Shown: positions 1 through 64,000, counted from the stretch's first letter. The stretch is DNA of 64,000 bases from Stygiolobus caldivivus (GCF_019704315.1 NZ_AP024597.1:1550001-1614000); one strand, 5' to 3'. The notes: generated by a model from the letters alone, not told the origin. A program made the numbers and translations.

Positions 1-444
1 AATTGTATAAAGGGCGGGCACTTTATAAGGTATGCCGGTGGGGAAGACGAGGTAGACGCTTCTTTACTCTCAGCACCGATTTATGGCTTCATCAGCGTCG
101 ACGACCCGCTTTTCACGGCTACTCTAGATAAAATAGAGAAGGAACTAGTAATAGATGGCGTGTTTGTGAAGAGGTATAAAAAGGACTTTATGGGCGAGGC
201 AAAGTACCCGTTCTTACTGACTACAGTGTGGTTAGCGAGAGTTTACTTAATGTTGGGAGAGGTCAGTAAAGCTGAAAGGATACTAGAAAGGCTGGAGGAA
301 GTCTCTAGCCCGCTCTACCTCATGGGTGAACATATGGACCCGGTTAGGGGTGAGTTCACCGGGAACTTTCCGCAGGTATTTGTACACGCAGAAATCGTGT
401 CTTTGATTAAAAATATGGGGGGGGGGGAGTTAAAGGTTAGTTAA
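1..444 (+). CDS. glucoamylase (GH15), C-terminal part only
   Basis: The frame is open from base 1, so the gene begins upstream of the window; about 147 C-terminal residues are present. They align by eye along their whole length with the end of the complete GH15 protein at 29.0-30.8 kb: both have an F-I-R-Y-x-G-G-x-x-x-x-D-A stretch, a Y-G-F-I-S motif, an L-W-x-A-R-V-Y segment and a G-E-H-x-D-P motif near the end. Family members are (alpha/alpha)6-barrel enzymes that release glucose from the non-reducing ends of starch- or glycogen-like glucans. A run of 11 G residues (417-427) lies inside the coding sequence six codons before the stop and encodes Gly-Gly-Gly. The window thus holds two GH15 paralogues; their functional difference cannot be told from sequence. 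Confidence 0.85.
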   Translation, partial: NCIKGGHFIRYAGGEDEVDASLLSAPIYGFISVDDPLFTATLDKIEKELVIDGVFVKRYKKDFMGEAKYPFLLTTVWLARVYLMLGEVSKAERILERLEEVSSPLYLMGEHMDPVRGEFTGNFPQVFVHAEIVSLIKNMGGGELKVS

Positions 445-822
445 TAGCTCTGTTTTCATCGTAACTAGTAATTACTTTTAGTGGCTACCAGTTACTTAGC
501 TTCGTTACCTCTCTCCCCCCTTGCCTAAGACTTCTCGTTTCACATATATGCTCTACCTGAGGAGGTAAAAGTTGAATAATAATAGCTCATGCAAAAATTA
601 AGATAATACGTCTTTTGCTACAATATTAGTTATATCCTACCAGGGGCTGGAGGGTAACGTCAATTCTCTTGCCAGGTGAATTTTTTGGCCCTATACTTGA
701 GGCATTATTACCCTTTATTAACCGACCCGGCTATAAATACTAGCACTACGTTTTGCTAATTTGGCGAGAAAAGACTAAATGGGGTAGTCAACGTTTTTAT
801 CCTACTTTTCATAATTTACCTT
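445..822. other. non-coding gap with pfpI promoter
   Basis: No convincing reading frame was found in these 378 bases. The right end carries a TATA-like run (GTTTTTATCC, about 791-801) centred roughly 26 bases before the ATG at 823, fitting a leaderless start for the next gene. Nothing else is assigned. Confidence 0.5.
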
Positions 823-1332
823 ATGAAAGTACTCTTCATAGTTGGAGATGAATATGAAGATATTGAACTACTCTATCCCTTCTATAGGGTAATAGAAGAA
901 GGCTTTACACCCGTGATTGCGGGTAAGGAGAAGGGTAGTAAAATAACTGGTAAACACGGTTACAGCGTAGTCGCAGATATTTCTTTTAAGGAAGTAAACC
1001 CTGAAGACTACTTAGCCTTAGTGATACCCGGCGGGAGGGGACCTGAAAGGATAAGGACTTTGCCTGAGGTCAAAGAAATAACGAGGAAGTTCTTCGAACT
1101 GAAAAAGCCTGTAGCGGCAATTTGTCACGGCCCGCAGATACTAATTTCTGCGGGTGTAATCAAAGGCAAAAAAGTGACCTCAGTAGCGTCGATCAAAGAT
1201 GATGTCATAGCAGCAGGCGGAGAGTATGTCGATAGCCCGGTAGTAGAAGACGAGAACCTGATCTCTTCAAGGCACCCCGGGGACTTGCCTTATTTCGCGT
1301 CAACCCTAATTAAAGTATTGAAGAAAAAGTGA
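823..1332 (+). CDS. pfpI: DJ-1/PfpI family protein
   Basis: A 169-residue single-domain protein of the DJ-1/PfpI superfamily. The nucleophile elbow A-I-C-H-G-P places the reactive cysteine at Cys101 followed by His102, and an acidic residue expected of the family is present near the N-terminus (D-E-Y-E-D, residues 9-13). Archaeal PfpI proteins were described as intracellular cysteine peptidases, and related proteins act as deglycases or chaperone-like stress proteins; which applies here is not visible. The length matches the usual 165-170 residues. The ATG follows a TATA-like box at leaderless spacing. It is monocistronic, and a run of 11 C residues (1333-1343) directly follows the stop codon. 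Confidence 0.88.
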   Translation: MKVLFIVGDEYEDIELLYPFYRVIEEGFTPVIAGKEKGSKITGKHGYSVVADISFKEVNPEDYLALVIPGGRGPERIRTLPEVKEITRKFFELKKPVAAICHGPQILISAGVIKGKKVTSVASIKDDVIAAGGEYVDSPVVEDENLISSRHPGDLPYFASTLIKVLKKK

Positions 1333-1373
1333 CCCCCCCCCCCACTGGGTGTTTAACTCGGATAGCCCTCTTA

Positions 1374-1787
1374 TCACTTGAGTAGCTCATCTACAAAGAG
1401 TATGCCCAGCTCCTCTTTAAAGGGCTCAATCTCTTTTTCCCTCTTAAACACAGAAGGTATCCCTAAGGCCTTACCGCTAGCAATACTTGTCGCGTCTGCC
1501 AGAGATATCGGGTATTTACACTTTATCTTGTACACCTCCCCCTTCACCCTAGAGAAAGGGAGAACCGTAAAATAACCCGTAGAGGCCAACAAGCCTTCAA
1601 GTCCCTCAGCCTTCTCTTCACCGCTCCTCCTGCACACCACGTACTTAATTTCCTCCATGTTTAACTCGTTTATGAAGACCTCGTCTAGTCCCTCCTCTAT
1701 GAAACCCTCTATCTTCTTACCCTCTTCACTACCGGAGAGTAGTTCAATGACCACACCGGAGTCAAATACCATACTTTTCCTTTTCAT
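1374..1787 (-). CDS. vapC: PIN-domain toxin VapC
   Basis: A 137-residue PIN-domain protein. The acidic residues expected of the ribonuclease site are visible: Asp9 in V-F-D-S-G, a glutamate in N-M-E-E-I around residue 45, and an aspartate in S-L-A-D-A-T around residue 98. VapC toxins are Mg2+-dependent RNases held inactive by the cognate VapB. The gene follows vapB directly with a 26-base overlap. A strong Shine-Dalgarno sequence (AAGGAGGT) lies inside the end of vapB just before this ATG and decides the start, so translation is probably coupled to the antitoxin. Sulfolobales carry many such pairs, and the RNA target cannot be predicted. Confidence 0.85.
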   Translation of the reverse strand: MKRKSMVFDSGVVIELLSGSEEGKKIEGFIEEGLDEVFINELNMEEIKYVVCRRSGEEKAEGLEGLLASTGYFTVLPFSRVKGEVYKIKCKYPISLADATSIASGKALGIPSVFKREKEIEPFKEELGILFVDELLK

Positions 1788-2013
1788 GCTGGACCTCCTT
1801 TCTCCTCTCCTCTATTAGATCACTAACGGAGATTTCTGGTACCAGCCCTACCAAGTCCTTGAGTTTTTCCGGGTCTTTCTTCCTATACAGCGAGAGGAGG
1901 AACTCGATTACGTCATTAAAGTCAACCTTTTCTCCCCTTTCTATTTGTAGTTCACCCATTATCCTCAATAACTCCTTCTTTACCTCCTTCGATACCCTTA
2001 TAGTCTCGGACAT
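1762..2013 (-). CDS. vapB: VapB-type antitoxin
   Basis: An antitoxin-like protein of about 83 residues encoded just before vapC. The N-terminal strand-helix pattern (S-E-T-I-R-V-S-K-E-V-K-K-E-L) resembles the ribbon-helix-helix DNA-binding fold of VapB/CopG antitoxins, and the charged C-terminal tail (E-E-R-R-K-E-V-Q-H-E-K) is the part that usually wraps the toxin. A TTG codon at 2034 would add seven residues, but the ATG at 2013 is preferred: a TATA-like box (ACTTAATATA, minus strand, about 2037-2046) lies about 27 bases upstream, which fits a leaderless transcript. The TA operon is probably autoregulated by the VapBC complex, as in the family; that is inference. Confidence 0.8.
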   Translation of the reverse strand: MSETIRVSKEVKKELLRIMGELQIERGEKVDFNDVIEFLLSLYRKKDPEKLKDLVGLVPEISVSDLIEERRKEVQHEKEKYGI

Positions 2014-2396
2014 CACTTTATTACTTTGTGACAAAGTATATTAAGTTTCTCCGTAACTTCAACATAGCGGTCTAGCCGTGCCTTGATATACCCGCAACCC
2101 CATCCCTTTTTCCGCCTGATATTAGCTATAGACCTCTTTCTCGGGTCGACTAAGGCATTAATGAGGGACATTAGCTCTGTCATACTGTTACACTGAAGCT
2201 CTCATGACTGTGCGGTCTGAAATATTAGGCTAGGAATTAAGAAGTAATACCAAGAGGATAAGCGTACCAGTTCTCAATAAATCCTAACTTACTTATAGGT
2301 TGTATTAATGAACCCCACGCACCTACAGCTTACCTAGTATTGGGGTTTTACTCATTAGCTTTATGACTTAGCCGCGTGGAGGACTTCAAAAAAATT
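2014..2396. other. non-coding gap between vapBC and kdgK
   Basis: The region holds the vapBC promoter at its left end and the 3' flank of kdgK at its right. No coding frame, tRNA or convincing hairpin was recognised in the middle. Confidence 0.45.
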
Positions 2397-4200
<1,804 letters not shown>

Positions 4201-4237
4201 AATTCATATACTCCATCTGCAAATATAAAGTGTCGTA
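4201..4237. promoter_or_regulatory. 37-bp divergent promoter kdgA / DMT transporter
   Basis: Only 37 bases separate the ATG of kdgA (minus) from that of the DMT transporter (plus). The minus-strand TATA-like element is near 4221-4230. On the plus strand a weaker TTCATATAC lies at about 4203-4211. Each is about 26-30 bases from its start codon, so both transcripts are probably leaderless and the two basal promoters overlap. Confidence 0.6.
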
Positions 4238-5053
4238 ATGTTAGGGAAGAGGGGTTATTACCTACTACTAATAGCCGGGGGGATAAGCTTTGGTACCGCT
4301 TCGATATTCATAAAAGTGTCCCAGATGACCCCCGGGAGTATAGCGTTCCTCAGGTTTTTCATAGCCGGGTTAATCCTCTCCTTCGGTAGGATAGACTTGA
4401 GGAAAGTGGTGAAGTACTCTCCTTTCGGTCTGTTGTTAGCCCTCCATATGATAACGTTCATAATCAGTGTATACACTACAACGATCATAGACGCAACAGT
4501 GTTAGTCTCTACATCGCCGTTTTTCGTCATCCTGATGTCACCCTTACTGGACATAAAAGTAAGTAGGAGGGACTTCCTTGCCGTAGCTACGGGGTTTTTA
4601 GGAGTAGTCTTAATGAACTTACCTTTTCAACCCAGTACTTCTCTGGGTAATTTCATTGCCGTACTCTCAGCCTTCTTAATAGCCTTGTACACAGCTGGCC
4701 TGAGCAGGGTGAACGACGATGCCCTGAAGGCCACATCGTCCATTTATATTTCCTCTTCAATATTCACTTTACCGTTGTTTTTAATCGAAGGTATAGGAGA
4801 GTTTAGTGTTGACTCGGCTTTAGCGTTAGCTGGGCTCATATTGCTCCCTACCCTCCTAGGGCATACCTCAATTATTGTTGCTTCAGGAAAGGTGAAACCG
4901 CAACACATAGAAACTATCGGCTTGCTTGAGCCGGTAGTAGCTACTCTTTTAGCTATAGTGTTTTTTAGGCAGATCCCCACTGCGGGAGAAATAGTTGGTG
5001 CCTTATTTGTGATTTTCTCGATCTTTATGGTAACTACGGAACAGAAAGGCTGA
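4238..5053 (+). CDS. EamA/DMT-superfamily transporter
   Basis: A 271-residue membrane protein with about ten hydrophobic segments in two homologous halves, the layout of EamA (DUF6) drug/metabolite transporters. Typical signatures are the N-terminal A-G-G-I-S-F-G-T-A-S-I-F-I-K segment and the second-half L-L-E-P-V-V-A-T-L-L-A motif with its glutamate-proline pair. The substrate cannot be read from sequence. It is transcribed divergently from kdgA and ends seven bases before the gapN stop on the opposite strand, so it sits inside the sugar-catabolism block. That position suggests a sugar-acid, pyruvate or other intermediate as cargo, which is only an inference. Confidence 0.85.
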   Translation: MLGKRGYYLLLIAGGISFGTASIFIKVSQMTPGSIAFLRFFIAGLILSFGRIDLRKVVKYSPFGLLLALHMITFIISVYTTTIIDATVLVSTSPFFVILMSPLLDIKVSRRDFLAVATGFLGVVLMNLPFQPSTSLGNFIAVLSAFLIALYTAGLSRVNDDALKATSSIYISSSIFTLPLFLIEGIGEFSVDSALALAGLILLPTLLGHTSIIVASGKVKPQHIETIGLLEPVVATLLAIVFFRQIPTAGEIVGALFVIFSIFMVTTEQKG

Positions 5054-5059
5054 GAAAAG

Positions 5060-6583
5060 TCACATGTACTCCCATACACCCTTTCCCTTGTAGTTATATA
5101 CTATAGTCTTGTACGCCGTCACGTACTCAATAGTGTACCCTATCCCCTCCCTACCTATCCCTGAGTCCTTCCTACCTCCAAAGGGGAAATAACCTATACC
5201 GTGCCTGGGGAAGTCATTGATGTAGACCGCTCCGACCTCGAGCAACCTCATAGCTTTCCTTATTTTGTTAATGTCGTTTCCGAATATCGCGGCGTCCAAG
5301 CCGTACCTCCTCCCGTTAGAAAGGGTTATTGCTTCGTCTACGCTGTTTACCTTAACGAGGACAGCTATAGATAAGAATACCTCTTTCTTGTACAAGTATA
5401 GATCCTTGATTTTTTCCTTGTCTACCTCTATTAAGGTAGGTTCTATGTATGTGGGGCCCAGTCTTTTGCCCCCGTAGAGTATTACCCCGCCCTTTTTCAC
5501 AGCGTCTTCTACGGCGAACTGGAACTCATCAACGGTCTTCGAGTCTATTATGGGGCCCATGCTCACCCCGTCTTGCCTCGGGTCACCTACCTTGATTTTT
5601 TTAAATTCCTCGACGAGTTCTGCCTTAAGTCTGTCGTAGACACCACCCTCAGCGAAAATGAACTTTATGGAGTCACACCTCTGCCCTGAATAGCTCGTAA
5701 CCCCCATAACAATACGCTGTGCTGAGGCTTTAGGGTCAGCGTCTGACATTACAATCGCTGAGTCCCCTCCCCCCAGTTCCATAACGTACTGTTTCACGCC
5801 ACCTACCTTCATCACATGTTCTCCCGTCTCGGTACTACCCGTAAAGGATATTACGCTCACTCTCTTGTCTTGGACTATTTTGTCCATCTCCCTCCCGGGG
5901 AGGGTAATTACAGCCAGTGATTCTCTGGGGAACCCGGCTAGCTCAGCCAATCTAGCGAAGAGGATAGCAGGGACGGGGGTAGAGCTTGCAGGCTTTACTA
6001 CAAACGCGTTACCCGCTACTGTAGAGTACACGAACTTATTTACGACATCAAATAGGGGGTAGTTAAAAGGAGTAATCGCTAAAACGACCCCTAAAGGCTC
6101 CCTCCTTATTATCGCCTCGGCTTCCAAACTTTCACTGCTCCAGTCCCCAGGGACGTACTCGCCGTACAGTTTCCTTACGTCGAGGTCGGCCCTCTTTAAC
6201 CTCTCTATTGACGCGTTTACTTCCCCGTTTGCTGCTGAGGGTGTCTTCCCGTTACCTATCACCAGGACGTTAACGAAGTCCTGCCTGAACTTATCGAGGA
6301 GCTCCGCTATCTTATGGAATACTTCGAGCCTCTTTTCCCCTGGCATGTCCCTGATTTCCCATTTACCCTTATTGTGTATTGTCTGAAGCGTTAGGTCTAC
6401 CATTTCGTAATTCAGCCTCGGAACTCTTGCAAATACTTCAAGGTCTATGGGAGATTTTATCTCATCGAACTCCTTTGATGAAGTCCAAGTACCGTTGAGA
6501 TATGTCTTAAAGTCAAATACTCCGTCTGTCTCTACAGTGTATATGTCTTTAAATTCATTCGATAGCTCGCTTAGTTTTGCCAT
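5060..6583 (-). CDS. gapN: non-phosphorylating glyceraldehyde-3-phosphate dehydrogenase (GAPN)
   Basis: A 507-residue aldehyde dehydrogenase superfamily enzyme. The catalytic cysteine is Cys303 in S-G-Q-R-C-D-S and the general base is Glu269 in M-E-L-G-G-G-D; the T-P-F-N-Y-P motif (171-176) and the F-T-G-S-T-E-T-G nucleotide-binding segment (from 247) are intact. Next to kdgK and kdgA the best reading is GAPN, which oxidises glyceraldehyde-3-phosphate directly to 3-phosphoglycerate without making ATP, as established for the Sulfolobales Entner-Doudoroff branch. A broader aldehyde dehydrogenase role is possible. A TATA-like sequence (GATAAATTA, minus strand) about 26 bases upstream of the ATG suggests a leaderless transcript. 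A 16-bp palindrome lies 110 bases upstream. Confidence 0.9.
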
Positions 6584-6692
6584 AGATACAACTATCTTTT
6601 GGTTAATTTATCTTTTTTCGACTAGAAAAGCGAGGAACAGCGTTGCCTTTTATATACTCAGTCACTCTTCGAAAGTTAACTTTTCTCATGAT

Positions 6693-6708
6693 ATACTAAT
6701 ATTAGTAT
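6693..6708. promoter_or_regulatory. 16-bp perfect palindrome upstream of gapN
   Basis: ATACTAAT followed directly by ATTAGTAT makes a gapless perfect palindrome of 16 bases, about 110 bases upstream of the gapN ATG. Related half-sites recur nearby: TTAGTATA near 6721-6728 and AGTAT-AA-ATACT near 6796-6807. The form resembles the operator of a homodimeric regulator; no regulator is identified. Confidence 0.45.
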
Positions 6709-6959
6709 TATGCAAAATGTTAGTATATATATAAGTATTTCTATATACAATCACCATATTTGTACAGTATACCTATCTTAGCTGTTGATATCTTACTAAG
6801 TATAAATACTGACTTCTTCACAGTTGATAACTCCTGCTGTCTCTAACTGAGGTTCAATACGGTTGAATATACGGAATCTTACTAAGGCTATCTTCACGTA
6901 ACTTTTAAATACTTTTAATCACTTCTCAAATACCATTATTTTATTACGTTATGTTTGTA

Positions 6960-7125
6960 TAGTATTACCATAGTAATACCTTTTGATGACCTCCCCACTG
7001 GTGACGGGCTCTGCTCACGAGGTTTGGGAGTGACAAAGTGTGGGGATGGGAGAGTCGTGGTGTTACCCTCGACTAGCCCCAATGAGTTAAGGGTGATGGT
7101 GTATGACCCTTAAGGGGGTTGCCCG
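6960..7125 (+). ncRNA. candidate structured RNA (four consecutive stem-loops)
   Basis: A GC-rich island in AT-rich surroundings with successive inverted repeats. GTATTAC (6962-6968) faces GTAATAC (6973-6979). CTCCC (6991-6995) faces GGGAG (7026-7030) around an inner GTGA/TCAC stem (7001-7004, 7015-7018). GGGG (7042-7045) and AGTCG (7053-7057) face CGACT (7070-7074) and CCCC (7077-7080). TTAAGGGT (7087-7094) faces ACCCTTAA (7106-7113), a perfect 8-bp stem with an 11-base loop. The strand is assumed. No known RNA family was recognised; a relic of insertion-sequence end structures or an omega-RNA-like element is an alternative. Confidence 0.4.
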
Positions 7126-7408
7126 TGGCGGAATTAGAAGTAGTTAAATGTAGGGTAAGTTACGTCACGGGTAAACACTTAACTAGCTTATCCCTATAAA
7201 TCTTACCAAGTACATTGTACTTATAGTTTTCTTCACTCACTATTCTAGACGATAGCGTAATTGAGAATACACAACTATCTGGTTTCCGCTTAAATCTACC
7301 ATGATAGTATACTTGTTATATGAAAACTTAATATTATTAAAAATTGTTCAGGATCTAACCATTTAGATGTACCAAAATTTATAAAGGAGTTACGGATTAA
7401 TTAGAATC

Positions 7409-9358
7409 ATGTCAGGCAGGGAAATTAAAGGAGGAGCGAGAGATTACGGTACACAGTCTGACAAACAGTTAAGGAGGAGTTTAGGTAAACTAGAGTTACT
7501 CTATTTATCTTTGGGGGGGATTATCGGTTCAGGGTGGCTGTTCGCCTCTTTAGATACCGGTTCCTATGCCGGGGGGTCGGCGATACTTTCATGGATAATT
7601 GCCGGTATTTTAATAATGTTCGTGGGCTTAGCGTATGCCGAGCTGGGAGCAGCTATACCTAAGTCGGGTGCAATATCAAGGTATCCCCATTATACCCACG
7701 GAGGTGTCGTGGGTTACTTGATAACATGGGCTTATTTCCTTTCAGCGGCATCGGTACCTGCAATAGAAGCAGCTGCGGCGATCGAATACATAGGTTCCTA
7801 TTACCCACAGTTGATAACTACCGGCGTGTTTGATGGTCAAACAATAACGATACTCACACCTCTAGGCATTGTATTAGCTGGGCTACTACTCGTACTCTTC
7901 TTCTTCCTCAACTACGCGGGAGTAAACATACTGGGTAAAGTTACCCACGGAGCGGGTTGGTGGAAACTACTAATCCCGACGGTTACTGTACTATTGATTC
8001 TCGCATTTGACTTCCACCCGGGTAACCTTACGGCGGGCGGCGGCTTCTTCCCTTCCCCATCTTATGTGGTAGGGGGGAGTTCAGGCATCTATGGTTTTAA
8101 TGCCGTACTCTATGCGATACCTACAACAGGAGTAATATTCTCTTACCTCGGGTTCAGGCAGGCTGTAGAATACGGCGGAGAAGGGAAGAGACCGGGAAGG
8201 GACATACCCTTCGCAGTAATAGGTTCATTACTTATAGCAATACTCCTTTACACACTATTACAAGTAGCGTTCATAGGCGGAGTGGACTGGAGTAGTTTAT
8301 ACCTTAACGAATCCGGTAAGTTAGTGCCGGTAGCAGTTGGTAACTGGTCGGCATTAACTTCGGCTGTGACGTCTAACGGTGTACAAATAGCTAGCGGCCC
8401 ATACTTAGTGCTACTGAGGACAGCCCCTGCAGTAGGCCTAGCGATATCGATTTTCGCTTTCTGGGGTATAATCCTCACCATAGACGCCGTTATATCACCC
8501 TCAGGTACAGGTTGGATATACACTGGGACATCTGGCAGGACTTTCTACGCTTTCGCCTCTAACGGGTATTTGCCCGAACTCTTCTTAAGAGTAGGGAAGA
8601 CGAGAGTCCCAGTGTTCTCGCTAATAGCTGCACTAATAGTGGGCTTTATTTTCCTCCTACCTTTCCCTTCATGGTACGCCTTGGTGTCTTTTATATCGTC
8701 CGCTACAGTACTGACTTACATAATGGGAGGGATAAGCCTCACGGTGCTGAGAAAACACGCACCAGGCCTCAACAGGCCGTTCAAAGTCCCCGCCGCGTCT
8801 ATAATAGCACCCATTGCGACCCTAGCAGCCGGTCTCATAGTCTACTGGTCCGGTTTTGCTACGTTGTTTTACGTCTTTACCGGAATAGAACTGGGCCTAC
8901 CCCTATTCTTCGGGTATTACGCATATAAAGTACTGAAGGTGGACAAGGGAATAGCCGCCTTGGTGGGTGTCGCTGATATAGTAGTGACATTGTTATCTGC
9001 ACTAGGGTTATTTAACGCGACTTCAGGCCTCACTACAGCTAATAATATAGCCTTTCTGATGTACATACTACTCTTTGCCGCCCTACTTATAGGGAATATG
9101 GCCATAGCGGGCCTGACAGTAACGGATAAGACAGTACTCAGAGAAGTAAATGCTGGCTGGTGGCTAGTGGGGTTCCTCATAGGGATATACGTACTATCGT
9201 ACTTCGGAGGGTTTGGCTTAAACCCAGTGATCCCGTTCCCCGAAGACACTATCGTGGCTGCAGTAGTGATCCTAGCCTTCTATTTTGTTGCTATCAAGAG
9301 CGGGTTTAAGACTGAAGCAATAGAAGAAATATTAGCTGAAACACAAGAAACACCTTGA
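7409..9358 (+). CDS. APC-superfamily amino-acid permease (large)
   Basis: A 649-residue polytopic membrane protein of the amino acid-polyamine-organocation (APC) superfamily. The first transmembrane segment carries the expected G-G-I-I-G-S-G-W-L-F motif (about residues 37-46), which forms part of the substrate site. The conserved Y-A-E-L-G-A-A-I-P-K-S-G motif follows around residue 75. About 14 hydrophobic segments are visible, and the protein is longer than the usual 450-500 residues because of extra C-terminal segments and an extracytoplasmic loop around residues 295-330. The substrate is unknown. Downstream lie a secreted acid protease and a LysO-like exporter, so uptake of amino acids from digested protein is plausible but inferred. 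It has a leaderless-type promoter. Confidence 0.88.
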   Translation: MSGREIKGGARDYGTQSDKQLRRSLGKLELLYLSLGGIIGSGWLFASLDTGSYAGGSAILSWIIAGILIMFVGLAYAELGAAIPKSGAISRYPHYTHGGVVGYLITWAYFLSAASVPAIEAAAAIEYIGSYYPQLITTGVFDGQTITILTPLGIVLAGLLLVLFFFLNYAGVNILGKVTHGAGWWKLLIPTVTVLLILAFDFHPGNLTAGGGFFPSPSYVVGGSSGIYGFNAVLYAIPTTGVIFSYLGFRQAVEYGGEGKRPGRDIPFAVIGSLLIAILLYTLLQVAFIGGVDWSSLYLNESGKLVPVAVGNWSALTSAVTSNGVQIASGPYLVLLRTAPAVGLAISIFAFWGIILTIDAVISPSGTGWIYTGTSGRTFYAFASNGYLPELFLRVGKTRVPVFSLIAALIVGFIFLLPFPSWYALVSFISSATVLTYIMGGISLTVLRKHAPGLNRPFKVPAASIIAPIATLAAGLIVYWSGFATLFYVFTGIELGLPLFFGYYAYKVLKVDKGIAALVGVADIVVTLLSALGLFNATSGLTTANNIAFLMYILLFAALLIGNMAIAGLTVTDKTVLREVNAGWWLVGFLIGIYVLSYFGGFGLNPVIPFPEDTIVAAVVILAFYFVAIKSGFKTEAIEEILAETQETP

Positions 9359-9537
9359 GGTGGTAATAAACGGCAACTCCGCTAAGTCTGTTACTTTTTT
9401 TATCTTATGTAAAACCGGTGTACGATAGCATTACTATATTACTCTTCATATTATTCCTAGGAATACTAGTTTTTCTCATTATATCCCTCCTTACTCTTCT
9501 CAAAAGATTTTAAAATCACAAAGGTATTTTTTAAATT
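9359..9537 (+). promoter_or_regulatory. T-run terminator and thermopsin promoter
   Basis: A T-rich stretch (GTTACTTTTTTTATC, about 9390-9404) after the permease stop is a likely archaeal terminator. GATTTTAAAATC (about 9505-9516) precedes the thermopsin ATG at 9538 at typical TATA spacing. Confidence 0.5.
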
Positions 9538-12531
9538 ATGATTTTAAGAACCATAACGTCACTATTGATAATATTTACAATCTGCCTTGAGTCCCTTTAC
9601 TTACCACTTTATGCGTCAAACCAGGCACTAGTCCCCAAACAGTATACCCAAGACCCTCCCTATTTCCCCATGGGAGTGTCTTCAATAGGTGAGACAGACA
9701 CCGGGATAAGTATACCCGTGGAAACACACTCGGTCTTAGGTTATGCAAGGATACAGCAGATAAGTGTAAGTTCAGCGTCACTACAATTTAACGTCGTATT
9801 GGTCGTCACTTCTCCTTCAACTGTTGAAGAGTTTTGGGTCCAAAACGCCATACAGTTTAACGGGGGACAGATGAGGTTTATAGATAACGTATGGAACTTT
9901 ACCTCACCCGACGCCAGCATGAACCCTAACGTGGTAGAGGGTAACGGGCACGTCGTAAGCGAACAGTTCGGTAACGCGGTCATCTCGTTCTACACTTACT
10001 GCACAAATTACAATACTTACACGTTACCAATGGACGTCCTATTCTTCACTAACGTAACACACACTGCAGGGGGTGCCGTAATAAAGCTCGGGTACGACCT
10101 CAACGGAGATTACACCACATACGACGTCGTCAGTATCGGGATACCTAACATAAATAACGCATATATTTTAGTCGCCCCAGAAAAGACCGGTAGCGGTGAC
10201 TGTTTTGACGTAGAGTTAGTCTGGGGAGGGTTCTCAAATAGCCAGACGGCTACGTTCCAGTCCCTAACTTCACAGCTCGCTATATATTACAAAGTAGAAG
10301 GGAAAAACTTATACTCACCTTTCCCTGCCGTGTATAACTTCGGTAGGGACACCGGGGACACCGCGTCAAATTTACAGTCATTTATATCAAATAACGGGAT
10401 GGTATGCGTGACCACAGGGACACCAAACCCCGAGTACCTAACAAGCTATTTTATGCCCGATATACCGGGGTGGACTATGGTAACCGTATTCTCCCCTAAA
10501 TACTATTTAGTTAACGGGTATAACACTACAGCAAATAACGGGTATAACCCCAGCCAGACAGATTACGGGTTACCTTACTTTACCTCATATACCTACCCTT
10601 CGCAGATACAAGTAGTCTTACCTACTTTTATGACTACTTTTTACAGATATACACCCCAGACTAGGGTGACCGGTACATCTAACTACAACACCAGTTCAAC
10701 TATCATAGACCTCAGTAACGGTAATTATATCCTCTTTGTAACATACCTGAAGATACCAAACCTACTTAGGGTTACAATTAACATACCTATGTGGGGTGTA
10801 GTTAACGGCACCCCGGAACTTATAAAGTCAGGGGAGTACTATTACGGTGAGGTCATAAAGCTACCACCCTATAACTACACCCAGATATCACCTGACGAAA
10901 GGTACTTGTTGATACCCAACGTCACATGTATAGTAGTTAGGGGTAATATATCCATACACGTAACAGAAGTACTACAGTACCTACTGAACGTGAACACGGA
11001 CTACCCATTAACCGTGGTCGTAAACGGTGTGAATGAGACAATTAGCGGCAGCCAGTGGTTCAACTCATCGGAGACCGTGAAAATCCCGGGTCAGTACTAC
11101 TACGTTTCAAAGGGACAGAGGGAAATGTTACTTAACCCCACAGTAATAGTGTTAAACCAGCCCGGTATACAATATAACGCCAGCTGGGTAACACAATACT
11201 TAGTCTTGATAAACTCACCCTTACCCGTCCACGAAGTGGTCGACGGTATCAATGAGACAGCCCCGAACATACAGTGGCTAAACCAGAGCACGACCTTAGA
11301 AATCCCTGAGCAGACATATTACTCCTCAGGGACGGAGAGGTGGGTCTTGACCAAGACGTTAGAGGTGACCGTAAATTCGCCGGTGAACTTCACCGCCTCG
11401 TGGTTATTACAGTACTTCGTAGTCTTACCCAGAGAGACACTTGTAGAAGTCAACGGCACTTGGGAGAACATGAGCACCGGGTGGGTCAACAACGGGACTG
11501 TAATAACCGTGCCCGGTCACTACTTGTACTTAAGCAAATTTGAGAGGGTAGCCTTCTACAACACGACACCACTGAGGTTAACAGTAAACTCGTCAAGGAC
11601 GATAATAATAGACTTCGCATACCAGTATTATATAAAGATCAGCAAAGTCATACCCGGTTACGTAAACGGGACCCTAATTAACGTGACTTCAAACTGGTAC
11701 AATAACGGTACTGTGATCAAATTCAAGCCGTCATATTATAACTATTTGAGCAAATACGAGAGGATCGTCTGTATACCTAACACTACCGAGCTAACGGTGA
11801 CTTCACCCTTCAACTTAACAGTATCACTAACAAAGCAATACTTTGTAAACGTTAACTCGCCTTTCTCCGTTAAGGCACTAGTGAGGGGACAAGAGGTCAA
11901 TTTTACGACGAACTGGTACGAGTCAGGGTGTGAAGTCCTCATCCCAAGACAGTACGTATACGTCAACGACTTTACACGCTACGTACTGGTCAACAACGAG
12001 ACTGTCACTATCTCCTCCCATATCAACTTCACCGCTGTATGGAGGCTACAATATTTCGTTAACGTGACCTCTAATTACCCTGCGTATGCGTTATTAAACG
12101 GTCACATAATAAATTTCACTCCCTCTTGGTACTTTAACGGCAGTGAGGTCACAGTGTTAACTAACATAACGTACCCCGTCTCTCAGGGTGAGAGGTATGC
12201 GGTCTTCTCTATTACACCTCAAAGCAACTTCTCTGTGACAAAGCCAGAGTCCGTAAAAGTGGTCTACTACCCCCAATATTACGTGGTAATTAACGGAAAA
12301 GGGAGTTGGTACTTCAACGGGACTACCGTGACCCTCGAGGAAACGGTACCTTACTACCTCTCAGTTTCTTGGAAAGGGACTTACTCCCTACCTAACGGTG
12401 CTGTAGTCGTTGTAGACAAGCCCATAAATGAAGAAGCCGTCGTAAGGCCTAACATTATCAACATACTAACCACATTACTAATAGTGGTCTCGGCAATACT
12501 CTTAACTATAGCTTCATTAAAGAGGAGATAG
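9538..12531 (+). CDS. thermopsin-like acid protease with C-terminal repeats and membrane anchor
   Basis: A 997-residue exported protein. It starts with a Sec-type signal (hydrophobic residues 5-27, ending near L-Y-A-S). Residues about 40-330 resemble thermopsin (peptidase family A5): the P-M-G-V-S-S-I-G-E motif near residue 43, the G-Y-A-R-I segment, A-S-L-Q-F-N-V-V-L-V-V, and the F-W-V-Q-N-A-I-Q-F motif. Thermopsins are pepsin-like acid proteases secreted by Sulfolobus. Residues about 479-960 form about seven tandem units of roughly 70 residues. A single hydrophobic helix followed by K-R-R at the C-terminus would anchor the protein in the membrane. N-x-S/T sequons are very frequent. Classical thermopsin is much shorter (about 340 residues), so this is a long, tethered variant; its activity is not proven by sequence. 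Confidence 0.85.
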   Translation: MILRTITSLLIIFTICLESLYLPLYASNQALVPKQYTQDPPYFPMGVSSIGETDTGISIPVETHSVLGYARIQQISVSSASLQFNVVLVVTSPSTVEEFWVQNAIQFNGGQMRFIDNVWNFTSPDASMNPNVVEGNGHVVSEQFGNAVISFYTYCTNYNTYTLPMDVLFFTNVTHTAGGAVIKLGYDLNGDYTTYDVVSIGIPNINNAYILVAPEKTGSGDCFDVELVWGGFSNSQTATFQSLTSQLAIYYKVEGKNLYSPFPAVYNFGRDTGDTASNLQSFISNNGMVCVTTGTPNPEYLTSYFMPDIPGWTMVTVFSPKYYLVNGYNTTANNGYNPSQTDYGLPYFTSYTYPSQIQVVLPTFMTTFYRYTPQTRVTGTSNYNTSSTIIDLSNGNYILFVTYLKIPNLLRVTINIPMWGVVNGTPELIKSGEYYYGEVIKLPPYNYTQISPDERYLLIPNVTCIVVRGNISIHVTEVLQYLLNVNTDYPLTVVVNGVNETISGSQWFNSSETVKIPGQYYYVSKGQREMLLNPTVIVLNQPGIQYNASWVTQYLVLINSPLPVHEVVDGINETAPNIQWLNQSTTLEIPEQTYYSSGTERWVLTKTLEVTVNSPVNFTASWLLQYFVVLPRETLVEVNGTWENMSTGWVNNGTVITVPGHYLYLSKFERVAFYNTTPLRLTVNSSRTIIIDFAYQYYIKISKVIPGYVNGTLINVTSNWYNNGTVIKFKPSYYNYLSKYERIVCIPNTTELTVTSPFNLTVSLTKQYFVNVNSPFSVKALVRGQEVNFTTNWYESGCEVLIPRQYVYVNDFTRYVLVNNETVTISSHINFTAVWRLQYFVNVTSNYPAYALLNGHIINFTPSWYFNGSEVTVLTNITYPVSQGERYAVFSITPQSNFSVTKPESVKVVYYPQYYVVINGKGSWYFNGTTVTLEETVPYYLSVSWKGTYSLPNGAVVVVDKPINEEAVVRPNIINILTTLLIVVSAILLTIASLKRR
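10975..12420 (+). repeat. about seven protein-level tandem repeats in the thermopsin-like gene
   Basis: Each unit of roughly 70 codons begins Q-Y-(F/Y/L)-V and contains V-N-G, then an N-x-T sequon, then W-x-N-x-G-T-x-V-x-I-P, then Y-x-Y-(V/L)-S-x-x-E-R and N-F-T-A-S-W. The DNA copies have diverged, so the homology is at protein level. The last unit is shortened. The pattern suggests a stacked beta-rich stalk between the protease domain and the membrane anchor. Confidence 0.75.
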
Positions 12532-12602
12532 GGACTATGTTCTATTGGCTTAACGGCGAGGAATACATCGGATTAATAAGTAATGAGTGTACTAACTAGC
12601 CT

Positions 12603-13457
12603 ATGTATTTTACACTTAGTTTTTTGGTGCTTTACGGCATTAGCCTCTTAATAGGGAGAAAGATAAAGGTACCGACGCTCGTTTCTAACTCAGTTATTCT
12701 CTTACTCATATTTACCGTGTCTTTCTGGGGAGGGGAGTCCCTGACGCTCTCTTCAGCACTCGACATATTAGTGTTGAGCCTGCTCATGGCGTTATCACTC
12801 ACCTTAGTCACGTACCTTTTGGGACTGTTCTTTGTAAGCAACATATACCACCAAAATGTCAAGGCGAACTGGAAAGTCCAAGCTAAGTACCTGAGCCCCT
12901 TGGTCTTAGGCTTAATTACTGGTATACTGGTCAAGGTTAAGGTACCTTTTGAGAGTGTAATAGACTATGAACTTTACTTACTCGCTTTCGTGATAGGGGT
13001 GGACATAGGGCGGAACTTTAACTTTGAGCTCTTAAAAAGGACTAAAGGACTAGCGGTCTTCTCGATAGTCGCAGACATCGTAGGGGGTGTGTTAATAGCG
13101 GTATTTTTCTCGTTCCTGATGCCGTTGAAGGCTACGTTGATGATCTCCTTAGGCTCAGGCTGGTACTCCTACACAGGCCCTTTCGTCGCTAAGTACTTCG
13201 GGCCTACATTAGGCGTAACCGCATTCCTAGCAAACTTCTTGAGAGAACAACTGGCCTTTGTCCTGCTCCCGGTATTACTCAGGTTAAAACCTACACCCAT
13301 AGGTGCTATAGCAGTGGGTGGAGCTACTTCCATGGACGTGACCCTACCCCTATACGTGGACTTGTTTGGAGGGGAATACGCAATAGGTGCAATGATTAAT
13401 GGGTTAGTCCTGACACTCTTAGTCCCCATCATCCTACCCTTAATAAGCCTATTATGA
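12603..13457 (+). CDS. lysO: LysO-family (DUF340) amino-acid exporter
   Basis: A 284-residue membrane protein with about eight hydrophobic segments. The C-terminal half matches the LysO/YbjE family, whose E. coli member exports lysine: a G-S-G-W-Y-S-Y-T-G-P motif around residue 185, then L-G-V-T-A-F-L-A-N-F-L-R-E, and G-G-A-T-S-M-D-V-T-L-P around residue 240. The family usually carries conserved charged residues within these re-entrant segments, and the corresponding arginine-glutamate and aspartate are present. It lies 71 bases after the thermopsin-like gene on the same strand. Co-location with an APC permease suggests amino-acid balance in a cell that takes up peptide digests; the substrate is inferred from the family only. 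Confidence 0.82.
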   Translation: MYFTLSFLVLYGISLLIGRKIKVPTLVSNSVILLLIFTVSFWGGESLTLSSALDILVLSLLMALSLTLVTYLLGLFFVSNIYHQNVKANWKVQAKYLSPLVLGLITGILVKVKVPFESVIDYELYLLAFVIGVDIGRNFNFELLKRTKGLAVFSIVADIVGGVLIAVFFSFLMPLKATLMISLGSGWYSYTGPFVAKYFGPTLGVTAFLANFLREQLAFVLLPVLLRLKPTPIGAIAVGGATSMDVTLPLYVDLFGGEYAIGAMINGLVLTLLVPIILPLISLL

Positions 13458-13840
13458 CTGGTTCACAATGTGGCTATCTGTAGAGGACTGCGTTTATTAA
13501 ACTGTATATAGTCTTTATTCTATGGTAGCGATAAAAGGGTTAAAGGGATATTAGTTTGTCCTTGTTAAGGTCGAATAAGCTATTAGACCGCGTCCTCTTA
13601 ACTCTATTCTGAAATACCATAAGCTTTTACCACGAAAACGTTAGCGGAAGGAGAGATATCCCTCACCTCGGAGTAACCGTGTAAAACATACGTATAACGA
13701 ACCTTAAGGACAGAAAAGGCTTCAGGACTCAGCGACAACAATATGTCCGCCCTCCTAGTTTCTAAAATAAAGTCATACCTTTACGATTGGGCGTGACTTA
13801 TTACAATAAAGCTTAAGAGACCTATTAGAGAGAGTATAAT
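13458..13840. other. non-coding gap after lysO
   Basis: No gene or strong repeat was seen in these 383 bases. A TATA-like sequence (AGCTTAAGA, about 13810-13818) precedes the next ATG by about 27 bases, fitting a leaderless start. Confidence 0.45.
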
Positions 13841-14095
13841 ATGAACTTCTCGTTTAACGGTTTCCAAATCTCATCTAACGGCCCTATATTCTTCTTCCCA
13901 GCTACCTTTACCGTGATGGTAGATAACCAGTTCGGTAACATGATTATCGAGTTCCAGAGACCTACAGTCGAGTCAGTCGAAGGAGAGGCTTTCGTAACGA
14001 TAGGCGTAGATGAGGGAGGTAGGGTCTCTTATATATCTATAGAACCCTTAGACCCAGAGCTAAAAGAGAGAGTAAAGATGATTAAGAATGAGTGA
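13841..14095 (+). CDS. small protein of unknown function, first gene of a three-gene operon
   Basis: An 84-residue protein that I do not recognise. The N-terminal half is hydrophobic and aromatic (N-F-S-F-N-G-F-Q-I-S-S-N-G-P-I-F-F-F) but is not a clear membrane helix. The second half (V-T-I-G-V-D-E-G-G-R-V-S-Y-I-S-I-E) has the alternating pattern of a small beta-sheet protein, loosely like DUF2283-type proteins; that resemblance is weak. The start has a TATA-like box at leaderless distance. The gene overlaps the next one by eight bases, so the two are translationally linked. Confidence 0.6.
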   Translation: MNFSFNGFQISSNGPIFFFPATFTVMVDNQFGNMIIEFQRPTVESVEGEAFVTIGVDEGGRVSYISIEPLDPELKERVKMIKNE

Positions 14096-14474
14096 AGTAA
14101 GCTACAGCTTGGAGGAGGTACATGAGGGGAGGTACAAAGTAGAGACTGAAGACGAGGAATTAGAAATAGTTATACACCCCGTATTAATTAAGGTGTTTAA
14201 GAAAGACCAGAAGTTCTCCTTTTCCGTAAACAACGTAGTCTCAGTATACACTAATACGCCGAGGTTCGGGCCCCTCTGTTCAGCGAACATGCTGAGCTCA
14301 AGACCTGCAAAGATAAAAAAGGTGGAGAGTTTAGTCGAGCCTAAAATAAGGGTAAAAGTTGGAGACAGGGAGTTTGAGGTCATCATAGCCGTTACTAATA
14401 TCTCAATATACCCCGAGTACAGAGACTCATCTGGTGCACCGTGTACTATCGTATCTACGGTGGTCATGTATTAA
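14088..14474 (+). CDS. unknown 128-residue protein, second gene of the operon
   Basis: The gene begins with ATG inside the last codons of the preceding gene. The protein is soluble, rich in valine, lysine and glutamate, and appears to be mostly beta structure (repeated alternating hydrophobic stretches such as I-R-V-K-V-G-D-R-E-F-E-V-I-I-A-V). Two cysteines (in G-P-L-C-S-A and G-A-P-C-T-I) are conspicuous. No family was recognised. The downstream gene begins inside its last codons in another frame, and the three-gene overlap suggests a jointly expressed complex, perhaps a toxin with partners. Confidence 0.6.
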   Translation: MSEVSYSLEEVHEGRYKVETEDEELEIVIHPVLIKVFKKDQKFSFSVNNVVSVYTNTPRFGPLCSANMLSSRPAKIKKVESLVEPKIRVKVGDREFEVIIAVTNISIYPEYRDSSGAPCTIVSTVVMY

Positions 14475-14763
14475 ATGCGAATTGACAAGACACGCTTCAG
14501 AGAGGCTACGCTTAAGACTAGAAGAGTTAACTCAAGTTTACGGTATTGAGATAGTAGGAAAAGTGAGGAGGGCAATAGACCAGTTCTGTAATAGTAAGGA
14601 CATAAGGTCAAAGAAGGTCGACGGTGAAGAGAGCTACTGTATGTGGTTAAACGGCCTAACTTTAGTAATTATCTTCACCACTACCGGTGACGTAAGGAAG
14701 ATCATTACTCTTTTCCCTACCAACAAAAGGTCTAGCCGTAGAAAAGTTTTACCCACAAGCTAG
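14434..14763 (+). CDS. possible RelE/DUF4258-like small toxin, third gene of the operon
   Basis: The frame encodes up to 109 residues. Similarity to families such as DUF4258 begins at T-R-H-A-S-E-R-L, a motif usually within a few residues of the N-terminus, so the real start may be the TTG at 14482 or a non-ATG codon just before it; the ATG at 14434 would add 16 residues inside the preceding gene. The rest follows the short alpha-beta pattern of these proteins: helix, K-V-D-G-E-E-S-Y-C strand, then L-T-L-V-I-I-F-T-T and K-I-I-T-L-F-P strands. Such proteins are suspected mRNA-targeting toxins. The assignment is tentative and no catalytic residues are claimed. Confidence 0.55.
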   Translation: MHRVLSYLRWSCIKCELTRHASERLRLRLEELTQVYGIEIVGKVRRAIDQFCNSKDIRSKKVDGEESYCMWLNGLTLVIIFTTTGDVRKIITLFPTNKRSSRRKVLPTS

Positions 14764-14843
14764 CTAAAAAGCAACCTCATGGAGAAGCAAAGAGAAAAGA
14801 GGGAAATAAAAAATATAATAACGTAATAACTCTAGGAATTGTT

Positions 14844-15356
14844 TTACGGGACTTGAGTTATCCTCTTAACGAACCGGCACTTTTGCAATACCTTAAACTT
14901 ATTAAGGGACCTAGGAATTACGAGTTCGTCGACCGATATGATAGAGTCTATATATTTATCGAATGTGGTGTCGTCGATGTCCTCCAAGACTAACTTCTTT
15001 ATGTTCCTGAACGAAACAGGCTTGCCCATGGCTACTATTTCGTTCTTGTTCGCGTTTAGCTCCTCCACATCAGAGACTATGACTACGTCCTTCTTAGCTT
15101 CATTAAACCCTTCAATAAACGCCCTTCCAGTCTCTCTAGCTTTGTACACCGCGTCATCTAACTTTTCTCCTGCTTTCCCTGCTATACCCAAGAAAGTACT
15201 CATAGCCTGGTTCATTATTTCGCCTACCGTCTTACCGCTTTGCCTTGATAAGTTCACTATCCTAGTATAAAGGTCACTGTCTATCCCCCTTACAGTAATG
15301 GTCTTTTTATTATCGTTGTTATTATTTTGTCCCTGTTGGTCAGGCCCTGATGACAT
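14844..15356 (-). CDS. ribbon-helix-helix protein with C-terminal extension
   Basis: A 170-residue protein. After a polar, asparagine-rich leader (residues 1-17) comes a ribbon-helix-helix-like segment, K-T-I-T-V-R-G-I-D-S-D-L-Y-T-R-I, followed by a helix and S-G-K-T-V-G-E-I-M-N-Q-A-M. That is the layout of Arc/MetJ/CopG-type DNA-binding or antitoxin proteins. The C-terminal hundred residues (V-V-I-V-S-D-V-E-E-L-N and later K-K-L-V-L-E-D-I-D-D) look like an alpha/beta domain I do not recognise. The start fits a TATA-like box (ACTTATTTAA, minus strand) about 29 bases upstream. It may act as a regulator with a sensing domain, and no toxin partner is adjacent. Confidence 0.65.
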   Translation of the reverse strand: MSSGPDQQGQNNNNDNKKTITVRGIDSDLYTRIVNLSRQSGKTVGEIMNQAMSTFLGIAGKAGEKLDDAVYKARETGRAFIEGFNEAKKDVVIVSDVEELNANKNEIVAMGKPVSFRNIKKLVLEDIDDTTFDKYIDSIISVDELVIPRSLNKFKVLQKCRFVKRITQVP

Positions 15357-15489
15357 ATATGTATATTTGTAAGATGGTTAAATAAGTTTTACTGTAATAC
15401 ATGCAATACCACATATTGTTAGTCCTTAATTTACGGTTCGCCGATGCCTTCAGCTTACTCTCACAAGTCGTAACTACGACACCTTTCCC

Positions 15490-16350
15490 TCACAGCTTGT
15501 TTAGCTTGGACTTCACCATATTCACGACTTTGTCGTCAGCTTTCAACCACTTAAACTCCTCCGGTAGGACTTCTACTCCACGCAGGTTGACGTCATGTAG
15601 TATCCTCGCTACCTTGTCGGCTTTAGACATGACGGAAATTACAGCGTCTTCTAGTCCCTCTCCCTCTTTTACCCTGAGGACGACCTCAGCTATCTTATTA
15701 AACTCGTCCGGGACCCCTACTGTAGATCCCCTTAGCTTTATCTTTACTCTGGGATAATCGTAACCCCTTTTCCTCGCGAGTTCGGATGTAGCAAACTTCA
15801 GCCTCCTGCCCTTATCTACTATACCCCCTAATATGAACACGTCTGCCCCCCTAATTATTTTCTCATCCGCTTCGACATCACCGTAAGGGTCTAGGACTAT
15901 AGTGGGGGCATCTGACTTAAAGGAACTGGTCGTAACTGCTTTCCCGACTTTCATATCGCCCACTACGACCATGTTGCCGTCCCACCAGAATTTCCTTACT
16001 ACGTTCAATGTCATAAACAGCTGTGTTATAGTCTTCTTCTTTTCCTCTTCATCTAAGGCGTTAAAGAGGCCCAGGTCAACGACGACCTTGGGGTACTGTG
16101 GAGGGTCGGGTATTATGTTCTTACCCCCTTTTCTGTAAATACAATCGCTCTTTTCACTCCCCTTACTTTTAAGGAGCTTAATACCATCACTCTCCTTGAC
16201 TACTATCCCTTCCCTCCGCTCTTCAACTATCCCGTAACCCTTTACGAGCATTTTCACGGCAAGTTTCTGTAGGTCAGGGGTTTCTCTACCTATGTGGAGA
16301 GAGATGTAGCCCAATTCCCTTAACCGCGAGGAAAAATAAGTGTAAAGCAC
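15490..16350 (-). CDS. trm10: Trm10-family tRNA position-9 methyltransferase
   Basis: A 286-residue SPOUT-class methyltransferase. Signature segments of the Trm10 family are present: V-V-V-D-L-G-L-F-N (around residue 90), then T-I-V-L-D-P-Y-G-D, the knot region A-D-V-F-I-L-G-G-I-V-D-K-G (around 180-192), and P-R-V-K-I-K-L-R-G-S-T-V-G-V-P-D, followed by I-N/A-K-I-A-E-V-V-L. Archaeal Trm10 makes m1A and/or m1G at position 9 of tRNA; the Sulfolobus acidocaldarius enzyme is known to act on A9. About 100 N-terminal residues precede the SPOUT core. The start is GTG, chosen because a TATA-like TATTTAAA (about 16373-16380, minus strand) stands at leaderless distance and no ATG is in frame nearby. Confidence 0.85.
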   Translation of the reverse strand: MLYTYFSSRLRELGYISLHIGRETPDLQKLAVKMLVKGYGIVEERREGIVVKESDGIKLLKSKGSEKSDCIYRKGGKNIIPDPPQYPKVVVDLGLFNALDEEEKKKTITQLFMTLNVVRKFWWDGNMVVVGDMKVGKAVTTSSFKSDAPTIVLDPYGDVEADEKIIRGADVFILGGIVDKGRRLKFATSELARKRGYDYPRVKIKLRGSTVGVPDEFNKIAEVVLRVKEGEGLEDAVISVMSKADKVARILHDVNLRGVEVLPEEFKWLKADDKVVNMVKSKLNKL

Positions 16351-16394
16351 ATGAGAAAAGGGGATTACCCAGGTTTAAATAGTTTGTGAAGCTA

Positions 16395-16422
16395 CCGCCC
16401 TTATACCGAGATAAGGAGCGGG
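16395..16422. other. hairpin upstream of trm10
   Basis: CCGC-CCTTAT (16395-16404) faces ATAAGG-A-GCGG (16411-16421) with a one-base bulge and a six-base loop. It is upstream of the trm10 promoter. It could be a terminator, part of an unrecognised transcript, or chance. Confidence 0.3.
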
Positions 16423-16778
16423 CTAGGCTCTATAGTCCTTTTCAATAATAAACATGAACGTGACCAAACGTCCATTAGAACGCGGAGTAGTTGCGTAGCT
16501 TAACCCGTTCACTTCTACCGCGGTTAGACCCTCCCCCTTCAACCCTTTACAATTTAGTTAACCTGAAATAAATTATATAAAGTGTGGACTTAGTCCCAAT
16601 TCATGAGCAGGTCTACCGGATAATAATTCAGACGTCGCAATTTTAACCCTCATTTAAATTTCTTATTGTAATAATAACGTGTCCAAAAAGGAGGTCGGAT
16701 TTAAGATAATTTTGAATAAATTACAAATTAATGAAATTATTGACCACACTCTGTTTCTCAGTGAATTTAACCACTCAT

Positions 16779-16920
16779 GCCGGTGTGGGCTATGCCCAAA
16801 AGGGCGGTTGCGGAAATATGGGCCCCCGTGCCGTTGAGTTCAAAGGAGTCCCACGATCCACCTACCGTTAAGCTGGGTAAGTGGTCGAGGGCTAAGCCCC
16901 TACACTGGATCATGAAGACG
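16779..16920 (+). mobile_element. relic element, copy 1 (possible transposon 3' end)
   Basis: This GC-rich stretch is clearly similar to the reverse complements of about 43735-43855 and 54005-54120. Shared blocks include GTGTGGGCT, the GGAAATATG block (with copy 3), AAAGGAGT, and the hairpin-like end GAGGGCTAAGCCCCTACACT. One frame stays open here (W-A-M-P-K-R-A-V-A-E-I-W), but the other copies are broken in the same region. The pattern resembles the C-terminal coding tail plus right-end hairpin of IS200/IS605-type (TnpB) elements, which are abundant in Sulfolobales. That identity is an inference without a recognised catalytic motif. Confidence 0.5.
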
Positions 16921-17045
16921 GATCACCGAAAAGGAAGTGTAGGGACAAATGATTTAGCCCCCTAACGAGGTAGAAAGAGGAAGGGATAAGGCTTAGCTTT
17001 TGTTACTTAATAAAGTATATTAACGTCCGCCCTTAAGTTTACCTT

Positions 17046-17246
17046 GTGGACCCCAAAGTCGTGATAAAGTTATTGGAGGATAGGCCCAGGCCTAGGGGTA
17101 GTAAGATAAGCGACGATGACCTGAGGAGGTTAGCCGGGCTCGCAAGGGAAAACATAAAGGTGCTTGAAGAGTTGGGGTGCTGGAAGACAGAAGGTGGTAT
17201 AATATACTACAAGACCGGTTGCTTAGGGAGTTACTTTCCAGAGTAG
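17046..17246 (+). CDS. small protein upstream of a nucleotidyltransferase
   Basis: A 66-residue protein starting with GTG. A TATA-like AGTATATTA about 27 bases upstream fits a leaderless start. It is helical and charged in the first two thirds (K-I-S-D-D-D-L-R-R-L-A-G-L-A-R-E-N-I-K-V-L-E-E-L), ending in a short W-K-T-E-G-G-I-I-Y-Y-K-T-G strand region. No family was recognised. It overlaps the following nucleotidyltransferase gene by up to 70 bases in another frame, so the two are probably expressed together. This arrangement recalls small antitoxin-like partners of minimal nucleotidyltransferases, though no HEPN or MNT partner motif is visible. Confidence 0.55.
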   Translation: MDPKVVIKLLEDRPRPRGSKISDDDLRRLAGLARENIKVLEELGCWKTEGGIIYYKTGCLGSYFPE

Positions 17247-17776
17247 GAGAACTAAGGGGTAGTGAGACTGACCGCTTTTTGAAGTTCTTGGCGATTTTAA
17301 ATACGTTACTTGAGGAGATGGGGGTAGGGAGAGTGGTGATCGTAGGGGGTTTCGCTGCTGAAGTTTATTCGGGCAGGGGCTATAGGACTGGCGACGTGGA
17401 CATAATAGTCGAGGGTGACACACAAATAGTCAGGGACGTCCTAAGGGAGATATCCGATTTCGGCATTAGGATTTACTTACCGAGAGTTAGAGAGATATCT
17501 GAGAAAGGGATTGACATAGTGAGCAACGTATATGATAGGCCAAAGCCCCCTCTAAGAATGAAAGTAGACTCCTATTACGTCTATATCCTCCCGCCTGAAG
17601 AAGTCGTGCTAAACTATTTAGAAGCATGGAAGTTCTGGAACAGTTTGGAAGACCGTAACAAGGCCGTGTTAGTTTACTGTGCACAGCTGGATAAGATTGA
17701 TTTAGCCTACCTTAACGACCAAGCGGAAAAGAGGAACGTGAACGACTATCTGGGTAGACTTAGGGAGTACTGTTAA
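17177..17776 (+). CDS. nucleotidyltransferase-fold protein
   Basis: Up to 199 residues from a GTG; a TTG at 17219 would shorten it by 14 residues and reduce the overlap with the upstream gene. The core motif V-I-V-G-G-F-A-A-E-V-Y-S-G-R-G-Y-R-T-G-D-V-D-I-I-V (around residues 53-77) has the Gly-Gly and D-x-D pattern of the DNA-polymerase-beta-like nucleotidyltransferase fold, as in AbiEii/DUF6036-type proteins. A later E-E-V-V-L-N-Y-L-E-A-W-K helix is also typical. Related proteins are toxins or RNA-modifying enzymes in TA and phage-defence systems, and the substrate is unknown here. It is flanked by decayed sequence, suggesting an accessory locus. Confidence 0.7.
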   Translation: MLEDRRWYNILQDRLLRELLSRVGELRGSETDRFLKFLAILNTLLEEMGVGRVVIVGGFAAEVYSGRGYRTGDVDIIVEGDTQIVRDVLREISDFGIRIYLPRVREISEKGIDIVSNVYDRPKPPLRMKVDSYYVYILPPEEVVLNYLEAWKFWNSLEDRNKAVLVYCAQLDKIDLAYLNDQAEKRNVNDYLGRLREYC

Positions 17777-18099
17777 GGCCACCCTTAGTGATAGGGGATA
17801 TGCGTACTTCTAAAAATAACGTACAAGGGAACCGAGTTTTAGCAGTTAGAGCGGTTCAGGGACTCCTCATCAGTTATAATTTTTCACATTAAATCAGTAT
17901 AATTCAGTGTGTAAATAATACAAAGATCATTCTGTGTAATCTAAATTATAGACTAGTCACCTTACGCTTTTACACATACTATGTATTAATATCGTTAAAT
18001 GTAAATTTAATAACGATAATCTCACCACAGTTAGACAAATATAAATGAAAATGGATCTGTAAAAGAACCCGAAAATAGCATTCTAATAAAAACGTATAT
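17777..18099. other. AT-rich gap
   Basis: No gene or convincing RNA structure was recognised here. The sequence is AT-rich and unremarkable up to the relic gene beginning near 18100. Confidence 0.45.
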
Positions 18100-18345
18100 T
18101 ATTTATTATTATAATAACAGCAGTTATTCTACTTTTCCTTTTGGTAATATAAAACTCCGGTAATACCAATAAAGTTTTTAGATTTTACGTCAGGTTTACT
18201 GAAAAATGTAAAATACGAGAAGAAGCTGAGCACTGTAAAGGGTGAGCCCAGCATCAGGGAGCTCATCAGCCGGGAGAGCATTAAGGAGTTTCTTAGGTTG
18301 GTTGAAAATCGTTTAGGAGATGCGTTAAAGTAGAATAAACTGTAA
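18100..18345 (+). pseudogene. broken gene of unknown family, copy 1
   Basis: An open frame without a start codon runs from about 18147 to a TAG at 18331-18333. It encodes F-L-D-F-T-S-G-L-L-K-N-V-K-Y and continues to end E-F-L-R-L-V-E-N-R-L-G-D-A-L-K. The DNA aligns by eye with the reverse complement of about 43455-43690, including TAGTTTTTAGATT/AAGTTTTTAGATT, ACTGAAAAATGTAAA, GGAGAGC, GGTTTAGGAG-like and CGTTAAAGTAGAATAA blocks. The other copy has several stops and indels. The ancestral protein is not recognised. Both copies lie downstream of a relic element on the same strand, so they may share a mobile origin. Confidence 0.5.
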
Positions 18346-18348
18346 TAG

Positions 18349-18370
18349 TAAAATAAAATAAAAAATAACT
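18349..18370 (-). terminator. U-rich terminator of the pilin-like operon
   Basis: On the minus strand the sequence just after the 18386 stop reads as a series of T runs (TTATTTTTTATTTTATTTTAC), typical of intrinsic termination in Sulfolobales. Confidence 0.5.
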
Positions 18371-18385
18371 CGAAATGTTAAAAAG

Positions 18386-18850
18386 TTAGGATGCTATTGC
18401 GGTCTCGTTAGGGGGTAATAGTACGAAAGTAGTTGAGTTATATGCTGATACCTGCAAAATTAATGGGTAATTAAAGGCTTCAGCGGGTACTGTGAAATTA
18501 TAGATTACAGCCTTCGGAAGACTCCCTACTGTTCTCCCTTGAGAGTTTACAGCTTGTATCTGCTTCGTTATGTTCACGATATTGCCTTGGTAAATGTAGT
18601 ACACCCCGGTCAACTCAAAATAGGGATCTGACTTATAGACTATTACTTGGTTATACTTAGGGTTGGCAGAGGTATTGTAATACACTATTACAGTACCTCC
18701 GTTAACTTGTTGGTTCGCCACTGTTTGGTAATTTATAGGCTTAGATGAGGGTGATGATATGTCAAGTAAGTAGAACATAAGGGGTATTAATAGCGCTACG
18801 ACTATTATCAGCGCAAAAATAAACCCCACGTATTCAGATTGTGCTTTCAT
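18386..18850 (-). CDS. pilin-like surface protein D (short)
   Basis: About 154 residues. The start is set at the ATG at 18850, because a perfect Shine-Dalgarno sequence (GGAGGTGA) lies just before it; an in-frame ATG at 18871 overlaps the preceding gene and would place the signal oddly. The N-terminus M-K-A-Q-S-E-Y-V-G-F followed by about 20 hydrophobic residues fits a class III (type IV pilin-like) signal cleaved by PibD after K-A. The ectodomain (V-Y-Y-I-Y-Q-G-N-I-V-N-I-T, then V-P-A-E-A-F-N-Y-P-L-I-L-Q-V-S-A) is similar to the first modules of the next two genes upstream. It is the last gene of the four-gene operon. Confidence 0.7.
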   Translation of the reverse strand: MKAQSEYVGFIFALIIVVALLIPLMFYLLDISSPSSKPINYQTVANQQVNGGTVIVYYNTSANPKYNQVIVYKSDPYFELTGVYYIYQGNIVNITKQIQAVNSQGRTVGSLPKAVIYNFTVPAEAFNYPLILQVSAYNSTTFVLLPPNETAIAS

Positions 18851-18867
18851 ATGTGCTCTCACCTCCA

Positions 18868-20316
18868 TCACAGCTGTTGATAGTACTCATTTATCCCATA
18901 TTTCACTTCTATATTACCCGGGTAGTATAATTTAATAACAGCAGCTGTGACCTCATTATAATTCCACACCTCAACATTATTATAATAGATATACAAGGCA
19001 CCTATTGAATAGGACTGTAATGGGTAGGGACACTGTATGAAGACCCCAGTAGGTGATGCAACATAAGTCCCAGCTAATATCCAATACGATTTACCGTAAT
19101 CATACACGGTACCATTCAATATAAAGTAAAATCCTGAATATGATTGAGTATTTCCTTCCTTCTGTATGGTTACATGGACATAGTACCCTTGCTCCGTATA
19201 GTAAATGTATAGAGTAGGATTAACGGCGGTAGGGGGAATGAAGAACACGAAACTCGGTGATGTGTACTCGGTACTTCCTACTTGAGAATATTGATACTTA
19301 TAGATGTATATGTAGCCATTAGATTCATCCCTTGTGTTATTAAAAAGTAGATAGTTGTTTGGTATATCTACTGAGACGTACCCTGCTAGCACCTTAACGG
19401 GACCTGGTACGGAGTAGAACTTTCCGTCCACTTTAATGCTTATTAGTTGCGTAGACGGTGAATTAGGCTCTTCAACTACGACATTAAGGGTTAAAGGAGT
19501 CGTGAGCTCTGAGTAGTTAGCTATAAGGACGACGCTTTGTCTCTCTAATGTTACCGAAATCCCCTGGGTAGTCGTTGAATTAACGACCGCTCGCCCTTGT
19601 ATTATCCAATTGTGGAACACACCAGTAATTATAGTCCCGTTTTGGAATTCGTAATATACATATTGGGGGACTTTAGCCTGAAAAGTCCCTGTTATATTAG
19701 GAAATGCTACTGGCATCGTATAGTTCTTAAACTGGTCATCTAGGATGTTAGTAGTCACATTGGCTACCGGGGCATAGATGTTATTTTTACTGGTAATCTC
19801 CGCCAATATCTCTACCCCACCCTTATTAGTCAAGGAGTAAGGACCTATTGAAGAGTTCGGCATCAAATAGAATAAATTACCTAAGCTCGTGACTATAATA
19901 ATCGGGTCCTTAACTACGTAAGACGGGATTGATAAGTCTTGAGAACTATTTATAACAATAGGGTATTTCAACGCTGTCAAGTTATTCCAAACCCCGTTAT
20001 CGAGATATAGGATTGCTATTATTGTGAGATTTATAGGAGGCACAAACGTACCGTTAGTGTACTCGAAGATGATAGAACCCTTCTGAGTACCTGCAGAGTA
20101 ATATATTGCAGGGTGACCACTTAAGACCGATTTATACTGTAACTGTTTAAGGGATACGTAGTTGTTCACAATCGCTCCAGATACCTGATCTGATTGCCTC
20201 AAATACTGCAAATAGAATAAAAAGGGCACAGCTAGTGATACTATAATTGCAATAAATATGAAAATTGCTATTGCTGAGCTCAAACCCCTACTATTATTTT
20301 TTATACTATATTTCAT
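18868..20316 (-). CDS. large pilin-like surface protein C
   Basis: A 482-residue protein with a class III signal-like N-terminus: a polar leader, S-R-G then L-S-S-A-I-A-I-F-I-F and a long hydrophobic helix; cleavage after R-G is predicted. Residues about 40-160 are paralogous to the same region of the 555-residue protein upstream: both have P-x-I-Y-Y-S-x-G-T, then I-V-T-(A/S)-L-(S/G)-N, then L-x-P-N-(T/S)-S. Further beta-rich domains follow, with many sequons and aromatic residues. It starts one base into the preceding stop (TAATG), with GGAGGTGG as a Shine-Dalgarno site. Its length is several times that of normal archaeal pilins, so it may be an adhesin or minor subunit. No function is known to me. 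Confidence 0.7.
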   Translation of the reverse strand: MKYSIKNNSRGLSSAIAIFIFIAIIVSLAVPFLFYLQYLRQSDQVSGAIVNNYVSLKQLQYKSVLSGHPAIYYSAGTQKGSIIFEYTNGTFVPPINLTIIAILYLDNGVWNNLTALKYPIVINSSQDLSIPSYVVKDPIIIVTSLGNLFYLMPNSSIGPYSLTNKGGVEILAEITSKNNIYAPVANVTTNILDDQFKNYTMPVAFPNITGTFQAKVPQYVYYEFQNGTIITGVFHNWIIQGRAVVNSTTTQGISVTLERQSVVLIANYSELTTPLTLNVVVEEPNSPSTQLISIKVDGKFYSVPGPVKVLAGYVSVDIPNNYLLFNNTRDESNGYIYIYKYQYSQVGSTEYTSPSFVFFIPPTAVNPTLYIYYTEQGYYVHVTIQKEGNTQSYSGFYFILNGTVYDYGKSYWILAGTYVASPTGVFIQCPYPLQSYSIGALYIYYNNVEVWNYNEVTAAVIKLYYPGNIEVKYGINEYYQQL

Positions 20317-21983
20317 TAAATACCACCTCCATTACTTGAAACACCACCGCCACTACTTGGGGGATAACCTGCGTATTCCCACATCGAATAAGCGGCTATT
20401 ATGGTAGGTGAATAGACGTAAATAGGAGGATATACGTTGTTAGGAGTATAATAGAAGACATATACGTTACTAGGAGTATAAGACGCGTTTTCAATTTCAA
20501 AGAAACAGGGTTCAGATAATAGAGAATTATAATTATTATTACTAATCGTAAATTGCCCAGCTATCTGTTCCAAATAGAAGTAAGTTACATCTATACGTGT
20601 ACCACTAGGTACATAAAACTCTTCGTTAGTAAAAGATTTTGAGGGCCCAATCACAATAGTTTCCGATGGATAACCGCTAGATTTAGGAGGAATAATATCT
20701 GCTCGTAGGAGCTGTGCAGCGATATCCCCACATATAGGTGTAGAGTTTGACTGCAAACTCACACCTTGAGGTAGTGAAAATGAGTTGTTTGCAATAACCA
20801 AGTAATAGTATACTTGGGGGTTAAACGGGATGTATACAGTCCCGCTTCCCATAACCTTGAATTCGTTTGGATTACAGATCTTTATAGCAGAACCATTACT
20901 ACTGTGAACACCGCTACTGACTAAAGTATATTCGATCATTTCTCCATAGGGTATAGTAGTCTTACCTAGTGTGTAGTTAAATACGAGGTAAAACGTAGAA
21001 GGGTATGTCAACGTGTGGAAACCGTAAGTAAGACATAAGGTTATAGAGGGATTAGTATAGTTGATAAAGTACTCATGGTTGTCTACATAGACCGGTAATG
21101 ATCGGTTTACATTTACTAACGTAGCTCCGGTATTAGGATCCTTAGTGACCCCTTCTATCGGAAGGGGGGTATGGAAATCTGGGCACGAGAATAATATCTT
21201 TACCTTATAATGCTTTAATGAAGTATTATAGAATAAAGTAAGGATTGTAGGGCCGTTAACTGTTAACACGGTCGAAGGAGTATCATTAGAACTTAACTGA
21301 GCAGTCCCTGTTACCTCCCACTTTAGGAACTGACCGGTAAGGCCGTACTCGCTTAAGAAAATTTGGGTGTCCTTAGCTGAAACGCTGTAGGTGCCCGGGT
21401 CAACATATAATATATAGGGGGTATTTTCTAGAGTGCTACCAAATTGGACACAAGTACTCACCGGGAGGGTTACATAACCACTTGAGGTCTTATTCAGGGC
21501 AATAGCGACAACATAAACCGGTATTTTACCGGTTGGACCTATCACGTTAGAAGTTGAGACGGACGTATTGGGGTTTAAAAACAGTACGTTGGACAGCGCG
21601 GTCACTATTACGACAGGTTCATTGAAAGCTTTACTCGGAAGGGGTATTACCATACTACCGTAGACGCCTACAGAACTATTCAATGTAGGTACCCACGTAG
21701 ACCCGTTAAAGTAGTATATCTGTGTTATATTAATCGGTGTCTGTACTGTTTGTACCTTTATCTGTACGTAAGGAGAAGTACCGGAGCTATAGTAGATTTC
21801 CGGGTTACCCCTGAATATATTGTTTAGTTCTAATTCCTTCTGTTGCTGGTAGGCTTGTGCAGCAACACTACCTTGGTTTGAATAATAAGGAGTATTATAC
21901 ATTATAAAGAAAGCTGGGATTAAGATCGAAAGTAAAATAAACAAGAATATTATTAAAGCTATAGAAGTAGCCAGACCCTTCAT
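20316..21983 (-). CDS. large pilin-like surface protein B
   Basis: A 555-residue protein that begins M-K-G then L-A-T-S-I-A-L-I-I-F-L-F, a strong class III signal with the K-G cleavage site followed by a pilin-type hydrophobic helix. The first module (about residues 45-155) matches protein C. The remainder is a long beta-rich ectodomain with several cysteines (for example F-S-C-P-D, L-C-L-T-Y and I-C-N-P) and ends in a glycine/serine-rich tail. It starts five bases after gene A, preceded by GGTGAGGT. Proteins B, C and D form one paralogous series of decreasing length (555, 482, 154). Confidence 0.7.
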   Translation of the reverse strand: MKGLATSIALIIFLFILLSILIPAFFIMYNTPYYSNQGSVAAQAYQQQKELELNNIFRGNPEIYYSSGTSPYVQIKVQTVQTPINITQIYYFNGSTWVPTLNSSVGVYGSMVIPLPSKAFNEPVVIVTALSNVLFLNPNTSVSTSNVIGPTGKIPVYVVAIALNKTSSGYVTLPVSTCVQFGSTLENTPYILYVDPGTYSVSAKDTQIFLSEYGLTGQFLKWEVTGTAQLSSNDTPSTVLTVNGPTILTLFYNTSLKHYKVKILFSCPDFHTPLPIEGVTKDPNTGATLVNVNRSLPVYVDNHEYFINYTNPSITLCLTYGFHTLTYPSTFYLVFNYTLGKTTIPYGEMIEYTLVSSGVHSSNGSAIKICNPNEFKVMGSGTVYIPFNPQVYYYLVIANNSFSLPQGVSLQSNSTPICGDIAAQLLRADIIPPKSSGYPSETIVIGPSKSFTNEEFYVPSGTRIDVTYFYLEQIAGQFTISNNNYNSLLSEPCFFEIENASYTPSNVYVFYYTPNNVYPPIYVYSPTIIAAYSMWEYAGYPPSSGGGVSSNGGGI

Positions 21984-21988
21984 TTACC

Positions 21989-22576
21989 TCACCCCGTAGA
22001 AGAAGGAACACCGGTATAAGCGTACCCTACTCTGAACATGTACAAGCCGTTATTGAACATAACCCATATTACTACGTAATACCCTTTTCCTCCGTTTGGT
22101 ACCCCCTGCATGTCAATTGTCACGGGAGTGTTCGACGGGATCGTGTATACGCTTAATTTCCCCTGATATAGCTGGTTCCCGTTAATATCATATATTTGAG
22201 TCGCAGTTATCTGTGACGCTTGTAACTTATTAGGCAAATACACTTGGAAGTTCACATTCTTTACGACGGGGAGGTTAGGGGTTACTACCCCTGCTGAGGT
22301 AACTAAATAAGAGGGGATAAGGAACACGTACACGGTGTAGTTACCGGAGTAGGAAGGGTCGTATGCCTCTACTAGTATACTACCTACTCCGTTACTCGAG
22401 ACAAGTAAGGGACCGGGAGAAATTGTAGTCTGAGAAGCTAGTTGGGAAGCTTGCTGTTCGGCTATCGTGAATGCTTCAGTAGGGGCGAGGAATGCCGATG
22501 TAAACCCGAACACTACTAACCCTATAATCAGAACAGCTATTACTATTATCATCGTCTGAACTACGCTTTCTACCAT
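21989..22576 (-). CDS. pilin-like surface protein A, first gene of the operon
   Basis: A 195-residue protein with a very short N-terminal leader (M-V-E-S-V-V-Q) followed by about 22 hydrophobic residues, like archaeal pilins and archaellins, but without the usual K/R-G cleavage motif. The ectodomain is paralogous to the first half of the divergent gene at 22637: both share a V-Y-L-P-(N/D)-x-(L/x)-type segment, a G-x-x-L-Y-Q-G/L-L-G-T-V segment, and a closing V-x-W-V-x-(F/V)-x-x-x-x-Y-x-(F/L)-x-x-G-Y-(A/T)-Y block. A TATA-like TTTATATTT about 27 bases before the ATG indicates a leaderless first gene, in contrast to the Shine-Dalgarno sites of the rest of the operon. Confidence 0.72.
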   Translation of the reverse strand: MVESVVQTMIIVIAVLIIGLVVFGFTSAFLAPTEAFTIAEQQASQLASQTTISPGPLLVSSNGVGSILVEAYDPSYSGNYTVYVFLIPSYLVTSAGVVTPNLPVVKNVNFQVYLPNKLQASQITATQIYDINGNQLYQGKLSVYTIPSNTPVTIDMQGVPNGGKGYYVVIWVMFNNGLYMFRVGYAYTGVPSSTG

Positions 22577-22602
22577 CTAAATACCACTATTTGGAAATTC
22601 GA

Positions 22603-22621
22603 AAAATATAAATATAAATTT
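22603..22621. promoter_or_regulatory. shared AT-rich TATA element for divergent surface genes
   Basis: AAAATATAAATATAAATTTT can be read as a TATA box on either strand. It lies 25-30 bases from the ATG at 22576 (minus) and about 20-30 bases from the ATG at 22637 (plus). Only 60 bases separate the two starts, so the two halves of the locus probably share regulation. Confidence 0.6.
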
Positions 22622-22636
22622 TGCTGAGAAAAGTCT

Positions 22637-23995
22637 ATGGGAAACGCGATAGTTAACATGATGCTCGTTATCGCGACTGTACTAATTTCGATAGTCGCCC
22701 TAAGCCTCTATTCCTTCTATATCTCGTACACAAATTCAAACTTAGCTTATATCAACGCCTTCGAATCATTTTCAAAGTCTATTACGATAAGTGTTTCACC
22801 TCTGTCTTTTAAAGCGTACACGAACAGAAACCCTATAATATTTAACGTCTCGTTCTTAGCTTCTGTCTCCGTTAAACACTACGATTTAAATAAAGGTGAG
22901 CTAATCGTCGTACCCTTCGTTACACATTCCAACCCTAACATCTACTTGTACGTACCTACCGGACTTCAAAATAGTAGCATTAACGTTAGCAGTACTATAC
23001 CCGTAAACGGTCAAGTGTACCTGCCAGACGGTAATTTATTAGGCACTGTAAACATGGAGGGCTACAAGGTACTAAACGGCCAAGTATTTTCAGTAACTTC
23101 AAACGTGACCAGTAGTGAGGTCATAGTACTATGGGTATTAGTGGAGTTCCAAGGGAAGTTTTACAGGCTAGGTTATACTTACTTAGTACCCCAAGACGAA
23201 GGGTTAGGAGTGTATGTAGCTTCTTCTTCAGGGAGATATAACCCTTCTAACATCCAAGTAAACCTAAACCCACCTTTAATATTCGCGAGTAATAAGGGGT
23301 TAGTGTTCGGGATGTGGTTTGAACCGTACCTTATTTCGCCAAGTAAGTCCATGCTCGTAAACATCACTTTCGAGCTTAAAGCCAACCAGAAAGTTTCCTT
23401 GGTATTTTACACACAAGGTAACGGCGTTTACGTAAACGAGACCGTTTTACAACTAAATAATCTTATTACTTCGTCCGTTGTAGAGACAATTTACAAGGGG
23501 ATTGTGCAAGGGCAGTGGTATTTCTTAAACTTTAGTACCGGGGCACAACAACTTGTAGGGCCTAACTTGGAAATGTACATCAGTTTATATGATGCGAACC
23601 ACAAACAGTTAAGTAAAGTCCAGTTAATTAACCCAGCTATAGCTAGTGCTAACGGTTATGCTTCGATAATCCAGTTCGGGAACTCTACGTCTTCCGTGAA
23701 TTTGATTTCCCAAGCCGTTATGTCAAGTGAACAAAACCCAAACGCTCCTATGTACGAAGTTACTGGGAGCCTACTTACGAACGGTTATCTATATAATAAT
23801 TCCAATGACCTATATCAGATTATAGGAAGTTCTCCAAAAGAGATATACTCAATAGTTTACTGGTACTTTGTCTCACCTTATTATCCCCCTCCTTCTCAGG
23901 TAAGCGCAACAGTCTGGTATTATCCTCAAGGGAGTAAATCCGTTGCTACCACGTATATATACGAAACCGGGAATAATATGTGGGTTTTAAGCTGA
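22637..23995 (+). CDS. pilin-like surface protein with possible lectin-type (LamG-like) domain
   Basis: A 452-residue protein. The N-terminus (M-G-N-A-I-V-N-M-M-L-V-I-A-T-V-L-I) is an uncleaved or pilin-type hydrophobic helix after only a few residues. Residues 35-190 are paralogous to protein A. From about residue 195 a second, beta-rich region contains G-L-V-F-G-M-W-F-E-P, then L-V-F-Y-T-Q-G-N-G-V-Y-V, then G-Q-W-Y-F-L-N-F-S. That pattern recalls concanavalin/LamG-like jelly-roll domains, which bind sugars or surfaces. The resemblance is by pattern only. Fused behind a pilin-like N-terminus it would be a good candidate for a tip adhesin. Confidence 0.65.
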   Translation: MGNAIVNMMLVIATVLISIVALSLYSFYISYTNSNLAYINAFESFSKSITISVSPLSFKAYTNRNPIIFNVSFLASVSVKHYDLNKGELIVVPFVTHSNPNIYLYVPTGLQNSSINVSSTIPVNGQVYLPDGNLLGTVNMEGYKVLNGQVFSVTSNVTSSEVIVLWVLVEFQGKFYRLGYTYLVPQDEGLGVYVASSSGRYNPSNIQVNLNPPLIFASNKGLVFGMWFEPYLISPSKSMLVNITFELKANQKVSLVFYTQGNGVYVNETVLQLNNLITSSVVETIYKGIVQGQWYFLNFSTGAQQLVGPNLEMYISLYDANHKQLSKVQLINPAIASANGYASIIQFGNSTSSVNLISQAVMSSEQNPNAPMYEVTGSLLTNGYLYNNSNDLYQIIGSSPKEIYSIVYWYFVSPYYPPPSQVSATVWYYPQGSKSVATTYIYETGNNMWVLS

Positions 23996-24014
23996 GAGGT
24001 TATTAAGTGGTTTT

Positions 24015-24365
24015 ATGGCGTTTACGGTATTTTTAGTCCTAGGTATAGTAATAACAGTTACGTCACTTTACTTTTTTCTATACGGGGAGTTGATGCTCCA
24101 TAAGGCGAAGACAAAGGGGCCGGCCAGCCCCTTCACGTATAGGGTCTTACTAGTCCTTAAAATAATGTTAGTGATACTGTTCTCTGCTTTTTTGCTAGTT
24201 TACTTTGAATATAACTTACCTTTTTACTCTACAATATTCTCCTCTATATCTACTATAAATTCAATATACCTACTTAGGATAAAGAGGATTAGTGCCCCGG
24301 TACTGATAGGAAATTTACTGTTGACGAGTGCTTCTTTTTACCTATTTTACTTGTCTTTGTACTAA
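24015..24365 (+). CDS. small three- to four-helix membrane protein
   Basis: A 116-residue protein with hydrophobic segments at about residues 3-25, 45-68, 72-86 and 95-115. It has no recognised motif. It starts 19 bases after the preceding surface-protein gene on the same strand, so co-transcription is likely. It could be an assembly or anchoring partner for the neighbouring surface proteins, but there is no direct evidence. Confidence 0.6.
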   Translation: MAFTVFLVLGIVITVTSLYFFLYGELMLHKAKTKGPASPFTYRVLLVLKIMLVILFSAFLLVYFEYNLPFYSTIFSSISTINSIYLLRIKRISAPVLIGNLLLTSASFYLFYLSLY

Positions 24366-24470
24366 GTGACCTTAAATTGATAAAGAAAGTCGCCTCGCGA
24401 GATATTTCTAGTAAGATTTATCGTGATATTTATAGCAAGATTTATATAGACATATTCCAAAATTTTGATT

Positions 24471-25355
24471 ATGAAAAATAAATATTATTATTTTAAAGGA
24501 GTGAGTGATGTCACCACTGTTTTGATCCTTGTTGTTGCATTTATCATTATAGTGTTAATATTTCTAGGGCTATTCTTTGGGCTTTTACACCCACCAGCGA
24601 CTGCAAAGGCTGTAGGCACGGGTATGTTAGTGTGTTCTAATAATTATTATATAGCCTATTTTTACATGAAATCCAACGGCAACCTCCAAATAGATTCTGC
24701 GACGATTTACGGTACAAACATAAACGCCCTAAATAACGCTACATTAACTAACGGAGAAAACACAATAGAGTTAATCTTCCCTACCTCACCTCAATTCATA
24801 CCGCAAGAAGGCGAGACTTACCAGGTCATAGTAGGGCTGAGTAACGGAGAAAATGTCCAAGTGACATTAGTGTTTTTGGGAAATACACCACTACCATCGC
24901 CTCCGCCACCACCTACTAGCACGTCTACGGTACCGACGACATCGTCCTCTTCACCGAGCACCACGACAAATTCTCAAACCACCTCAACAAGTAGTAAGTC
25001 TACTAGTACGACCACGTCTACAACGTCTTCTTCATCGAGTACCACAACTACCTCCAGTACGACGTCAAGTAACTCACCTCCTCCACCCCCTCCTCCATCA
25101 TCAAGCAGTACTACTACATCTACTTCAAGTTCAAGTAATGGCGGCGGTAATGGCGGCGGAGGTAGTCCTCCTTCGAGTAGTTCGTCCTCAAGTTCTCCAT
25201 CATCGTCATCACAAGGTTCTTCTTCGTCTTCCAGTCCTCCACCTATAATAGCAATTACCAAAAGCGATTCGAGCTTGGTAAACCTGATACCAGCTATAGT
25301 TTTAGTTGGACTAGCGGTTTATTATTCTAGGAATTTTGTGGCTGATAATAAATAA
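24471..25355 (+). CDS. pilin-like protein with Ser/Thr/Pro-rich stalk and C-terminal membrane helix
   Basis: About 294 residues. The start is placed at the ATG at 24471, with TTTATATA 27 bases upstream; a TTG six bases earlier is less likely. The N-terminus has F-K-G then V-S-D-V-T-T-V-L-I-L-V-V-A, a class III signal with the K-G cleavage motif. A compact beta-rich domain covers about residues 45-145. Residues about 148-262 are almost entirely Ser, Thr and Pro with a Gly/Asn insert, as in heavily O-glycosylated stalks. A hydrophobic segment near the C-terminus (L-I-P-A-I-V-L-V-G-L-A-V-Y-Y) could anchor it. Two membrane segments around a glycan-rich stalk is an unusual layout for a pilin. Confidence 0.7.
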   Translation: MKNKYYYFKGVSDVTTVLILVVAFIIIVLIFLGLFFGLLHPPATAKAVGTGMLVCSNNYYIAYFYMKSNGNLQIDSATIYGTNINALNNATLTNGENTIELIFPTSPQFIPQEGETYQVIVGLSNGENVQVTLVFLGNTPLPSPPPPPTSTSTVPTTSSSSPSTTTNSQTTSTSSKSTSTTTSTTSSSSSTTTTSSTTSSNSPPPPPPPSSSSTTTSTSSSSNGGGNGGGGSPPSSSSSSSSPSSSSQGSSSSSSPPPIIAITKSDSSLVNLIPAIVLVGLAVYYSRNFVADNK

Positions 25356-25373
25356 GTCGTATGTCTAAAATTA

Positions 25374-25379
25374 TTTTTT
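25374..25379 (+). terminator. T-run after the stalk protein gene
   Basis: TTATTTTTTATATT shortly after the stop codon is a likely intrinsic terminator. The remaining bases up to 25650 are very AT-rich with no gene. Confidence 0.4.
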
Positions 25380-25650
25380 ATATTATTGTTCATATTATTG
25401 TATGTATATAGTAATATAATATTTTTATAATAATATCTGGTCAGAATTAAATCAGGGTAAGTATTTTAAATAATTACGATATTAATCTATATCTATCGTA
25501 CATAAATTTATAAAATTTAGCCTAAACATGTTTTAAAGCTATCAACATAATACATAATATGCTATAACGGGTAATGAAATTGTTAATTTTCGCTCTATTA
25601 TATATCAACAAAATTTTTATAACGGGAAAAGATTGAAATATCTAATTAGA

Positions 25651-25968
25651 ATGACGGTAACAGTATCAAGATACGTAGAGCCTTCAATTTATGAATTTCT
25701 TGTAAAGCTGAACCTTACGACTTGCTGGTTACTGGACTTTAAAGTTATAACTAATCCTGAAGCTTTCTTCAATAACTTTATCCTAAATAAATACGATAAC
25801 TTGGCAATTATCGTAAATGAGAGATCGAAGGAAAAAGTAAGAGAGATAGTCGAACTTGCAAAGGACAACTGGGTCTCAGTCCTAGCATTTATTAGCGATA
25901 ACTTAAGAGAGGAAAAGTTTTTACTATGTGTTAAAAGTAAAATCAAAATAAAGAATTTTACCTCCTAG
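25651..25968 (+). CDS. orphan small protein, paralogue 1
   Basis: A 105-residue protein I do not recognise. It is a paralogue of the gene at 27267-27560: both begin M-T-V-x-x-S-R-(Y/F)-x-E-P-S, and share L-N-L-x-T-C-W-L-(L/F)-(D/N)-F-K, then P-E-A-F and a final F-L-(L/I)-C-V-K. The ATG at 25651 is chosen over the TTG at 25633 because it aligns with the start of the paralogue; a TATA-like TTTTTATAA lies about 33 bases upstream. The pattern suggests a small alpha/beta protein with two conserved cysteines. The pair flanks tRNA-Thr and a hairpin-rich non-coding region. Confidence 0.7.
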   Translation: MTVTVSRYVEPSIYEFLVKLNLTTCWLLDFKVITNPEAFFNNFILNKYDNLAIIVNERSKEKVREIVELAKDNWVSVLAFISDNLREEKFLLCVKSKIKIKNFTS

Positions 25969-26167
25969 CCCTTTAATAACAAAGTTTGTAAAATATAAGT
26001 TATATTTCGAGAGTGATCTTTCAAAGTTTACACCCGTTTCAAACTTATTATAAGTTGAGAATAAGGTTTAACAACTCGTCATGGGGAGTTATTTTGGTCG
26101 GAAGGACTTACTGATAGTGTAGGAGACTCTAAGGCCTACTGGAGTAAACATTAGCCTCTGGGAGAAA
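25969..26167. other. short gap before tRNA-Thr
   Basis: This is the 3' flank of the orphan gene and of tRNA-Thr. No gene was seen. Confidence 0.4.
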
Positions 26168-26254
<87 letters not shown>

Positions 26255-27266
26255 AAATAAAATTTTACCTTAAAAGGATTATAAAATCATCGCCTACTTA
26301 ATTTGCCATGTTTGTATTAAACCCCTATTGAGTTTAAGGAAGTAGGCCTCACAGAATTTTATAAAAATCACGATTAATACCAGAAATCAGGGCCGACTAT
26401 AATAACTTTTTATAAACTGCGATAGCTATTTGGTAAAACCGCATGGTAATTTACGTAAAATCCTTACGTCAATATATTTTTACTAAATAGATGTATACTA
26501 TTACATCTTCTCGGCGAGGGGTTGGATACTCTTGAGTATTTAACATAAGGTCAAGTATAAGTATTCAGGCAAATGTTCAGGGTAATACTCAACTGCTACG
26601 ATTTTTCAATATACGTTAATCGTAGCATCTAATTATTGTCCTAAATACTTACCTTAGTACTTATACTCATTGTGCTAAATACTTTAGACCCCAACAGCTC
26701 TAAACCGGGCAGTCGTCATATCTTATATTTATACCTTGGCAAGTCCTAAAGGGCAAGACCTCATCCTTCAGTCTAACATATGTGTCCGCTTTATACGAAG
26801 ACCTCGCCTTTTATTAAATGACCGAGTATGAATTAGTAAAAGCGTGTCGACGTAAAGTTTTTAGGTAAAATCTGGTCGTGGTGACCAGATACTACCTTGG
26901 GAACTTATCTCGACAAATCTTACCCTATTTTTATGTTTAGCTCTTGAAAGCCCAAGGCTCTAAACGGAGAGCCGTATCATTATCATTTGTTTAGTATAAG
27001 CGTATCGTCATAGTGTTTCAGGTAAAATACTATCCCTAATATTGACGGTCATCGGTTCGAAACAAACCGTCAACCCCTCCTTTTACTTGTAATGATTATC
27101 ACTGAAAATTTTTTCTTTGTTTTTATGCTATATTTTCTATCTTTGTTTAGGTTAAAAAATATTTATTTAACATATTTCAAACAGTAGAGAATGACTCTCT
27201 TGCTAGATATACTAGGTTAAAGTTTAAAAACAATAAACCAAATTATACACAATAGGGATAATTGTC
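26255..27266. other. 1-kb hairpin-rich non-coding region
   Basis: No protein-coding gene was found. The region carries perfect inverted repeats: AGATGTA/TACATCT (26489-26495, 26502-26508), ATACTC/GAGTAT (26526-26531, 26534-26539), TGCTACGAT/ATCGTAGCA (26594-26602, 26619-26627), ATCTGGTC/GACCAGAT (26870-26877, 26883-26890), GGCTCT/AGAGCC (26956-26961, 26968-26973) and TTGACGGT/ACCGTCAA (27042-27049, 27066-27073). The last is followed by a pyrimidine-rich CCCCTCCTTTT, like a terminator. Part of the region recurs at 45.9 kb. One or more non-coding RNAs, or a set of protein-binding palindromes, are possible. Confidence 0.55.
26446..26625 (+). repeat. intergenic repeat, copy 1 (pairs with 45918-46085)
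   Basis: This stretch aligns by eye with 45918-46085 on the same strand, starting with TAAAATCCTTACGTC and then ACTATTACAT, a GGAGTTGG/GGGGTTGG block, CTCTTGA, AAGTATA, AAATGTT and TTTTCAATA. The copies are diverged with small indels. Neither contains a coding frame. Confidence 0.6.
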
Positions 27267-27560
27267 ATGACAGTTCCGGCTTCAAGGTTCACAGAACCTT
27301 CGGTTACAGAGTTCCTCAGTAAATTAAACCTTGACACTTGTTGGCTCTTTAATTTTAAGGCGATTAAAGACCCTGAAGCCTTTCTTAAAACTGTATTTTT
27401 CTCTAGATACACTACTTTAGGTTTTGTAACTAATGAAAATGAAAGAGATAAAGGTAAGCAACTGGTGGAAATAGCTAGAAAGTATAACATAACAGCAATA
27501 GCTTATTTGAGTAGGAGTGTCCCTTCAAACAGCTTCCTCATATGCGTCAAGGAAAAATGA
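27267..27560 (+). CDS. orphan small protein, paralogue 2
   Basis: A 97-residue protein, the paralogue of the gene at 25651-25968 (shared M-T-V start, T-C-W-L motif, D/N-P-E-A-F and a C-V-K end). The function is unknown. Both copies keep the cysteine in T-C-W and the one in L-x-C-V-K, which could pair or bind a metal; that is speculation. An AT-rich TATA-like sequence (AAATTATAC) lies 24-30 bases before the ATG. It ends 14 bases before the stop codon of the TPR gene on the other strand. Confidence 0.7.
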   Translation: MTVPASRFTEPSVTEFLSKLNLDTCWLFNFKAIKDPEAFLKTVFFSRYTTLGFVTNENERDKGKQLVEIARKYNITAIAYLSRSVPSNSFLICVKEK

Positions 27561-27573
27561 GACAATTTGCTTA

Positions 27574-28476
27574 TTACCGTATATTACTTCTATCCGTTTT
27601 ACAGAGCTGTAACAATTCGTCTTTGAAGTCTTGTTCTATTCTTTTTTCTTCTAAGTCCTCGCACAAGACGTCTCCGAACTCTTCAAGGTCTTTTAAGTAC
27701 TCGCTTAGGACTTTAATCGCATTCCCTTTATCAAGCGATGAGAGGATCTCTATCTCTGTAGATACCAGATAGGGGTTGTCTGGGTCTATCTGTAATGCTT
27801 TTTTGATCTCTTCAAAAGCTTCCTTGGTCTTACCCATGGATAATAATACTTGGGACTTTGTCTCATAATAATAAGGGTTTTCTGGGTTTATTTCCAGAGC
27901 TTTATCTAAAAATTCCAACGCTTTTCCATAATCCCCAATTGTATAATACGTAAAACCCAGGGCGTAAAGGTTCTCGTCGTTTTGAAGGTCGGACTGGTAT
28001 TCGCCTATAGCCTCTTCATACTTACCCATTTTAAAGAGTATATCTCCCCTTAACTTATGCAACCTCATATCTTTAGATAGAGAAATAGCCTTATCTATGA
28101 CATTTAAGGCGTCACCATACTTACCTAACTCGTATAGGGCGTTAGCCTTGTACGTTAGGAACTCTACGTCATCTTCTAACCTCCTATCTTGCAGTAACGC
28201 CTTGTCCATTTCTTTTAGGGACTTACTGATGTAGTCTTCAATCCCCTCTTCATACCCGAGGGTGTATAGAATGTAAGCGTGGAGTACTAAGGTCCTGGGT
28301 TCTTGCTTTTCCTTTAACGCTTTTTCACAGTTCGTTAGGGCTTCTCTAAGTTTACCTCTCTTAAACTCGGCTAGGCATATATAGTAGAATTTTTCGGGGC
28401 TATCTTTCAACCCCTTTAACAACTTCAATGCCTCCGTAATCTTTCCCTCTTTTATAAGTTCCTCTACTTCTTCCAT
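27574..28476 (-). CDS. tetratricopeptide-repeat protein
   Basis: A 300-residue all-helical protein built from about seven TPR units of 34 residues. Clear examples are Y-E-L-G-K-Y-G-D-A-L-N-V-I-D-K-A-I, F-K-M-G-K-Y-E-E-A-I-G-E-Y and Y-T-I-G-D-Y-G-K-A-L-E-F-L-D-K-A-L-E-I-N-P-E-N-P-Y. TPR domains are scaffolds for protein-protein contact. It is the third gene of a minus-strand run with the 180-residue protein and the glucoamylase (30 bases after the former), so its partner may be one of those products. It is related in type, not closely in sequence, to the TPR protein at 41794-42561. Confidence 0.85.
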   Translation of the reverse strand: MEEVEELIKEGKITEALKLLKGLKDSPEKFYYICLAEFKRGKLREALTNCEKALKEKQEPRTLVLHAYILYTLGYEEGIEDYISKSLKEMDKALLQDRRLEDDVEFLTYKANALYELGKYGDALNVIDKAISLSKDMRLHKLRGDILFKMGKYEEAIGEYQSDLQNDENLYALGFTYYTIGDYGKALEFLDKALEINPENPYYYETKSQVLLSMGKTKEAFEEIKKALQIDPDNPYLVSTEIEILSSLDKGNAIKVLSEYLKDLEEFGDVLCEDLEEKRIEQDFKDELLQLCKTDRSNIR

Positions 28477-28506
28477 ACGTACCAGCTCGCTAAAACACTT
28501 TCAGGT

Positions 28507-29049
28507 TTATGCCTTAGCGAATAAATAGTTCTTTGTATATATTTTTAAATCAGTCAGTTTCATCTCTTCTATCTCTTTTAACTTGTCACTTAATTTTCTA
28601 AGCTCTTCTTTCGTAAGGCTGGCCCTGATGTTCTCCATCTCTTCTTCTCCCCTCTCTGTCAGCTTTATTTGGCTCCTCGTCACCCTCATGAAGTTACTCT
28701 TTATTAAGGAAGATAAGTGGGAGTCTATTCTAGGGCTGTAAATGAAGTAGAGCTTACCCCACCTAAACGTAAACATTGGGTCTTGGATCACCTTATAAGG
28801 GGACAATACGTCATACGTAAAGAAGGCGTTTACATAGAGTTTGTACTTCTTCTGGGACGTCTTACCGTTCATTGAGAGGAAGATTAAGTGGTCAATAGTG
28901 AGGTCGTACTTAACTTCACCTCGTTTACATAGGTCTTCTTGGCTATTTGATAAGTATTTCAATATATAGTATGCGCTTTCACATGAGCCGTACTTCTCAA
29001 TTTCCTCTATTGCTTCATTTATCAGTTGGAGCATCCTGCTTCCTTTCAT
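28507..29049 (-). CDS. unknown protein following glucoamylase
   Basis: A 180-residue soluble protein. The C-terminal half (L-I-K-S-N-F-M-R-V-T-R-S-Q-I-K-L-T-E-R-G-E-E-E-M) looks like a winged-helix end with the L-T-x-x-G motif common in MarR/PadR-type regulators, and is followed by a coiled region rich in Lys and Glu. The N-terminal part is not recognised. The ATG at 29049 overlaps the glucoamylase gene by 35 bases; an ATG at 29034 is an alternative. The position in an operon with GH15 and a TPR protein suggests a role in glucan metabolism or its control. Confidence 0.6.
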   Translation of the reverse strand: MKGSRMLQLINEAIEEIEKYGSCESAYYILKYLSNSQEDLCKRGEVKYDLTIDHLIFLSMNGKTSQKKYKLYVNAFFTYDVLSPYKVIQDPMFTFRWGKLYFIYSPRIDSHLSSLIKSNFMRVTRSQIKLTERGEEEMENIRASLTKEELRKLSDKLKEIEEMKLTDLKIYTKNYLFAKA

Positions 29050-30787
29050 TCCATTTTTCCTCCATTTCGATTACTGTAATGACCACCCCTGAATGGGGGA
29101 ACAGGTGGGGGAAATTACCTCGGGCTTCACACGTTTTCGGGTCTACATGTTCACCTATTAACCCGAGCGGGGAGGAGCACTCCCTCAACTTCTCCAGCAG
29201 TTTTACCGCTTTCTCCTTTTCGTTAAGCCTTACATAGACCCTCGCCATCCATAAGGTGACCAAGGTAAACGGGTTCACCGTATTACCGAGGAAGTCCCTT
29301 CTGTACCTCAAATAAAGTCCGTCTTCGACTTTTAGTTCGTTCTCTATCCTATTTAATGTATTGAGGAAAACTTTTTCCCTCGGTGAGATAAAGCCGTATA
29401 GGGGAAGGGTAAGTAGGGCTGCGTCTATCTCATCGCCACCGTAATACCTTATAAAAGACCCGTCCCTTACACCGTTAGACATTACGTCTTGCTTGATCTC
29501 GTTAGCGATAGCACCCCACTCCTCAGCAGAGTCGCTATAACCTAGTGCAGAGGCCAACTTTGAAGCTCTGTCCATCGAGACCCAGCTCATAACTTTCGTG
29601 TGTGTATAGTGCCTTGTGATCCCCCTTTCTTCCCATATGTCTGTACTCGGGTCCTTCCAAGAGGACTTCACCCAAGAGGCTATTGACTCAATAGCCCAGA
29701 AGTTTCTGTCTATATAATCATCGTCACCTGTCTCTTGGTAGTAGGTGTAAAGCGAGTTCATAAAGGCACCTTCGACGTCCATCTGGATTTGTAAGTACGC
29801 GGCGTTGCCTATCCTGACCGGTTTGCTGTTGAGGAAACCGTTTAACCAGTCTAAAGTCTCTTCAGCGGGTGGAGGAGTACCGTCTATCGTATAGAACGGG
29901 TGGTCGAAACTCTTAGAGGACGGGTCGAGGACACTGATGAGGAAGTCCAGCGTCCTCCTGGCGTAGTTAGTAAGTCCCGCCTTTACTAGGGCTTCTATAG
30001 CGTATGAGGAGTCTCTGACCCATACAAACCTGTAGTCCCAGTTCCTCCCTTCACCCACGATCTCTGGGATGGACGAAGTAGGCGAGGCTACAATACCTCC
30101 TGACGGCTTATAATACATCCCGAGGATAGCGGAAAGTGAGCGGTAATACATCTCCCTTAATGTGTTTACTTTCCTGGCCTTTGACAATTCCTTTTCTACA
30201 TATCCAATGAGCTTAGAAAAAGCGTCATAGGGCCTGGAATACACAAAGCCTTTCTGGCTAAACAGGCCGTATCTTAGGTCTTTCGAGTAGAGTAAGTATA
30301 GGTAACCTCTACCGGGTTTTATCCTCACCTCATAAGGGGACAGCACCTCGTAGTTACCGTATATCAGGAGTTCGAGGCCTTCTTTAGAAAGGGGGTTCTT
30401 GTACGTGATACCCTTATCCTCTATTATTTCCGTGCCCGCGTTTATGAGCCCGTAGTTAAATACGGGCCTTATTATAGCCTCCAACTCGACTTCGCTTTCA
30501 TAGAGCCTGATCACGGCCGGCAAGGAAAGAGGGAGGAAGTCTATTACCTTGGCTTCCGCTTGGCCTACTTTAAACGAAGTCTTTACAGCTAACGTATACC
30601 CTATGTACTCCTGCTGGACTTTATACCCTTCTCCGAGCGGGGTCAAAGAGAAGTACCCCCCTTTTTCACTGTCTAAGACCTTGGTAAACACTGAGGGAGA
30701 GTCAAAGCGTGGTACGGGGAACCAGTCAATACTACCGGTGGACTCTAGTGCTGATGTCAGCCCGTTGGAGAGGAATGCGTAATTCAT
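29015..30787 (-). CDS. glucoamylase (GH15)
   Basis: A glycoside hydrolase family 15 enzyme of about 590 residues that releases glucose from alpha-glucans such as glycogen. Visible family features include the start [32 protein letters not shown], typical of archaeal and bacterial members. Others are [17 protein letters not shown] (around residue 255) and W-E-E-R-G with the catalytic-type glutamate around residue 400. The C-terminal G-E-H-V-D-P is also present. No signal peptide is present, so it acts in the cytosol on stored glycogen. The ATG at 30787 is preferred to one 42 bases upstream because CTTAAAAAAG lies about 29 bases before it. It is the first gene of an operon and divergent from a GT4 gene. 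Confidence 0.92.
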
Positions 30788-30845
30788 GGTATCATTATAC
30801 ATACTCACTTTTTTAAGTGTAATAGCCAATATTATTTATCCTACC
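30788..30845. promoter_or_regulatory. 58-bp divergent promoter glucoamylase / GT4
   Basis: The minus-strand TATA-like CTTAAAAAAG and the plus-strand ATATTATTTATCC each stand 25-30 bases from their start codons. The glucan-degrading and glycosyl-transferring genes therefore share this short control region. Confidence 0.55.
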
Positions 30846-32165
30846 ATGTTCTCTGTCGCAATTAATACTCAAACTCCCCCTATCAGGTTCAGACAGACCT
30901 ATAGGGACCTTGTCGAGAAGTACGGTTACTTAGAACTACCTATAGAGCTCTCCTCAATCGACAGCTCAGACTACTATATATCCGTAGGAGGAGTAGCTAA
31001 GATGATGATGGCGATAATAGACCGCTTCTCTAAGGCCAGATGGGTGTCTTTGGGGCCCGGTTATCCTCCGTCAGTGTCCTTTAACGGTAGGGAATTCTAT
31101 TTCGTCGACGTCCAGCCAGAGGTGTTAAAAGGGTATACTGAATTCAAGGAAGGTATTTATAACGAGTCACACGGGCTAACTAAATACGAGATACAGCCCT
31201 TTCATTACATTTCTTATGCAGACTATAACTGGCTTTCAGCTAAGAAGCTCCTAGAGTTTTACAAGGACACGGACGTGTACTTCATAAACGACTTTCAGCA
31301 ACTCCTTGTAGGTGGTATTATAGGGCCCTCTGCACCTGCTGTTATTTGGTACCACATACCTTTTGTGCCCGAGACTCTTTCACGCAGGGTCAGGGACTTT
31401 ATAGTAAAGTCCTTTGAGGGCTTTGATTACGTTATCGTGAGTACTAAGAGGGACATTGAAGGACTTTTAAGGGCCGGTGCCCGGGTAAAGGTCAAACAGA
31501 TTTACCCTTACATCGACATGTCTTGGTATAGGAGAGTAGGCGAGAGTGAAGTACAGAAAGTCAAGGATAAGTACGGAATTAAGCCTGACGATAAAGTGAT
31601 CACTGTCGTAGCGAGGATGGACCCGATGAAGAGCCAAGACGTAGCAATTATGGCTTTAAAAGAAGTTAAGACCCCGAATACTAAGCTGTTGTTAGTGGGT
31701 AACGGTAGTTTTACCAGTGGAGCTTTAGGTACCGGGAAGGCTAGTTCGTGGGTGAGGAGACTTAAGGGTTTGGCTCAAGACCTCGGTGTTAGTGATAGGG
31801 TTATATTTACCGGACACGTAGACGATGAGGAGTTGTTCGCTATATATGAGGCGTCTGACGTAGTGGTTTTACCCTCACGCATTGAGGGTTTCGGTCTAGT
31901 GGTCTGCGAAGGGTGGGTTTACGGAAAACCTGCTGTCGTCAGTTCCGGGGCTGGGGTCAGTGAGTTGATTATCGAAGGGGCTAACGGGTTTACTTTCAAG
32001 AGCAGTAATTATGAAGAATTAGCACAAAAAATTGATATTACCTTGAAGGATCCAGATAAGTACGGGTTAATGGGAAAGGAGACCGCTAAAAAGTGCCATG
32101 TTGATGTCGCTTTTGAACAAATAAAAGATGTCTTTATAGAGGCAATGAAGGACTACGGGAAGTAA
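30846..32165 (+). CDS. GT4 glycosyltransferase, trehalose- or glycogen-related
   Basis: About 439 residues in the GT-B fold. The C-terminal nucleotide-sugar domain is clear: [12 protein letters not shown] around residue 255, then [12 protein letters not shown], and the E-x7-E motif in [14 protein letters not shown] around residue 350. The N-terminal domain has D-F-Q-Q-L-L-V-G-G followed by W-Y-H-I-P-F-V-P-E, similar in form to the acceptor site of trehalose-6-phosphate synthases and TreT-type enzymes. Sulfolobales are reported to use a GT4-type enzyme in trehalose synthesis, so this is the leading guess; glycogen synthesis is the alternative. The ATG at 30846 is chosen for its TATA spacing. 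Confidence 0.75.
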
Positions 32166-32169
32166 AAAC

Positions 32170-32370
32170 TTACCTAGTCTCTGTTGGCTTTATAATTATG
32201 GTACCGCTCTCCTCGTCGACTTGTAGCATAAATTTAGTACCGTGTCTCTCTACCATGGATTTCGGTATGTATAAGTTTAGGGGTAGTGTGTAGTACTCAT
32301 ATTCGTAAGTCTTGCCTCTAACGGTCTTCTTTCCCACTAGTCTTTTAGCTTCTACTACTCTCTCTTTCAT
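32170..32370 (-). CDS. SpoVT/AbrB-like small DNA-binding protein
   Basis: A 66-residue protein with the swapped-hairpin AbrB pattern: Y-T-L-P-L-N-L-Y-I-P-K-S-M-V-E-R-H-G-T-K-F-M-L-Q-V-D and then G-T-I-I-I-K-P. Such proteins are transcription regulators or antitoxins. It has no adjacent toxin gene and ends five bases from the stop of the convergent GT4 gene. A TATA-like TTTAAAAAG precedes its ATG by about 25-30 bases on the minus strand. Confidence 0.72.
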   Translation of the reverse strand: MKERVVEAKRLVGKKTVRGKTYEYEYYTLPLNLYIPKSMVERHGTKFMLQVDEESGTIIIKPTETR

Positions 32371-33489
<1,119 letters not shown>

Positions 33490-33513
33490 AATCAGGCTCC
33501 CCTCTATCTTATA

Positions 33514-34749
33514 ATGAGTAAGCTCATCCGAGACCCTATACACGGTTATGTAGAGGTAAGTGATAGAGCACTGGGAGTTATCTCAGACCCTTATTTCCAG
33601 AGGCTTAGGTACATAACTCAGAACGCGTTAGCCTACTTAGTGTATCCGGGTATGAGACACACCAGGTTTGAGCATAGCTTAGGGGTAATGTACTTAATAA
33701 AGGAGTTCCTACAGTATATAAAGAAAAATAGTAATGTAGGGTTCATAGACGACGAATATATTGAGCTTGTTGGAGTAACCGGGTTGCTACACGACATAGG
33801 GCACTTAGCGTTCTCCCACACCTTCGAGTCAGGATTACATGTGGCTAAGGAAGTATACGGTGAAAATCGGGTGGACTATAAAGGTAAGAAGACTCACGTC
33901 TACACAGGAATAAAGGTCATAGAGGACTACCTCTCCTCGCCTTTGGAGAAAAACTTTTCCTCGATTGGTGACCCGGTAAAGTTTGTAGTTAACGTCCTCA
34001 AGGAAGAGCCTAAGAACGAAGAAGAGAGGCTAGCCCTCCAACTGGTATCTAACTTCGTTGATGCCGACCGAGGGGACTACCTATTGAGGGACTCGTACTA
34101 TGCTGGTGTCGGTTACGGCTCATACGACATTGAGAGGCTAAAGAGGGTACTGACATACGTCAACGGAAAGATAGCAGTGTTGAAAAAGGCTATCCCTATT
34201 GTAGAACAGTTCCTCCTAGCGAGGATGTATATGTTCAAGAACGTCTACTTCCACAGTGTAGTAGGTATGTATAACTCTATATTATCTCATGCTATTGCCA
34301 AGCTGATCCTAGAAGAAAAGATAGACCTATCTGATATACTCCACCTCACAGACGTCAATGTGCTTTCCATGATCTCTTCCATGGGAGACAAAAAGTTCTC
34401 AGATGCAATTTTCTTCCGCTCTGGGTATAAAAGGATAAAGAGTGACATAGAAGGGGAGTGTTTAGATAAGGTCGAAAGGGAGAAAGTCCTGGAATTAAGT
34501 AGGGAGACTAACGGTGGTATAATATACTATGAATTTTTCGATACCCCGTACAGGGAAGAGAAAGAGGCTGTTTATATATATGACGGGGAAAACACTTATC
34601 AGCTCTCCAAGTTTTCAAACCTACTCAATGCCGTGAGGGACCTGAAAAAGGCAATAATAGTATATCATGTCAGCCAAGCAGAGAGGGTCAGGGAGTTTGA
34701 GAAAGAGATAAACGAATGTTTAAAGGCGTCTCAAGGTGTTAATGAATGA
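33514..34749 (+). CDS. HD-domain phosphohydrolase
   Basis: A 411-residue metal-dependent hydrolase of the HD superfamily, similar to dNTP triphosphohydrolase/SAMHD1-like proteins. The metal ligands are visible in H-T-R-F-E-H-S-L-G (around residues 49-57), [12 protein letters not shown] (around 92-103), and the later aspartate in [16 protein letters not shown] (around 186-201). The start I-R-D-P-I-H-G-Y-V is also typical of the family. The likely substrate is a deoxynucleoside triphosphate or other nucleotide. It follows mtnP, so a joint role in nucleotide salvage is possible, and its end overlaps mvaD tail to tail by 11 bases. Confidence 0.88.
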
Positions 34750-35713
34750 GTCTGGGACCAGAGCCCACCCTCGTGACAAAGTAGTCCGTAATACCAATCT
34801 CTTTGATGAAACTGATCACTTCTTCAACGTGGCTCTGCGTAGTAAATATGTGTGGGTTAGGCCCCGCATCGAACGTGTAGGCAGCTATGCCACTCTCTTG
34901 TACCCACTCCATAACCCTTAAAGACATGTCGTTAAGGTAAAAGAACGAAGGCCAACTATCCAGTATCACTGCGTGCATGCTGTTACTGTGCCTCATAGTC
35001 CAATAGTAGAACATCTCCTCGTCTTTCTTTTCTATCGCAGCTATCACGTCTTTAAGTGTGTTTTCTACAAACTCTAACCTACACTTGAGTAGAGGAGACG
35101 TCTGGGTAGTCCTTATCATACCCTTACGCGAGGAGACTTTTTTCTTAGAGGGCGAGACTAAAGGTATTATGTCTACGAGCTCCCTCCAATGTGTTTCAGG
35201 GAAAAGTTGGTAGCAATACGAGTCTTCCCCGTCGTCTCTTTCTCCCTTAGTCCAAATTACGAATCCCCCTACTGTGCTCCTGCAAGCACTACCTGAACCT
35301 ATCCTCGCTATTTTAGACAGTTCCTTCTGGTCTAACCCTAACCCTAATGCACTATTAGCTGCATAAGCTAAGGCAGCTATCCCGGCAGCTGAAGAAGCCA
35401 GACCTGCAGCCTTAGGGAAATTAGAGTTGGAGACCACTCTAGCGTGGATTTCTTTACCGTACAGTTTCCTGAATATCTTTAGTACTCTCCCACTGTACTC
35501 TTCGACCTCTTCAGGACTAGCACGTTCACCGTTAATTACCACTTCGTCTCTTTCGAGCCCTTCATCAAATATCACTTTAGTCCTGACCTCTAGTCCTTCT
35601 AAAGTTATGGATAGGGATGAATTTAGGGGTAAGTTTAGTTCTTCATTCCTTTTCCCCCAGTACTTTATAATTGCTATGTTTGAAGGGGCTATTGCCTCGG
35701 CTTCAACTCTCAA
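34739..35713 (-). CDS. mvaD: diphosphomevalonate decarboxylase
   Basis: A 324-residue GHMP-superfamily enzyme that converts mevalonate-5-diphosphate to isopentenyl diphosphate. Diagnostic segments are [14 protein letters not shown] (residues 9-22), [23 protein letters not shown] (the ATP-binding loop around 108-122), [13 protein letters not shown], and the terminal [10 protein letters not shown] with the catalytic-type Asp. Sulfolobales, unlike most archaea, have this eukaryote-like route for making archaeal lipid precursors. Its start overlaps the upstream phosphomevalonate kinase gene by 11 bases, so the two are coupled. Confidence 0.93.
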
Positions 35714-36665
35714 TTTTCAAACCCTCGTCTTCATTTAGTGGGATCACTGTCACCCCTTTAATTTTACTCCACTCTTCTTTTACTCCTTCAAGTCCATCCC
35801 CGATAGCGACAACACTTTCTCCTCCCGCACCGGGTGAGAGCGCTATTAAGGCCCCCTCCCTTTCAGCTATTTCTTCTAATCTTCTGGTCATTTGGTTTTC
35901 TACCTCTACGCCTATCTCCTCAGCTAACCTCTCAAGCATTTTCCTAGCAAGCCTCACGTGTTCCACAGCCTCTTCGATTTTACCCTTTTCAATTAGAGTT
36001 ATCGCGAAGTTGTTTTCCCATTCAATAGATTCCATCACCTCTTTAAACCTGGGGTCATCTTTCTTTTTGACAAACTCAGATACCGAACTTACCGTATCAA
36101 AACTTTTACCTATAAACGCGATAACAATACCCTTATTTAACTTAAGGGGCTTAATGTAATAGTCCATCTTTTCGATATCTGTAAACCTCTTATACACTAT
36201 AGAACCATACACGGCTGAGGCTATGTCAAAGCCGCTTCCTATCCCTCTTTGCCTCTCATAGTTCGCCCTCTGGGCTATCTTGTGGACTTCGTCTAGGTTA
36301 ATATCACCTACCAAGAGAGAGTAAATACAAGACGTTAAGGCTACTGTGGACGCAGAGGAACTCCCTAGACCGCTTTTCTTACCGTTTATGACGAACGCAT
36401 CGTCATTGTAAAGTTTTACGTGAAATTTAGGGATTTCTCCGTACATTTTTTTGAACTGGTTTAAAACACTTTCAATGAGTTCGTTTCCCCTCCCTCTGAA
36501 TACCCCGTAGGTGGTCTCAAACGTATTTTCTGTAGATAGCTTGCACTCGGCGTGAACCCTCTTGTCTACGGAAATAACGTGACTTATTCCCCCGAATACT
36601 ACTGAATAACTCCCTACCCAGAGTATTTTGCCCGGGGCACTGACTACACTTTTTATCTCTTTCAC
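35703..36665 (-). CDS. phosphomevalonate kinase
   Basis: A 320-residue GHMP kinase. The N-terminal [18 protein letters not shown] segment, the ATP loop [14 protein letters not shown] (around 94-107) and the C-terminal [10 protein letters not shown] motif match phosphomevalonate kinases of the ERG8 type. It phosphorylates mevalonate-5-phosphate just before the mvaD step, and adjacency to mvaD supports the call. The start is GTG. A TATA-like GAATAAACT (minus strand) about 26 bases upstream lies inside the coding sequence of the divergent gene, so the two divergent promoters overlap both genes. Confidence 0.88.
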
Positions 36666-36678
36666 CCTAATTGTAGTT

Positions 36679-37296
36679 ATGGAGTTTATTCAAAAAAGGG
36701 ATAGGCTGGTTTTAACTTTAATTTCCCAATCCGGCCCCGGAGGAATTGATGTCAACGCTCTTTTTTCATCCCTATCTTTGTATATGGATAAGGAGTCAGT
36801 GCAGAGGAGCATAGGTGACTTATACGTTAAGGGGTATATATCTATATTGAACAACGGGGGAGAAATAAGGTATTTCGCGTCAAAGCAAGTAAGGGACGCT
36901 ATGATAGCCCTAGAAGTCCAAAAGTATAGGATAGCGAGTTATGTCAACGAGTTGAGTAAGAAAAAGGACGAGATAGTGCAGATACAAGATAGGTCGAAAC
37001 AGATTGAAGAGTTAAGGAGTATCGTTAGTAAAGGGCTAAACTTGATATCCCTAGGCTTGGTTAGTCTGTACTCTGCGATGCCTGAGCTCACTATCCCCGA
37101 GTATGTAGAGAGTATTCAACCTTTAACGGAAGTTTTAAGTAGATTAACTAAGATTGTAGAACCACCTTATAGTAAAGATGACTTAGAAAACATATTGAAG
37201 ATTGTGGAAAGGTTTAGAGGCGAAAAGGATTATAAATTGTTAAAAGAAATCGTAGAAAAGTCTGAAAGTGTTAGCAATGAAAATAAAAGTACGTAA
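36679..37296 (+). CDS. winged-helix and coiled-coil protein
   Basis: About 205 residues. The start M-E-F-I-Q-K-R-D-R-L-V-L-T-L-I-S-Q-S-G-P-G-G-I-D-V-N-A-L begins a winged-helix-like domain of about 80 residues. It continues S-V-Q-R-S-I-G-D-L-Y-V-K-G-Y-I-S-I, a recognition helix and wing. A helical, coiled-coil-prone region (S-K-K-K-D-E-I-V-Q-I-Q-D-R-S-K-Q-I-E-E-L) follows. The ATG at 36679 has TTTTTATCT at about -28, which lies inside the phosphomevalonate kinase gene; only 13 bases separate the two start codons. It may be a DNA-binding regulator or architectural protein. No family name is claimed. Confidence 0.68.
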   Translation: MEFIQKRDRLVLTLISQSGPGGIDVNALFSSLSLYMDKESVQRSIGDLYVKGYISILNNGGEIRYFASKQVRDAMIALEVQKYRIASYVNELSKKKDEIVQIQDRSKQIEELRSIVSKGLNLISLGLVSLYSAMPELTIPEYVESIQPLTEVLSRLTKIVEPPYSKDDLENILKIVERFRGEKDYKLLKEIVEKSESVSNENKST

Positions 37297-37344
37297 AAAG
37301 TGTGTAAAAGTTTTTTATATGACTAGATCATACCATATAATTGT

Positions 37345-37626
37345 ATGAGGAGTAAAAGAGATCAACTTGAGATAATTAGCGATATTCTAGATCTCGTAGA
37401 GAAAGGGCACACTGCAAAATCAGCTCTGATGAAAAATGCAAATTTAAGCTTTACTATACTAAAAAAGTACACCGACTATTTGATTAGCAAGGGATATTTA
37501 GAGGAGACTGATGCTGGATATAGAATAACTCCCGAAGGAGAGAAATTACTGGAGAAACTGAGAAGGGTTAGAGAACTAGAATTTAGATTAGCTGAGCTTA
37601 TTAATGAGTTATCAGAAGAATTATAA
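37345..37626 (+). CDS. Sso10a-like winged-helix DNA-binding protein
   Basis: A 93-residue basic protein. It starts M-R-S-K-R-D-Q-L-E-I-I-S-D-I-L-D-L-V, continues N-L-S-F-T-I-L-K-K-Y-T-D-Y-L-I-S-K-G-Y-L-E-E, and ends with a coiled helix. That is the layout of Sso10a-type (HTH_45) proteins, abundant dimeric chromatin proteins or regulators in Sulfolobales. A TATA-like TTTTTTATAT lies about 28 bases upstream. The next gene, a membrane protein, starts three bases after its stop, so the two are co-expressed. Confidence 0.78.
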   Translation: MRSKRDQLEIISDILDLVEKGHTAKSALMKNANLSFTILKKYTDYLISKGYLEETDAGYRITPEGEKLLEKLRRVRELEFRLAELINELSEEL

Positions 37627-37629
37627 TGT

Positions 37630-38184
37630 ATGAATATAATGGAATTATTGGCTTTTACAGTTGCTTTAGTATCTGCATTAAACGGTTTATTTCAATATAT
37701 AGTCCTTAATTCTAAGATCAAAAATCTGGAAAAAGAATGGCCTAGAATAAAATCGTTATCATCACTATTATCATTTAAGAAGTTTTTAGATGTGGTTTCA
37801 GCCGAAGAGGCGCAAGATCTACTAGAAGAGTTAATGGTAGGGTTGAGGACCCAACCCACCCTAGATTTAATGTCTTCCTTCGTCGAGGAAAGGTTAACTA
37901 ACCTAAAGGGTAACCTTAAAGCCCTTTTAGATACTTTAAATATTGTAGATGTAGTTAATACTTTCTACTCGAAGGTAAAACATTATTATTCTAATGGCAT
38001 AATCCTTAATATAATTGCTTTGACTTCCCTTGTTCTAGTATTAGTACAACAGTTATCTTTATTGTTTTTAGGTCTAAGTTTGGGTTTTGAAATAGATTCT
38101 ATACTCTTCTTATTCTACACAATCTATTATATTGAAAAAATTGAAAAAGTCAAGAATACTTTAAAGAAATATGTAAATAGTTAG
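37630..38184 (+). CDS. membrane protein partnered with Sso10a-like gene
   Basis: A 184-residue protein with one hydrophobic segment at the N-terminus (E-L-L-A-F-T-V-A-L-V-S-A-L-N-G-L-F-Q-Y-I), a soluble helical middle part of about 90 residues, and two hydrophobic segments near the C-terminus (residues about 117-160). It is not recognised. Its coupling to a DNA-binding protein gene suggests a signalling or membrane-tethering relationship, unproven. Confidence 0.6.
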   Translation: MNIMELLAFTVALVSALNGLFQYIVLNSKIKNLEKEWPRIKSLSSLLSFKKFLDVVSAEEAQDLLEELMVGLRTQPTLDLMSSFVEERLTNLKGNLKALLDTLNIVDVVNTFYSKVKHYYSNGIILNIIALTSLVLVLVQQLSLLFLGLSLGFEIDSILFLFYTIYYIEKIEKVKNTLKKYVNS

Positions 38185-38196
38185 TGAAATATTTCT

Positions 38197-38529
38197 TTAA
38201 AAATTTGTCATACTAGATTGTATTTTCCTTGAGCACTCTCCTAAGTCATGTCTTAACTTCTCCATATAATTGCTGATTACCTCGTAATAGTACTTTGGTC
38301 TACCTATTTTCTTTTCGTCACCTTTCTCCCTGACCACTAAACCTATGTCAATCAGCTTCTTTAGGCTGTTCTCAACAGTGGTCTTACTCATCCTAAGTAG
38401 CGCTGAGAGTTCTTCAGATGTAATAGGCTTACCTATTTCTATAAGCTTAAACAGACAATCTATATCGGTATCGGATATCTTATAACAGCATCGTATTACT
38501 TCTTTACTTGTTTTTAGTTTCTCGCTCAT
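38197..38529 (-). CDS. small HTH transcriptional regulator
   Basis: A 110-residue protein with a TrmB/ArsR-like winged helix: L-F-K-L-I-E-I-G-K-P-I-T-S-E-E-L-S-A-L-L-R-M-S-K-T-T-V-E-N-S-L-K-K-L-I-D-I-G-L-V, then the wing R-E-K-G-D-E-K-K-I-G-R-P-K-Y-Y-Y-E-V. Four cysteines (C-C near residue 14, C25 and one near residue 100) could bind metal or sense redox state. It lies between a membrane protein and a SPOUT protein, facing the former tail to tail. The target is unknown. Confidence 0.75.
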   Translation of the reverse strand: MSEKLKTSKEVIRCCYKISDTDIDCLFKLIEIGKPITSEELSALLRMSKTTVENSLKKLIDIGLVVREKGDEKKIGRPKYYYEVISNYMEKLRHDLGECSRKIQSSMTNF

Positions 38530-38572
38530 TGTTATAATTACCTATTTTTTCCTTAATAAAAATTTATCAAGT

Positions 38573-39175
38573 TTATACTGAATTTTCTACAATTTCAAAT
38601 TGTTTTACATTATCAAAAATTACATTACATTCTTTCAATCCTTTAGTTATATAGGAAAGCAACTTAGGATAGATATAAGGTTTTCCGTCAAAGAGAACAT
38701 AAGCATAGGGCAATTCTATCTCACTGACTACTCCTCTATAGTTACAAATAATTTTAGGCATGAAAGTATACTCCACAACGCTTTTTCCTTCGAGGAGTTC
38801 TTTAACTAGGAGTGCCGTATTATCAATAGTGAACTGGTCTTTTCCCAAGTTCCTCCTTCTCGAGGGTGGGAAATTACCAGAAAGCAATTTCTTAGTCCTA
38901 CCCTTAGGGGGATGGTCACCGAGTATACCACCTATAATGACCGCGTCTGATTCTTCTAGGTCTTTCCTGCTTAACTTTTCCTCGGCAAAGGGGTCTAGAA
39001 TAATTACCCGTGACGGGTCAAAAACTTGGTCGAAACTCTTTTCCGTGCTCGGAATACCAGGTAGTTTAACCCTGGTCACCATAAGTGTATCATTCAAAAA
39101 GGAATAGGAACTTTCATATTCGTATAATAGCCACTCCGACAGTTGCGGCTCTAAATGTTCAATAACTACTTTCAC
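38573..39175 (-). CDS. SPOUT-fold methyltransferase of the SFM1/COG2428 type
   Basis: A 200-residue protein. The motifs V-I-I-L-D-P-F-A-E-E-K-L, then D-A-V-I-I-G-G-I-L-G-D-H-P-P-K-G-R-T-K-K-L, and later N-L-G-K-D-Q-F-T-I-D-N-T-A match the family that includes yeast SFM1. SFM1 is a SPOUT enzyme that methylates an arginine of ribosomal protein uS3 (Rps3); archaeal members have been annotated as RNA methyltransferases. The cofactor knot lies in the G-G-I-L-G-D and Q-F-T-I-D stretches. Whether the archaeal protein acts on RNA or protein is unknown. It is divergent from the GIY-YIG gene with 14 bases between starts. Confidence 0.78.
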   Translation of the reverse strand: MKVVIEHLEPQLSEWLLYEYESSYSFLNDTLMVTRVKLPGIPSTEKSFDQVFDPSRVIILDPFAEEKLSRKDLEESDAVIIGGILGDHPPKGRTKKLLSGNFPPSRRRNLGKDQFTIDNTALLVKELLEGKSVVEYTFMPKIICNYRGVVSEIELPYAYVLFDGKPYIYPKLLSYITKGLKECNVIFDNVKQFEIVENSV

Positions 39176-39189
39176 GTAATTAGATTAAA

Positions 39190-39570
39190 ATGAAAGGATA
39201 TATCGCTTTCCTACGTTGCAGAGGAGGAGAAGTAAGGACTAAAGCTAAAGCCTTTCATATCGAGGACGGCTTTTATGCTTATGTAGGTTCCTGCGGGAAA
39301 AATTGTGCTAAGAGGGTCTCTAGGCATATGAAGAGAGAAAAGAGTAAAAAACACTGGCACATTGATTACTTAACATCTGAGCTATGTGAAGTTACAGCTG
39401 TACTCGTATTAAACAGGGGAGAAAAGGAGATAGTTAATTATATGTTCAAAAGGGGGTACCATCACGTTAAAGGTTTCGGGTCTTCTGATGATAATACTTT
39501 CCCTTCTCATTTATTTAAGATCGACATGATCTCCCTCTTAAGTTCAATTAGTTCACTACTTAAGTGGTGA
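39190..39570 (+). CDS. GIY-YIG-type DUF123 protein
   Basis: A 126-residue single-domain protein. The G-F-Y-A-Y-V-G-S-C-G motif (residues 27-36) is the DUF123 form of the GIY-YIG signature, followed by R-V-S-R-H and K-K-H-W-H-I-D-Y-L, as in archaeal stand-alone DUF123 proteins. The domain is nuclease-like and is sometimes fused to endonuclease III homologues; its activity is not established. Its 3' end overlaps the next, convergent gene by 64 bases. Confidence 0.82.
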   Translation: MKGYIAFLRCRGGEVRTKAKAFHIEDGFYAYVGSCGKNCAKRVSRHMKREKSKKHWHIDYLTSELCEVTAVLVLNRGEKEIVNYMFKRGYHHVKGFGSSDDNTFPSHLFKIDMISLLSSISSLLKW

Positions 39571-40130
39571 TATTTTATCATTAACTTATCTAATTCGGAG
39601 TACCAAAATATACCGTGGCGGTAAAACTGAAAGAATACGTGCTTTTTATCGGAGGAAGTTACTACCTTGACCAGTTTGGTGTCCCGCCCAAAAGGTTCTG
39701 TGAATATAAACTCTAACTTCTCCCTATCCAGAAGCGGTAAAACGTCCTTTCCCCTTATTGTTTTTACATCTATCTTGCCCCTCCTTTTACCGGTCTGACA
39801 CAGCCCTTCGTAATTTCCTGAGGTATATACGGTACTGCTTACCCACGTATACAAGTAACCAATGTCAACAAAGTTGAACACTTTCTCTTCGCTTTTGTAG
39901 TAAGCCCTGATCCTACCGTCACTGAGTTTAAGACTTAGTTTATCTTTTATTTCGTCGTCATACCACCTTACTTCCGCCCTGTCCCCCTCATATCTCCCGA
40001 TAATTATGAAGTTCCCCGTCTTACCCTCTGTTAGGCGGTACCAAGTATTAAGGGAAAAGACACCGCAAAAACTGACCGAAACTTTTTGTAACGAAAGGAG
40101 GATAATATTTTGTATGACCGACGAGAGCAT
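39507..40130 (-). CDS. unknown 207-residue protein
   Basis: The long open frame on the minus strand encodes a protein of mostly beta character (F-I-I-I-G-R-Y-E-G-D-R-A-E-V-R-W-Y, then L-S-L-K-L-S-D-G-R-I-R-A-Y-Y). It ends in F-F-Q-F-Y-R-H-G-I-F-W-Y and a helix. No family was recognised. The only ATG in frame, at 40130, lies 17 bases inside the start of the divergent thioesterase gene; no ATG, GTG or TTG was found in the next forty codons. The true start may be non-canonical. Confidence 0.6.
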   Translation of the reverse strand: MLSSVIQNIILLSLQKVSVSFCGVFSLNTWYRLTEGKTGNFIIIGRYEGDRAEVRWYDDEIKDKLSLKLSDGRIRAYYKSEEKVFNFVDIGYLYTWVSSTVYTSGNYEGLCQTGKRRGKIDVKTIRGKDVLPLLDREKLEFIFTEPFGRDTKLVKVVTSSDKKHVFFQFYRHGIFWYSELDKLMIKYHHLSSELIELKREIMSILNK

Positions 40131-40578
40131 ACGGAGTTATAATCGGATTGAGATAGTAAAATCTTTTGACCCAGAAAAAGTTAACACGATCTTGTCGAGG
40201 GAAAAACTGTTTAGCTACCTAGGACTAAAGGTCATTAAGATCGAAAAGGGCTATGTAGAGACCTCCCTTGAGTATTCCGAAAACGTGTTAAGAATAGGAG
40301 GAGTGCTCCACGGGGGTGCAATAATGACTACCATCGACTACACTGGAGGGTTAGCTACTATGACAGTAAATGACGGAGAAGACCAAGTTACGCAGGAGCT
40401 TAAAATAAACTTCTTAGAGCCTATGAGCAACGGACCTTTTAGGTGTGTCGCGAAAGTAGTAAGGGCAGGGAGGACCGCGGTAGTGGTAGAAGTAGACTTC
40501 TTTGATAAGGACGGGGTGTTAGGTGCAAAGGCGCTCGGGACTTGGTATATATTAAGGGGGAGAAGGGTAGCGAAATGA
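40114..40578 (+). CDS. PaaI-type hotdog-fold thioesterase
   Basis: A 154-residue acyl-CoA thioesterase-like protein. The central motif R-I-G-G-V-L-H-G-G-A-I-M-T-T-I-D-Y-T-G-G (around residues 60-80) is the hotdog-helix signature with the H-G-G stretch that contacts CoA. The closing strands G-R-T-A-V-V-V-E-V and A-L-G-T-W are typical. It probably hydrolyses an aromatic or acyl-CoA thioester. The ATG at 40114 follows a purine-rich AAAGGAGGAT about 15 bases upstream. Its last codons overlap the next gene as ATGA, so the two are translationally coupled. Confidence 0.83.
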   Translation: MTDESIRSYNRIEIVKSFDPEKVNTILSREKLFSYLGLKVIKIEKGYVETSLEYSENVLRIGGVLHGGAIMTTIDYTGGLATMTVNDGEDQVTQELKINFLEPMSNGPFRCVAKVVRAGRTAVVVEVDFFDKDGVLGAKALGTWYILRGRRVAK

Positions 40579-41825
40579 AGGTAATCGTAGTCGGTGGAGG
40601 ACATAACGGGTTAACTGTAGCCTCACTTTTAGCCGAGAAAGGGTTTAAAGTAACGGTATTTGAAGCCAGAGAAAAACTCGGAGGAATGACCGATACTGTA
40701 GAGGTCAATGGGGTAAAACTGAGCAGGGCTTCATACGTACTGGGCTTAATGCCAGACTTCCTCGTAAAGAAGTTTGGTATACCCGTAATAAAGGGTGACG
40801 TGTTTCAGACTTTTTATGTTAACGGTAAGGTAATACCATTCTGGAGGGACAAAGAAAAGAGGATAAAGGAACTAGTCAGGGCTGGAGAGAAGAAATACCC
40901 TGAGTTCGAGGAGAAACTGTTAAAGTTCAAGGATTTACTCTACAAAAAATTTATGTTCGTTTCCAGACCTCCAACAAAAGACGAAATAAGGGAAGAGGCG
41001 GAGAAACTCGGTTTAGGGGAGTTCGTTGATTCCCATGCTAAAAAACTTCTCTCTGAATATATATCTGAAGAATACCATTACTTCTTTATCTACCCCGGGA
41101 TGGAAAGGACTTCGGCTTACGTAATTGCTTACTTTTTCTCTCCAGATTGGGCACTTGTTGAAGGGGGTATGGGGAGGGTAGCCGAAAAAGTAGTTGAGTT
41201 CGGTAAAAGGTACGGTGTCGAATATAGGGTGAACTCCAAGGTAGAGCGTATTATAGTTAAAGGTGAAGAAGTAAAGGGGGTGATAGTAAACGGTAAGGAA
41301 TATAACGCAGACGCCGTAGTCCTCGCTACAAGCCCGCTCGTCTTTCCCGACTTAACTAAGGTAAAAGTGAACTTACCAATAGCCAGATGGAAGAAGTATA
41401 ATATCATATTAAGGGACTTCCCTAGGATACCGGAGCCGTTGAGGGGTTACGAGTACTCTTTATTAGATACAGAGGCAGGTGAGGTCATAATACCATCCGT
41501 ACTTGACAAGTCAAGAGGAGGCGTAGTCTTAGAGACTATGGGAGACCTCGATGAAGTTAAGGAAATCTTTAAGATAAGGGATGAGGACATAGTCTATGTA
41601 GATAAAATAAACGGAGAGGTTAGCCAGGCTCTTTATAATTTACCTTTTGGTAACCTCAACCATTTACCTATGACCGACGAATTCCTATTTGAGAAGAGAT
41701 CTGGATATAAAACTCAATACACTAACTTATACTTATGCAGTGCAGGGACGTATCCTGGCGGTCAAGTCACGGGAATACCTGCATATAATGTTGCTAACTT
41801 GATCCTGAGTTCTTCATCTGGTTAA
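40575..41825 (+). CDS. FAD-dependent oxidoreductase (phytoene-desaturase-like)
   Basis: About 416 residues. The N-terminal dinucleotide fold is clear: V-I-V-V-G-G-G-H-N-G-L-T-V-A-S-L-L-A-E-K-G (residues 3-23), then E-A-R-E-K-L-G-G-M-T-D-T. The C-terminal C-S-A-G-T-Y-P-G-G-Q-V-T-G-I-P-A-Y-N motif is typical of CrtI-like phytoene dehydrogenase/NAD(P)-FAD amine-oxidase relatives. The substrate is unknown; carotenoid, isoprenoid or geranylgeranyl-lipid oxidation-reduction are options. The start at 40575 overlaps the thioesterase stop (ATGA). Its 3' end overlaps the TPR gene on the other strand by 32 bases. Confidence 0.82.
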   Translation: MKVIVVGGGHNGLTVASLLAEKGFKVTVFEAREKLGGMTDTVEVNGVKLSRASYVLGLMPDFLVKKFGIPVIKGDVFQTFYVNGKVIPFWRDKEKRIKELVRAGEKKYPEFEEKLLKFKDLLYKKFMFVSRPPTKDEIREEAEKLGLGEFVDSHAKKLLSEYISEEYHYFFIYPGMERTSAYVIAYFFSPDWALVEGGMGRVAEKVVEFGKRYGVEYRVNSKVERIIVKGEEVKGVIVNGKEYNADAVVLATSPLVFPDLTKVKVNLPIARWKKYNIILRDFPRIPEPLRGYEYSLLDTEAGEVIIPSVLDKSRGGVVLETMGDLDEVKEIFKIRDEDIVYVDKINGEVSQALYNLPFGNLNHLPMTDEFLFEKRSGYKTQYTNLYLCSAGTYPGGQVTGIPAYNVANLILSSSSG

Positions 41826-42561
41826 CGCTCTCAATGTCCTTCATTGCTTCATCTTCTTTACCCATTTTCATGTATGCTTTCGCTCTCCTATAATACGCTT
41901 TAACTAACTGGGGTTTAACTTCTAAAGCTCTAGAATAGAACTTAATTGCTTCTTCTATCTTACCTTTACTCTCCAATATTACACCCTTACTGTAATAGAG
42001 CTCAGCGTAATACGGGTTTAGTGAGATTGCTATATTTACGTCGTCTTCCGGATCCATGTTTAGCTCCTGCTTAGTTAAAGCCCTATAGTAGAAGAGTTCA
42101 GCGTCGTACGGATAGTACTCAATTGCAAGGCTTAACTCCCTTAACGCCTCATAGTAGTCCCCAGTGTGATAGTCCACGATCCCTTTAGCCTTAAGGAATA
42201 TTGGTGAGTTATCGTCTAAATTAGTTAGTTCTTCCTTAGCCTTTTCGTACTCCTCTAACTTGATGTAAGCTAATGCCCGGATTAACCTCGCTTCCTTTTC
42301 GTTGAGGTCTGTCAACTGTTGGATAGCGTCCCTATACAAGCCGTGCTGTAAGTATATCTTGGCTACTTCTATCTTATTACCTGCTTTCAGGAAGGCATCT
42401 AGGGCTTCATTATCCTTACCCATTTCTTTCAGGATCTTACCTAGGAGGTTATAAGCTTCTTGTGAGGGGTTTTTTTCCACGACCTCTTGGATTTTTCTCA
42501 ACGCGTAATTAAGGTTACCTTGTTTATACGCATTTAATGCGTCTTGGATCTCGCTCATCAA
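41794..42561 (-). CDS. tetratricopeptide-repeat protein
   Basis: A 255-residue protein of about seven TPR units; clear ones are A-Y-N-L-L-G-K-I-L-K-E-M-G-K-D-N-E-A-L, Y-Y-S-K-G-V-I-L-E-S-K-G-K-I-E-E-A-I-K-F-Y-S-R-A-L-E-V and A-Y-Y-R-R-A-K-A-Y-M-K-M-G-K. It is a scaffold for protein interactions with an unknown partner. It is a single gene on the minus strand between the FAD oxidoreductase and a divergent unknown gene. Confidence 0.85.
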   Translation of the reverse strand: MMSEIQDALNAYKQGNLNYALRKIQEVVEKNPSQEAYNLLGKILKEMGKDNEALDAFLKAGNKIEVAKIYLQHGLYRDAIQQLTDLNEKEARLIRALAYIKLEEYEKAKEELTNLDDNSPIFLKAKGIVDYHTGDYYEALRELSLAIEYYPYDAELFYYRALTKQELNMDPEDDVNIAISLNPYYAELYYSKGVILESKGKIEEAIKFYSRALEVKPQLVKAYYRRAKAYMKMGKEDEAMKDIESVNQMKNSGSS

Positions 42562-42664
42562 TTTAAATATTATTGTGAATAAGCTAAATATCTAATTATT
42601 CCCAGTTCATGGTTCTTTATGTAGACCTACTCTTTTTAACCACTTTATATCCAAGAATTAGAGC

Positions 42665-43021
42665 ATGGAGCCTTTCTATTTTAAGTCATACGACAAAATA
42701 GTAGGCGTAGCACATAACGAGAAGGAGTTAGAGAGCGAGATAATGAGGATAGGTGCAGTAGACCCGGCATGCGTGAACTGGCATTTGGAGCAAGGGCATA
42801 TAGTGTCTTGGTTAAAGTACATAGGTAACAATACCCTCGCAGAGATGTTAAAGGGAGTGAAGGACTATAGAGAAGCACTGGCTAGGATTAGGGATTATGT
42901 AGTTATGAGGGATACTAAATTTGAGGCACCTAAGTACGAAAAACCAAAGAGACTAGAAACCAAGCAAGAACCTCAAAGAAAACCTGAGTTTAGTAGGCAA
43001 AGAATTAGAGGAAGGTTCTGA
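42665..43021 (+). CDS. conserved small protein of unknown function
   Basis: A 118-residue protein. A compact helical N-terminal domain (D-P-A-C-V-N-W-H-L-E-Q-G-H-I-V-S-W-L-K-Y, then N-T-L-A-E-M-L-K-G) resembles DUF5752-type proteins loosely. It is followed by a basic, disordered tail (E-T-K-Q-E-P-Q-R-K-P-E, ending R-Q-R-I-R-G-R-F) that could bind nucleic acid. A TATA-like CTTTATATCC about 27 bases upstream marks a leaderless start. A T-run follows the gene. Confidence 0.65.
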   Translation: MEPFYFKSYDKIVGVAHNEKELESEIMRIGAVDPACVNWHLEQGHIVSWLKYIGNNTLAEMLKGVKDYREALARIRDYVVMRDTKFEAPKYEKPKRLETKQEPQRKPEFSRQRIRGRF

Positions 43022-43061
43022 CTAAACTGTAAACACCTCGTGATCTAATACCATACTAATC

Positions 43062-43069
43062 TTTTTTTT
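43062..43069 (+). terminator. T8 terminator
   Basis: A run of eight T residues lies about 40 bases after the stop of the 118-residue protein, consistent with a U-run terminator. Confidence 0.5.
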
Positions 43070-43189
43070 ACAAAATGGGGGTTAATGAGTATAAAGCCTC
43101 GAGAAGGGGATGAACAACAACCCTCCCCGTTTATTCAGCCTTTTACCTAAATATCCTTAAGTGATGTTAATAACGTTCTTCTACAGATC

Positions 43190-43387
43190 AGCTAAGGCTC
43201 ACGGAACTGAGGGAGGAAAATCTACAGCCTCCTCTTCCACGGAATCTAGAGGCGTCCTAACCCTCAGTTCTCCAGAACGTAGAGGAAAGCCAAATTTACA
43301 ATCTGTGTATGAGCTGACTTCTTCACCACTTTAAAGGACATTAGTTTCCCCATCGGTTTGGGGTTATATTTGGGGGCAGCCAAAAGG
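43190..43387 (-). pseudogene. coding-like fragments, possible transposase remnants
   Basis: On the minus strand two short open stretches without starts can be read: G-L-L-A-A-P-K-Y-N-P-K-P-M-G-K (43387 downwards, continuing to N-L-A-F-L-Y-V-L-E-N and a stop at 43264). The second is V-R-T-P-L-D-S-V-E-E-E-A-V-D-F-P-P-S-V-P and a stop near 43200. They have the feel of protein tails but no family can be named. Confidence 0.3.
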
Positions 43388-43454
43388 CCCAGAGAACCCC
43401 TCTCTCATAGGTTCGTAATAGCAATAACGTCGCGGTGATTTTCTTATCTGCATT

Positions 43455-43690
43455 AACAGTTATTCTACTTTAACGTAACTTCTTCAAGATCGTTATCACA
43501 AATTATACCTCCTAAACCTACTTCAACGAATTATGAAAACTCCTCCGCGCTCTCCAAGATGTCAAGCTCCCCAATGCTGAGTTAGCCCTCAGCAGTCCTT
43601 AAACTCCTTTTACCACTTCATATTTTTCAATAAAACCACCGTGAATCTAAAAACTATATCAGCAATACCAGATGTTTCGTATTACATAGG
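43455..43690 (-). pseudogene. broken gene of unknown family, copy 2
   Basis: The reverse complement aligns with 18100-18345 over about 220 bases, with stops and small indels that break the frame. Recognisable remnants are L-L-K-N-M-K-W and S-I-G-E-L-D-I-L-E-S-A-E-E-F-S. As at 18 kb, it lies downstream, on the same strand, of a relic element copy (43735-43855), here only some 50-60 bases away. Confidence 0.5.
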
Positions 43691-43734
43691 AAAAAACAGA
43701 ATAACTAATAAATCATTTTTCGTTATAATTATGG

Positions 43735-43855
43735 TCAAGTGTAGGGGTTTAGCCCTCAATTATAAGTAAATGACGGGACCTCTTTGGGCTTAACAGTACG
43801 AGGTTCACATGTCCCTAATAGCTCTTTTAGGCACAGCCCACACCAAAACGAGGGG
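43735..43855 (-). mobile_element. relic element, copy 2
   Basis: The minus strand reads GTGTGGGCTGTGCCTAAAAG, then AAAGAGGTCCC, and ends GAGGGCTAAACCCCTACACT, matching copy 1 (16779-16920) with a deletion of roughly 25 bases in the middle. The reading frame is interrupted. The end can fold as a short hairpin (AGGG/CCCT). Confidence 0.5.
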
Positions 43856-43974
43856 GCGTTTGGACTAGAAACGTAAAATAAACAAACAAAATAAGAAACA
43901 CGGGAAAAAGGATTCACGGCATAATAACGGTATTATAAAATTTTTCTATTTCATAATGAGAGGTACATGTAAAT

Positions 43975-44604
43975 TTAAACCTTTACGATAAGGAAATTAA
44001 AAGCTAAGAACCCGAGAAAGAAGATAGGCAGGAATAAGTCACTCAGACCTATGAATACTTCATTAAACCATAATGTTCCCAAGCTGAAAAGAAGTGCAGA
44101 TAATACAAACTTCATATGAGGTAACCTTATCCTTGCGATCTGTGACTTTAAAAGATAAGTAAGTATCATAACAATTACTGACGCAGAGATGGCACCTAAG
44201 AGTGAGGACATATAATCTTGGTCAATCAGGGCTAAAATCACTAATGCAGCTTCTAATGCTTCCACCGCGGATATCGTAAATACTACTACCACTCCTTCTT
44301 TTTTCTCGTCGTCTTTTGACACCTTCTTAGTCCTCTTAAAATACCTCCTTGCACTGCGTAGTAGCCTATATCCGAAGTAAAATAATATAATACTAGACGC
44401 GATAAGTACATACTTCAAGGGTAATAGGTAAATAAATTGACCCAAAGTAAAAGTCGGAACCAAGACCACCAAAACTCCTAAAACCGCATAAAGGAACGGA
44501 GTATTATTTTTATATATACCGTGGTATATCGACGCGACAGCACCTGCTTCCGAAAGTTCTAATAGTGAAATCCCAAAGGAAGCTAAGAAAATAGCTATAT
44601 TCAT
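43975..44604 (-). CDS. polytopic membrane protein with two E-x-x-E-type motifs
   Basis: A 209-residue protein with about six hydrophobic segments in two similar halves. Each half begins with an acidic motif in a membrane segment: I-S-L-L-E-L-S-E-A-G-A-V (residues 13-24) and I-S-A-V-E-A-L-E-A-A-L-V-I (around 112-124). This resembles the repeated acidic motifs of FTR1-like iron permeases and of UPF0016/COG4280-type cation transporters, so a metal or cation transporter is plausible. A charged loop (R-Y-F-K-R-T-K-K-V-S-K-D-D-E-K-K) separates the halves. It is 48 bases downstream of the flavoprotein gene and may be co-transcribed. Confidence 0.65.
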   Translation of the reverse strand: MNIAIFLASFGISLLELSEAGAVASIYHGIYKNNTPFLYAVLGVLVVLVPTFTLGQFIYLLPLKYVLIASSIILFYFGYRLLRSARRYFKRTKKVSKDDEKKEGVVVVFTISAVEALEAALVILALIDQDYMSSLLGAISASVIVMILTYLLKSQIARIRLPHMKFVLSALLFSLGTLWFNEVFIGLSDLFLPIFFLGFLAFNFLIVKV

Positions 44605-44652
44605 TGCGATAGACCATTTAAGGGAATAAATAAAAAATTGACCCTTTTTAGT

Positions 44653-45822
44653 TTAATCGCTCTTATACCCAAATAACCTAGATAGGTAGGCTTGCTCCCA
44701 GTTATCCTTCTGGATTGTATAGTCCCTCTTTAGCTGAGGGTCTTTAGACGCAGCTGGAGGTTGCTTGGTTAAGTCCAACTGGAACTGAAGGCTTAATGTC
44801 TCTAGTTTACCCTCTAAATTACCTAAATATGCCCAACCTACAAATGCGTACTGCACTGGGACTTTTTCACTTACCCCTTCCATCTCAAGTATCTTATTAG
44901 CAGCGAACTGTGAGCTTTCGAATGCTATTTCTTGGTTCTTAGGGAAGGGTAGTTTAGCAACATCTCCCACGGCTAAGACATCATCGTACTTAGGGTTCCT
45001 CAAATCCTGGGGAGACCTAACTTCCGCAAAAGGTGACCCTAACCCAGCTTCCTCTACAAACTTAGGTGCTCTGTTAGGCTCTAACATTGCGAGAATAGTA
45101 TAATCGTATTTCTCCCCGCTTTTTGTCACTACATAATTCTCGCCGATCTCAACGATTTCTTGGTTAGTCACCAATTGGATTCCAGCTTTTTCATATGTCT
45201 GTTTAACAATATCAGCAATTACTGGGGGTTGTGTCTTATCGTTCGCGTCTATATGGATGATCTTAAACTTACCTCTGACCCCTCTGTGTGAGAGTACAGT
45301 ATGTGCTAGCATCGTCGTTTCAGTAGGGGCGGGTGCACACCTATAAGGTGCTTTTGGCGCATACACTACCACTGTACCGCTCTCTGCTGTCCATAACCTC
45401 TGCTTTAATACGTTAACTCTTCCAGGGTCATACACTGTAGTGTTTTTCCACCAGAATTTTTCGTAACCGTTGATTGAGGAGCCATCGAATATTATCCCAG
45501 GGGCTAAAACTAAGTAGTCATAATCTAACTCCTTTTTTGAATTAAAAGTAGTATCTGATAAGTACACTTTTCTATTAGCGGGATCAATCTTGTAAACATT
45601 ACCGACTACTATCTTAATTCCATTCTTCCCTACTTCTTCGTACCCCCTGATTATTCTACTGTATTTCTGTTCCCCGGTGAGAATTAATGGCCTACTAGGA
45701 CCAGAAATGTAATAGTCGTCTTTGTTTATTACAGTAATCTCAGCGTTCTTTAATTTCTGGGATAATGTCGTTGCTACTCCCATTCCTCCTATTCCGCCAC
45801 CAACAATTACGATCCTTTTCAT
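44653..45822 (-). CDS. sulfide dehydrogenase / SQR-like FAD flavoprotein
   Basis: A 389-residue two-dinucleotide-fold flavoprotein. The FAD motif is [13 protein letters not shown] (residues 5-17); Y-L-V-L-A-P-G and V-L-A-V-G-D-V-A (around 288-295) are the other FAD contacts. The [10 protein letters not shown] segment (around residues 157-166) resembles the flavocytochrome c sulfide dehydrogenase and SQR family. It holds the only cysteine in the protein, whereas classical members use two or three redox cysteines. It may still oxidise sulfide or a persulfide, or be another membrane-associated oxidoreductase. No twin-arginine or Sec signal is visible. Confidence 0.8.
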
Positions 45823-46299
45823 ATTATAACCGTGTTTTTTTCAGTTTAATTAAATTTACAATAATTGTTACTCCGAGTTAACTATTTTAAGCTAGAGACG
45901 ATCTATTTACGGGACATCATTTTACATAAAATCCTTACGTCTCCATGTTTTCACTCGTCAGGTTTAGACTATTACATACTCCACGATTAGGAGTTGGCAG
46001 CTCTTGATAACGTGAAAGTAAGTATAGTATGCATGAAAATGTTTAGTTTATCTACTGCCATTGTTTTCAATAAACGCTAACGGAATTTTATACCCGGACA
46101 GCCAATAAAGAGCAACAGTACCGTTAATGTAGAGCTAAAAAATTTACTAAACAAGAGAATAAGACCTTACCCTTTAGTCCCTGACAAAGTATACTAGTCA
46201 TCAAAAGATGATTTAGGAAAAGAGATTTAGACCCTCAAACTATAAGTGAAAGATCAGTTTCATAATACTCTTACCCCCTTTTTAAAGGGATAAAGAATT
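45823..46299. other. 477-base gap with intergenic repeat
   Basis: No gene was seen. The left part holds the promoter of the flavoprotein gene, and 45918-46085 is the second copy of the intergenic repeat. The rest is AT-rich, with a weak TATA-like CATAATAC before the ATG at 46300. Confidence 0.5.
45918..46085 (+). repeat. intergenic repeat, copy 2 (pairs with 26446-26625)
   Basis: This is the diverged copy of the non-coding stretch near tRNA-Thr. The best-conserved blocks are TAAAATCCTTACGTC and ACTATTACAT. The strong inverted repeats of copy 1 are only partly kept here: TGCCATTG...CTAACGG preserves some pairs, and the AGATGTA/TACATCT stem is lost. Confidence 0.55.
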
Positions 46300-46500
46300 A
46301 TGAACGAGCAAGATGCAGTAAAAATTGCAAAAGTAATATTGGAAATAGTAAAGTACAACTTGCCTGTTGACTGTGAAGAGGACATAGAAATTCTAAGCAA
46401 AAAGCTATTAAGCGATTTGAGGGACTTAGGCTTGGTAAAGACTTTAGAAAAATGGTTGAGGGAGGAGGACGAGGACTTAGGCTTCACAGTCAGTCCTTAA
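46300..46500 (+). CDS. small acidic protein of unknown function
   Basis: A 66-residue helical, acidic protein ([16 protein letters not shown], then [19 protein letters not shown]). No family was recognised. Its composition looks like a real protein. It overlaps the end of the convergent sugar nucleotidyltransferase gene by 11 bases. Confidence 0.5.
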
Positions 46501-47179
46501 ACACTTCGCTAATTTCCACGTTAGCCTCTTCATAGTCCTTTAAGGTGTCTATAGACCTCCAGTATACATCGTTGAAAGTAATACCTTTAAGTAAGCCTTT
46601 TTGTGCAAGTAAGGGAAACGTCTCTTTTTCAATATCTCCCTTTTCAGGCAAATACTCAAATACCTCAGAGTTCATGCGATATATTCCGGCGTTTATCCAA
46701 TAGTCCTTAAGCACGGGCTTCTCAACGAACTGAGTAATATTGCCTTCATTATCGACTTTAACGATACCGAACGGGCTACGTAGGGGGACGAGTGATATTA
46801 TAGCTATAGATTTCTGGTCCTCGAGTTTTGATAAATCTAAGTTGGTCAGTATATCTCCGTTAAGTACGAAAAACTTTTCATTCGGAGAAATAAAACCTTG
46901 TAGTCTCTTTATCGCACCACCAGTACCAAGTGGCTGGTCTTCAGTAAGTATCGCTATTGGTACGCCGAGTTTCTCTTGGTTCTTAGAAACCCAATCAATA
47001 AGTACCTCTTTCTTATAACCAGCTAGTATAAACACTGAGGTGACCCCGAATTTCTTTAACCACCTAATCTGCCATTCTAGGATTGGCTTACCGGCTATCT
47101 CAATTAGCGGTTTGGGTCTCTCATCGGTTAAGGGCCTTAACCTTTTTCCAAAACCACCTGCTAAAATTACAGCCTTCAT
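46490..47179 (-). CDS. sugar-phosphate nucleotidyltransferase
   Basis: A 229-residue protein with the nucleotidyl-transferase signature [18 protein letters not shown] (residues 1-18), then [15 protein letters not shown], and [11 protein letters not shown] (around 99-109), whose aspartate binds the metal. Such enzymes make NDP-sugars from NTP and sugar-1-phosphate. The length of about 230, without a left-handed beta-helix, fits glucose- or mannose-1-phosphate NTases. Nearby agl24 and aglB make a role in supplying N-glycan donors possible. Confidence 0.85.
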
Positions 47180-47210
47180 TAAAAAATAACGTGAAATATA
47201 GATTATAAGG

Positions 47211-47678
47211 TTATTTGTCTTCTTCAGTTAGTTTAATCCCTTCTAATTCTAGTAGTTTCCTCTTTATTTCCACTCCCCTCGAGTACCCACCTATACTCTT
47301 TTCTGCGACAACCCTATGACAAGGAATGATCAATAAGACGGGGTTTTTCGATAAGGCTACACCCACAGCCCTCGGAGAAGTCTTAAGATTTTCCGCTAGT
47401 TCTTTATAAGTCTTGACATGGCCCCACTTTATCTTCCTCGTCTCATTAAATACCCTCCTCCTGAAACTGTTGACCATGACGTCTATTGGCTCTGACGAAA
47501 AGTCGACTTCCTTACCTTCAAAGTACTTATCTAATTTATAGAAGAAATCAGTAAAAAAGGAGTTATCCAACAGCTCTTTTTCTGCACAGTCGCAAAAATC
47601 TAGCATTGAAAAACCTTTTTCAGTCCTCACAACGGTTATCGTGCCTAACGGGCTCTTGTAAACACCATAGACTATCAT
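47211..47678 (-). CDS. ogt: O6-alkylguanine-DNA alkyltransferase
   Basis: A 155-residue suicide DNA-repair protein that takes the alkyl group from O6-alkylguanine onto its own cysteine. The active-site motif is I-P-C-H-R-V-V with Cys120, preceded by the helix-turn-helix region [11 protein letters not shown] and the arginine finger within it. The C-terminal G-G-Y-S-R-G is typical. Length and sequence resemble the Saccharolobus enzyme. A C-D-C pair near residue 29 may form a stabilising disulfide, as described for Sulfolobales. Its start overlaps the thrS stop by four bases. Confidence 0.92.
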
Positions 47679-49303
47679 TTGAGTTTACTTATTGTACTGT
47701 TCTGACTCAAATCTCTATTCTTTATTTCCTCCATTAAGGCTGATAGGAAGGAGTCTAACTTAACATTACGCACTTCTACATTACCCCTAGCCCTGACTGT
47801 AATCTCCCCCTTCTCCATCTCCTTCTTACCCACTATGACTATATAAGGGATACCTTCATCATAGGCTCTCTTAATCCTCTTGGACAAAGTTTCTTCTCCA
47901 GTGTCAATATCGGCTCTAAAGTTCTTCTCCCTCAGCTTAAACAGTATTTGATTTGCATACTCGTCAACATCTTCAGTTATAGGCAACACCCTTACCTGAA
48001 TCGGAGAGATCCAAGTAGGTAATTTTCCTCTAAAGTGCTCTAGGATGATAGCCATAAACCTGTCAATAGAACCGTAAATAGCCCTATGAACCATAACCGG
48101 TCTCTTCTTGCTACCGTCCTTATCAACGTACTCTAGCTTAAACCTCTCGGGAAGGTTAAAGTCCACTTGGATAGTCGATAACTGCCACCACCTAGAGAGG
48201 CTATCCCTAATGTCAAAGTCGATTTTAGGACCGTAGAATGCACCCTCCTTTTCCTTTACTACGTAACTTACGTTAAGTTCCTTTAGAGCCGTAACTAATG
48301 CCTCTGTAGCCTTATCCCACTGTTCATCAGTCCCAATACTGTCATCTGGTCTAGTGCTTAAGTTAATCCTCACGTCGTCTCCCTTAAACCCGAATGTAGC
48401 TAGTACATCTAGCGTCTTCCTTATTAACATCTTTAATTCGTCTTTTAACTGGTCATCACGGAGGAATATGTGCCCGTCATCTTGTGTGAACCCCCTCACC
48501 CTCAAAAGCCCGTAGAGCTCGCCCTTCTTCTCCCACCTGTATACGTGACCGAACTCCGAAAACCTAATCGGTAGGTCACGGTAACTCCTCGTCTTGCTCT
48601 TATAAATGAGGATGTGGGCTGGACAATTCATAGGTTTAATCCCTAGTTCTTCGTCTTCTACATTAAAAAGTAGCATTTTGTCCTTATAGTGATCATAATG
48701 GCCACTTATCTTCCACAAAATAGACCTATATACATGAGAAGTGTAAACTTCCTTATAGCCCATGCTGTTATTTATCTCTTCCATATACCTTATCAGCTCT
48801 TTTCTTATTGTTTGCCCGTTCGGGTGGAATAGGACTACACCGGGGGCTGCTTCGTCTGGGAAGCTGAACAAGTCGAGCCTTTCTCCTATTACCCTATGGT
48901 CGTACTCAGACACTTTCTCTAGCCAATTAAGATAGTCCTTTAACTGCTCTTCTTTCTCGAACCCCACTCCCCTTATCCTTACGTACTGTAGTTCCGGGGT
49001 AGGGTGGTGCACCGACACATTGAGTATTTCAAAATACTGGGGCTCAACTGGTGCAGGCTCACCACCATTAACCTTTATTTTGATACCGTTGTATACTACC
49101 TCACCGTCTTTTAGCTCATAAGAAAACTTATTATACTTAGCAAACTTTTTCGCTTCTTCTAAAGTTATAGTAGACTGCGACTCTACATCAACGTAAAAGT
49201 CCCTCTCTCCTAACCCTACCTCGACTGGCTTCAGACCGGCTTGTGCGAGGTTAAGCGCATATATTACGCCCGCTTTAAGCCATACACTTTTGTACTCTTC
49301 CAT
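47675..49303 (-). CDS. thrS: threonyl-tRNA synthetase, catalytic type without editing domain
   Basis: A class II aminoacyl-tRNA synthetase of about 542 residues. Motif 2 is F-G-H-V-Y-R-W-E with [13 protein letters not shown], motif 3 is [12 protein letters not shown], and the zinc-binding C/H/H set is present (P-M-N-C-P-A-H and others). The usual N2 editing domain is missing. Crenarchaea are known to split ThrRS into this catalytic form (ThrS-cat) and a separate editing protein (ThrS-ed), which is not in this window. The ATG at 49303 ([10 protein letters not shown]) is chosen because homologues begin there and its TATA distance is about 28; an ATG at 49312 is possible. A tRNA-Thr gene lies elsewhere in the window. 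Confidence 0.92.
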
Positions 49304-49340
49304 GATAGCCATTTTATCCCGAAGAAAATAAAATAGTTTA
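49304..49340. promoter_or_regulatory. 37-bp divergent promoter thrS / agl24
   Basis: The plus-strand CATTTTATCC (about 49310-49319) stands about 25 bases before the agl24 ATG. On the minus strand ATTTTATTTT stands 25-30 bases before the thrS ATG. A tRNA synthetase and a glycosylation gene thus share one compact promoter region. Confidence 0.55.
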
Positions 49341-50306
49341 ATGCAATATAGTGACGTACTTGTTATCGCTAGCGGAGGTGGGCACACCGGTTTTGCAAGG
49401 GCCATAGCCCAATACTTTCCTTCAAAACTGGATTTTGTAATCCCGGAAGGCGATAAAAACAGCGAAGAAGTACTGAGGGAATTTTCAAACAGAATTTACT
49501 ACGTAAAAAAGGGAAAAGAGCCGAACCAGTCAAATATAAACTTGGCATTTAACATACCTGAAATCGTCTTTCAGAGCATAAAAGTAAAAAAGTATAAGGT
49601 CGTGATAGCGACTGGCTCTAACCATTCACTGATCCCCTCATTTGTACTTAGACTAAAAGGGAGTAGGCTGTTTTTAATCGAAAGCCAAGATAGAATAGTG
49701 ACTAGGGGGAAAACAGTAAACATCTTATCACACTTTTCTGAAAACGTCTTCCTGCATTGGGAAGAACAGAAGAAGCTTTACCCTAAAAAAGGGCTGGTTG
49801 TAGGGCCTGTGGTGGAGAAGCCCAAATATGTACCAAAAGACGAGGGGTTCGTCTTAGTTACTGCCGGGACAATGGGGTTTAAGAGGCTATTCGACGTAGT
49901 AACACGCTTAGACCTAGGAAAAAATATCGTGTTACAGACCGGTAAGGTAGACCCTGAGCCTTATATCAAGAGGGGGATTAGGGCTTTTTCCTTCGATCGA
50001 GACTTGGAAAGGTTCATCAGTGGTGCTTCGCTGGTAATTACACACCAAGGCAAGACAGCTATGGAAGCCACTGTGATGTATAAAAAACCGACTATTATTG
50101 TTTATAATAACGACTGGAAGTATGCTGCAACCAAAGAAGATTCGGTCCAATACGCGAAAATACTTGGTGCTACCTTCCTCAATGACCCGTCTGAGTGGGG
50201 TTCGTCAGAAGAGATCGAAAGAGCGATTAAAAGTGTGAGCCAACCCAAAAGCTATAACATAGGTACACCTAATTTAGTAAAGAGGGTATTGGAGGAAATT
50301 AAGTGA
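49341..50306 (+). CDS. agl24: Agl24-type N-glycan chitobiose-forming glycosyltransferase (Alg14-Alg13 fusion)
   Basis: A 321-residue protein whose N-terminal half resembles Alg14 and C-terminal half Alg13. The G-G-G-H-T-G-F-A motif has the histidine (His15) known to be essential in Agl24. In the C-terminal part, [12 protein letters not shown] and [11 protein letters not shown] form the nucleotide-sugar site. In Sulfolobus acidocaldarius Agl24 adds the second GlcNAc to GlcNAc-PP-dolichol at the cytosolic membrane face, like eukaryotic Alg13/14. No N-terminal membrane helix is obvious. It is followed directly by the Endo III-like gene in an overlapping operon. Confidence 0.85.
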
Positions 50307-51016
50307 TGAGACGAGCGCTAGCAGAAGAGGTGAAGAGGTCACTGCGTACTGATTTTATACGTATTTTTAAGGAAAACGAGAGGGTCCTCAGAGAAGCAGG
50401 TTGGATTGTTACCGACGAAAAGTCCCCTAGGTGGTGGGACGGAGTTGAGAGTATAGACGAGCTCCTTATCTCATCAATACTAGTGCAAATGACAAAGTGG
50501 GAGACGGTAAAGAGGATCCTCCAAAAAATGAGGGAAAAGGGGGTTAACAGCCTCGAGAGGCTAGCCGAATTAAGCGAAGAAGAGATCGGAGAATTGATAA
50601 GACAAGCTAATTTCTACAAAACGAAGGCAAAAAGGCTGAAAAGTTTAGCGAGTTTAGCTTCCAGCATTGGCGTTGAAAAACTCGTTAAGGACGAGGGGAT
50701 GTTAAAGGAAATCGAAGGTATAGGAGATGAGACGGCAGAAGCGATACTATTGTTCGCTGGAAACGTACCGGTCTTTCCCCGCTCTAATTACGCAAAAAAG
50801 GTATTAAGTAGAGTTCTGGGAATAGAGCTAAGTAAGGAAGAAGCTAAAGAACTTATTGAGGAATTATTTGGAAAAGACTTGTTCAACCTGAAACTAGTCC
50901 ACGCCGGTATTGTTACGGTGGGGAAACTTTATTGCTTTTCTAAGCCAAAATGTAATAGTTGCGTATTTAAAGAATTGTGCAAATATTATACTGTGAGCCG
51001 GAATGAAACTGTATGA
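50306..51016 (+). CDS. Endonuclease III-like HhH-GPD protein lacking the usual catalytic residues
   Basis: A 236-residue protein of the HhH-GPD superfamily with a C-terminal iron-sulfur motif C-x5-C-x2-C-x5-C ([17 protein letters not shown]). The helix-hairpin-helix is [12 protein letters not shown]. The position of the catalytic lysine of Nth (in G-V-G-R-K-T-A) is Glu here. The stretch that should hold the catalytic aspartate reads [11 protein letters not shown] without one. It may therefore bind DNA without glycosylase activity, or use other residues. The ATG at 50306 shares a base with the agl24 stop and follows GGAGG. The sucC start overlaps its end. Confidence 0.8.
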
Positions 51017-52016
51017 ATATGAGGGAAAAGAGCTTTTCAAACTCGTCGGGATACCCGTCCCCCGTGGCACGGTGACAGAAGAGCCTATTAAATGGGACGG
51101 AAAAGCCGTTGTTAAATCGCAACTCCTTGAAGGGGGAAGAGGAAAGAGAGGGCTTGTCAAGGTCACTGATGACGTTTACAGCACGATAGAAGAACTCAAA
51201 AAAGCCGGCGTGAAAAAATTTCTCGTTGAAGAGTATATACCTCACAATAGAGAACTTTATATCTCAGCACTTATAGACCGTGAGACAGCTGAGCCAATTA
51301 TAGTCGCGTCCCCTGAGGGAGGGATAGACGTTGAAAGGGCCACAAACGTTAAAGTTTTTCATGTCCCACTGGAGAGGGGCCTAAGGGACTTTGACGTAAT
51401 ACAGATAGAGAAATATTTAGACGTTAAGGGGTTGAAGGGAGTAGTTCAAGGACTTTACAGAATAGTTACAGAATACGAAGCAGAACTAGCTGAGATTAAC
51501 CCGTTGGCTGTTAAAGATGACGGTGTAATAGCACTTGATTCAAAAGTCATCCTGGAAGATAACGCATTGTTCAGGCACCAAGACCTTTTACAAAAACTCG
51601 GGAGGAGTTATGAAAAACCCGAATCTTTCGTTGAACTAGACGGCGATATAGGGATTATAGGTAACGGTGCAGGGTTGACTATGGCGACAATGGACATGGT
51701 AAAGCTCATGGGTGGTGAACCTGCAGATTTCCTCGATATAGGAGGCGGGGCTGGAAGCGACAAAGTAGAAGAGTCTATAATTAAGCTAGCTAGAAACCCC
51801 AAGGTAAAAAAGATAGTAATGAACATCTACTGCGGTATAACCAGATGCGACGAAGTGGCTCAAGGGATTATAAAAGCCCTAGAGAAAGTCAGGATACCTA
51901 TATATGTAAGGTTAGTAGGTACTAATGAAGAAGAGGGAAGAAAGATATTATCGCAAAAGGGAATCTCCACTTATGAAGACCCCTTAACTTGCATAGGTGA
52001 GGCCCTACGCTCGTGA
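51003..52016 (+). CDS. sucC: succinyl-CoA synthetase beta subunit
   Basis: A 337-residue ADP/GDP-forming succinate-CoA ligase beta subunit. It has the ATP-grasp start [10 protein letters not shown], the [13 protein letters not shown] segment, the metal-binding A-E-I-N-P-L-A region around residue 164, and the C-terminal ligase part D-F-L-D-I-G-G-G-A. It forms the alpha-beta enzyme of the citric acid cycle with SucD. It is slightly shorter than bacterial SucC (about 388), as is usual in archaea. The ATG lies 14 bases inside the end of the upstream gene, so these unlike genes form one operon. Confidence 0.93.
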
Positions 52017-52855
52017 ATAAAAACACAAGGGTTTTAGTCCAAGGTATCACCGGAAGGGAAGGGAGCTTCCACACTAAGCATATGCTGGATTACGGGACCA
52101 AGGTGGTAGCGGGCGTAACACCGGGGAAAGGAGGGTCAGAAGTACACGGTGTACCAGTTTATGACACCGTAGCAGACGCGTTAAAAGAACATGATATAGA
52201 TGCAACTATAATTTTTGTCCCGGCTAGATTTGCTTCGGATGCTATATTTGAAGCAATAGATAACGGTATACCGCTTATAGTAGCAATTACCGAACACATA
52301 CCGGTTCTAGATATGTTGAAAGTGAAAAGGTACGCTAAACTAAAAGGGAGTAGGATAATAGGGCCTAACTGCCCGGGTGTCATAGTCCCCGAAGAAATTA
52401 ACTTAGGGATATACCCACCAAGGGCTTTCAGGAAAGGAAAAGTAGGTATTGTGTCTAGGTCAGGTACTCTAACTTATGAAATCGCTGAAGTGATAAAGAA
52501 AGAGTACGGACAGTCAACGGTAATAGGTATAGGTGGAGACCCCATAATCGGTACCTCATTAGATGAAGTTGTTGAGATGTTCGAAAAGGACCCTGAGACC
52601 GAAGAGGTAGTAATTGTAGGGGAGATAGGCGGTACTATGGAAGAGAAAGTGGCAAAGATGAAAATGGAAGGTAGAATATCGAAGAAGATAGTCGCGTATA
52701 TAGCGGGAATGACTGCACCGAAAGAAAAGAGAATGGGTCATGCAGGGGCTGTAGTTTATATGGGTATGGGGACTTTCGAAAGTAAGATGAAAGCGTTCAA
52801 AGAAGCTGGAATCCCAGTAGCTACGACGCCCTACGATGTCTTAAAACTGCTATAA
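52013..52855 (+). CDS. sucD: succinyl-CoA synthetase alpha subunit
   Basis: A 280-residue CoA-binding subunit. Visible features are [12 protein letters not shown] (the CoA site near residue 10), [22 protein letters not shown], and the phosphohistidine motif M-G-H-A-G-A-V-V around residue 243. The start is GTG and overlaps the sucC stop by four bases, so the subunits are translationally coupled. Its last 35 bases overlap the end of the convergent surface-protein gene. Confidence 0.93.
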
Positions 52856-53888
52856 CTAACACAGCGATAATTGCCACTACAGCCGGTATGATATAGTATA
52901 TTAAATGGTTAGACTCAAGTTGCTGTAATGGGGAGTCCATATTAATCACTTGATAGCTGACTAACGGGTTTTGCTGGTCATCAAGCGTTAACGATATGTT
53001 TCCACCATTAGGCACAAATATGACAAAGTATTTCCCGATAGTTACGGCCATGTAGGGGTTAGACGTGTTTTCATATATCGCTGTATAATATACTCCAAAC
53101 GGGTTTATTGTCTGGTTCATATAGAAATAGTAATTCTTCCCGTCTACCGTTATTTGTCCTAGGGGCTCTGTGATAGGGAAGCCGGATAAAGGCAGTATTA
53201 TTGTAGCATACCCGTTGGCGTTTATATTTATAGAAGTATAAGAGAAACTCTTGTTATTGATTTCATGGGTTACGGATGATGCCGTTATAGTGCTCTTTGA
53301 GGACACGACGTAGACCGCCTTAGTTAGGGTAGAGGTTTGGTTTACCCTAAGGTGTAATAGGACTTGGTATAGCGTCTCTGAGGACGTCAGGTTGGGGAGA
53401 GGTTTCACGTCAGTTAGGTTTATGGAAATATTGTCGAAACTAGTAGCACTTGAATACGGTAAGTAGTTTTGGGCATAACCTTGGATTGGAAAACCGTACT
53501 GGGCAGACACAATAAGGTATGAGTTACCTCTGTAGAACTTTATTGCCGGTATTTCTTCTCCTTTAACATCCGCTGTGGTCGTTGTAAAATTCGTAAAGTA
53601 TAAGATAAACTCCTCGGGTCCGTATTTATCGGGATAAAACAGAGAGTAATAAGTGGGCATTAACGATGAGGCAGAATATGGCTGTACTTGTGGTTTTATT
53701 GGAGCACCTTGATACTGTGTAGAAACATTACCTACAATGTTGACATTAATCCCAGTATCAAGCCATGTATACGTCATATTATAGTGATAAGATAGTATTT
53801 GACCGCCTCCAATATAATACCCTGACCACGTGTATGAGAATACCATGCCTTGGATCAGGAAGGCGTATAGTATGAATTTCACATCCAT
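52821..53888 (-). CDS. membrane-anchored, probably glycosylated surface protein
   Basis: A 355-residue protein with an N-terminal hydrophobic signal (residues about 4-20), a beta-rich ectodomain with more than ten N-x-S/T sequons, and one C-terminal membrane helix ([22 protein letters not shown]) followed by R-H-R-R. The chain would be outside the cell with a short cytosolic tail. No domain family was recognised. The gene ends inside the last codons of sucD on the other strand. Its neighbours include agl24 and aglB, whose glycans such a protein would be expected to carry. Confidence 0.72.
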
Positions 53889-54215
53889 TACTACTATCCA
53901 TCTTCCTTTATGATTAAAAATTAATCCACAAATTACGAGTGAGCGAAGAGAAGCCTTCTACCGCTTCTCCCTACACCTTATTTTACTTACTTTATGTCCA
54001 ATCATGATCGAGTATAGGGCTCAGCCCTCAATTGTAGGTGGGCCTTGAAACTCCTTAGAGTACAACTGCGAGTGCACATATTTCCACAACTTTCACCTTT
54101 TTACGCATGGCCCGTACGGTATGAGGGTCACCTTCATCGTGAAGGGCGACGTGTATGAATATAAAAAGGTTTGTATTAACACGAAAATAGGATTCAGCTC
54201 AGTTCAGAATACATG
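53889..54215. other. gap with relic element beside tRNA-Ile
   Basis: This is the upstream region of the surface-protein gene on the left, and the relic element copy 3 on the minus strand (54005-54120), ending near the 3' end of tRNA-Ile. No intact gene was seen. Confidence 0.45.
54005..54120 (-). mobile_element. relic element, copy 3
   Basis: The minus strand reads CGGGCCATGCGTAAAAAGG, then GTGGAAATATG, CTAAGGAGTTTC, GCCCACCTAC, and ends GAGGGCTGAGCCCTATACTCGATCATGAT. It matches copy 1 in block order, in the distance between blocks, and in the hairpin-like end (here AGGGCTGAGCCCT, a perfect short stem). Reading frames are broken. It lies about 100 bases from the 3' end of tRNA-Ile. Confidence 0.5.
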
Positions 54216-54307
54216 TGGGCCCGGTGGGACTTGAACCCACGGCCTCCCGGTGCCTGATCACACCGGGAATATCAGCCGGGCGCTCTACCATGCTAAGCTA
54301 CGGGCCC
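54216..54307 (-). tRNA. tRNA-Ile (GAT) with 18-base intron
   Basis: The acceptor stem pairs GGGCCCG with CGGGCCC, with A as the discriminator. The D-arm is GCTT-AGAGC-like, the anticodon stem CCCGG/CCGGG, and the T-arm GTGGG-TTCAAGT-CCCAC. The 25-base anticodon loop exceeds seven by 18. An intron between positions 37 and 38 leaves C-T-G-A-T-A-A with anticodon GAT (reads ATC). No CCA is encoded. A TATA-like CTTAAAAAT lies about 30 bases upstream on the minus strand. Confidence 0.9.
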
Positions 54308-54466
54308 AGTTGTTATAATAGTGACAAACTATCATTTTTAAGACTTATTCTCATTCTTATCAGACCTTGAAAGCGTCTTCATAAATCAAGCCGCCCATCG
54401 CTCATCATCTTACTCTATTTATAATCTGGATTAAGCTTATATAACATACTGTGACTTATGAACTCA

Positions 54467-56746
54467 ATGCAGTCTACAAAAGCTATTCCTAAACAGAAGT
54501 TTGACAAGTTTAAACTCCTTGATACGCTTGTAGTGACCGGGTTAGTAATCGTTTCAATAACCATAAGAATATTAAGTGCTACTGCATTCCCCCAATCAGT
54601 AAATGAGTTCGACCCTTGGTATTTGTTCTATAACGCACTTTTAATAGCTCAACAAGGAGGTAATTGGTACGCCGTACCTCCTGATGTCCATGCTTGGTTC
54701 CCTTGGGGATTTTTCATAGAATTAGGAGACACAATCGGACTGCCTTGGCTGGTAGCGCTCTTCTCAATGCCCTTCTATTCTCACTTCGGTGCTAACGCAG
54801 TATATACTGTAGCTATAGTATCAGATATAGTATTAGATGCCCTAGGAGTTGTGGCTGCTTTCCTGGCTGTAGACGCAATAACAGAAAACAGAGTGGGCGC
54901 GTATGTAGCTGCTGCAGTTATAGCCGTATCGCCCTCTCTAACCTATAAGAACTTACTCGGAGGACTGCCAAAAACTTCTTGGGGAGCTACATTTGTACTG
55001 TTCGCAATATACTTCATGACATTAGCGATAAAGAGAAAGAAACCAGTTTACGGCATCCCTGCCGGTGTAATGATATTCTTAGCAAACGTGACTTGGGGAG
55101 GTTATACGTATATAGACCTTAGCTTGGCAATTGCAGCATTTTTACTTGTACTACTGAATAAAAACGATGAAATAACGGCTAAGTCATTGACCCTGCTAGC
55201 TATAACTTCAGCTTTCCTGACCTCTCTTGCACCAAATAACATAGGTTTCATGTCAGGTGCTGCTCACGGGCTATCACTACTTATAATCCCGCTCTTCCTA
55301 TACTTGGAGTTATACCTAAGAAAAGTATTACCTAAGGAAATAGTTGACTCTAAGAACGTAATAATAGGGGCTTTCATAGTGTTCATAATATCTCTAGGGA
55401 TACTAGGGCTCGCTTCGATAGGTAAGAGCCCTATTCCCTCGAGGTATTATGCTATAGTTGACCCGTTCTTCCAGTTCTCAGTCCCCATTGATAGGACTGT
55501 AGCAGAATATATCCCCCAGCCAGTATCCGCGATGATTCAAGACTTCGGGATCTCTCTGTTCCTTTCAATCTTAGGGATATACTTTATACTGATCAAGAGG
55601 CAACAACTGCCTGGACTTTGGTTATTAGTACTAGGAGTAGCTAGTATATACGGTACTTCAGAACAGCCCTATTTGTTTAACTACACCGCATATGTAGCTG
55701 CTGCGTTAGCTGGAGTCGCAGTTTCAGAGATAGTAAGCAAATTTATGGAAAAGAAAATCAGATTAGTCCCTATCCTACTGCTAGCCATTGTAGGGGTATC
55801 ATTACTCGCAGATGCCGGGATTGCTATTGAAGTTAGTTATGAACCACCCTCATTACTTAACTCTGCAACACCTTACCTTGTAGTAAACTATGCATGGACA
55901 TCAGCACTGGACTGGATAAACCATAATACGCCCCACAATGCCTTTATAATGAGCTGGTGGGACTACGGGTATTGGATAGAGACAGTAGGGAATAGGAGTG
56001 TTATTGACGAGAACAACACACTTAACGGTACCCAGATAAAGCTAATGGCAGAGATGTTCCTGAATAACGAGACGTTTGCTGCAAACGTGTTAGAAAAGGA
56101 CTTCCACCTCTATCCTTACGGTAGTCCTAATTACACGATCCCAGTATATATAGTAGCGTATGACGCAGCTACACTATACATAAACTCGACTGGGTTGACC
56201 ACTTGGTTTATAGGCTACCCCTCTAACTTCCCCGGGACATTTATAGGCTACACTACTAGCCTAGGTGATATAGCTAAGGCGATGGGTGCAATGACTACGA
56301 TAGCAGGGTATCCGATAAACGAATATATAAATATCTCTGCGATAAACTCCACTGTTTTTGACCTTGAGACTTCTGGCCTTCCGGAAGCACAGCAATTAGC
56401 ACAGATAATCGCTAACTCCGAACCGATGGCTTGGACTCCTAAGGCATACCATTCACTAGTTGTTAATATGTTTATACAAGGGCTACAGTCACTAAATGAG
56501 GGGCCCGTAGCTGCACCTTTCAGTATACCGCTAAGTTCTGCTGTATCTGGTGTGTTGACGCCTTCCTATCTACCCAGAGTTAACATGCTATACTTTAAGC
56601 CCGTATATATCTCGCTATACCCGTTAGGTACAGTTCCAGCACCAGGTGGAGAAGCTGAGGTCTTTATCGTAGTACTAATATACCAGTTTGTTGAACCGTA
56701 TGTAGTTATTCCTCCAACGGTAGTTGTTAATGGCACATCAAGTTAA
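54467..56746 (+). CDS. aglB: oligosaccharyltransferase AglB (STT3)
   Basis: A GT66 enzyme of about 759 residues that transfers the lipid-linked glycan to Asn in N-x-S/T sites on the outer membrane face. The first loop holds [10 protein letters not shown] (the D-x-D-like metal site near residue 45). About 13 membrane helices follow, then the soluble domain with S-W-W-D-Y-G-Y-W-I (near residue 500), the W-W-D-Y-G sequon-binding motif. The family length is 750-800 in Sulfolobales. The ATG at 54467 is preferred because CTTATATAAC (54436-54445) lies about 27 bases upstream; an ATG at 54458 would add three residues. The nearby agl24 works earlier in the same pathway. Confidence 0.93.
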
Positions 56747-56923
56747 TATACACGTTATGAGTTTTTTCTACTAATCTTTACGTGAACCCAAATTCACCTT
56801 CATACTAACCCAAACCCTTCTTTAAGGACAGAATCCCGCTTTAGTAAACTATCTATCCCTTTCCCGCTCTATTCCTAATTTAAATAAAGGAAAACTTGAC
56901 CAGAAAAGAAAAAAGATAGAAAA
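56747..56923. other. gap between convergent aglB and nop10
   Basis: This short intergenic region between converging transcripts holds only AT-rich 3' flanks. Confidence 0.4.
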
Positions 56924-57090
56924 CTAACAATTAATCTCTGTCCCTTTCTTTAACTCAATTCTGTATTTTACGTACTTATCTTCAGGTGAAAACCTGGGAG
57001 GAACTGGTATCAACGTCTTGTTACCGCAAACAGGGCAGTTTTCTTTCATGGTGTATACCTTGTCTTTGGGGCATTTCCTTAGCTTCCACT

Positions 57091-57094
<4 letters not shown>
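56924..57094 (-). CDS. nop10: H/ACA ribonucleoprotein component Nop10
   Basis: A 56-residue protein: [16 protein letters not shown], then C-P-V-C-G, then [16 protein letters not shown]. This is the Nop10 pattern: a small zinc ribbon (here Cys8, Cys20 and Cys23, with the usual fourth ligand replaced by Asp11) and the conserved P-P-R-F-S-P-E-D linker and C-terminal helix. Nop10 binds Cbf5 and guide RNA in archaeal pseudouridylation complexes. The start overlaps the aIF2alpha stop as ATGA, so the two are translated together. It is the last gene of the ribosome/translation operon. Confidence 0.9.
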
Positions 57095-57882
<788 letters not shown>

Positions 57883-57884
57883 TT

Positions 57885-58085
57885 TCAACCAAGTATTCTT
57901 ACTATATCTCCCTCTATTTTTGCTTTACCACCGGTCGGTATTATTAGCTGAGAGCCACAGGACAGACACCTTACCGGGAATGTAGAATGAGAAAATACCG
58001 TCTGTTCATTACCACAGTTCTTGCACTTTACCCTATAGAACTTACTTTTAGGCTCTGGTATTAGCACTCTGAACTTAGCCTTCAT
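57885..58085 (-). CDS. rps27e: ribosomal protein S27e
   Basis: A 66-residue small-subunit protein with a zinc ribbon: V-K-C-K-N-C-G-N and V-R-C-L-S-C-G-S give the C-x2-C...C-x2-C set. Length and sequence are typical of archaeal S27e (eS27). Its start overlaps the L44e stop by four bases. Confidence 0.93.
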
Positions 58086-58369
58086 TTGACCACCTCTACG
58101 AGCTCAAGTTTCTTAACCCTTATCCCGTACTTCATGATAGTGTAACCGCACTTCTGGCATTTTAGCGTAAGTGTCTGTTTCTTGGTGACCTTAGCGTACC
58201 TCTTTTGCTCAGGTTTCCTCTTGCTACCGTAACCTAGATTCTTCCTGTCATACCTCCTTTGCCCCTCTGCCAAGGTCCTCCTCTTACCGCTCTTGTAGAG
58301 AGATACCGAGTGGTCTGTATGTGTCTTACACTTAGGGCAATATGTCCTGATAACTTTAGGGATTTTCAT
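58082..58369 (-). CDS. rpl44e: ribosomal protein L44e
   Basis: A 95-residue large-subunit protein (eL42). It begins [14 protein letters not shown] and has the second zinc pair C-Q-K-C-G-Y near residue 74. The middle is strongly basic ([20 protein letters not shown]), the part that lies in rRNA. It follows the gins gene after seven bases. Confidence 0.93.
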
Positions 58370-58376
58370 CTTCTCA

Positions 58377-58823
58377 TCACTCTTTAACTTCTATTGGAGT
58401 AATATAATCAGTGGTTATTAAAGCTAAAACCTTATTTAAGGGTAGTATTACGACATCACCCGGCTCTAACTGGACGTCGTCCAATATGGCTTTCTTATTT
58501 ACCAGACACAATACATTTCCCTTGTGAGTGTAATAATTACCAGTTAAGTACCCGACGTAGACCTTTTTCATAACATTAATAACTGACAAGACTTCCTTAT
58601 CGAAACCCTTAGGTTCAATACCCTCAATCACTTTTTCAAGCCTCAACTCAAAGAGGGACTCTGCTAATTCTTCAAATACTTTTAACTCCTCATTGTGGAG
58701 TTCATCGTCGTACTTCCTCCTTAACCTGAGTAACGCTTGGACCAGTTTTTCTACCGTGTCCTGAGGGATGTCTACGACTTCATTATCTCTCTTAAGCTCG
58801 TTGCTCACTAACTCATCTAACAT
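58377..58823 (-). CDS. GINS complex subunit, Gins15/51 type
   Basis: A 148-residue protein with a helical N-terminal A domain and a small beta-rich B domain at the C-terminus ([15 protein letters not shown]). GINS joins MCM and the primase in the archaeal replisome. Position next to priS is the known Sulfolobales arrangement for Gins15. The sequence itself is too divergent for certainty, so context carries weight. The gene overlaps the end of priS by 11 bases. Confidence 0.75.
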
Positions 58824-59775
58824 AAGCTTTGATCACTCCTAGTCCCTTTAAACTTAGATAAATACCTATAGGAGCCGATAACTTGACCATCGTGTCCTTT
58901 TTTAGCTCCACTTTTCCGTCAGGTAGGTTTAGGGAAGTGGTAACGTTTGAGAGAAAAGCTACGTAACCCTTAAAGGGGGAGAGTGACTCAATGTTAAATT
59001 CAAAGTTATCACCTTTAACTTCAAAGACCTTAAGTCCGGCTTTTCCGTTAATAGAGCCAGGGATCCTCACAAGCCTCTTAGTGTCTACAGTTACCTGAGA
59101 GTCTATTCTCACCCCTCTCATACCCTTGGCTAACCTCCCCGCCCACCCTGGGGCGTCCTGATTTCCTTGATATGGTGGAGAAGGGTCTGAGATATAATCC
59201 GCTATTTCTTTCCTATCATTTGAGTCCAACAATGCACAGTCCCCATGACACTCTACCCTTATGTGGAACCCCCTATTCCCAGAAAAGAATATTCTAGCTT
59301 CCATCCCAAAATCGTCCTTCAGGATATCCCTTATCAATAGTGCGTCTTGAAATACCTTGCCAATACACTCCCTAGTTAATTCCACATACTCTATAGAGTT
59401 TTCGCAGTTCATTAAGGCTTCCACCCCGTCGCAAAACCTCTTCACGTTTAATTCACAGATCTCGTCTGCGTCTAAGTCAAAAAGTAGGTCAGACCCCAGC
59501 CAGCCTTTCTCTTCCATGTTCTCAGCTTGAGGGAGCTGGTACCTTGCTGAGGAGTAATAAAGGTGTAATGGTACGTGTTCTCTAAGGAAAATCTTCAGTT
59601 CGTCTGGGTTTGTGAAGGATAGGTGCCTCGCGTAAGTTTCTGCGTTAAAAGGCTGGTAAGCGAATTCCCTTAATTCCATATCGTTAGGTAGTTCTAACTG
59701 AGCGGTTTCATAATACTCTCTAAATAGCGTCAAAAGTATTTTATTCAGCTCTGGGCGAGATGTAGAAATCCGCAT
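58813..59775 (-). CDS. priS: DNA primase small (catalytic) subunit
   Basis: A 320-residue archaeo-eukaryotic primase. The catalytic aspartates are D100 and D102 in D-L-L-F-D-L-D-A-D. The S-x-H-type site is G-F-H-I-R (around residue 172), and R-L-V-R-I-P-G-S-I-N-G-K-A-G-L is the conserved downstream motif. Features of Sulfolobales PriS are recognisable at the start (E-L-E-L-P-N-D-M-E-L-R-E-F-A). With PriL it makes primers at the replication fork. Its first 35 bases overlap the pcn gene, which precedes it in the same operon. Confidence 0.93.
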   Translation of the reverse strand: MRISTSRPELNKILLTLFREYYETAQLELPNDMELREFAYQPFNAETYARHLSFTNPDELKIFLREHVPLHLYYSSARYQLPQAENMEEKGWLGSDLLFDLDADEICELNVKRFCDGVEALMNCENSIEYVELTRECIGKVFQDALLIRDILKDDFGMEARIFFSGNRGFHIRVECHGDCALLDSNDRKEIADYISDPSPPYQGNQDAPGWAGRLAKGMRGVRIDSQVTVDTKRLVRIPGSINGKAGLKVFEVKGDNFEFNIESLSPFKGYVAFLSNVTTSLNLPDGKVELKKDTMVKLSAPIGIYLSLKGLGVIKAYVR

Positions 59776-60478
59776 ACCCCCCTTGAGGCAAGTTATACCT
59801 TAATTTTAACGGTAACTGGGTACCGAACTCTATGTTAACTGTGTCCGAGGGCTTACGCATTTTCGTCGTATTAGCTATAAATTCTACACTATAAGTGCTC
59901 TCGGCGTCTGATCCCTCACTGTCCATAAGGCCTCCGTTATCTTTGGAAAGCTCTATAGATGCAGAAGCTAGGTCACCCTCGACAATTATGAGCAGTTTAC
60001 CCTCTTCGCTCTTGAACTTCATGATATCACTGCCCGTCTCTTCTAACTCGTCCACCAAGTCTGCAAAGGTAGCCGTTAGCATTGTCGCCTTAAACGGGAA
60101 TTCGAGTTTGATTTCGGGTATTTCTGCATCCGCCGAAGAGAAGACTGGTAGTGTAAATGTCCTCTCATATTCGCCGTCTAACTGGAATAATACTTTATCT
60201 TGTTCTATATCTATTGAGACTGAATCGTTCTTGGTCGCCGTATCGAGGATATTAGCGATGTCTTCCAATTTAACCCCTACTTTTGTCTCTCCTTCTATCT
60301 CGTAGGTCTCAAAATAGCCTGAGGGGATGAGGACGTCTATTAGGACAGTCCTAGAGGGGTCTATTCCCTTAATTTTAAGCCCGTCTTGGTCTAGCTGTAA
60401 AGTCGTCTCCTCCATAAATTCGGTTAACGTCTTAAATATGAACGAGAAGTTTACCGCGTCTACAACCTTGATCTTCAT
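59741..60478 (-). CDS. pcn: sliding clamp PCNA subunit
   Basis: A 245-residue PCNA with two similar domains. The start M-K-I-K-V-V-D-A-V-N-F-S-F-I-F, I-K-G-I-D-P-S-R-T-V-L, and the closing P-L-K-L-R-Y-N-L-P-Q-G-G-Y-A-D-F-Y-I-S-P-R-A are typical. Sulfolobales have three PCNA paralogues that form a heterotrimer; position before priS and sequence point to the paralogue called PCNA2 in Saccharolobus. It is the first gene of the replication-translation operon that runs down to nop10. Confidence 0.92.
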   Translation of the reverse strand: MKIKVVDAVNFSFIFKTLTEFMEETTLQLDQDGLKIKGIDPSRTVLIDVLIPSGYFETYEIEGETKVGVKLEDIANILDTATKNDSVSIDIEQDKVLFQLDGEYERTFTLPVFSSADAEIPEIKLEFPFKATMLTATFADLVDELEETGSDIMKFKSEEGKLLIIVEGDLASASIELSKDNGGLMDSEGSDAESTYSVEFIANTTKMRKPSDTVNIEFGTQLPLKLRYNLPQGGYADFYISPRAE

Positions 60479-60519
60479 ATCCTTATTCTTTCATAACAAA
60501 ATTTTAAAGCCTAGGGTTT

Positions 60520-61284
60520 CTACAGCTTTGGGTTCGGCTCTTCAGTCTCATAATCCTCTCCCCCGGCCAAGACCCTTTGGACCTCGGCGTAGAGCTGTTC
60601 CATCCCCTCTAGTGTCGTAGAAGACACCGGTACGGGGAAATTGTCTAGGTTTTCTACTACCGTTTTGACCAGCTCGAAAGAATATTCGTCCAATACTCCC
60701 ATCTGGTCTATTATCCTACCTTCGTCCACCCAGTCTTTCATCTCTTGTAACTCTTGTGGTGTCAGTAAGTCGGCTTTAGATAGGACTAATGCTTGGGGTA
60801 AGTCTAGCCTAAATTTGACTGAGCTAGAAAGTAAAAGTAGGGAGACGAAACTCCTCGCTTCTTTACTCAAAAAAGAGTCCAGTAGAAACAATGTAACAGA
60901 CTTATTCACGTCGCTGATCAGCCTTGAAAGTATCCTCCCCGTCTGTCTGTAGGCGAACAACTCTATTTGCCCGGGCGTATCTACCAGTACATAGTTCGCC
61001 TCTATCTCGTTAAGTTCCTCCTTCAGCTCCTTAGCCTTAGTGAGTAAGAGGTCTACTGAAGCTACAAGTGCTGAATTGGGGCCCAGACCGTATTTTTCCA
61101 TTACTTCCAATGCGTCTACGTAGTCCCTGACGTCTAAGTCGGGTTCGTACGGCAAAGTCTCAACGGCGGGGTCGAGGTTTATAATCGCAGTATCTAATTC
61201 ATTCCCGTTTAGGTATTCACTAAAAGCTTTCACCAATGACGTCTTTCCGGAACCTGCAGTCCCCAATACGAAAATAAAATACAT
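60520..61284 (-). CDS. GPN-loop GTPase
   Basis: A 254-residue GTPase of the Gpn/XAB1 family. The P-loop is G-T-A-G-S-G-K-T-S (residues 8-16). The characteristic G-P-N tripeptide stands at 68-70 (Y-G-L-G-P-N), D-T-P-G-Q (around 110) is the G3 motif and L-S-K-A-D the G4 motif. Eukaryotic members help assemble RNA polymerase II; archaeal roles are unclear. It lies upstream of pcn on the same strand with 41 bases between, so it may be part of the same transcript. Confidence 0.92.
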   Translation of the reverse strand: MYFIFVLGTAGSGKTSLVKAFSEYLNGNELDTAIINLDPAVETLPYEPDLDVRDYVDALEVMEKYGLGPNSALVASVDLLLTKAKELKEELNEIEANYVLVDTPGQIELFAYRQTGRILSRLISDVNKSVTLFLLDSFLSKEARSFVSLLLLSSSVKFRLDLPQALVLSKADLLTPQELQEMKDWVDEGRIIDQMGVLDEYSFELVKTVVENLDNFPVPVSSTTLEGMEQLYAEVQRVLAGGEDYETEEPNPKL

Positions 61285-61333
61285 TAAAGCATCACGTTTA
61301 ATCTTAAAAGCTACTTACTCACTTAATAGTTTA

Positions 61334-62209
61334 ATGATCATTATAGGAGGTACAGCAACTAACGGGATTGATGAAAGAGTGTCGAGGTTACTTAATTTAA
61401 AGTTAATAAAAGTAGAGCATAAAGTCTTTCCTGACGGTGAATCCTACATCAGGATACCAGAACAAATAAACGATAAAGAGGTAGTTTTGATCCAGTCACT
61501 CTACCCACCTCAGGATAAGCACTTAGTAGACTTATTCCTCATGATAGAGACCTTAGCCGATATGAAAATAGAGAAGATTAACGTAGTCGCACCTTATCTG
61601 GCTTATTCGAGACAGAACAGGAGGTTTAAAGAGGGGGAAGCCGTAAGCGTAAAAACCGTACTGAACTTAATTAGAAAGAGCGGTGCTACCTCCTTAGCAG
61701 TAGTTGAACCCCACCACTATGAAGAACTAGAGTATTTTGACGGAGAGACTAGAGTAATCGACCCGATACCAGATATAGGCAAGGTAATCTCAGAAAAGAC
61801 TAAAGGGCCGCTTGTCCTAGCCCCCGATAAAGGAGCCTTAAATAGAGCTAAGAGACTTGCGGAAATATTAAACACTGACTATATGTTCATCGAGAAGGAG
61901 AGGGACTTAAATACTGGTGAAGTAAGGGTAAAGAACTTACCTGAACTCAAAGTGAACGGCAGGGACGTGGTCTTAATTGACGATATTATAAGTACGGGGG
62001 GCACTATGGTACAAGCTATTTCAATGGTGAAGAAGCAAGGTGCTAAAAACGTTTATGTATCAGCTGTCCATGGCCTCTTTATAGGAGATGCGTACTCTAA
62101 GCTAATACAAGCCGGTGCATCAGAAGTCATAATCACCAATACTATACCGCAAGACCCGAGCAAAGTATCTGTCGTAGACGTATCAGATGCGATAGCGAGG
62201 ACAATATGA
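61334..62209 (+). CDS. prs: ribose-phosphate pyrophosphokinase (PRPP synthetase)
   Basis: A 291-residue enzyme that makes PRPP from ribose-5-phosphate and ATP. Motifs are D-G-E-S-Y-I-R-I-P (around 33-41), Y-L-A-Y-S-R-Q-N-R-R-F, and the PRPP-binding V-V-L-I-D-D-I-I-S-T-G-G-T-M (around 215-228). Archaeal forms are about 285-290 residues long, as here. It is the first of three overlapping genes (prs, tRNA methyltransferase, RNase Z), and is divergent from the GPN GTPase with 49 bases between. Confidence 0.94.
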   Translation: MIIIGGTATNGIDERVSRLLNLKLIKVEHKVFPDGESYIRIPEQINDKEVVLIQSLYPPQDKHLVDLFLMIETLADMKIEKINVVAPYLAYSRQNRRFKEGEAVSVKTVLNLIRKSGATSLAVVEPHHYEELEYFDGETRVIDPIPDIGKVISEKTKGPLVLAPDKGALNRAKRLAEILNTDYMFIEKERDLNTGEVRVKNLPELKVNGRDVVLIDDIISTGGTMVQAISMVKKQGAKNVYVSAVHGLFIGDAYSKLIQAGASEVIITNTIPQDPSKVSVVDVSDAIARTI

Positions 62210-63117
62210 ACTACGCGTATTTGAACCTAGATAACATTTTTTTAGCTTTACATGAACTCAGGAGTTTGATCCACGGTACTGAAAAAGAATATTATTACGG
62301 CGTAGCACTTTACGACGGAAGTGAAAAAGTAGCCGAAAAGTCAGGGACGATTAAGAAGAGTGGTGTAGTCTTAGCCATGTCTACTGACGTTAAGGACATA
62401 GTAGACCAACTACGGGGCCACTGTTTTTCGGTGGACATTGACGTACCGATGAGGGAGTATAAAAATTACGCAAAAGGCGTTTACGGTGAGGTCGTGTCCA
62501 GCATAAAGACGTCAAAGAAGTGTGATAAATTAGACCTGATAGTTACTGAAGGCATGATTATCGCAGGAAAAAGGGCTTCGGAAAAGGACACATGGTCTCT
62601 AATTTCCCACTCTAAAAGGCCCTATACCCAGTCCGGTTCCCTAAACCCCGAGTTGGGGAGGGTCATGGTAAACTTGTCTGAGTCTTCCCAACAAATATTA
62701 GACCCTTTTGTGGGTACCGGGACGATCATGATAGAGGGTAAATGGCTAGGGCTAAACTGTATAGGTAGTGACATAGACCCTTCCATGGTCTACAAGACGT
62801 TATTTAACTTGAAGCATTTTAATTACGACTGCGAAATCCTTCAAGCTGATGCCACATTTCCGCCGATGAGAGAAACTGAGTCTGTAGTTACAGACCCGCC
62901 CTATGGCAGGTCTTTTTCCCCTAAGGGATTATCAGACTTATATGAGGAATTTTTTTATAGCGTCGTGGAACTGGTCAGGGGAAAAGTAGTGTTTACTACG
63001 GATTTCAAGTTCGACTGGCGTGATGCCTTAAAAAGCTCTGGATTTAAAGACATCCAAATACACACCATATATGAGCATAAAAGTCTGAGTAGGGCTATTT
63101 ACGTGGTAACCAAATGA
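62206..63117 (+). CDS. tRNA (guanine-10-N2)-methyltransferase-like protein
   Basis: A 303-residue class I methyltransferase. The SAM motif is L-D-P-F-V-G-T-G-T-I-M-I-E-G (around residues 164-177), followed by G-S-D-I-D-P-S-M-V. The catalytic motif T-D-P-P-Y-G-R-S around residue 225 is the N-D/T-P-P-Y signature of N2-guanosine enzymes such as archaeal Trm-G10/Trm11. The N-terminal part is shorter than a full THUMP module but contains the R-G-H-C-F motif. It overlaps prs and rnz by four bases each, so the three are translationally coupled. Confidence 0.86.
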   Translation: MNYAYLNLDNIFLALHELRSLIHGTEKEYYYGVALYDGSEKVAEKSGTIKKSGVVLAMSTDVKDIVDQLRGHCFSVDIDVPMREYKNYAKGVYGEVVSSIKTSKKCDKLDLIVTEGMIIAGKRASEKDTWSLISHSKRPYTQSGSLNPELGRVMVNLSESSQQILDPFVGTGTIMIEGKWLGLNCIGSDIDPSMVYKTLFNLKHFNYDCEILQADATFPPMRETESVVTDPPYGRSFSPKGLSDLYEEFFYSVVELVRGKVVFTTDFKFDWRDALKSSGFKDIQIHTIYEHKSLSRAIYVVTK

Positions 63118-63989
63118 TAAAGGTATATTTTATTGGGACAGGCGGGGGTGCACCTAATAAAAGAGGGTTACCTGCATTATTATTACAAAGAGAAGGCTTA
63201 TATGCTCTCTTTGATGCTGGAGAAGGTACTCAACAACGCTTAATCGACTCTGGACTGGGTTTCATGAAGATTAGAGTAATAGGGATATCACACCTCCACG
63301 GAGATCACGTATTAGGGTTGCCCGGGCTGTTAGAGACTATGGGAATGTATTCTAGGAGGGACAAAATAACCCTATTAGGCCCGTCGGGGCTAAAGGACTT
63401 CTTATTGGAAGTCTTTTCAAGGACACACTTCCAGCCCAATTTCAGTATCGAATTCAGGGACAGCTATGAAGACGCTGACGTAAGGATAACTAAATTTAAG
63501 ACGTGCCACGTGATAGAGTCTTACGGTTTCCTATTTGAGGAGAAAGAGAGGATTAAAATAGACGCAGAAAAGCTCAGGTCTGAGGGGGTAAACGATTGGA
63601 AAATTATCAGGCTATTAAAGGAGGGAAAACGGGTAGAGATCGGTACTAAAGTCCTTATCCCGGAAGACTACTTGGTAAAGAAGAAGGGGGTCAGAATAGC
63701 TTATACCGGTGATACCGCACCGTGCGCCTCTGTAATCAATTCCGTAAGAGACGTAGACCTTTTGGTCCACGACTCCACCTTCCTTGACGAGAAAGAGGCA
63801 CACGACTACGGCCATTCTAACAGTAAAGACGCTGCCGAGGTCGCCCTAAGGTCGAACGCGAAGAGACTGGCCCTAATACACATAAGTCCCAGATACGACG
63901 ATGCTACACCCCTCCTGAAAGAAGCCCTTAAGGTCTTTGAAAAAGCCTTTCTCCCTGAACCCTTTTCTTATTACGTCATTAGGGACTAG
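63114..63989 (+). CDS. rnz: ribonuclease Z
   Basis: A 291-residue metallo-beta-lactamase-fold endonuclease that cuts the 3' trailer from pre-tRNA. The metal motif is S-H-L-H-G-D-H (His60, His62, Asp64, His65). F-D-A-G-E-G-T-Q around residue 33 and the P-x-K-R-G-like N-P-N-K-R-G-L-P stretch near residue 15 are typical of RNase Z, as are later D-T-A-P, H-D-S-T-F and H-I-S-P-R-Y. It acts on tRNAs without an encoded CCA, as in both tRNA genes here. The gene is complete in the window. Confidence 0.93.
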   Translation: MIKVYFIGTGGGAPNKRGLPALLLQREGLYALFDAGEGTQQRLIDSGLGFMKIRVIGISHLHGDHVLGLPGLLETMGMYSRRDKITLLGPSGLKDFLLEVFSRTHFQPNFSIEFRDSYEDADVRITKFKTCHVIESYGFLFEEKERIKIDAEKLRSEGVNDWKIIRLLKEGKRVEIGTKVLIPEDYLVKKKGVRIAYTGDTAPCASVINSVRDVDLLVHDSTFLDEKEAHDYGHSNSKDAAEVALRSNAKRLALIHISPRYDDATPLLKEALKVFEKAFLPEPFSYYVIRD

Positions 63990-64000
63990 AAAAGTTATTC

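Follow-up and report, generated by a model that had tools for sequence, protein, structure and literature searches.

Aap pili of Sulfolobus retract and drive twitching (PMC11178785). The system comprises AapA, AapB, AapE, AapF, and AapX; the solved shaft consists of AapB alone, and the tip is not resolved in the structures (PMC11178815, PMC11178785). Most substrates of the PibD peptidase in Sulfolobus have no assigned role (PMC4371748). The clade-4A type IV pilus loci of Desulfurococcales carry three to four untraced extra components, for which Makarova et al. (2016, PMC4858521) proposed the role of a minor-pilin set. The archaellum stator proteins ArlF and ArlG are held to be exclusive to the archaellum (PMC8667602). 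The archaeal threads (Saci_0406) come from a Sulfolobales surface-protein locus that, like the one described here, has no motor gene; their subunits are signal peptidase I substrates, independent of PibD, and are joined by donor strands (PMC9715654).

The window is a 64,000-nucleotide stretch of the Stygiolobus caldivivus genome. All seven open reading frames that a preliminary description attributed to the locus were found, and the divergent pair, D (195 aa) and E (452 aa) with starts 60 bases apart, was confirmed from the reading frames and the sequence. Gene order was compared after reading 40 regions. Gene content proved to be conserved for the five genes A to E (Table 1), and the 116-aa and 296-aa genes that complete the seven have no same-position orthologues in other Sulfolobaceae loci; no compared locus among the 40 regions has a relative of the 116-aa gene, or one of the 296-aa gene at the same position. 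In a congeneric genome E is directly followed by a DUF4898-type gene, whose counterpart in the window comes after the 116-aa and 296-aa genes. Neither of these two genes belongs to the system. The seven-gene system was rejected because the 116-aa membrane protein and the 296-aa Ser/Thr/Pro stalk protein are not conserved. Two starts are available to A, a GTG at 18871 that gives 161 aa and an internal ATG at 18850 that gives the 154-aa protein beginning MKAQSEY. Pfam, NCBIfam, and single-sequence PDB searches returned no useful family for A-E, and the sole useful family match among the seven proteins was the resemblance of the 296-aa protein to the C-terminal part of DUF973. A scan of viral contigs returned no relatives of the window proteins.

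Table 1. Features of the A-E locus, numbered from the first base of the window (slash, class III site; P20, Pro at mature position +20; AF2, AlphaFold2).
Feature	Position	Strand	Description	Evidence
A	18386..18850	(-)	154-aa P20-type class III pilin-like protein (KA/QSEYVGFIFALIIVVALLIP)	ORF, class III scan, profile comparison
B	18868..20316	(-)	482-aa P20-type class III pilin-like protein with large ectodomain (RG/LSSAIAIFIFIAIIVSLAVP)	ORF, blastp, class III scan, profiles
C	20316..21983	(-)	555-aa P20-type class III pilin-like protein (KG/LATSIALIIFLFILLSILIP)	24-sequence alignment, AF2, Foldseek
C architecture	20316..21983	(-)	Predicted long N-terminal helix, then tandem beta-sandwich domains	AF2, Foldseek
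D	21989..22576	(-)	195-aa leaderless pilin-like protein; in-frame TAG immediately 5' of ATG	
D-E divergent intergenic region	22577..22636		60 bases; AT-rich TATA-like stretch common to both genes, ~22606-22618	Sequence reading
E	22637..23995	(+)	452-aa leaderless pilin-like protein; D-type module and second domain resembling LamG/ConA-like lectins	

The two paralogies claimed for the locus, an N-terminal module common to A, B, and C and an ectodomain type common to D and E, were both above chance by blastp and by profile-profile comparison. With blastp, B and C matched over ~300 N-terminal residues (E = 1.8e-18), A matched residues 1-145 of C (E = 0.001), and D matched residues 1-190 of E (~200 aa; E = 7e-5). 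Profile-profile comparison scored B-C at 99.95%, A-C and A-B at 97% each, and D-E at 98.8-99.5%, and every match between A/B/C and D/E was at or below 9%. The A/B/C and D/E groupings are firm by this comparison of profiles. The A, B, and C profiles also matched UpsB at 89, 97, and 94%, respectively. The D profile matched the solved Sulfolobales adhesion pilins 6w8x, 8fjs, and 6nav (E = 0.003-0.014) in register, with the first residues of D aligned at their mature N-terminus. A search with the E profile matched no solved structure.

Class III leaders were located with a motif scan, which is not FlaFind itself, for [KR][GA] at the cleavage site before a hydrophobic helix. A site was present in 23 of 24 A orthologues, 24 of 24 B orthologues, and 23 of 24 C orthologues (70/72 in total), and Pro stood exactly at mature position +20 in all 70 site-bearing sequences. 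Of 86 further class III-like proteins pooled for comparison, 59 had no Pro between +15 and +26, one had Pro+23, and 26 had Pro+20; these 26 were fragments or variants of the present loci, proteins of two-gene mini-loci, UpsB, and large pilins beside Aap-type motors. The scan detected a leader in none of 26 D sequences and in one of 25 E sequences. Class III signals are thus present in A, B, and C and lacking in D and E, which are termed pilin-like proteins, not prepilins, because the leader is absent. In addition to the stop codon ahead of D in the window (Table 1), a TGA lies four codons before the E start codon with no start codon between. The leaderless state of D and E, taken with the register of D on the adhesion pilins, indicates that the start of D and E corresponds to that of a processed pilin. 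The single leader-bearing E, from genome G023, suggests that the leader was lost in the other E proteins.

AlphaFold2 models of C and E were built from six-sequence alignments drawn from a search of genome contigs that gave five loci. This check, which had been proposed together with the initial claims, predicted pilin-like N-terminal helices in both proteins with a beta-rich part after the helix. The C model (pLDDT 71, moderate confidence) has a helix at residues 3-56 followed by beta strands, and the E model (pLDDT 64, low to moderate confidence) combines a helix (residues 2-47) with a D-type domain and shows beta strands after the helix. Foldseek aligned the C model with multidomain Ig-like/CnaB pilus proteins at E values down to 1e-7 and a TM score of ~0.2, a level at which only the domain type is meaningful. 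The E model repeatedly matched LamG/LNS domains of neurexin and thrombospondin-1 (probability ~0.97-1.0, E ~0.01, TM up to ~0.4), and the matching part of the model appears to be the second domain of E. A Laminin_G_3 profile matched one of 22 E relatives (E = 4.5e-4). It is plausible that the second domain of E is lectin-like.

C-like proteins were detected in 30 of 60 related genomes and D-like proteins in 30 of 60, all within Sulfolobaceae, and the search of these 60 genomes found neither in the ten sister families of the order. As a set, A-E are conserved in about 26 of 31 Sulfolobaceae genomes. The five-gene set is complete and contiguous in ~20 genomes; about six more have a damaged set, one cut by the end of a contig or record, or one with part of it displaced, and examples include a frameshifted C (G016), an interrupted B (G005), and a degenerate set (G022). 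The genes usually stand in the order A-B-C-D and diverge from E. The E gene is on the same strand and precedes C in the Sulfolobus-type genomes G008 and G016, and in G012 it follows A. The canonical proteins are absent from G003 and G006, yet the same five types are present at one locus with exchanged sizes (C-like, 822 and 733 aa; E-like, 758 and 803 aa; B-like, 164 aa; A-like, 132 and 152 aa; D, 188 and 181 aa, respectively). Fixed helix types carrying interchangeable ectodomains are more in keeping with a complex of unlike subunits than with a polymer.

All four PF00437 matches of the genome lie away from the locus, which bears out the claim that it has no secretion ATPase or platform gene in its vicinity. 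The first belongs to the ups operon (UpsX-E-F-A-B) at 2.56 Mb, which is separate from A-E, and A-E are not in an operon with UpsE/UpsF. The second belongs to a locus with several small pilins. The match at 2.609 Mb was set aside as an apparently non-pilus ATPase, a judgement made on sequence and context. The fourth is an ATPase/platform pair without pilins at 314-318 kb. No arl ATPase was identified among these matches. The 314-318 kb pair is AapE/AapF as judged by orthology: nearly every Sulfolobaceae genome has one close orthologue, and the best match in S. acidocaldarius sits between two AapB-type pilins. The candidate of an orphan machine of a new kind at 317 kb was rejected on the strength of these orthologues and pilin flanks. 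The genome also encodes a PibD-like peptidase and Aap-type pilins at other sites, so the suggestion that the system borrows its assembly machinery from other loci is supported. The view that this is not a standard Ups or Bas locus also stands; the ups operon is separate, and the locus has no ATPase or platform gene, as opposed to the bindosome (Bas), where small PilA-type pilins are in an operon with BasE/F. The A-E locus never adjoins aapEF in the Sulfolobaceae regions read. AapE is universal in Sulfolobaceae, and its co-occurrence with the set is accordingly weak evidence except in G005, a draft genome (99% complete, 20 contigs) in which AapE was the only pilus-type ATPase found and a near-complete set is kept, with B interrupted in both copies.

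The neighborhoods of AapE-like genes were examined in the sister families. Five AapE-like loci have a large class III pilin (341-717 aa, Pro+20) adjoining a class III-like pilin of 198-225 aa. The large pilins matched the profiles of UpsB (95%), A (94%), and B (93%), and the D/E matches were below 1% (D, 0.7%). The small (~210-aa) pilins matched D at 91% in a 174-column alignment and at 60% in a 53-column alignment; they also matched A (91%) and UpsB (93%) over shorter stretches, so their assignment to D is not exclusive. An hmmsearch of the sister-family pool with the D profile returned mostly ~210-aa proteins as top matches, and these were weak (best E = 0.0033). Each type occurs in 15 of 29 sister-family genomes, usually side by side with the other, and comparison of positions placed both types at most ~10 kb from an AapE-like gene in 9 of ~15 genomes. 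These pilins, which have profile similarity to A/B and D, are probably the same proteins as the extra components of the clade-4A (Aap-type) Desulfurococcales loci. The Sulfolobaceae set differs in lying away from aapEF, in its expansion to three P20 and two D-type proteins, and in its leaderless D type. Most simply, the Sulfolobaceae locus is a relocated and expanded version of the clade-4A minor-pilin set.

We favor, with moderate confidence, the reading that A-E are a trans-encoded, expanded minor-pilin/adhesin complex of Aap-type pili that is probably located at the tip and has a lectin-like domain in E. The comparisons above support pilin homology and, in the sister families, the linkage of homologous modules to Aap-type motors; that the five proteins form a complex, sit at the tip, and bind a ligand is inferred. 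A group of five distinct pilin-type proteins, of which three have heads of 400-500 residues, is poorly suited to building a shaft and a good candidate for a complex that forms or primes the tip. The machine serving A-E would be the AapE ATPase, the AapF platform, and the PibD peptidase, all provided in trans. A, B, and C would be inserted into the membrane and cut by PibD after the short [KR][GA] leader to yield helices with Pro+20. D and E would be translated leaderless from the start position of a processed pilin, so that PibD would not be needed. The five proteins would associate through their N-terminal helices, and AapE/F would carry all of them outward to the distal end of a pilus whose shaft below them would be built of small AapB-type pilins. 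The adhesive head would consist of the large Ig-like heads of B and C and the lectin-like domain of E. Compared with the Aap pilus, the motor and peptidase are likely common and the D profile matches AapB-type pilins in the mature register, but A-E are mostly much larger, are not shaft pilins, and occupy a separate locus.

The known kind to which A-E belong is the archaeal type IV pilus minor pilins, and the novelty is a trans-encoded, multi-type, partly leaderless set. No description of this set was found in the open-licence literature searched, an absence that is not proof. Bacterial minor-pilin and pseudopilin tip complexes (FimU-PilVWXE-PilY1, GspHIJK) consist of several large-headed pilins encoded at one locus and are thought to cap or prime the filament. 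The likeness is an analogy only, and their processing differs from that of A-E; we know of no leaderless members of these bacterial complexes. A second formulation, which we hold tentatively, is a five-subunit heteromeric tip (or base) complex that combines PibD-processed P20 pilins with pilins born mature without a leader and would equip crenarchaeal Aap pili with a dedicated, modular adhesin head whose genes lie apart from the motor; in its alternative version, D and E are a non-archaellar counterpart of the ArlF/ArlG stator.

The main rival to the tip reading is a base or stator complex, which we consider unlikely. D and E would then act like ArlG and ArlF, as leaderless proteins of the pilin fold spanning the pseudoperiplasm and anchoring the pilus to the S-layer, for example during Aap retraction, with A-C as associated surface pilins. 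ArlF and ArlG likewise have no class III leader, start at the hydrophobic helix, and sit at the filament base, and in both D and ArlG the helix is preceded by an N-terminal S-E-V-[IV]-x-E motif. The D profile scores 85% against ArlG and 71% against ArlF versus 33% against UpsA and 17% against AapB; however, ArlG and ArlF themselves score ~65-85% against the ordinary pilins AapB and UpsA, so this level is not specific. The similarity extends no further than the N-terminus and disappears in comparisons of the ectodomains, and D as a true ArlG orthologue was rejected because the ectodomains do not match. The comparisons gave neither whole-length homology of D/E to ArlF/ArlG nor a position in an arl operon, and genomes lacking an archaellum ATPase, the present one included, also carry the set. 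The plausible lectin-like domain of E and the sizes of B and C, which are too large for a simple collar, also argue against a base complex. If D and E do work like ArlF/ArlG, the proposed exclusivity of these proteins to the archaellum (PMC8667602) needs revision.

Ranked after the base complex, and also doubtful, is a stand-alone surface adhesin complex in which the helices tether the proteins in the membrane under the S-layer without extrusion by a motor. The locus has no machinery gene, and in Sulfolobus PibD also cleaves proteins that are not part of pili, substrate-binding proteins among them (PMC4371748), as this explanation would have it, but homologous modules are linked to AapE/F in the sister families, and Pro+20 and the pilin-type helices are conserved. 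It is improbable that A-E are accessory pilins of the UV-inducible Ups pili, comparable to UpsC, another unlinked Ups pilin (PMC11868833). Among known pilins the A/B/C helices match UpsB best, and this helix type, including Pro+20, is common to UpsB; UpsB is only 129-139 aa, however, and is encoded in an operon with UpsE/F that has no five-gene architecture. The G005 genome keeps the set with no UpsE-type ATPase found, and the homologous sister-family modules sit with Aap-type motors. UpsC itself (SiRe_1957) is unlikely to be one of A-E, as it is reported to be a lone, DNA-damage-induced gene (PMC11868833).

An independent new filament of large pilins, the idea of the preliminary description, would agree with the pilin-like N-termini and large ectodomains but is very improbable given five different subunits, three of them of 450-555 aa against ~130-145 aa for solved Sulfolobales shaft pilins, no dedicated motor, and a five-type architecture that resembles a heteromeric complex, not a polymer. 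What survives of the proposed cell-surface filament or adhesion complex is a pilin-like surface system, as indicated by the helices and the homology, and the evidence favors minor pilins that serve an existing Aap-type system over a new filament of large subunits. Donor-strand complementation is unsupported; there is no homology to thread subunits, and A-C have class III and not signal peptidase I signals. A-E as threads were rejected, with no significant profile match to the reading frames of the thread region (L100) and either class III sites or no leader in each protein.

The A-E proteins could explain the surface grip of the acid-loving, heat-loving Sulfolobaceae and are concrete candidates for the Aap tip in genetically tractable species. 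Two features may be generally useful, Pro+20 as the mark of a pilin subclass and the occurrence of pilin-like proteins that dispense with the leader. The TATA-like stretch between D and E is a putative shared promoter element. Several genomes also have two-gene mini-loci that pair one small D-type protein with one protein of 516-730 aa, mostly with Pro+20.

Only one orthologue of E, the 452-residue protein of the five-gene pilin-like set, has a class III leader (MKG|VSTAIIALIL; L065:6741-8090). Its presence suggests that the other E proteins have lost theirs. Several Sulfolobaceae carry two-gene mini-loci (L076-L078 and L081-L084) that pair a small leaderless protein of the D type, the pilin-like module of D and E, with a protein of 516-730 aa. 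The larger proteins are mostly class III proteins with proline at mature position +20, and together the mini-loci make up a broader family of paired pilins. In G016 (L069:13156-14840), a Sulfolobus-type genome, the C gene carries a frameshift around codon 70-80, whereas it is intact in the near relative G008. The frameshift may be a strain defect, a sequencing error or phase variation.

The membrane protein and the stalk protein lie between E and the DUF4898-like genes. The stalk protein begins with a pilin-like helix and includes a segment that resembles the C-terminal part of DUF973 (E 1.9e-8); its long Ser/Thr/Pro/Gly stalk has a second hydrophobic stretch at its end. Among the compared loci, it occupies this position in no genome other than the window's, and no relatives of the membrane protein were found in any locus compared. 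In G001, a congeneric genome, one of the DUF4898-like small genes likewise adjoins the set.

Genes accompanying the set in the window
Feature	Position	Remark
199-aa protein	17177-17776	just outside the set's locus; weak nucleotidyltransferase (DUF6036/DUF2204) similarity
116-aa membrane protein	24015-24365	
296-aa stalk protein	24465-25355	TTG start
Pair of similar small genes	25633-25968 and 27267-27560	weak DUF4898 similarity

Large secreted proteins of about 980-1500 aa adjoin genes for AapE-like ATPases at many sister-family loci (L119-L135). They may belong to the machine of the neighboring ATPases, as S-layer or adhesin components.
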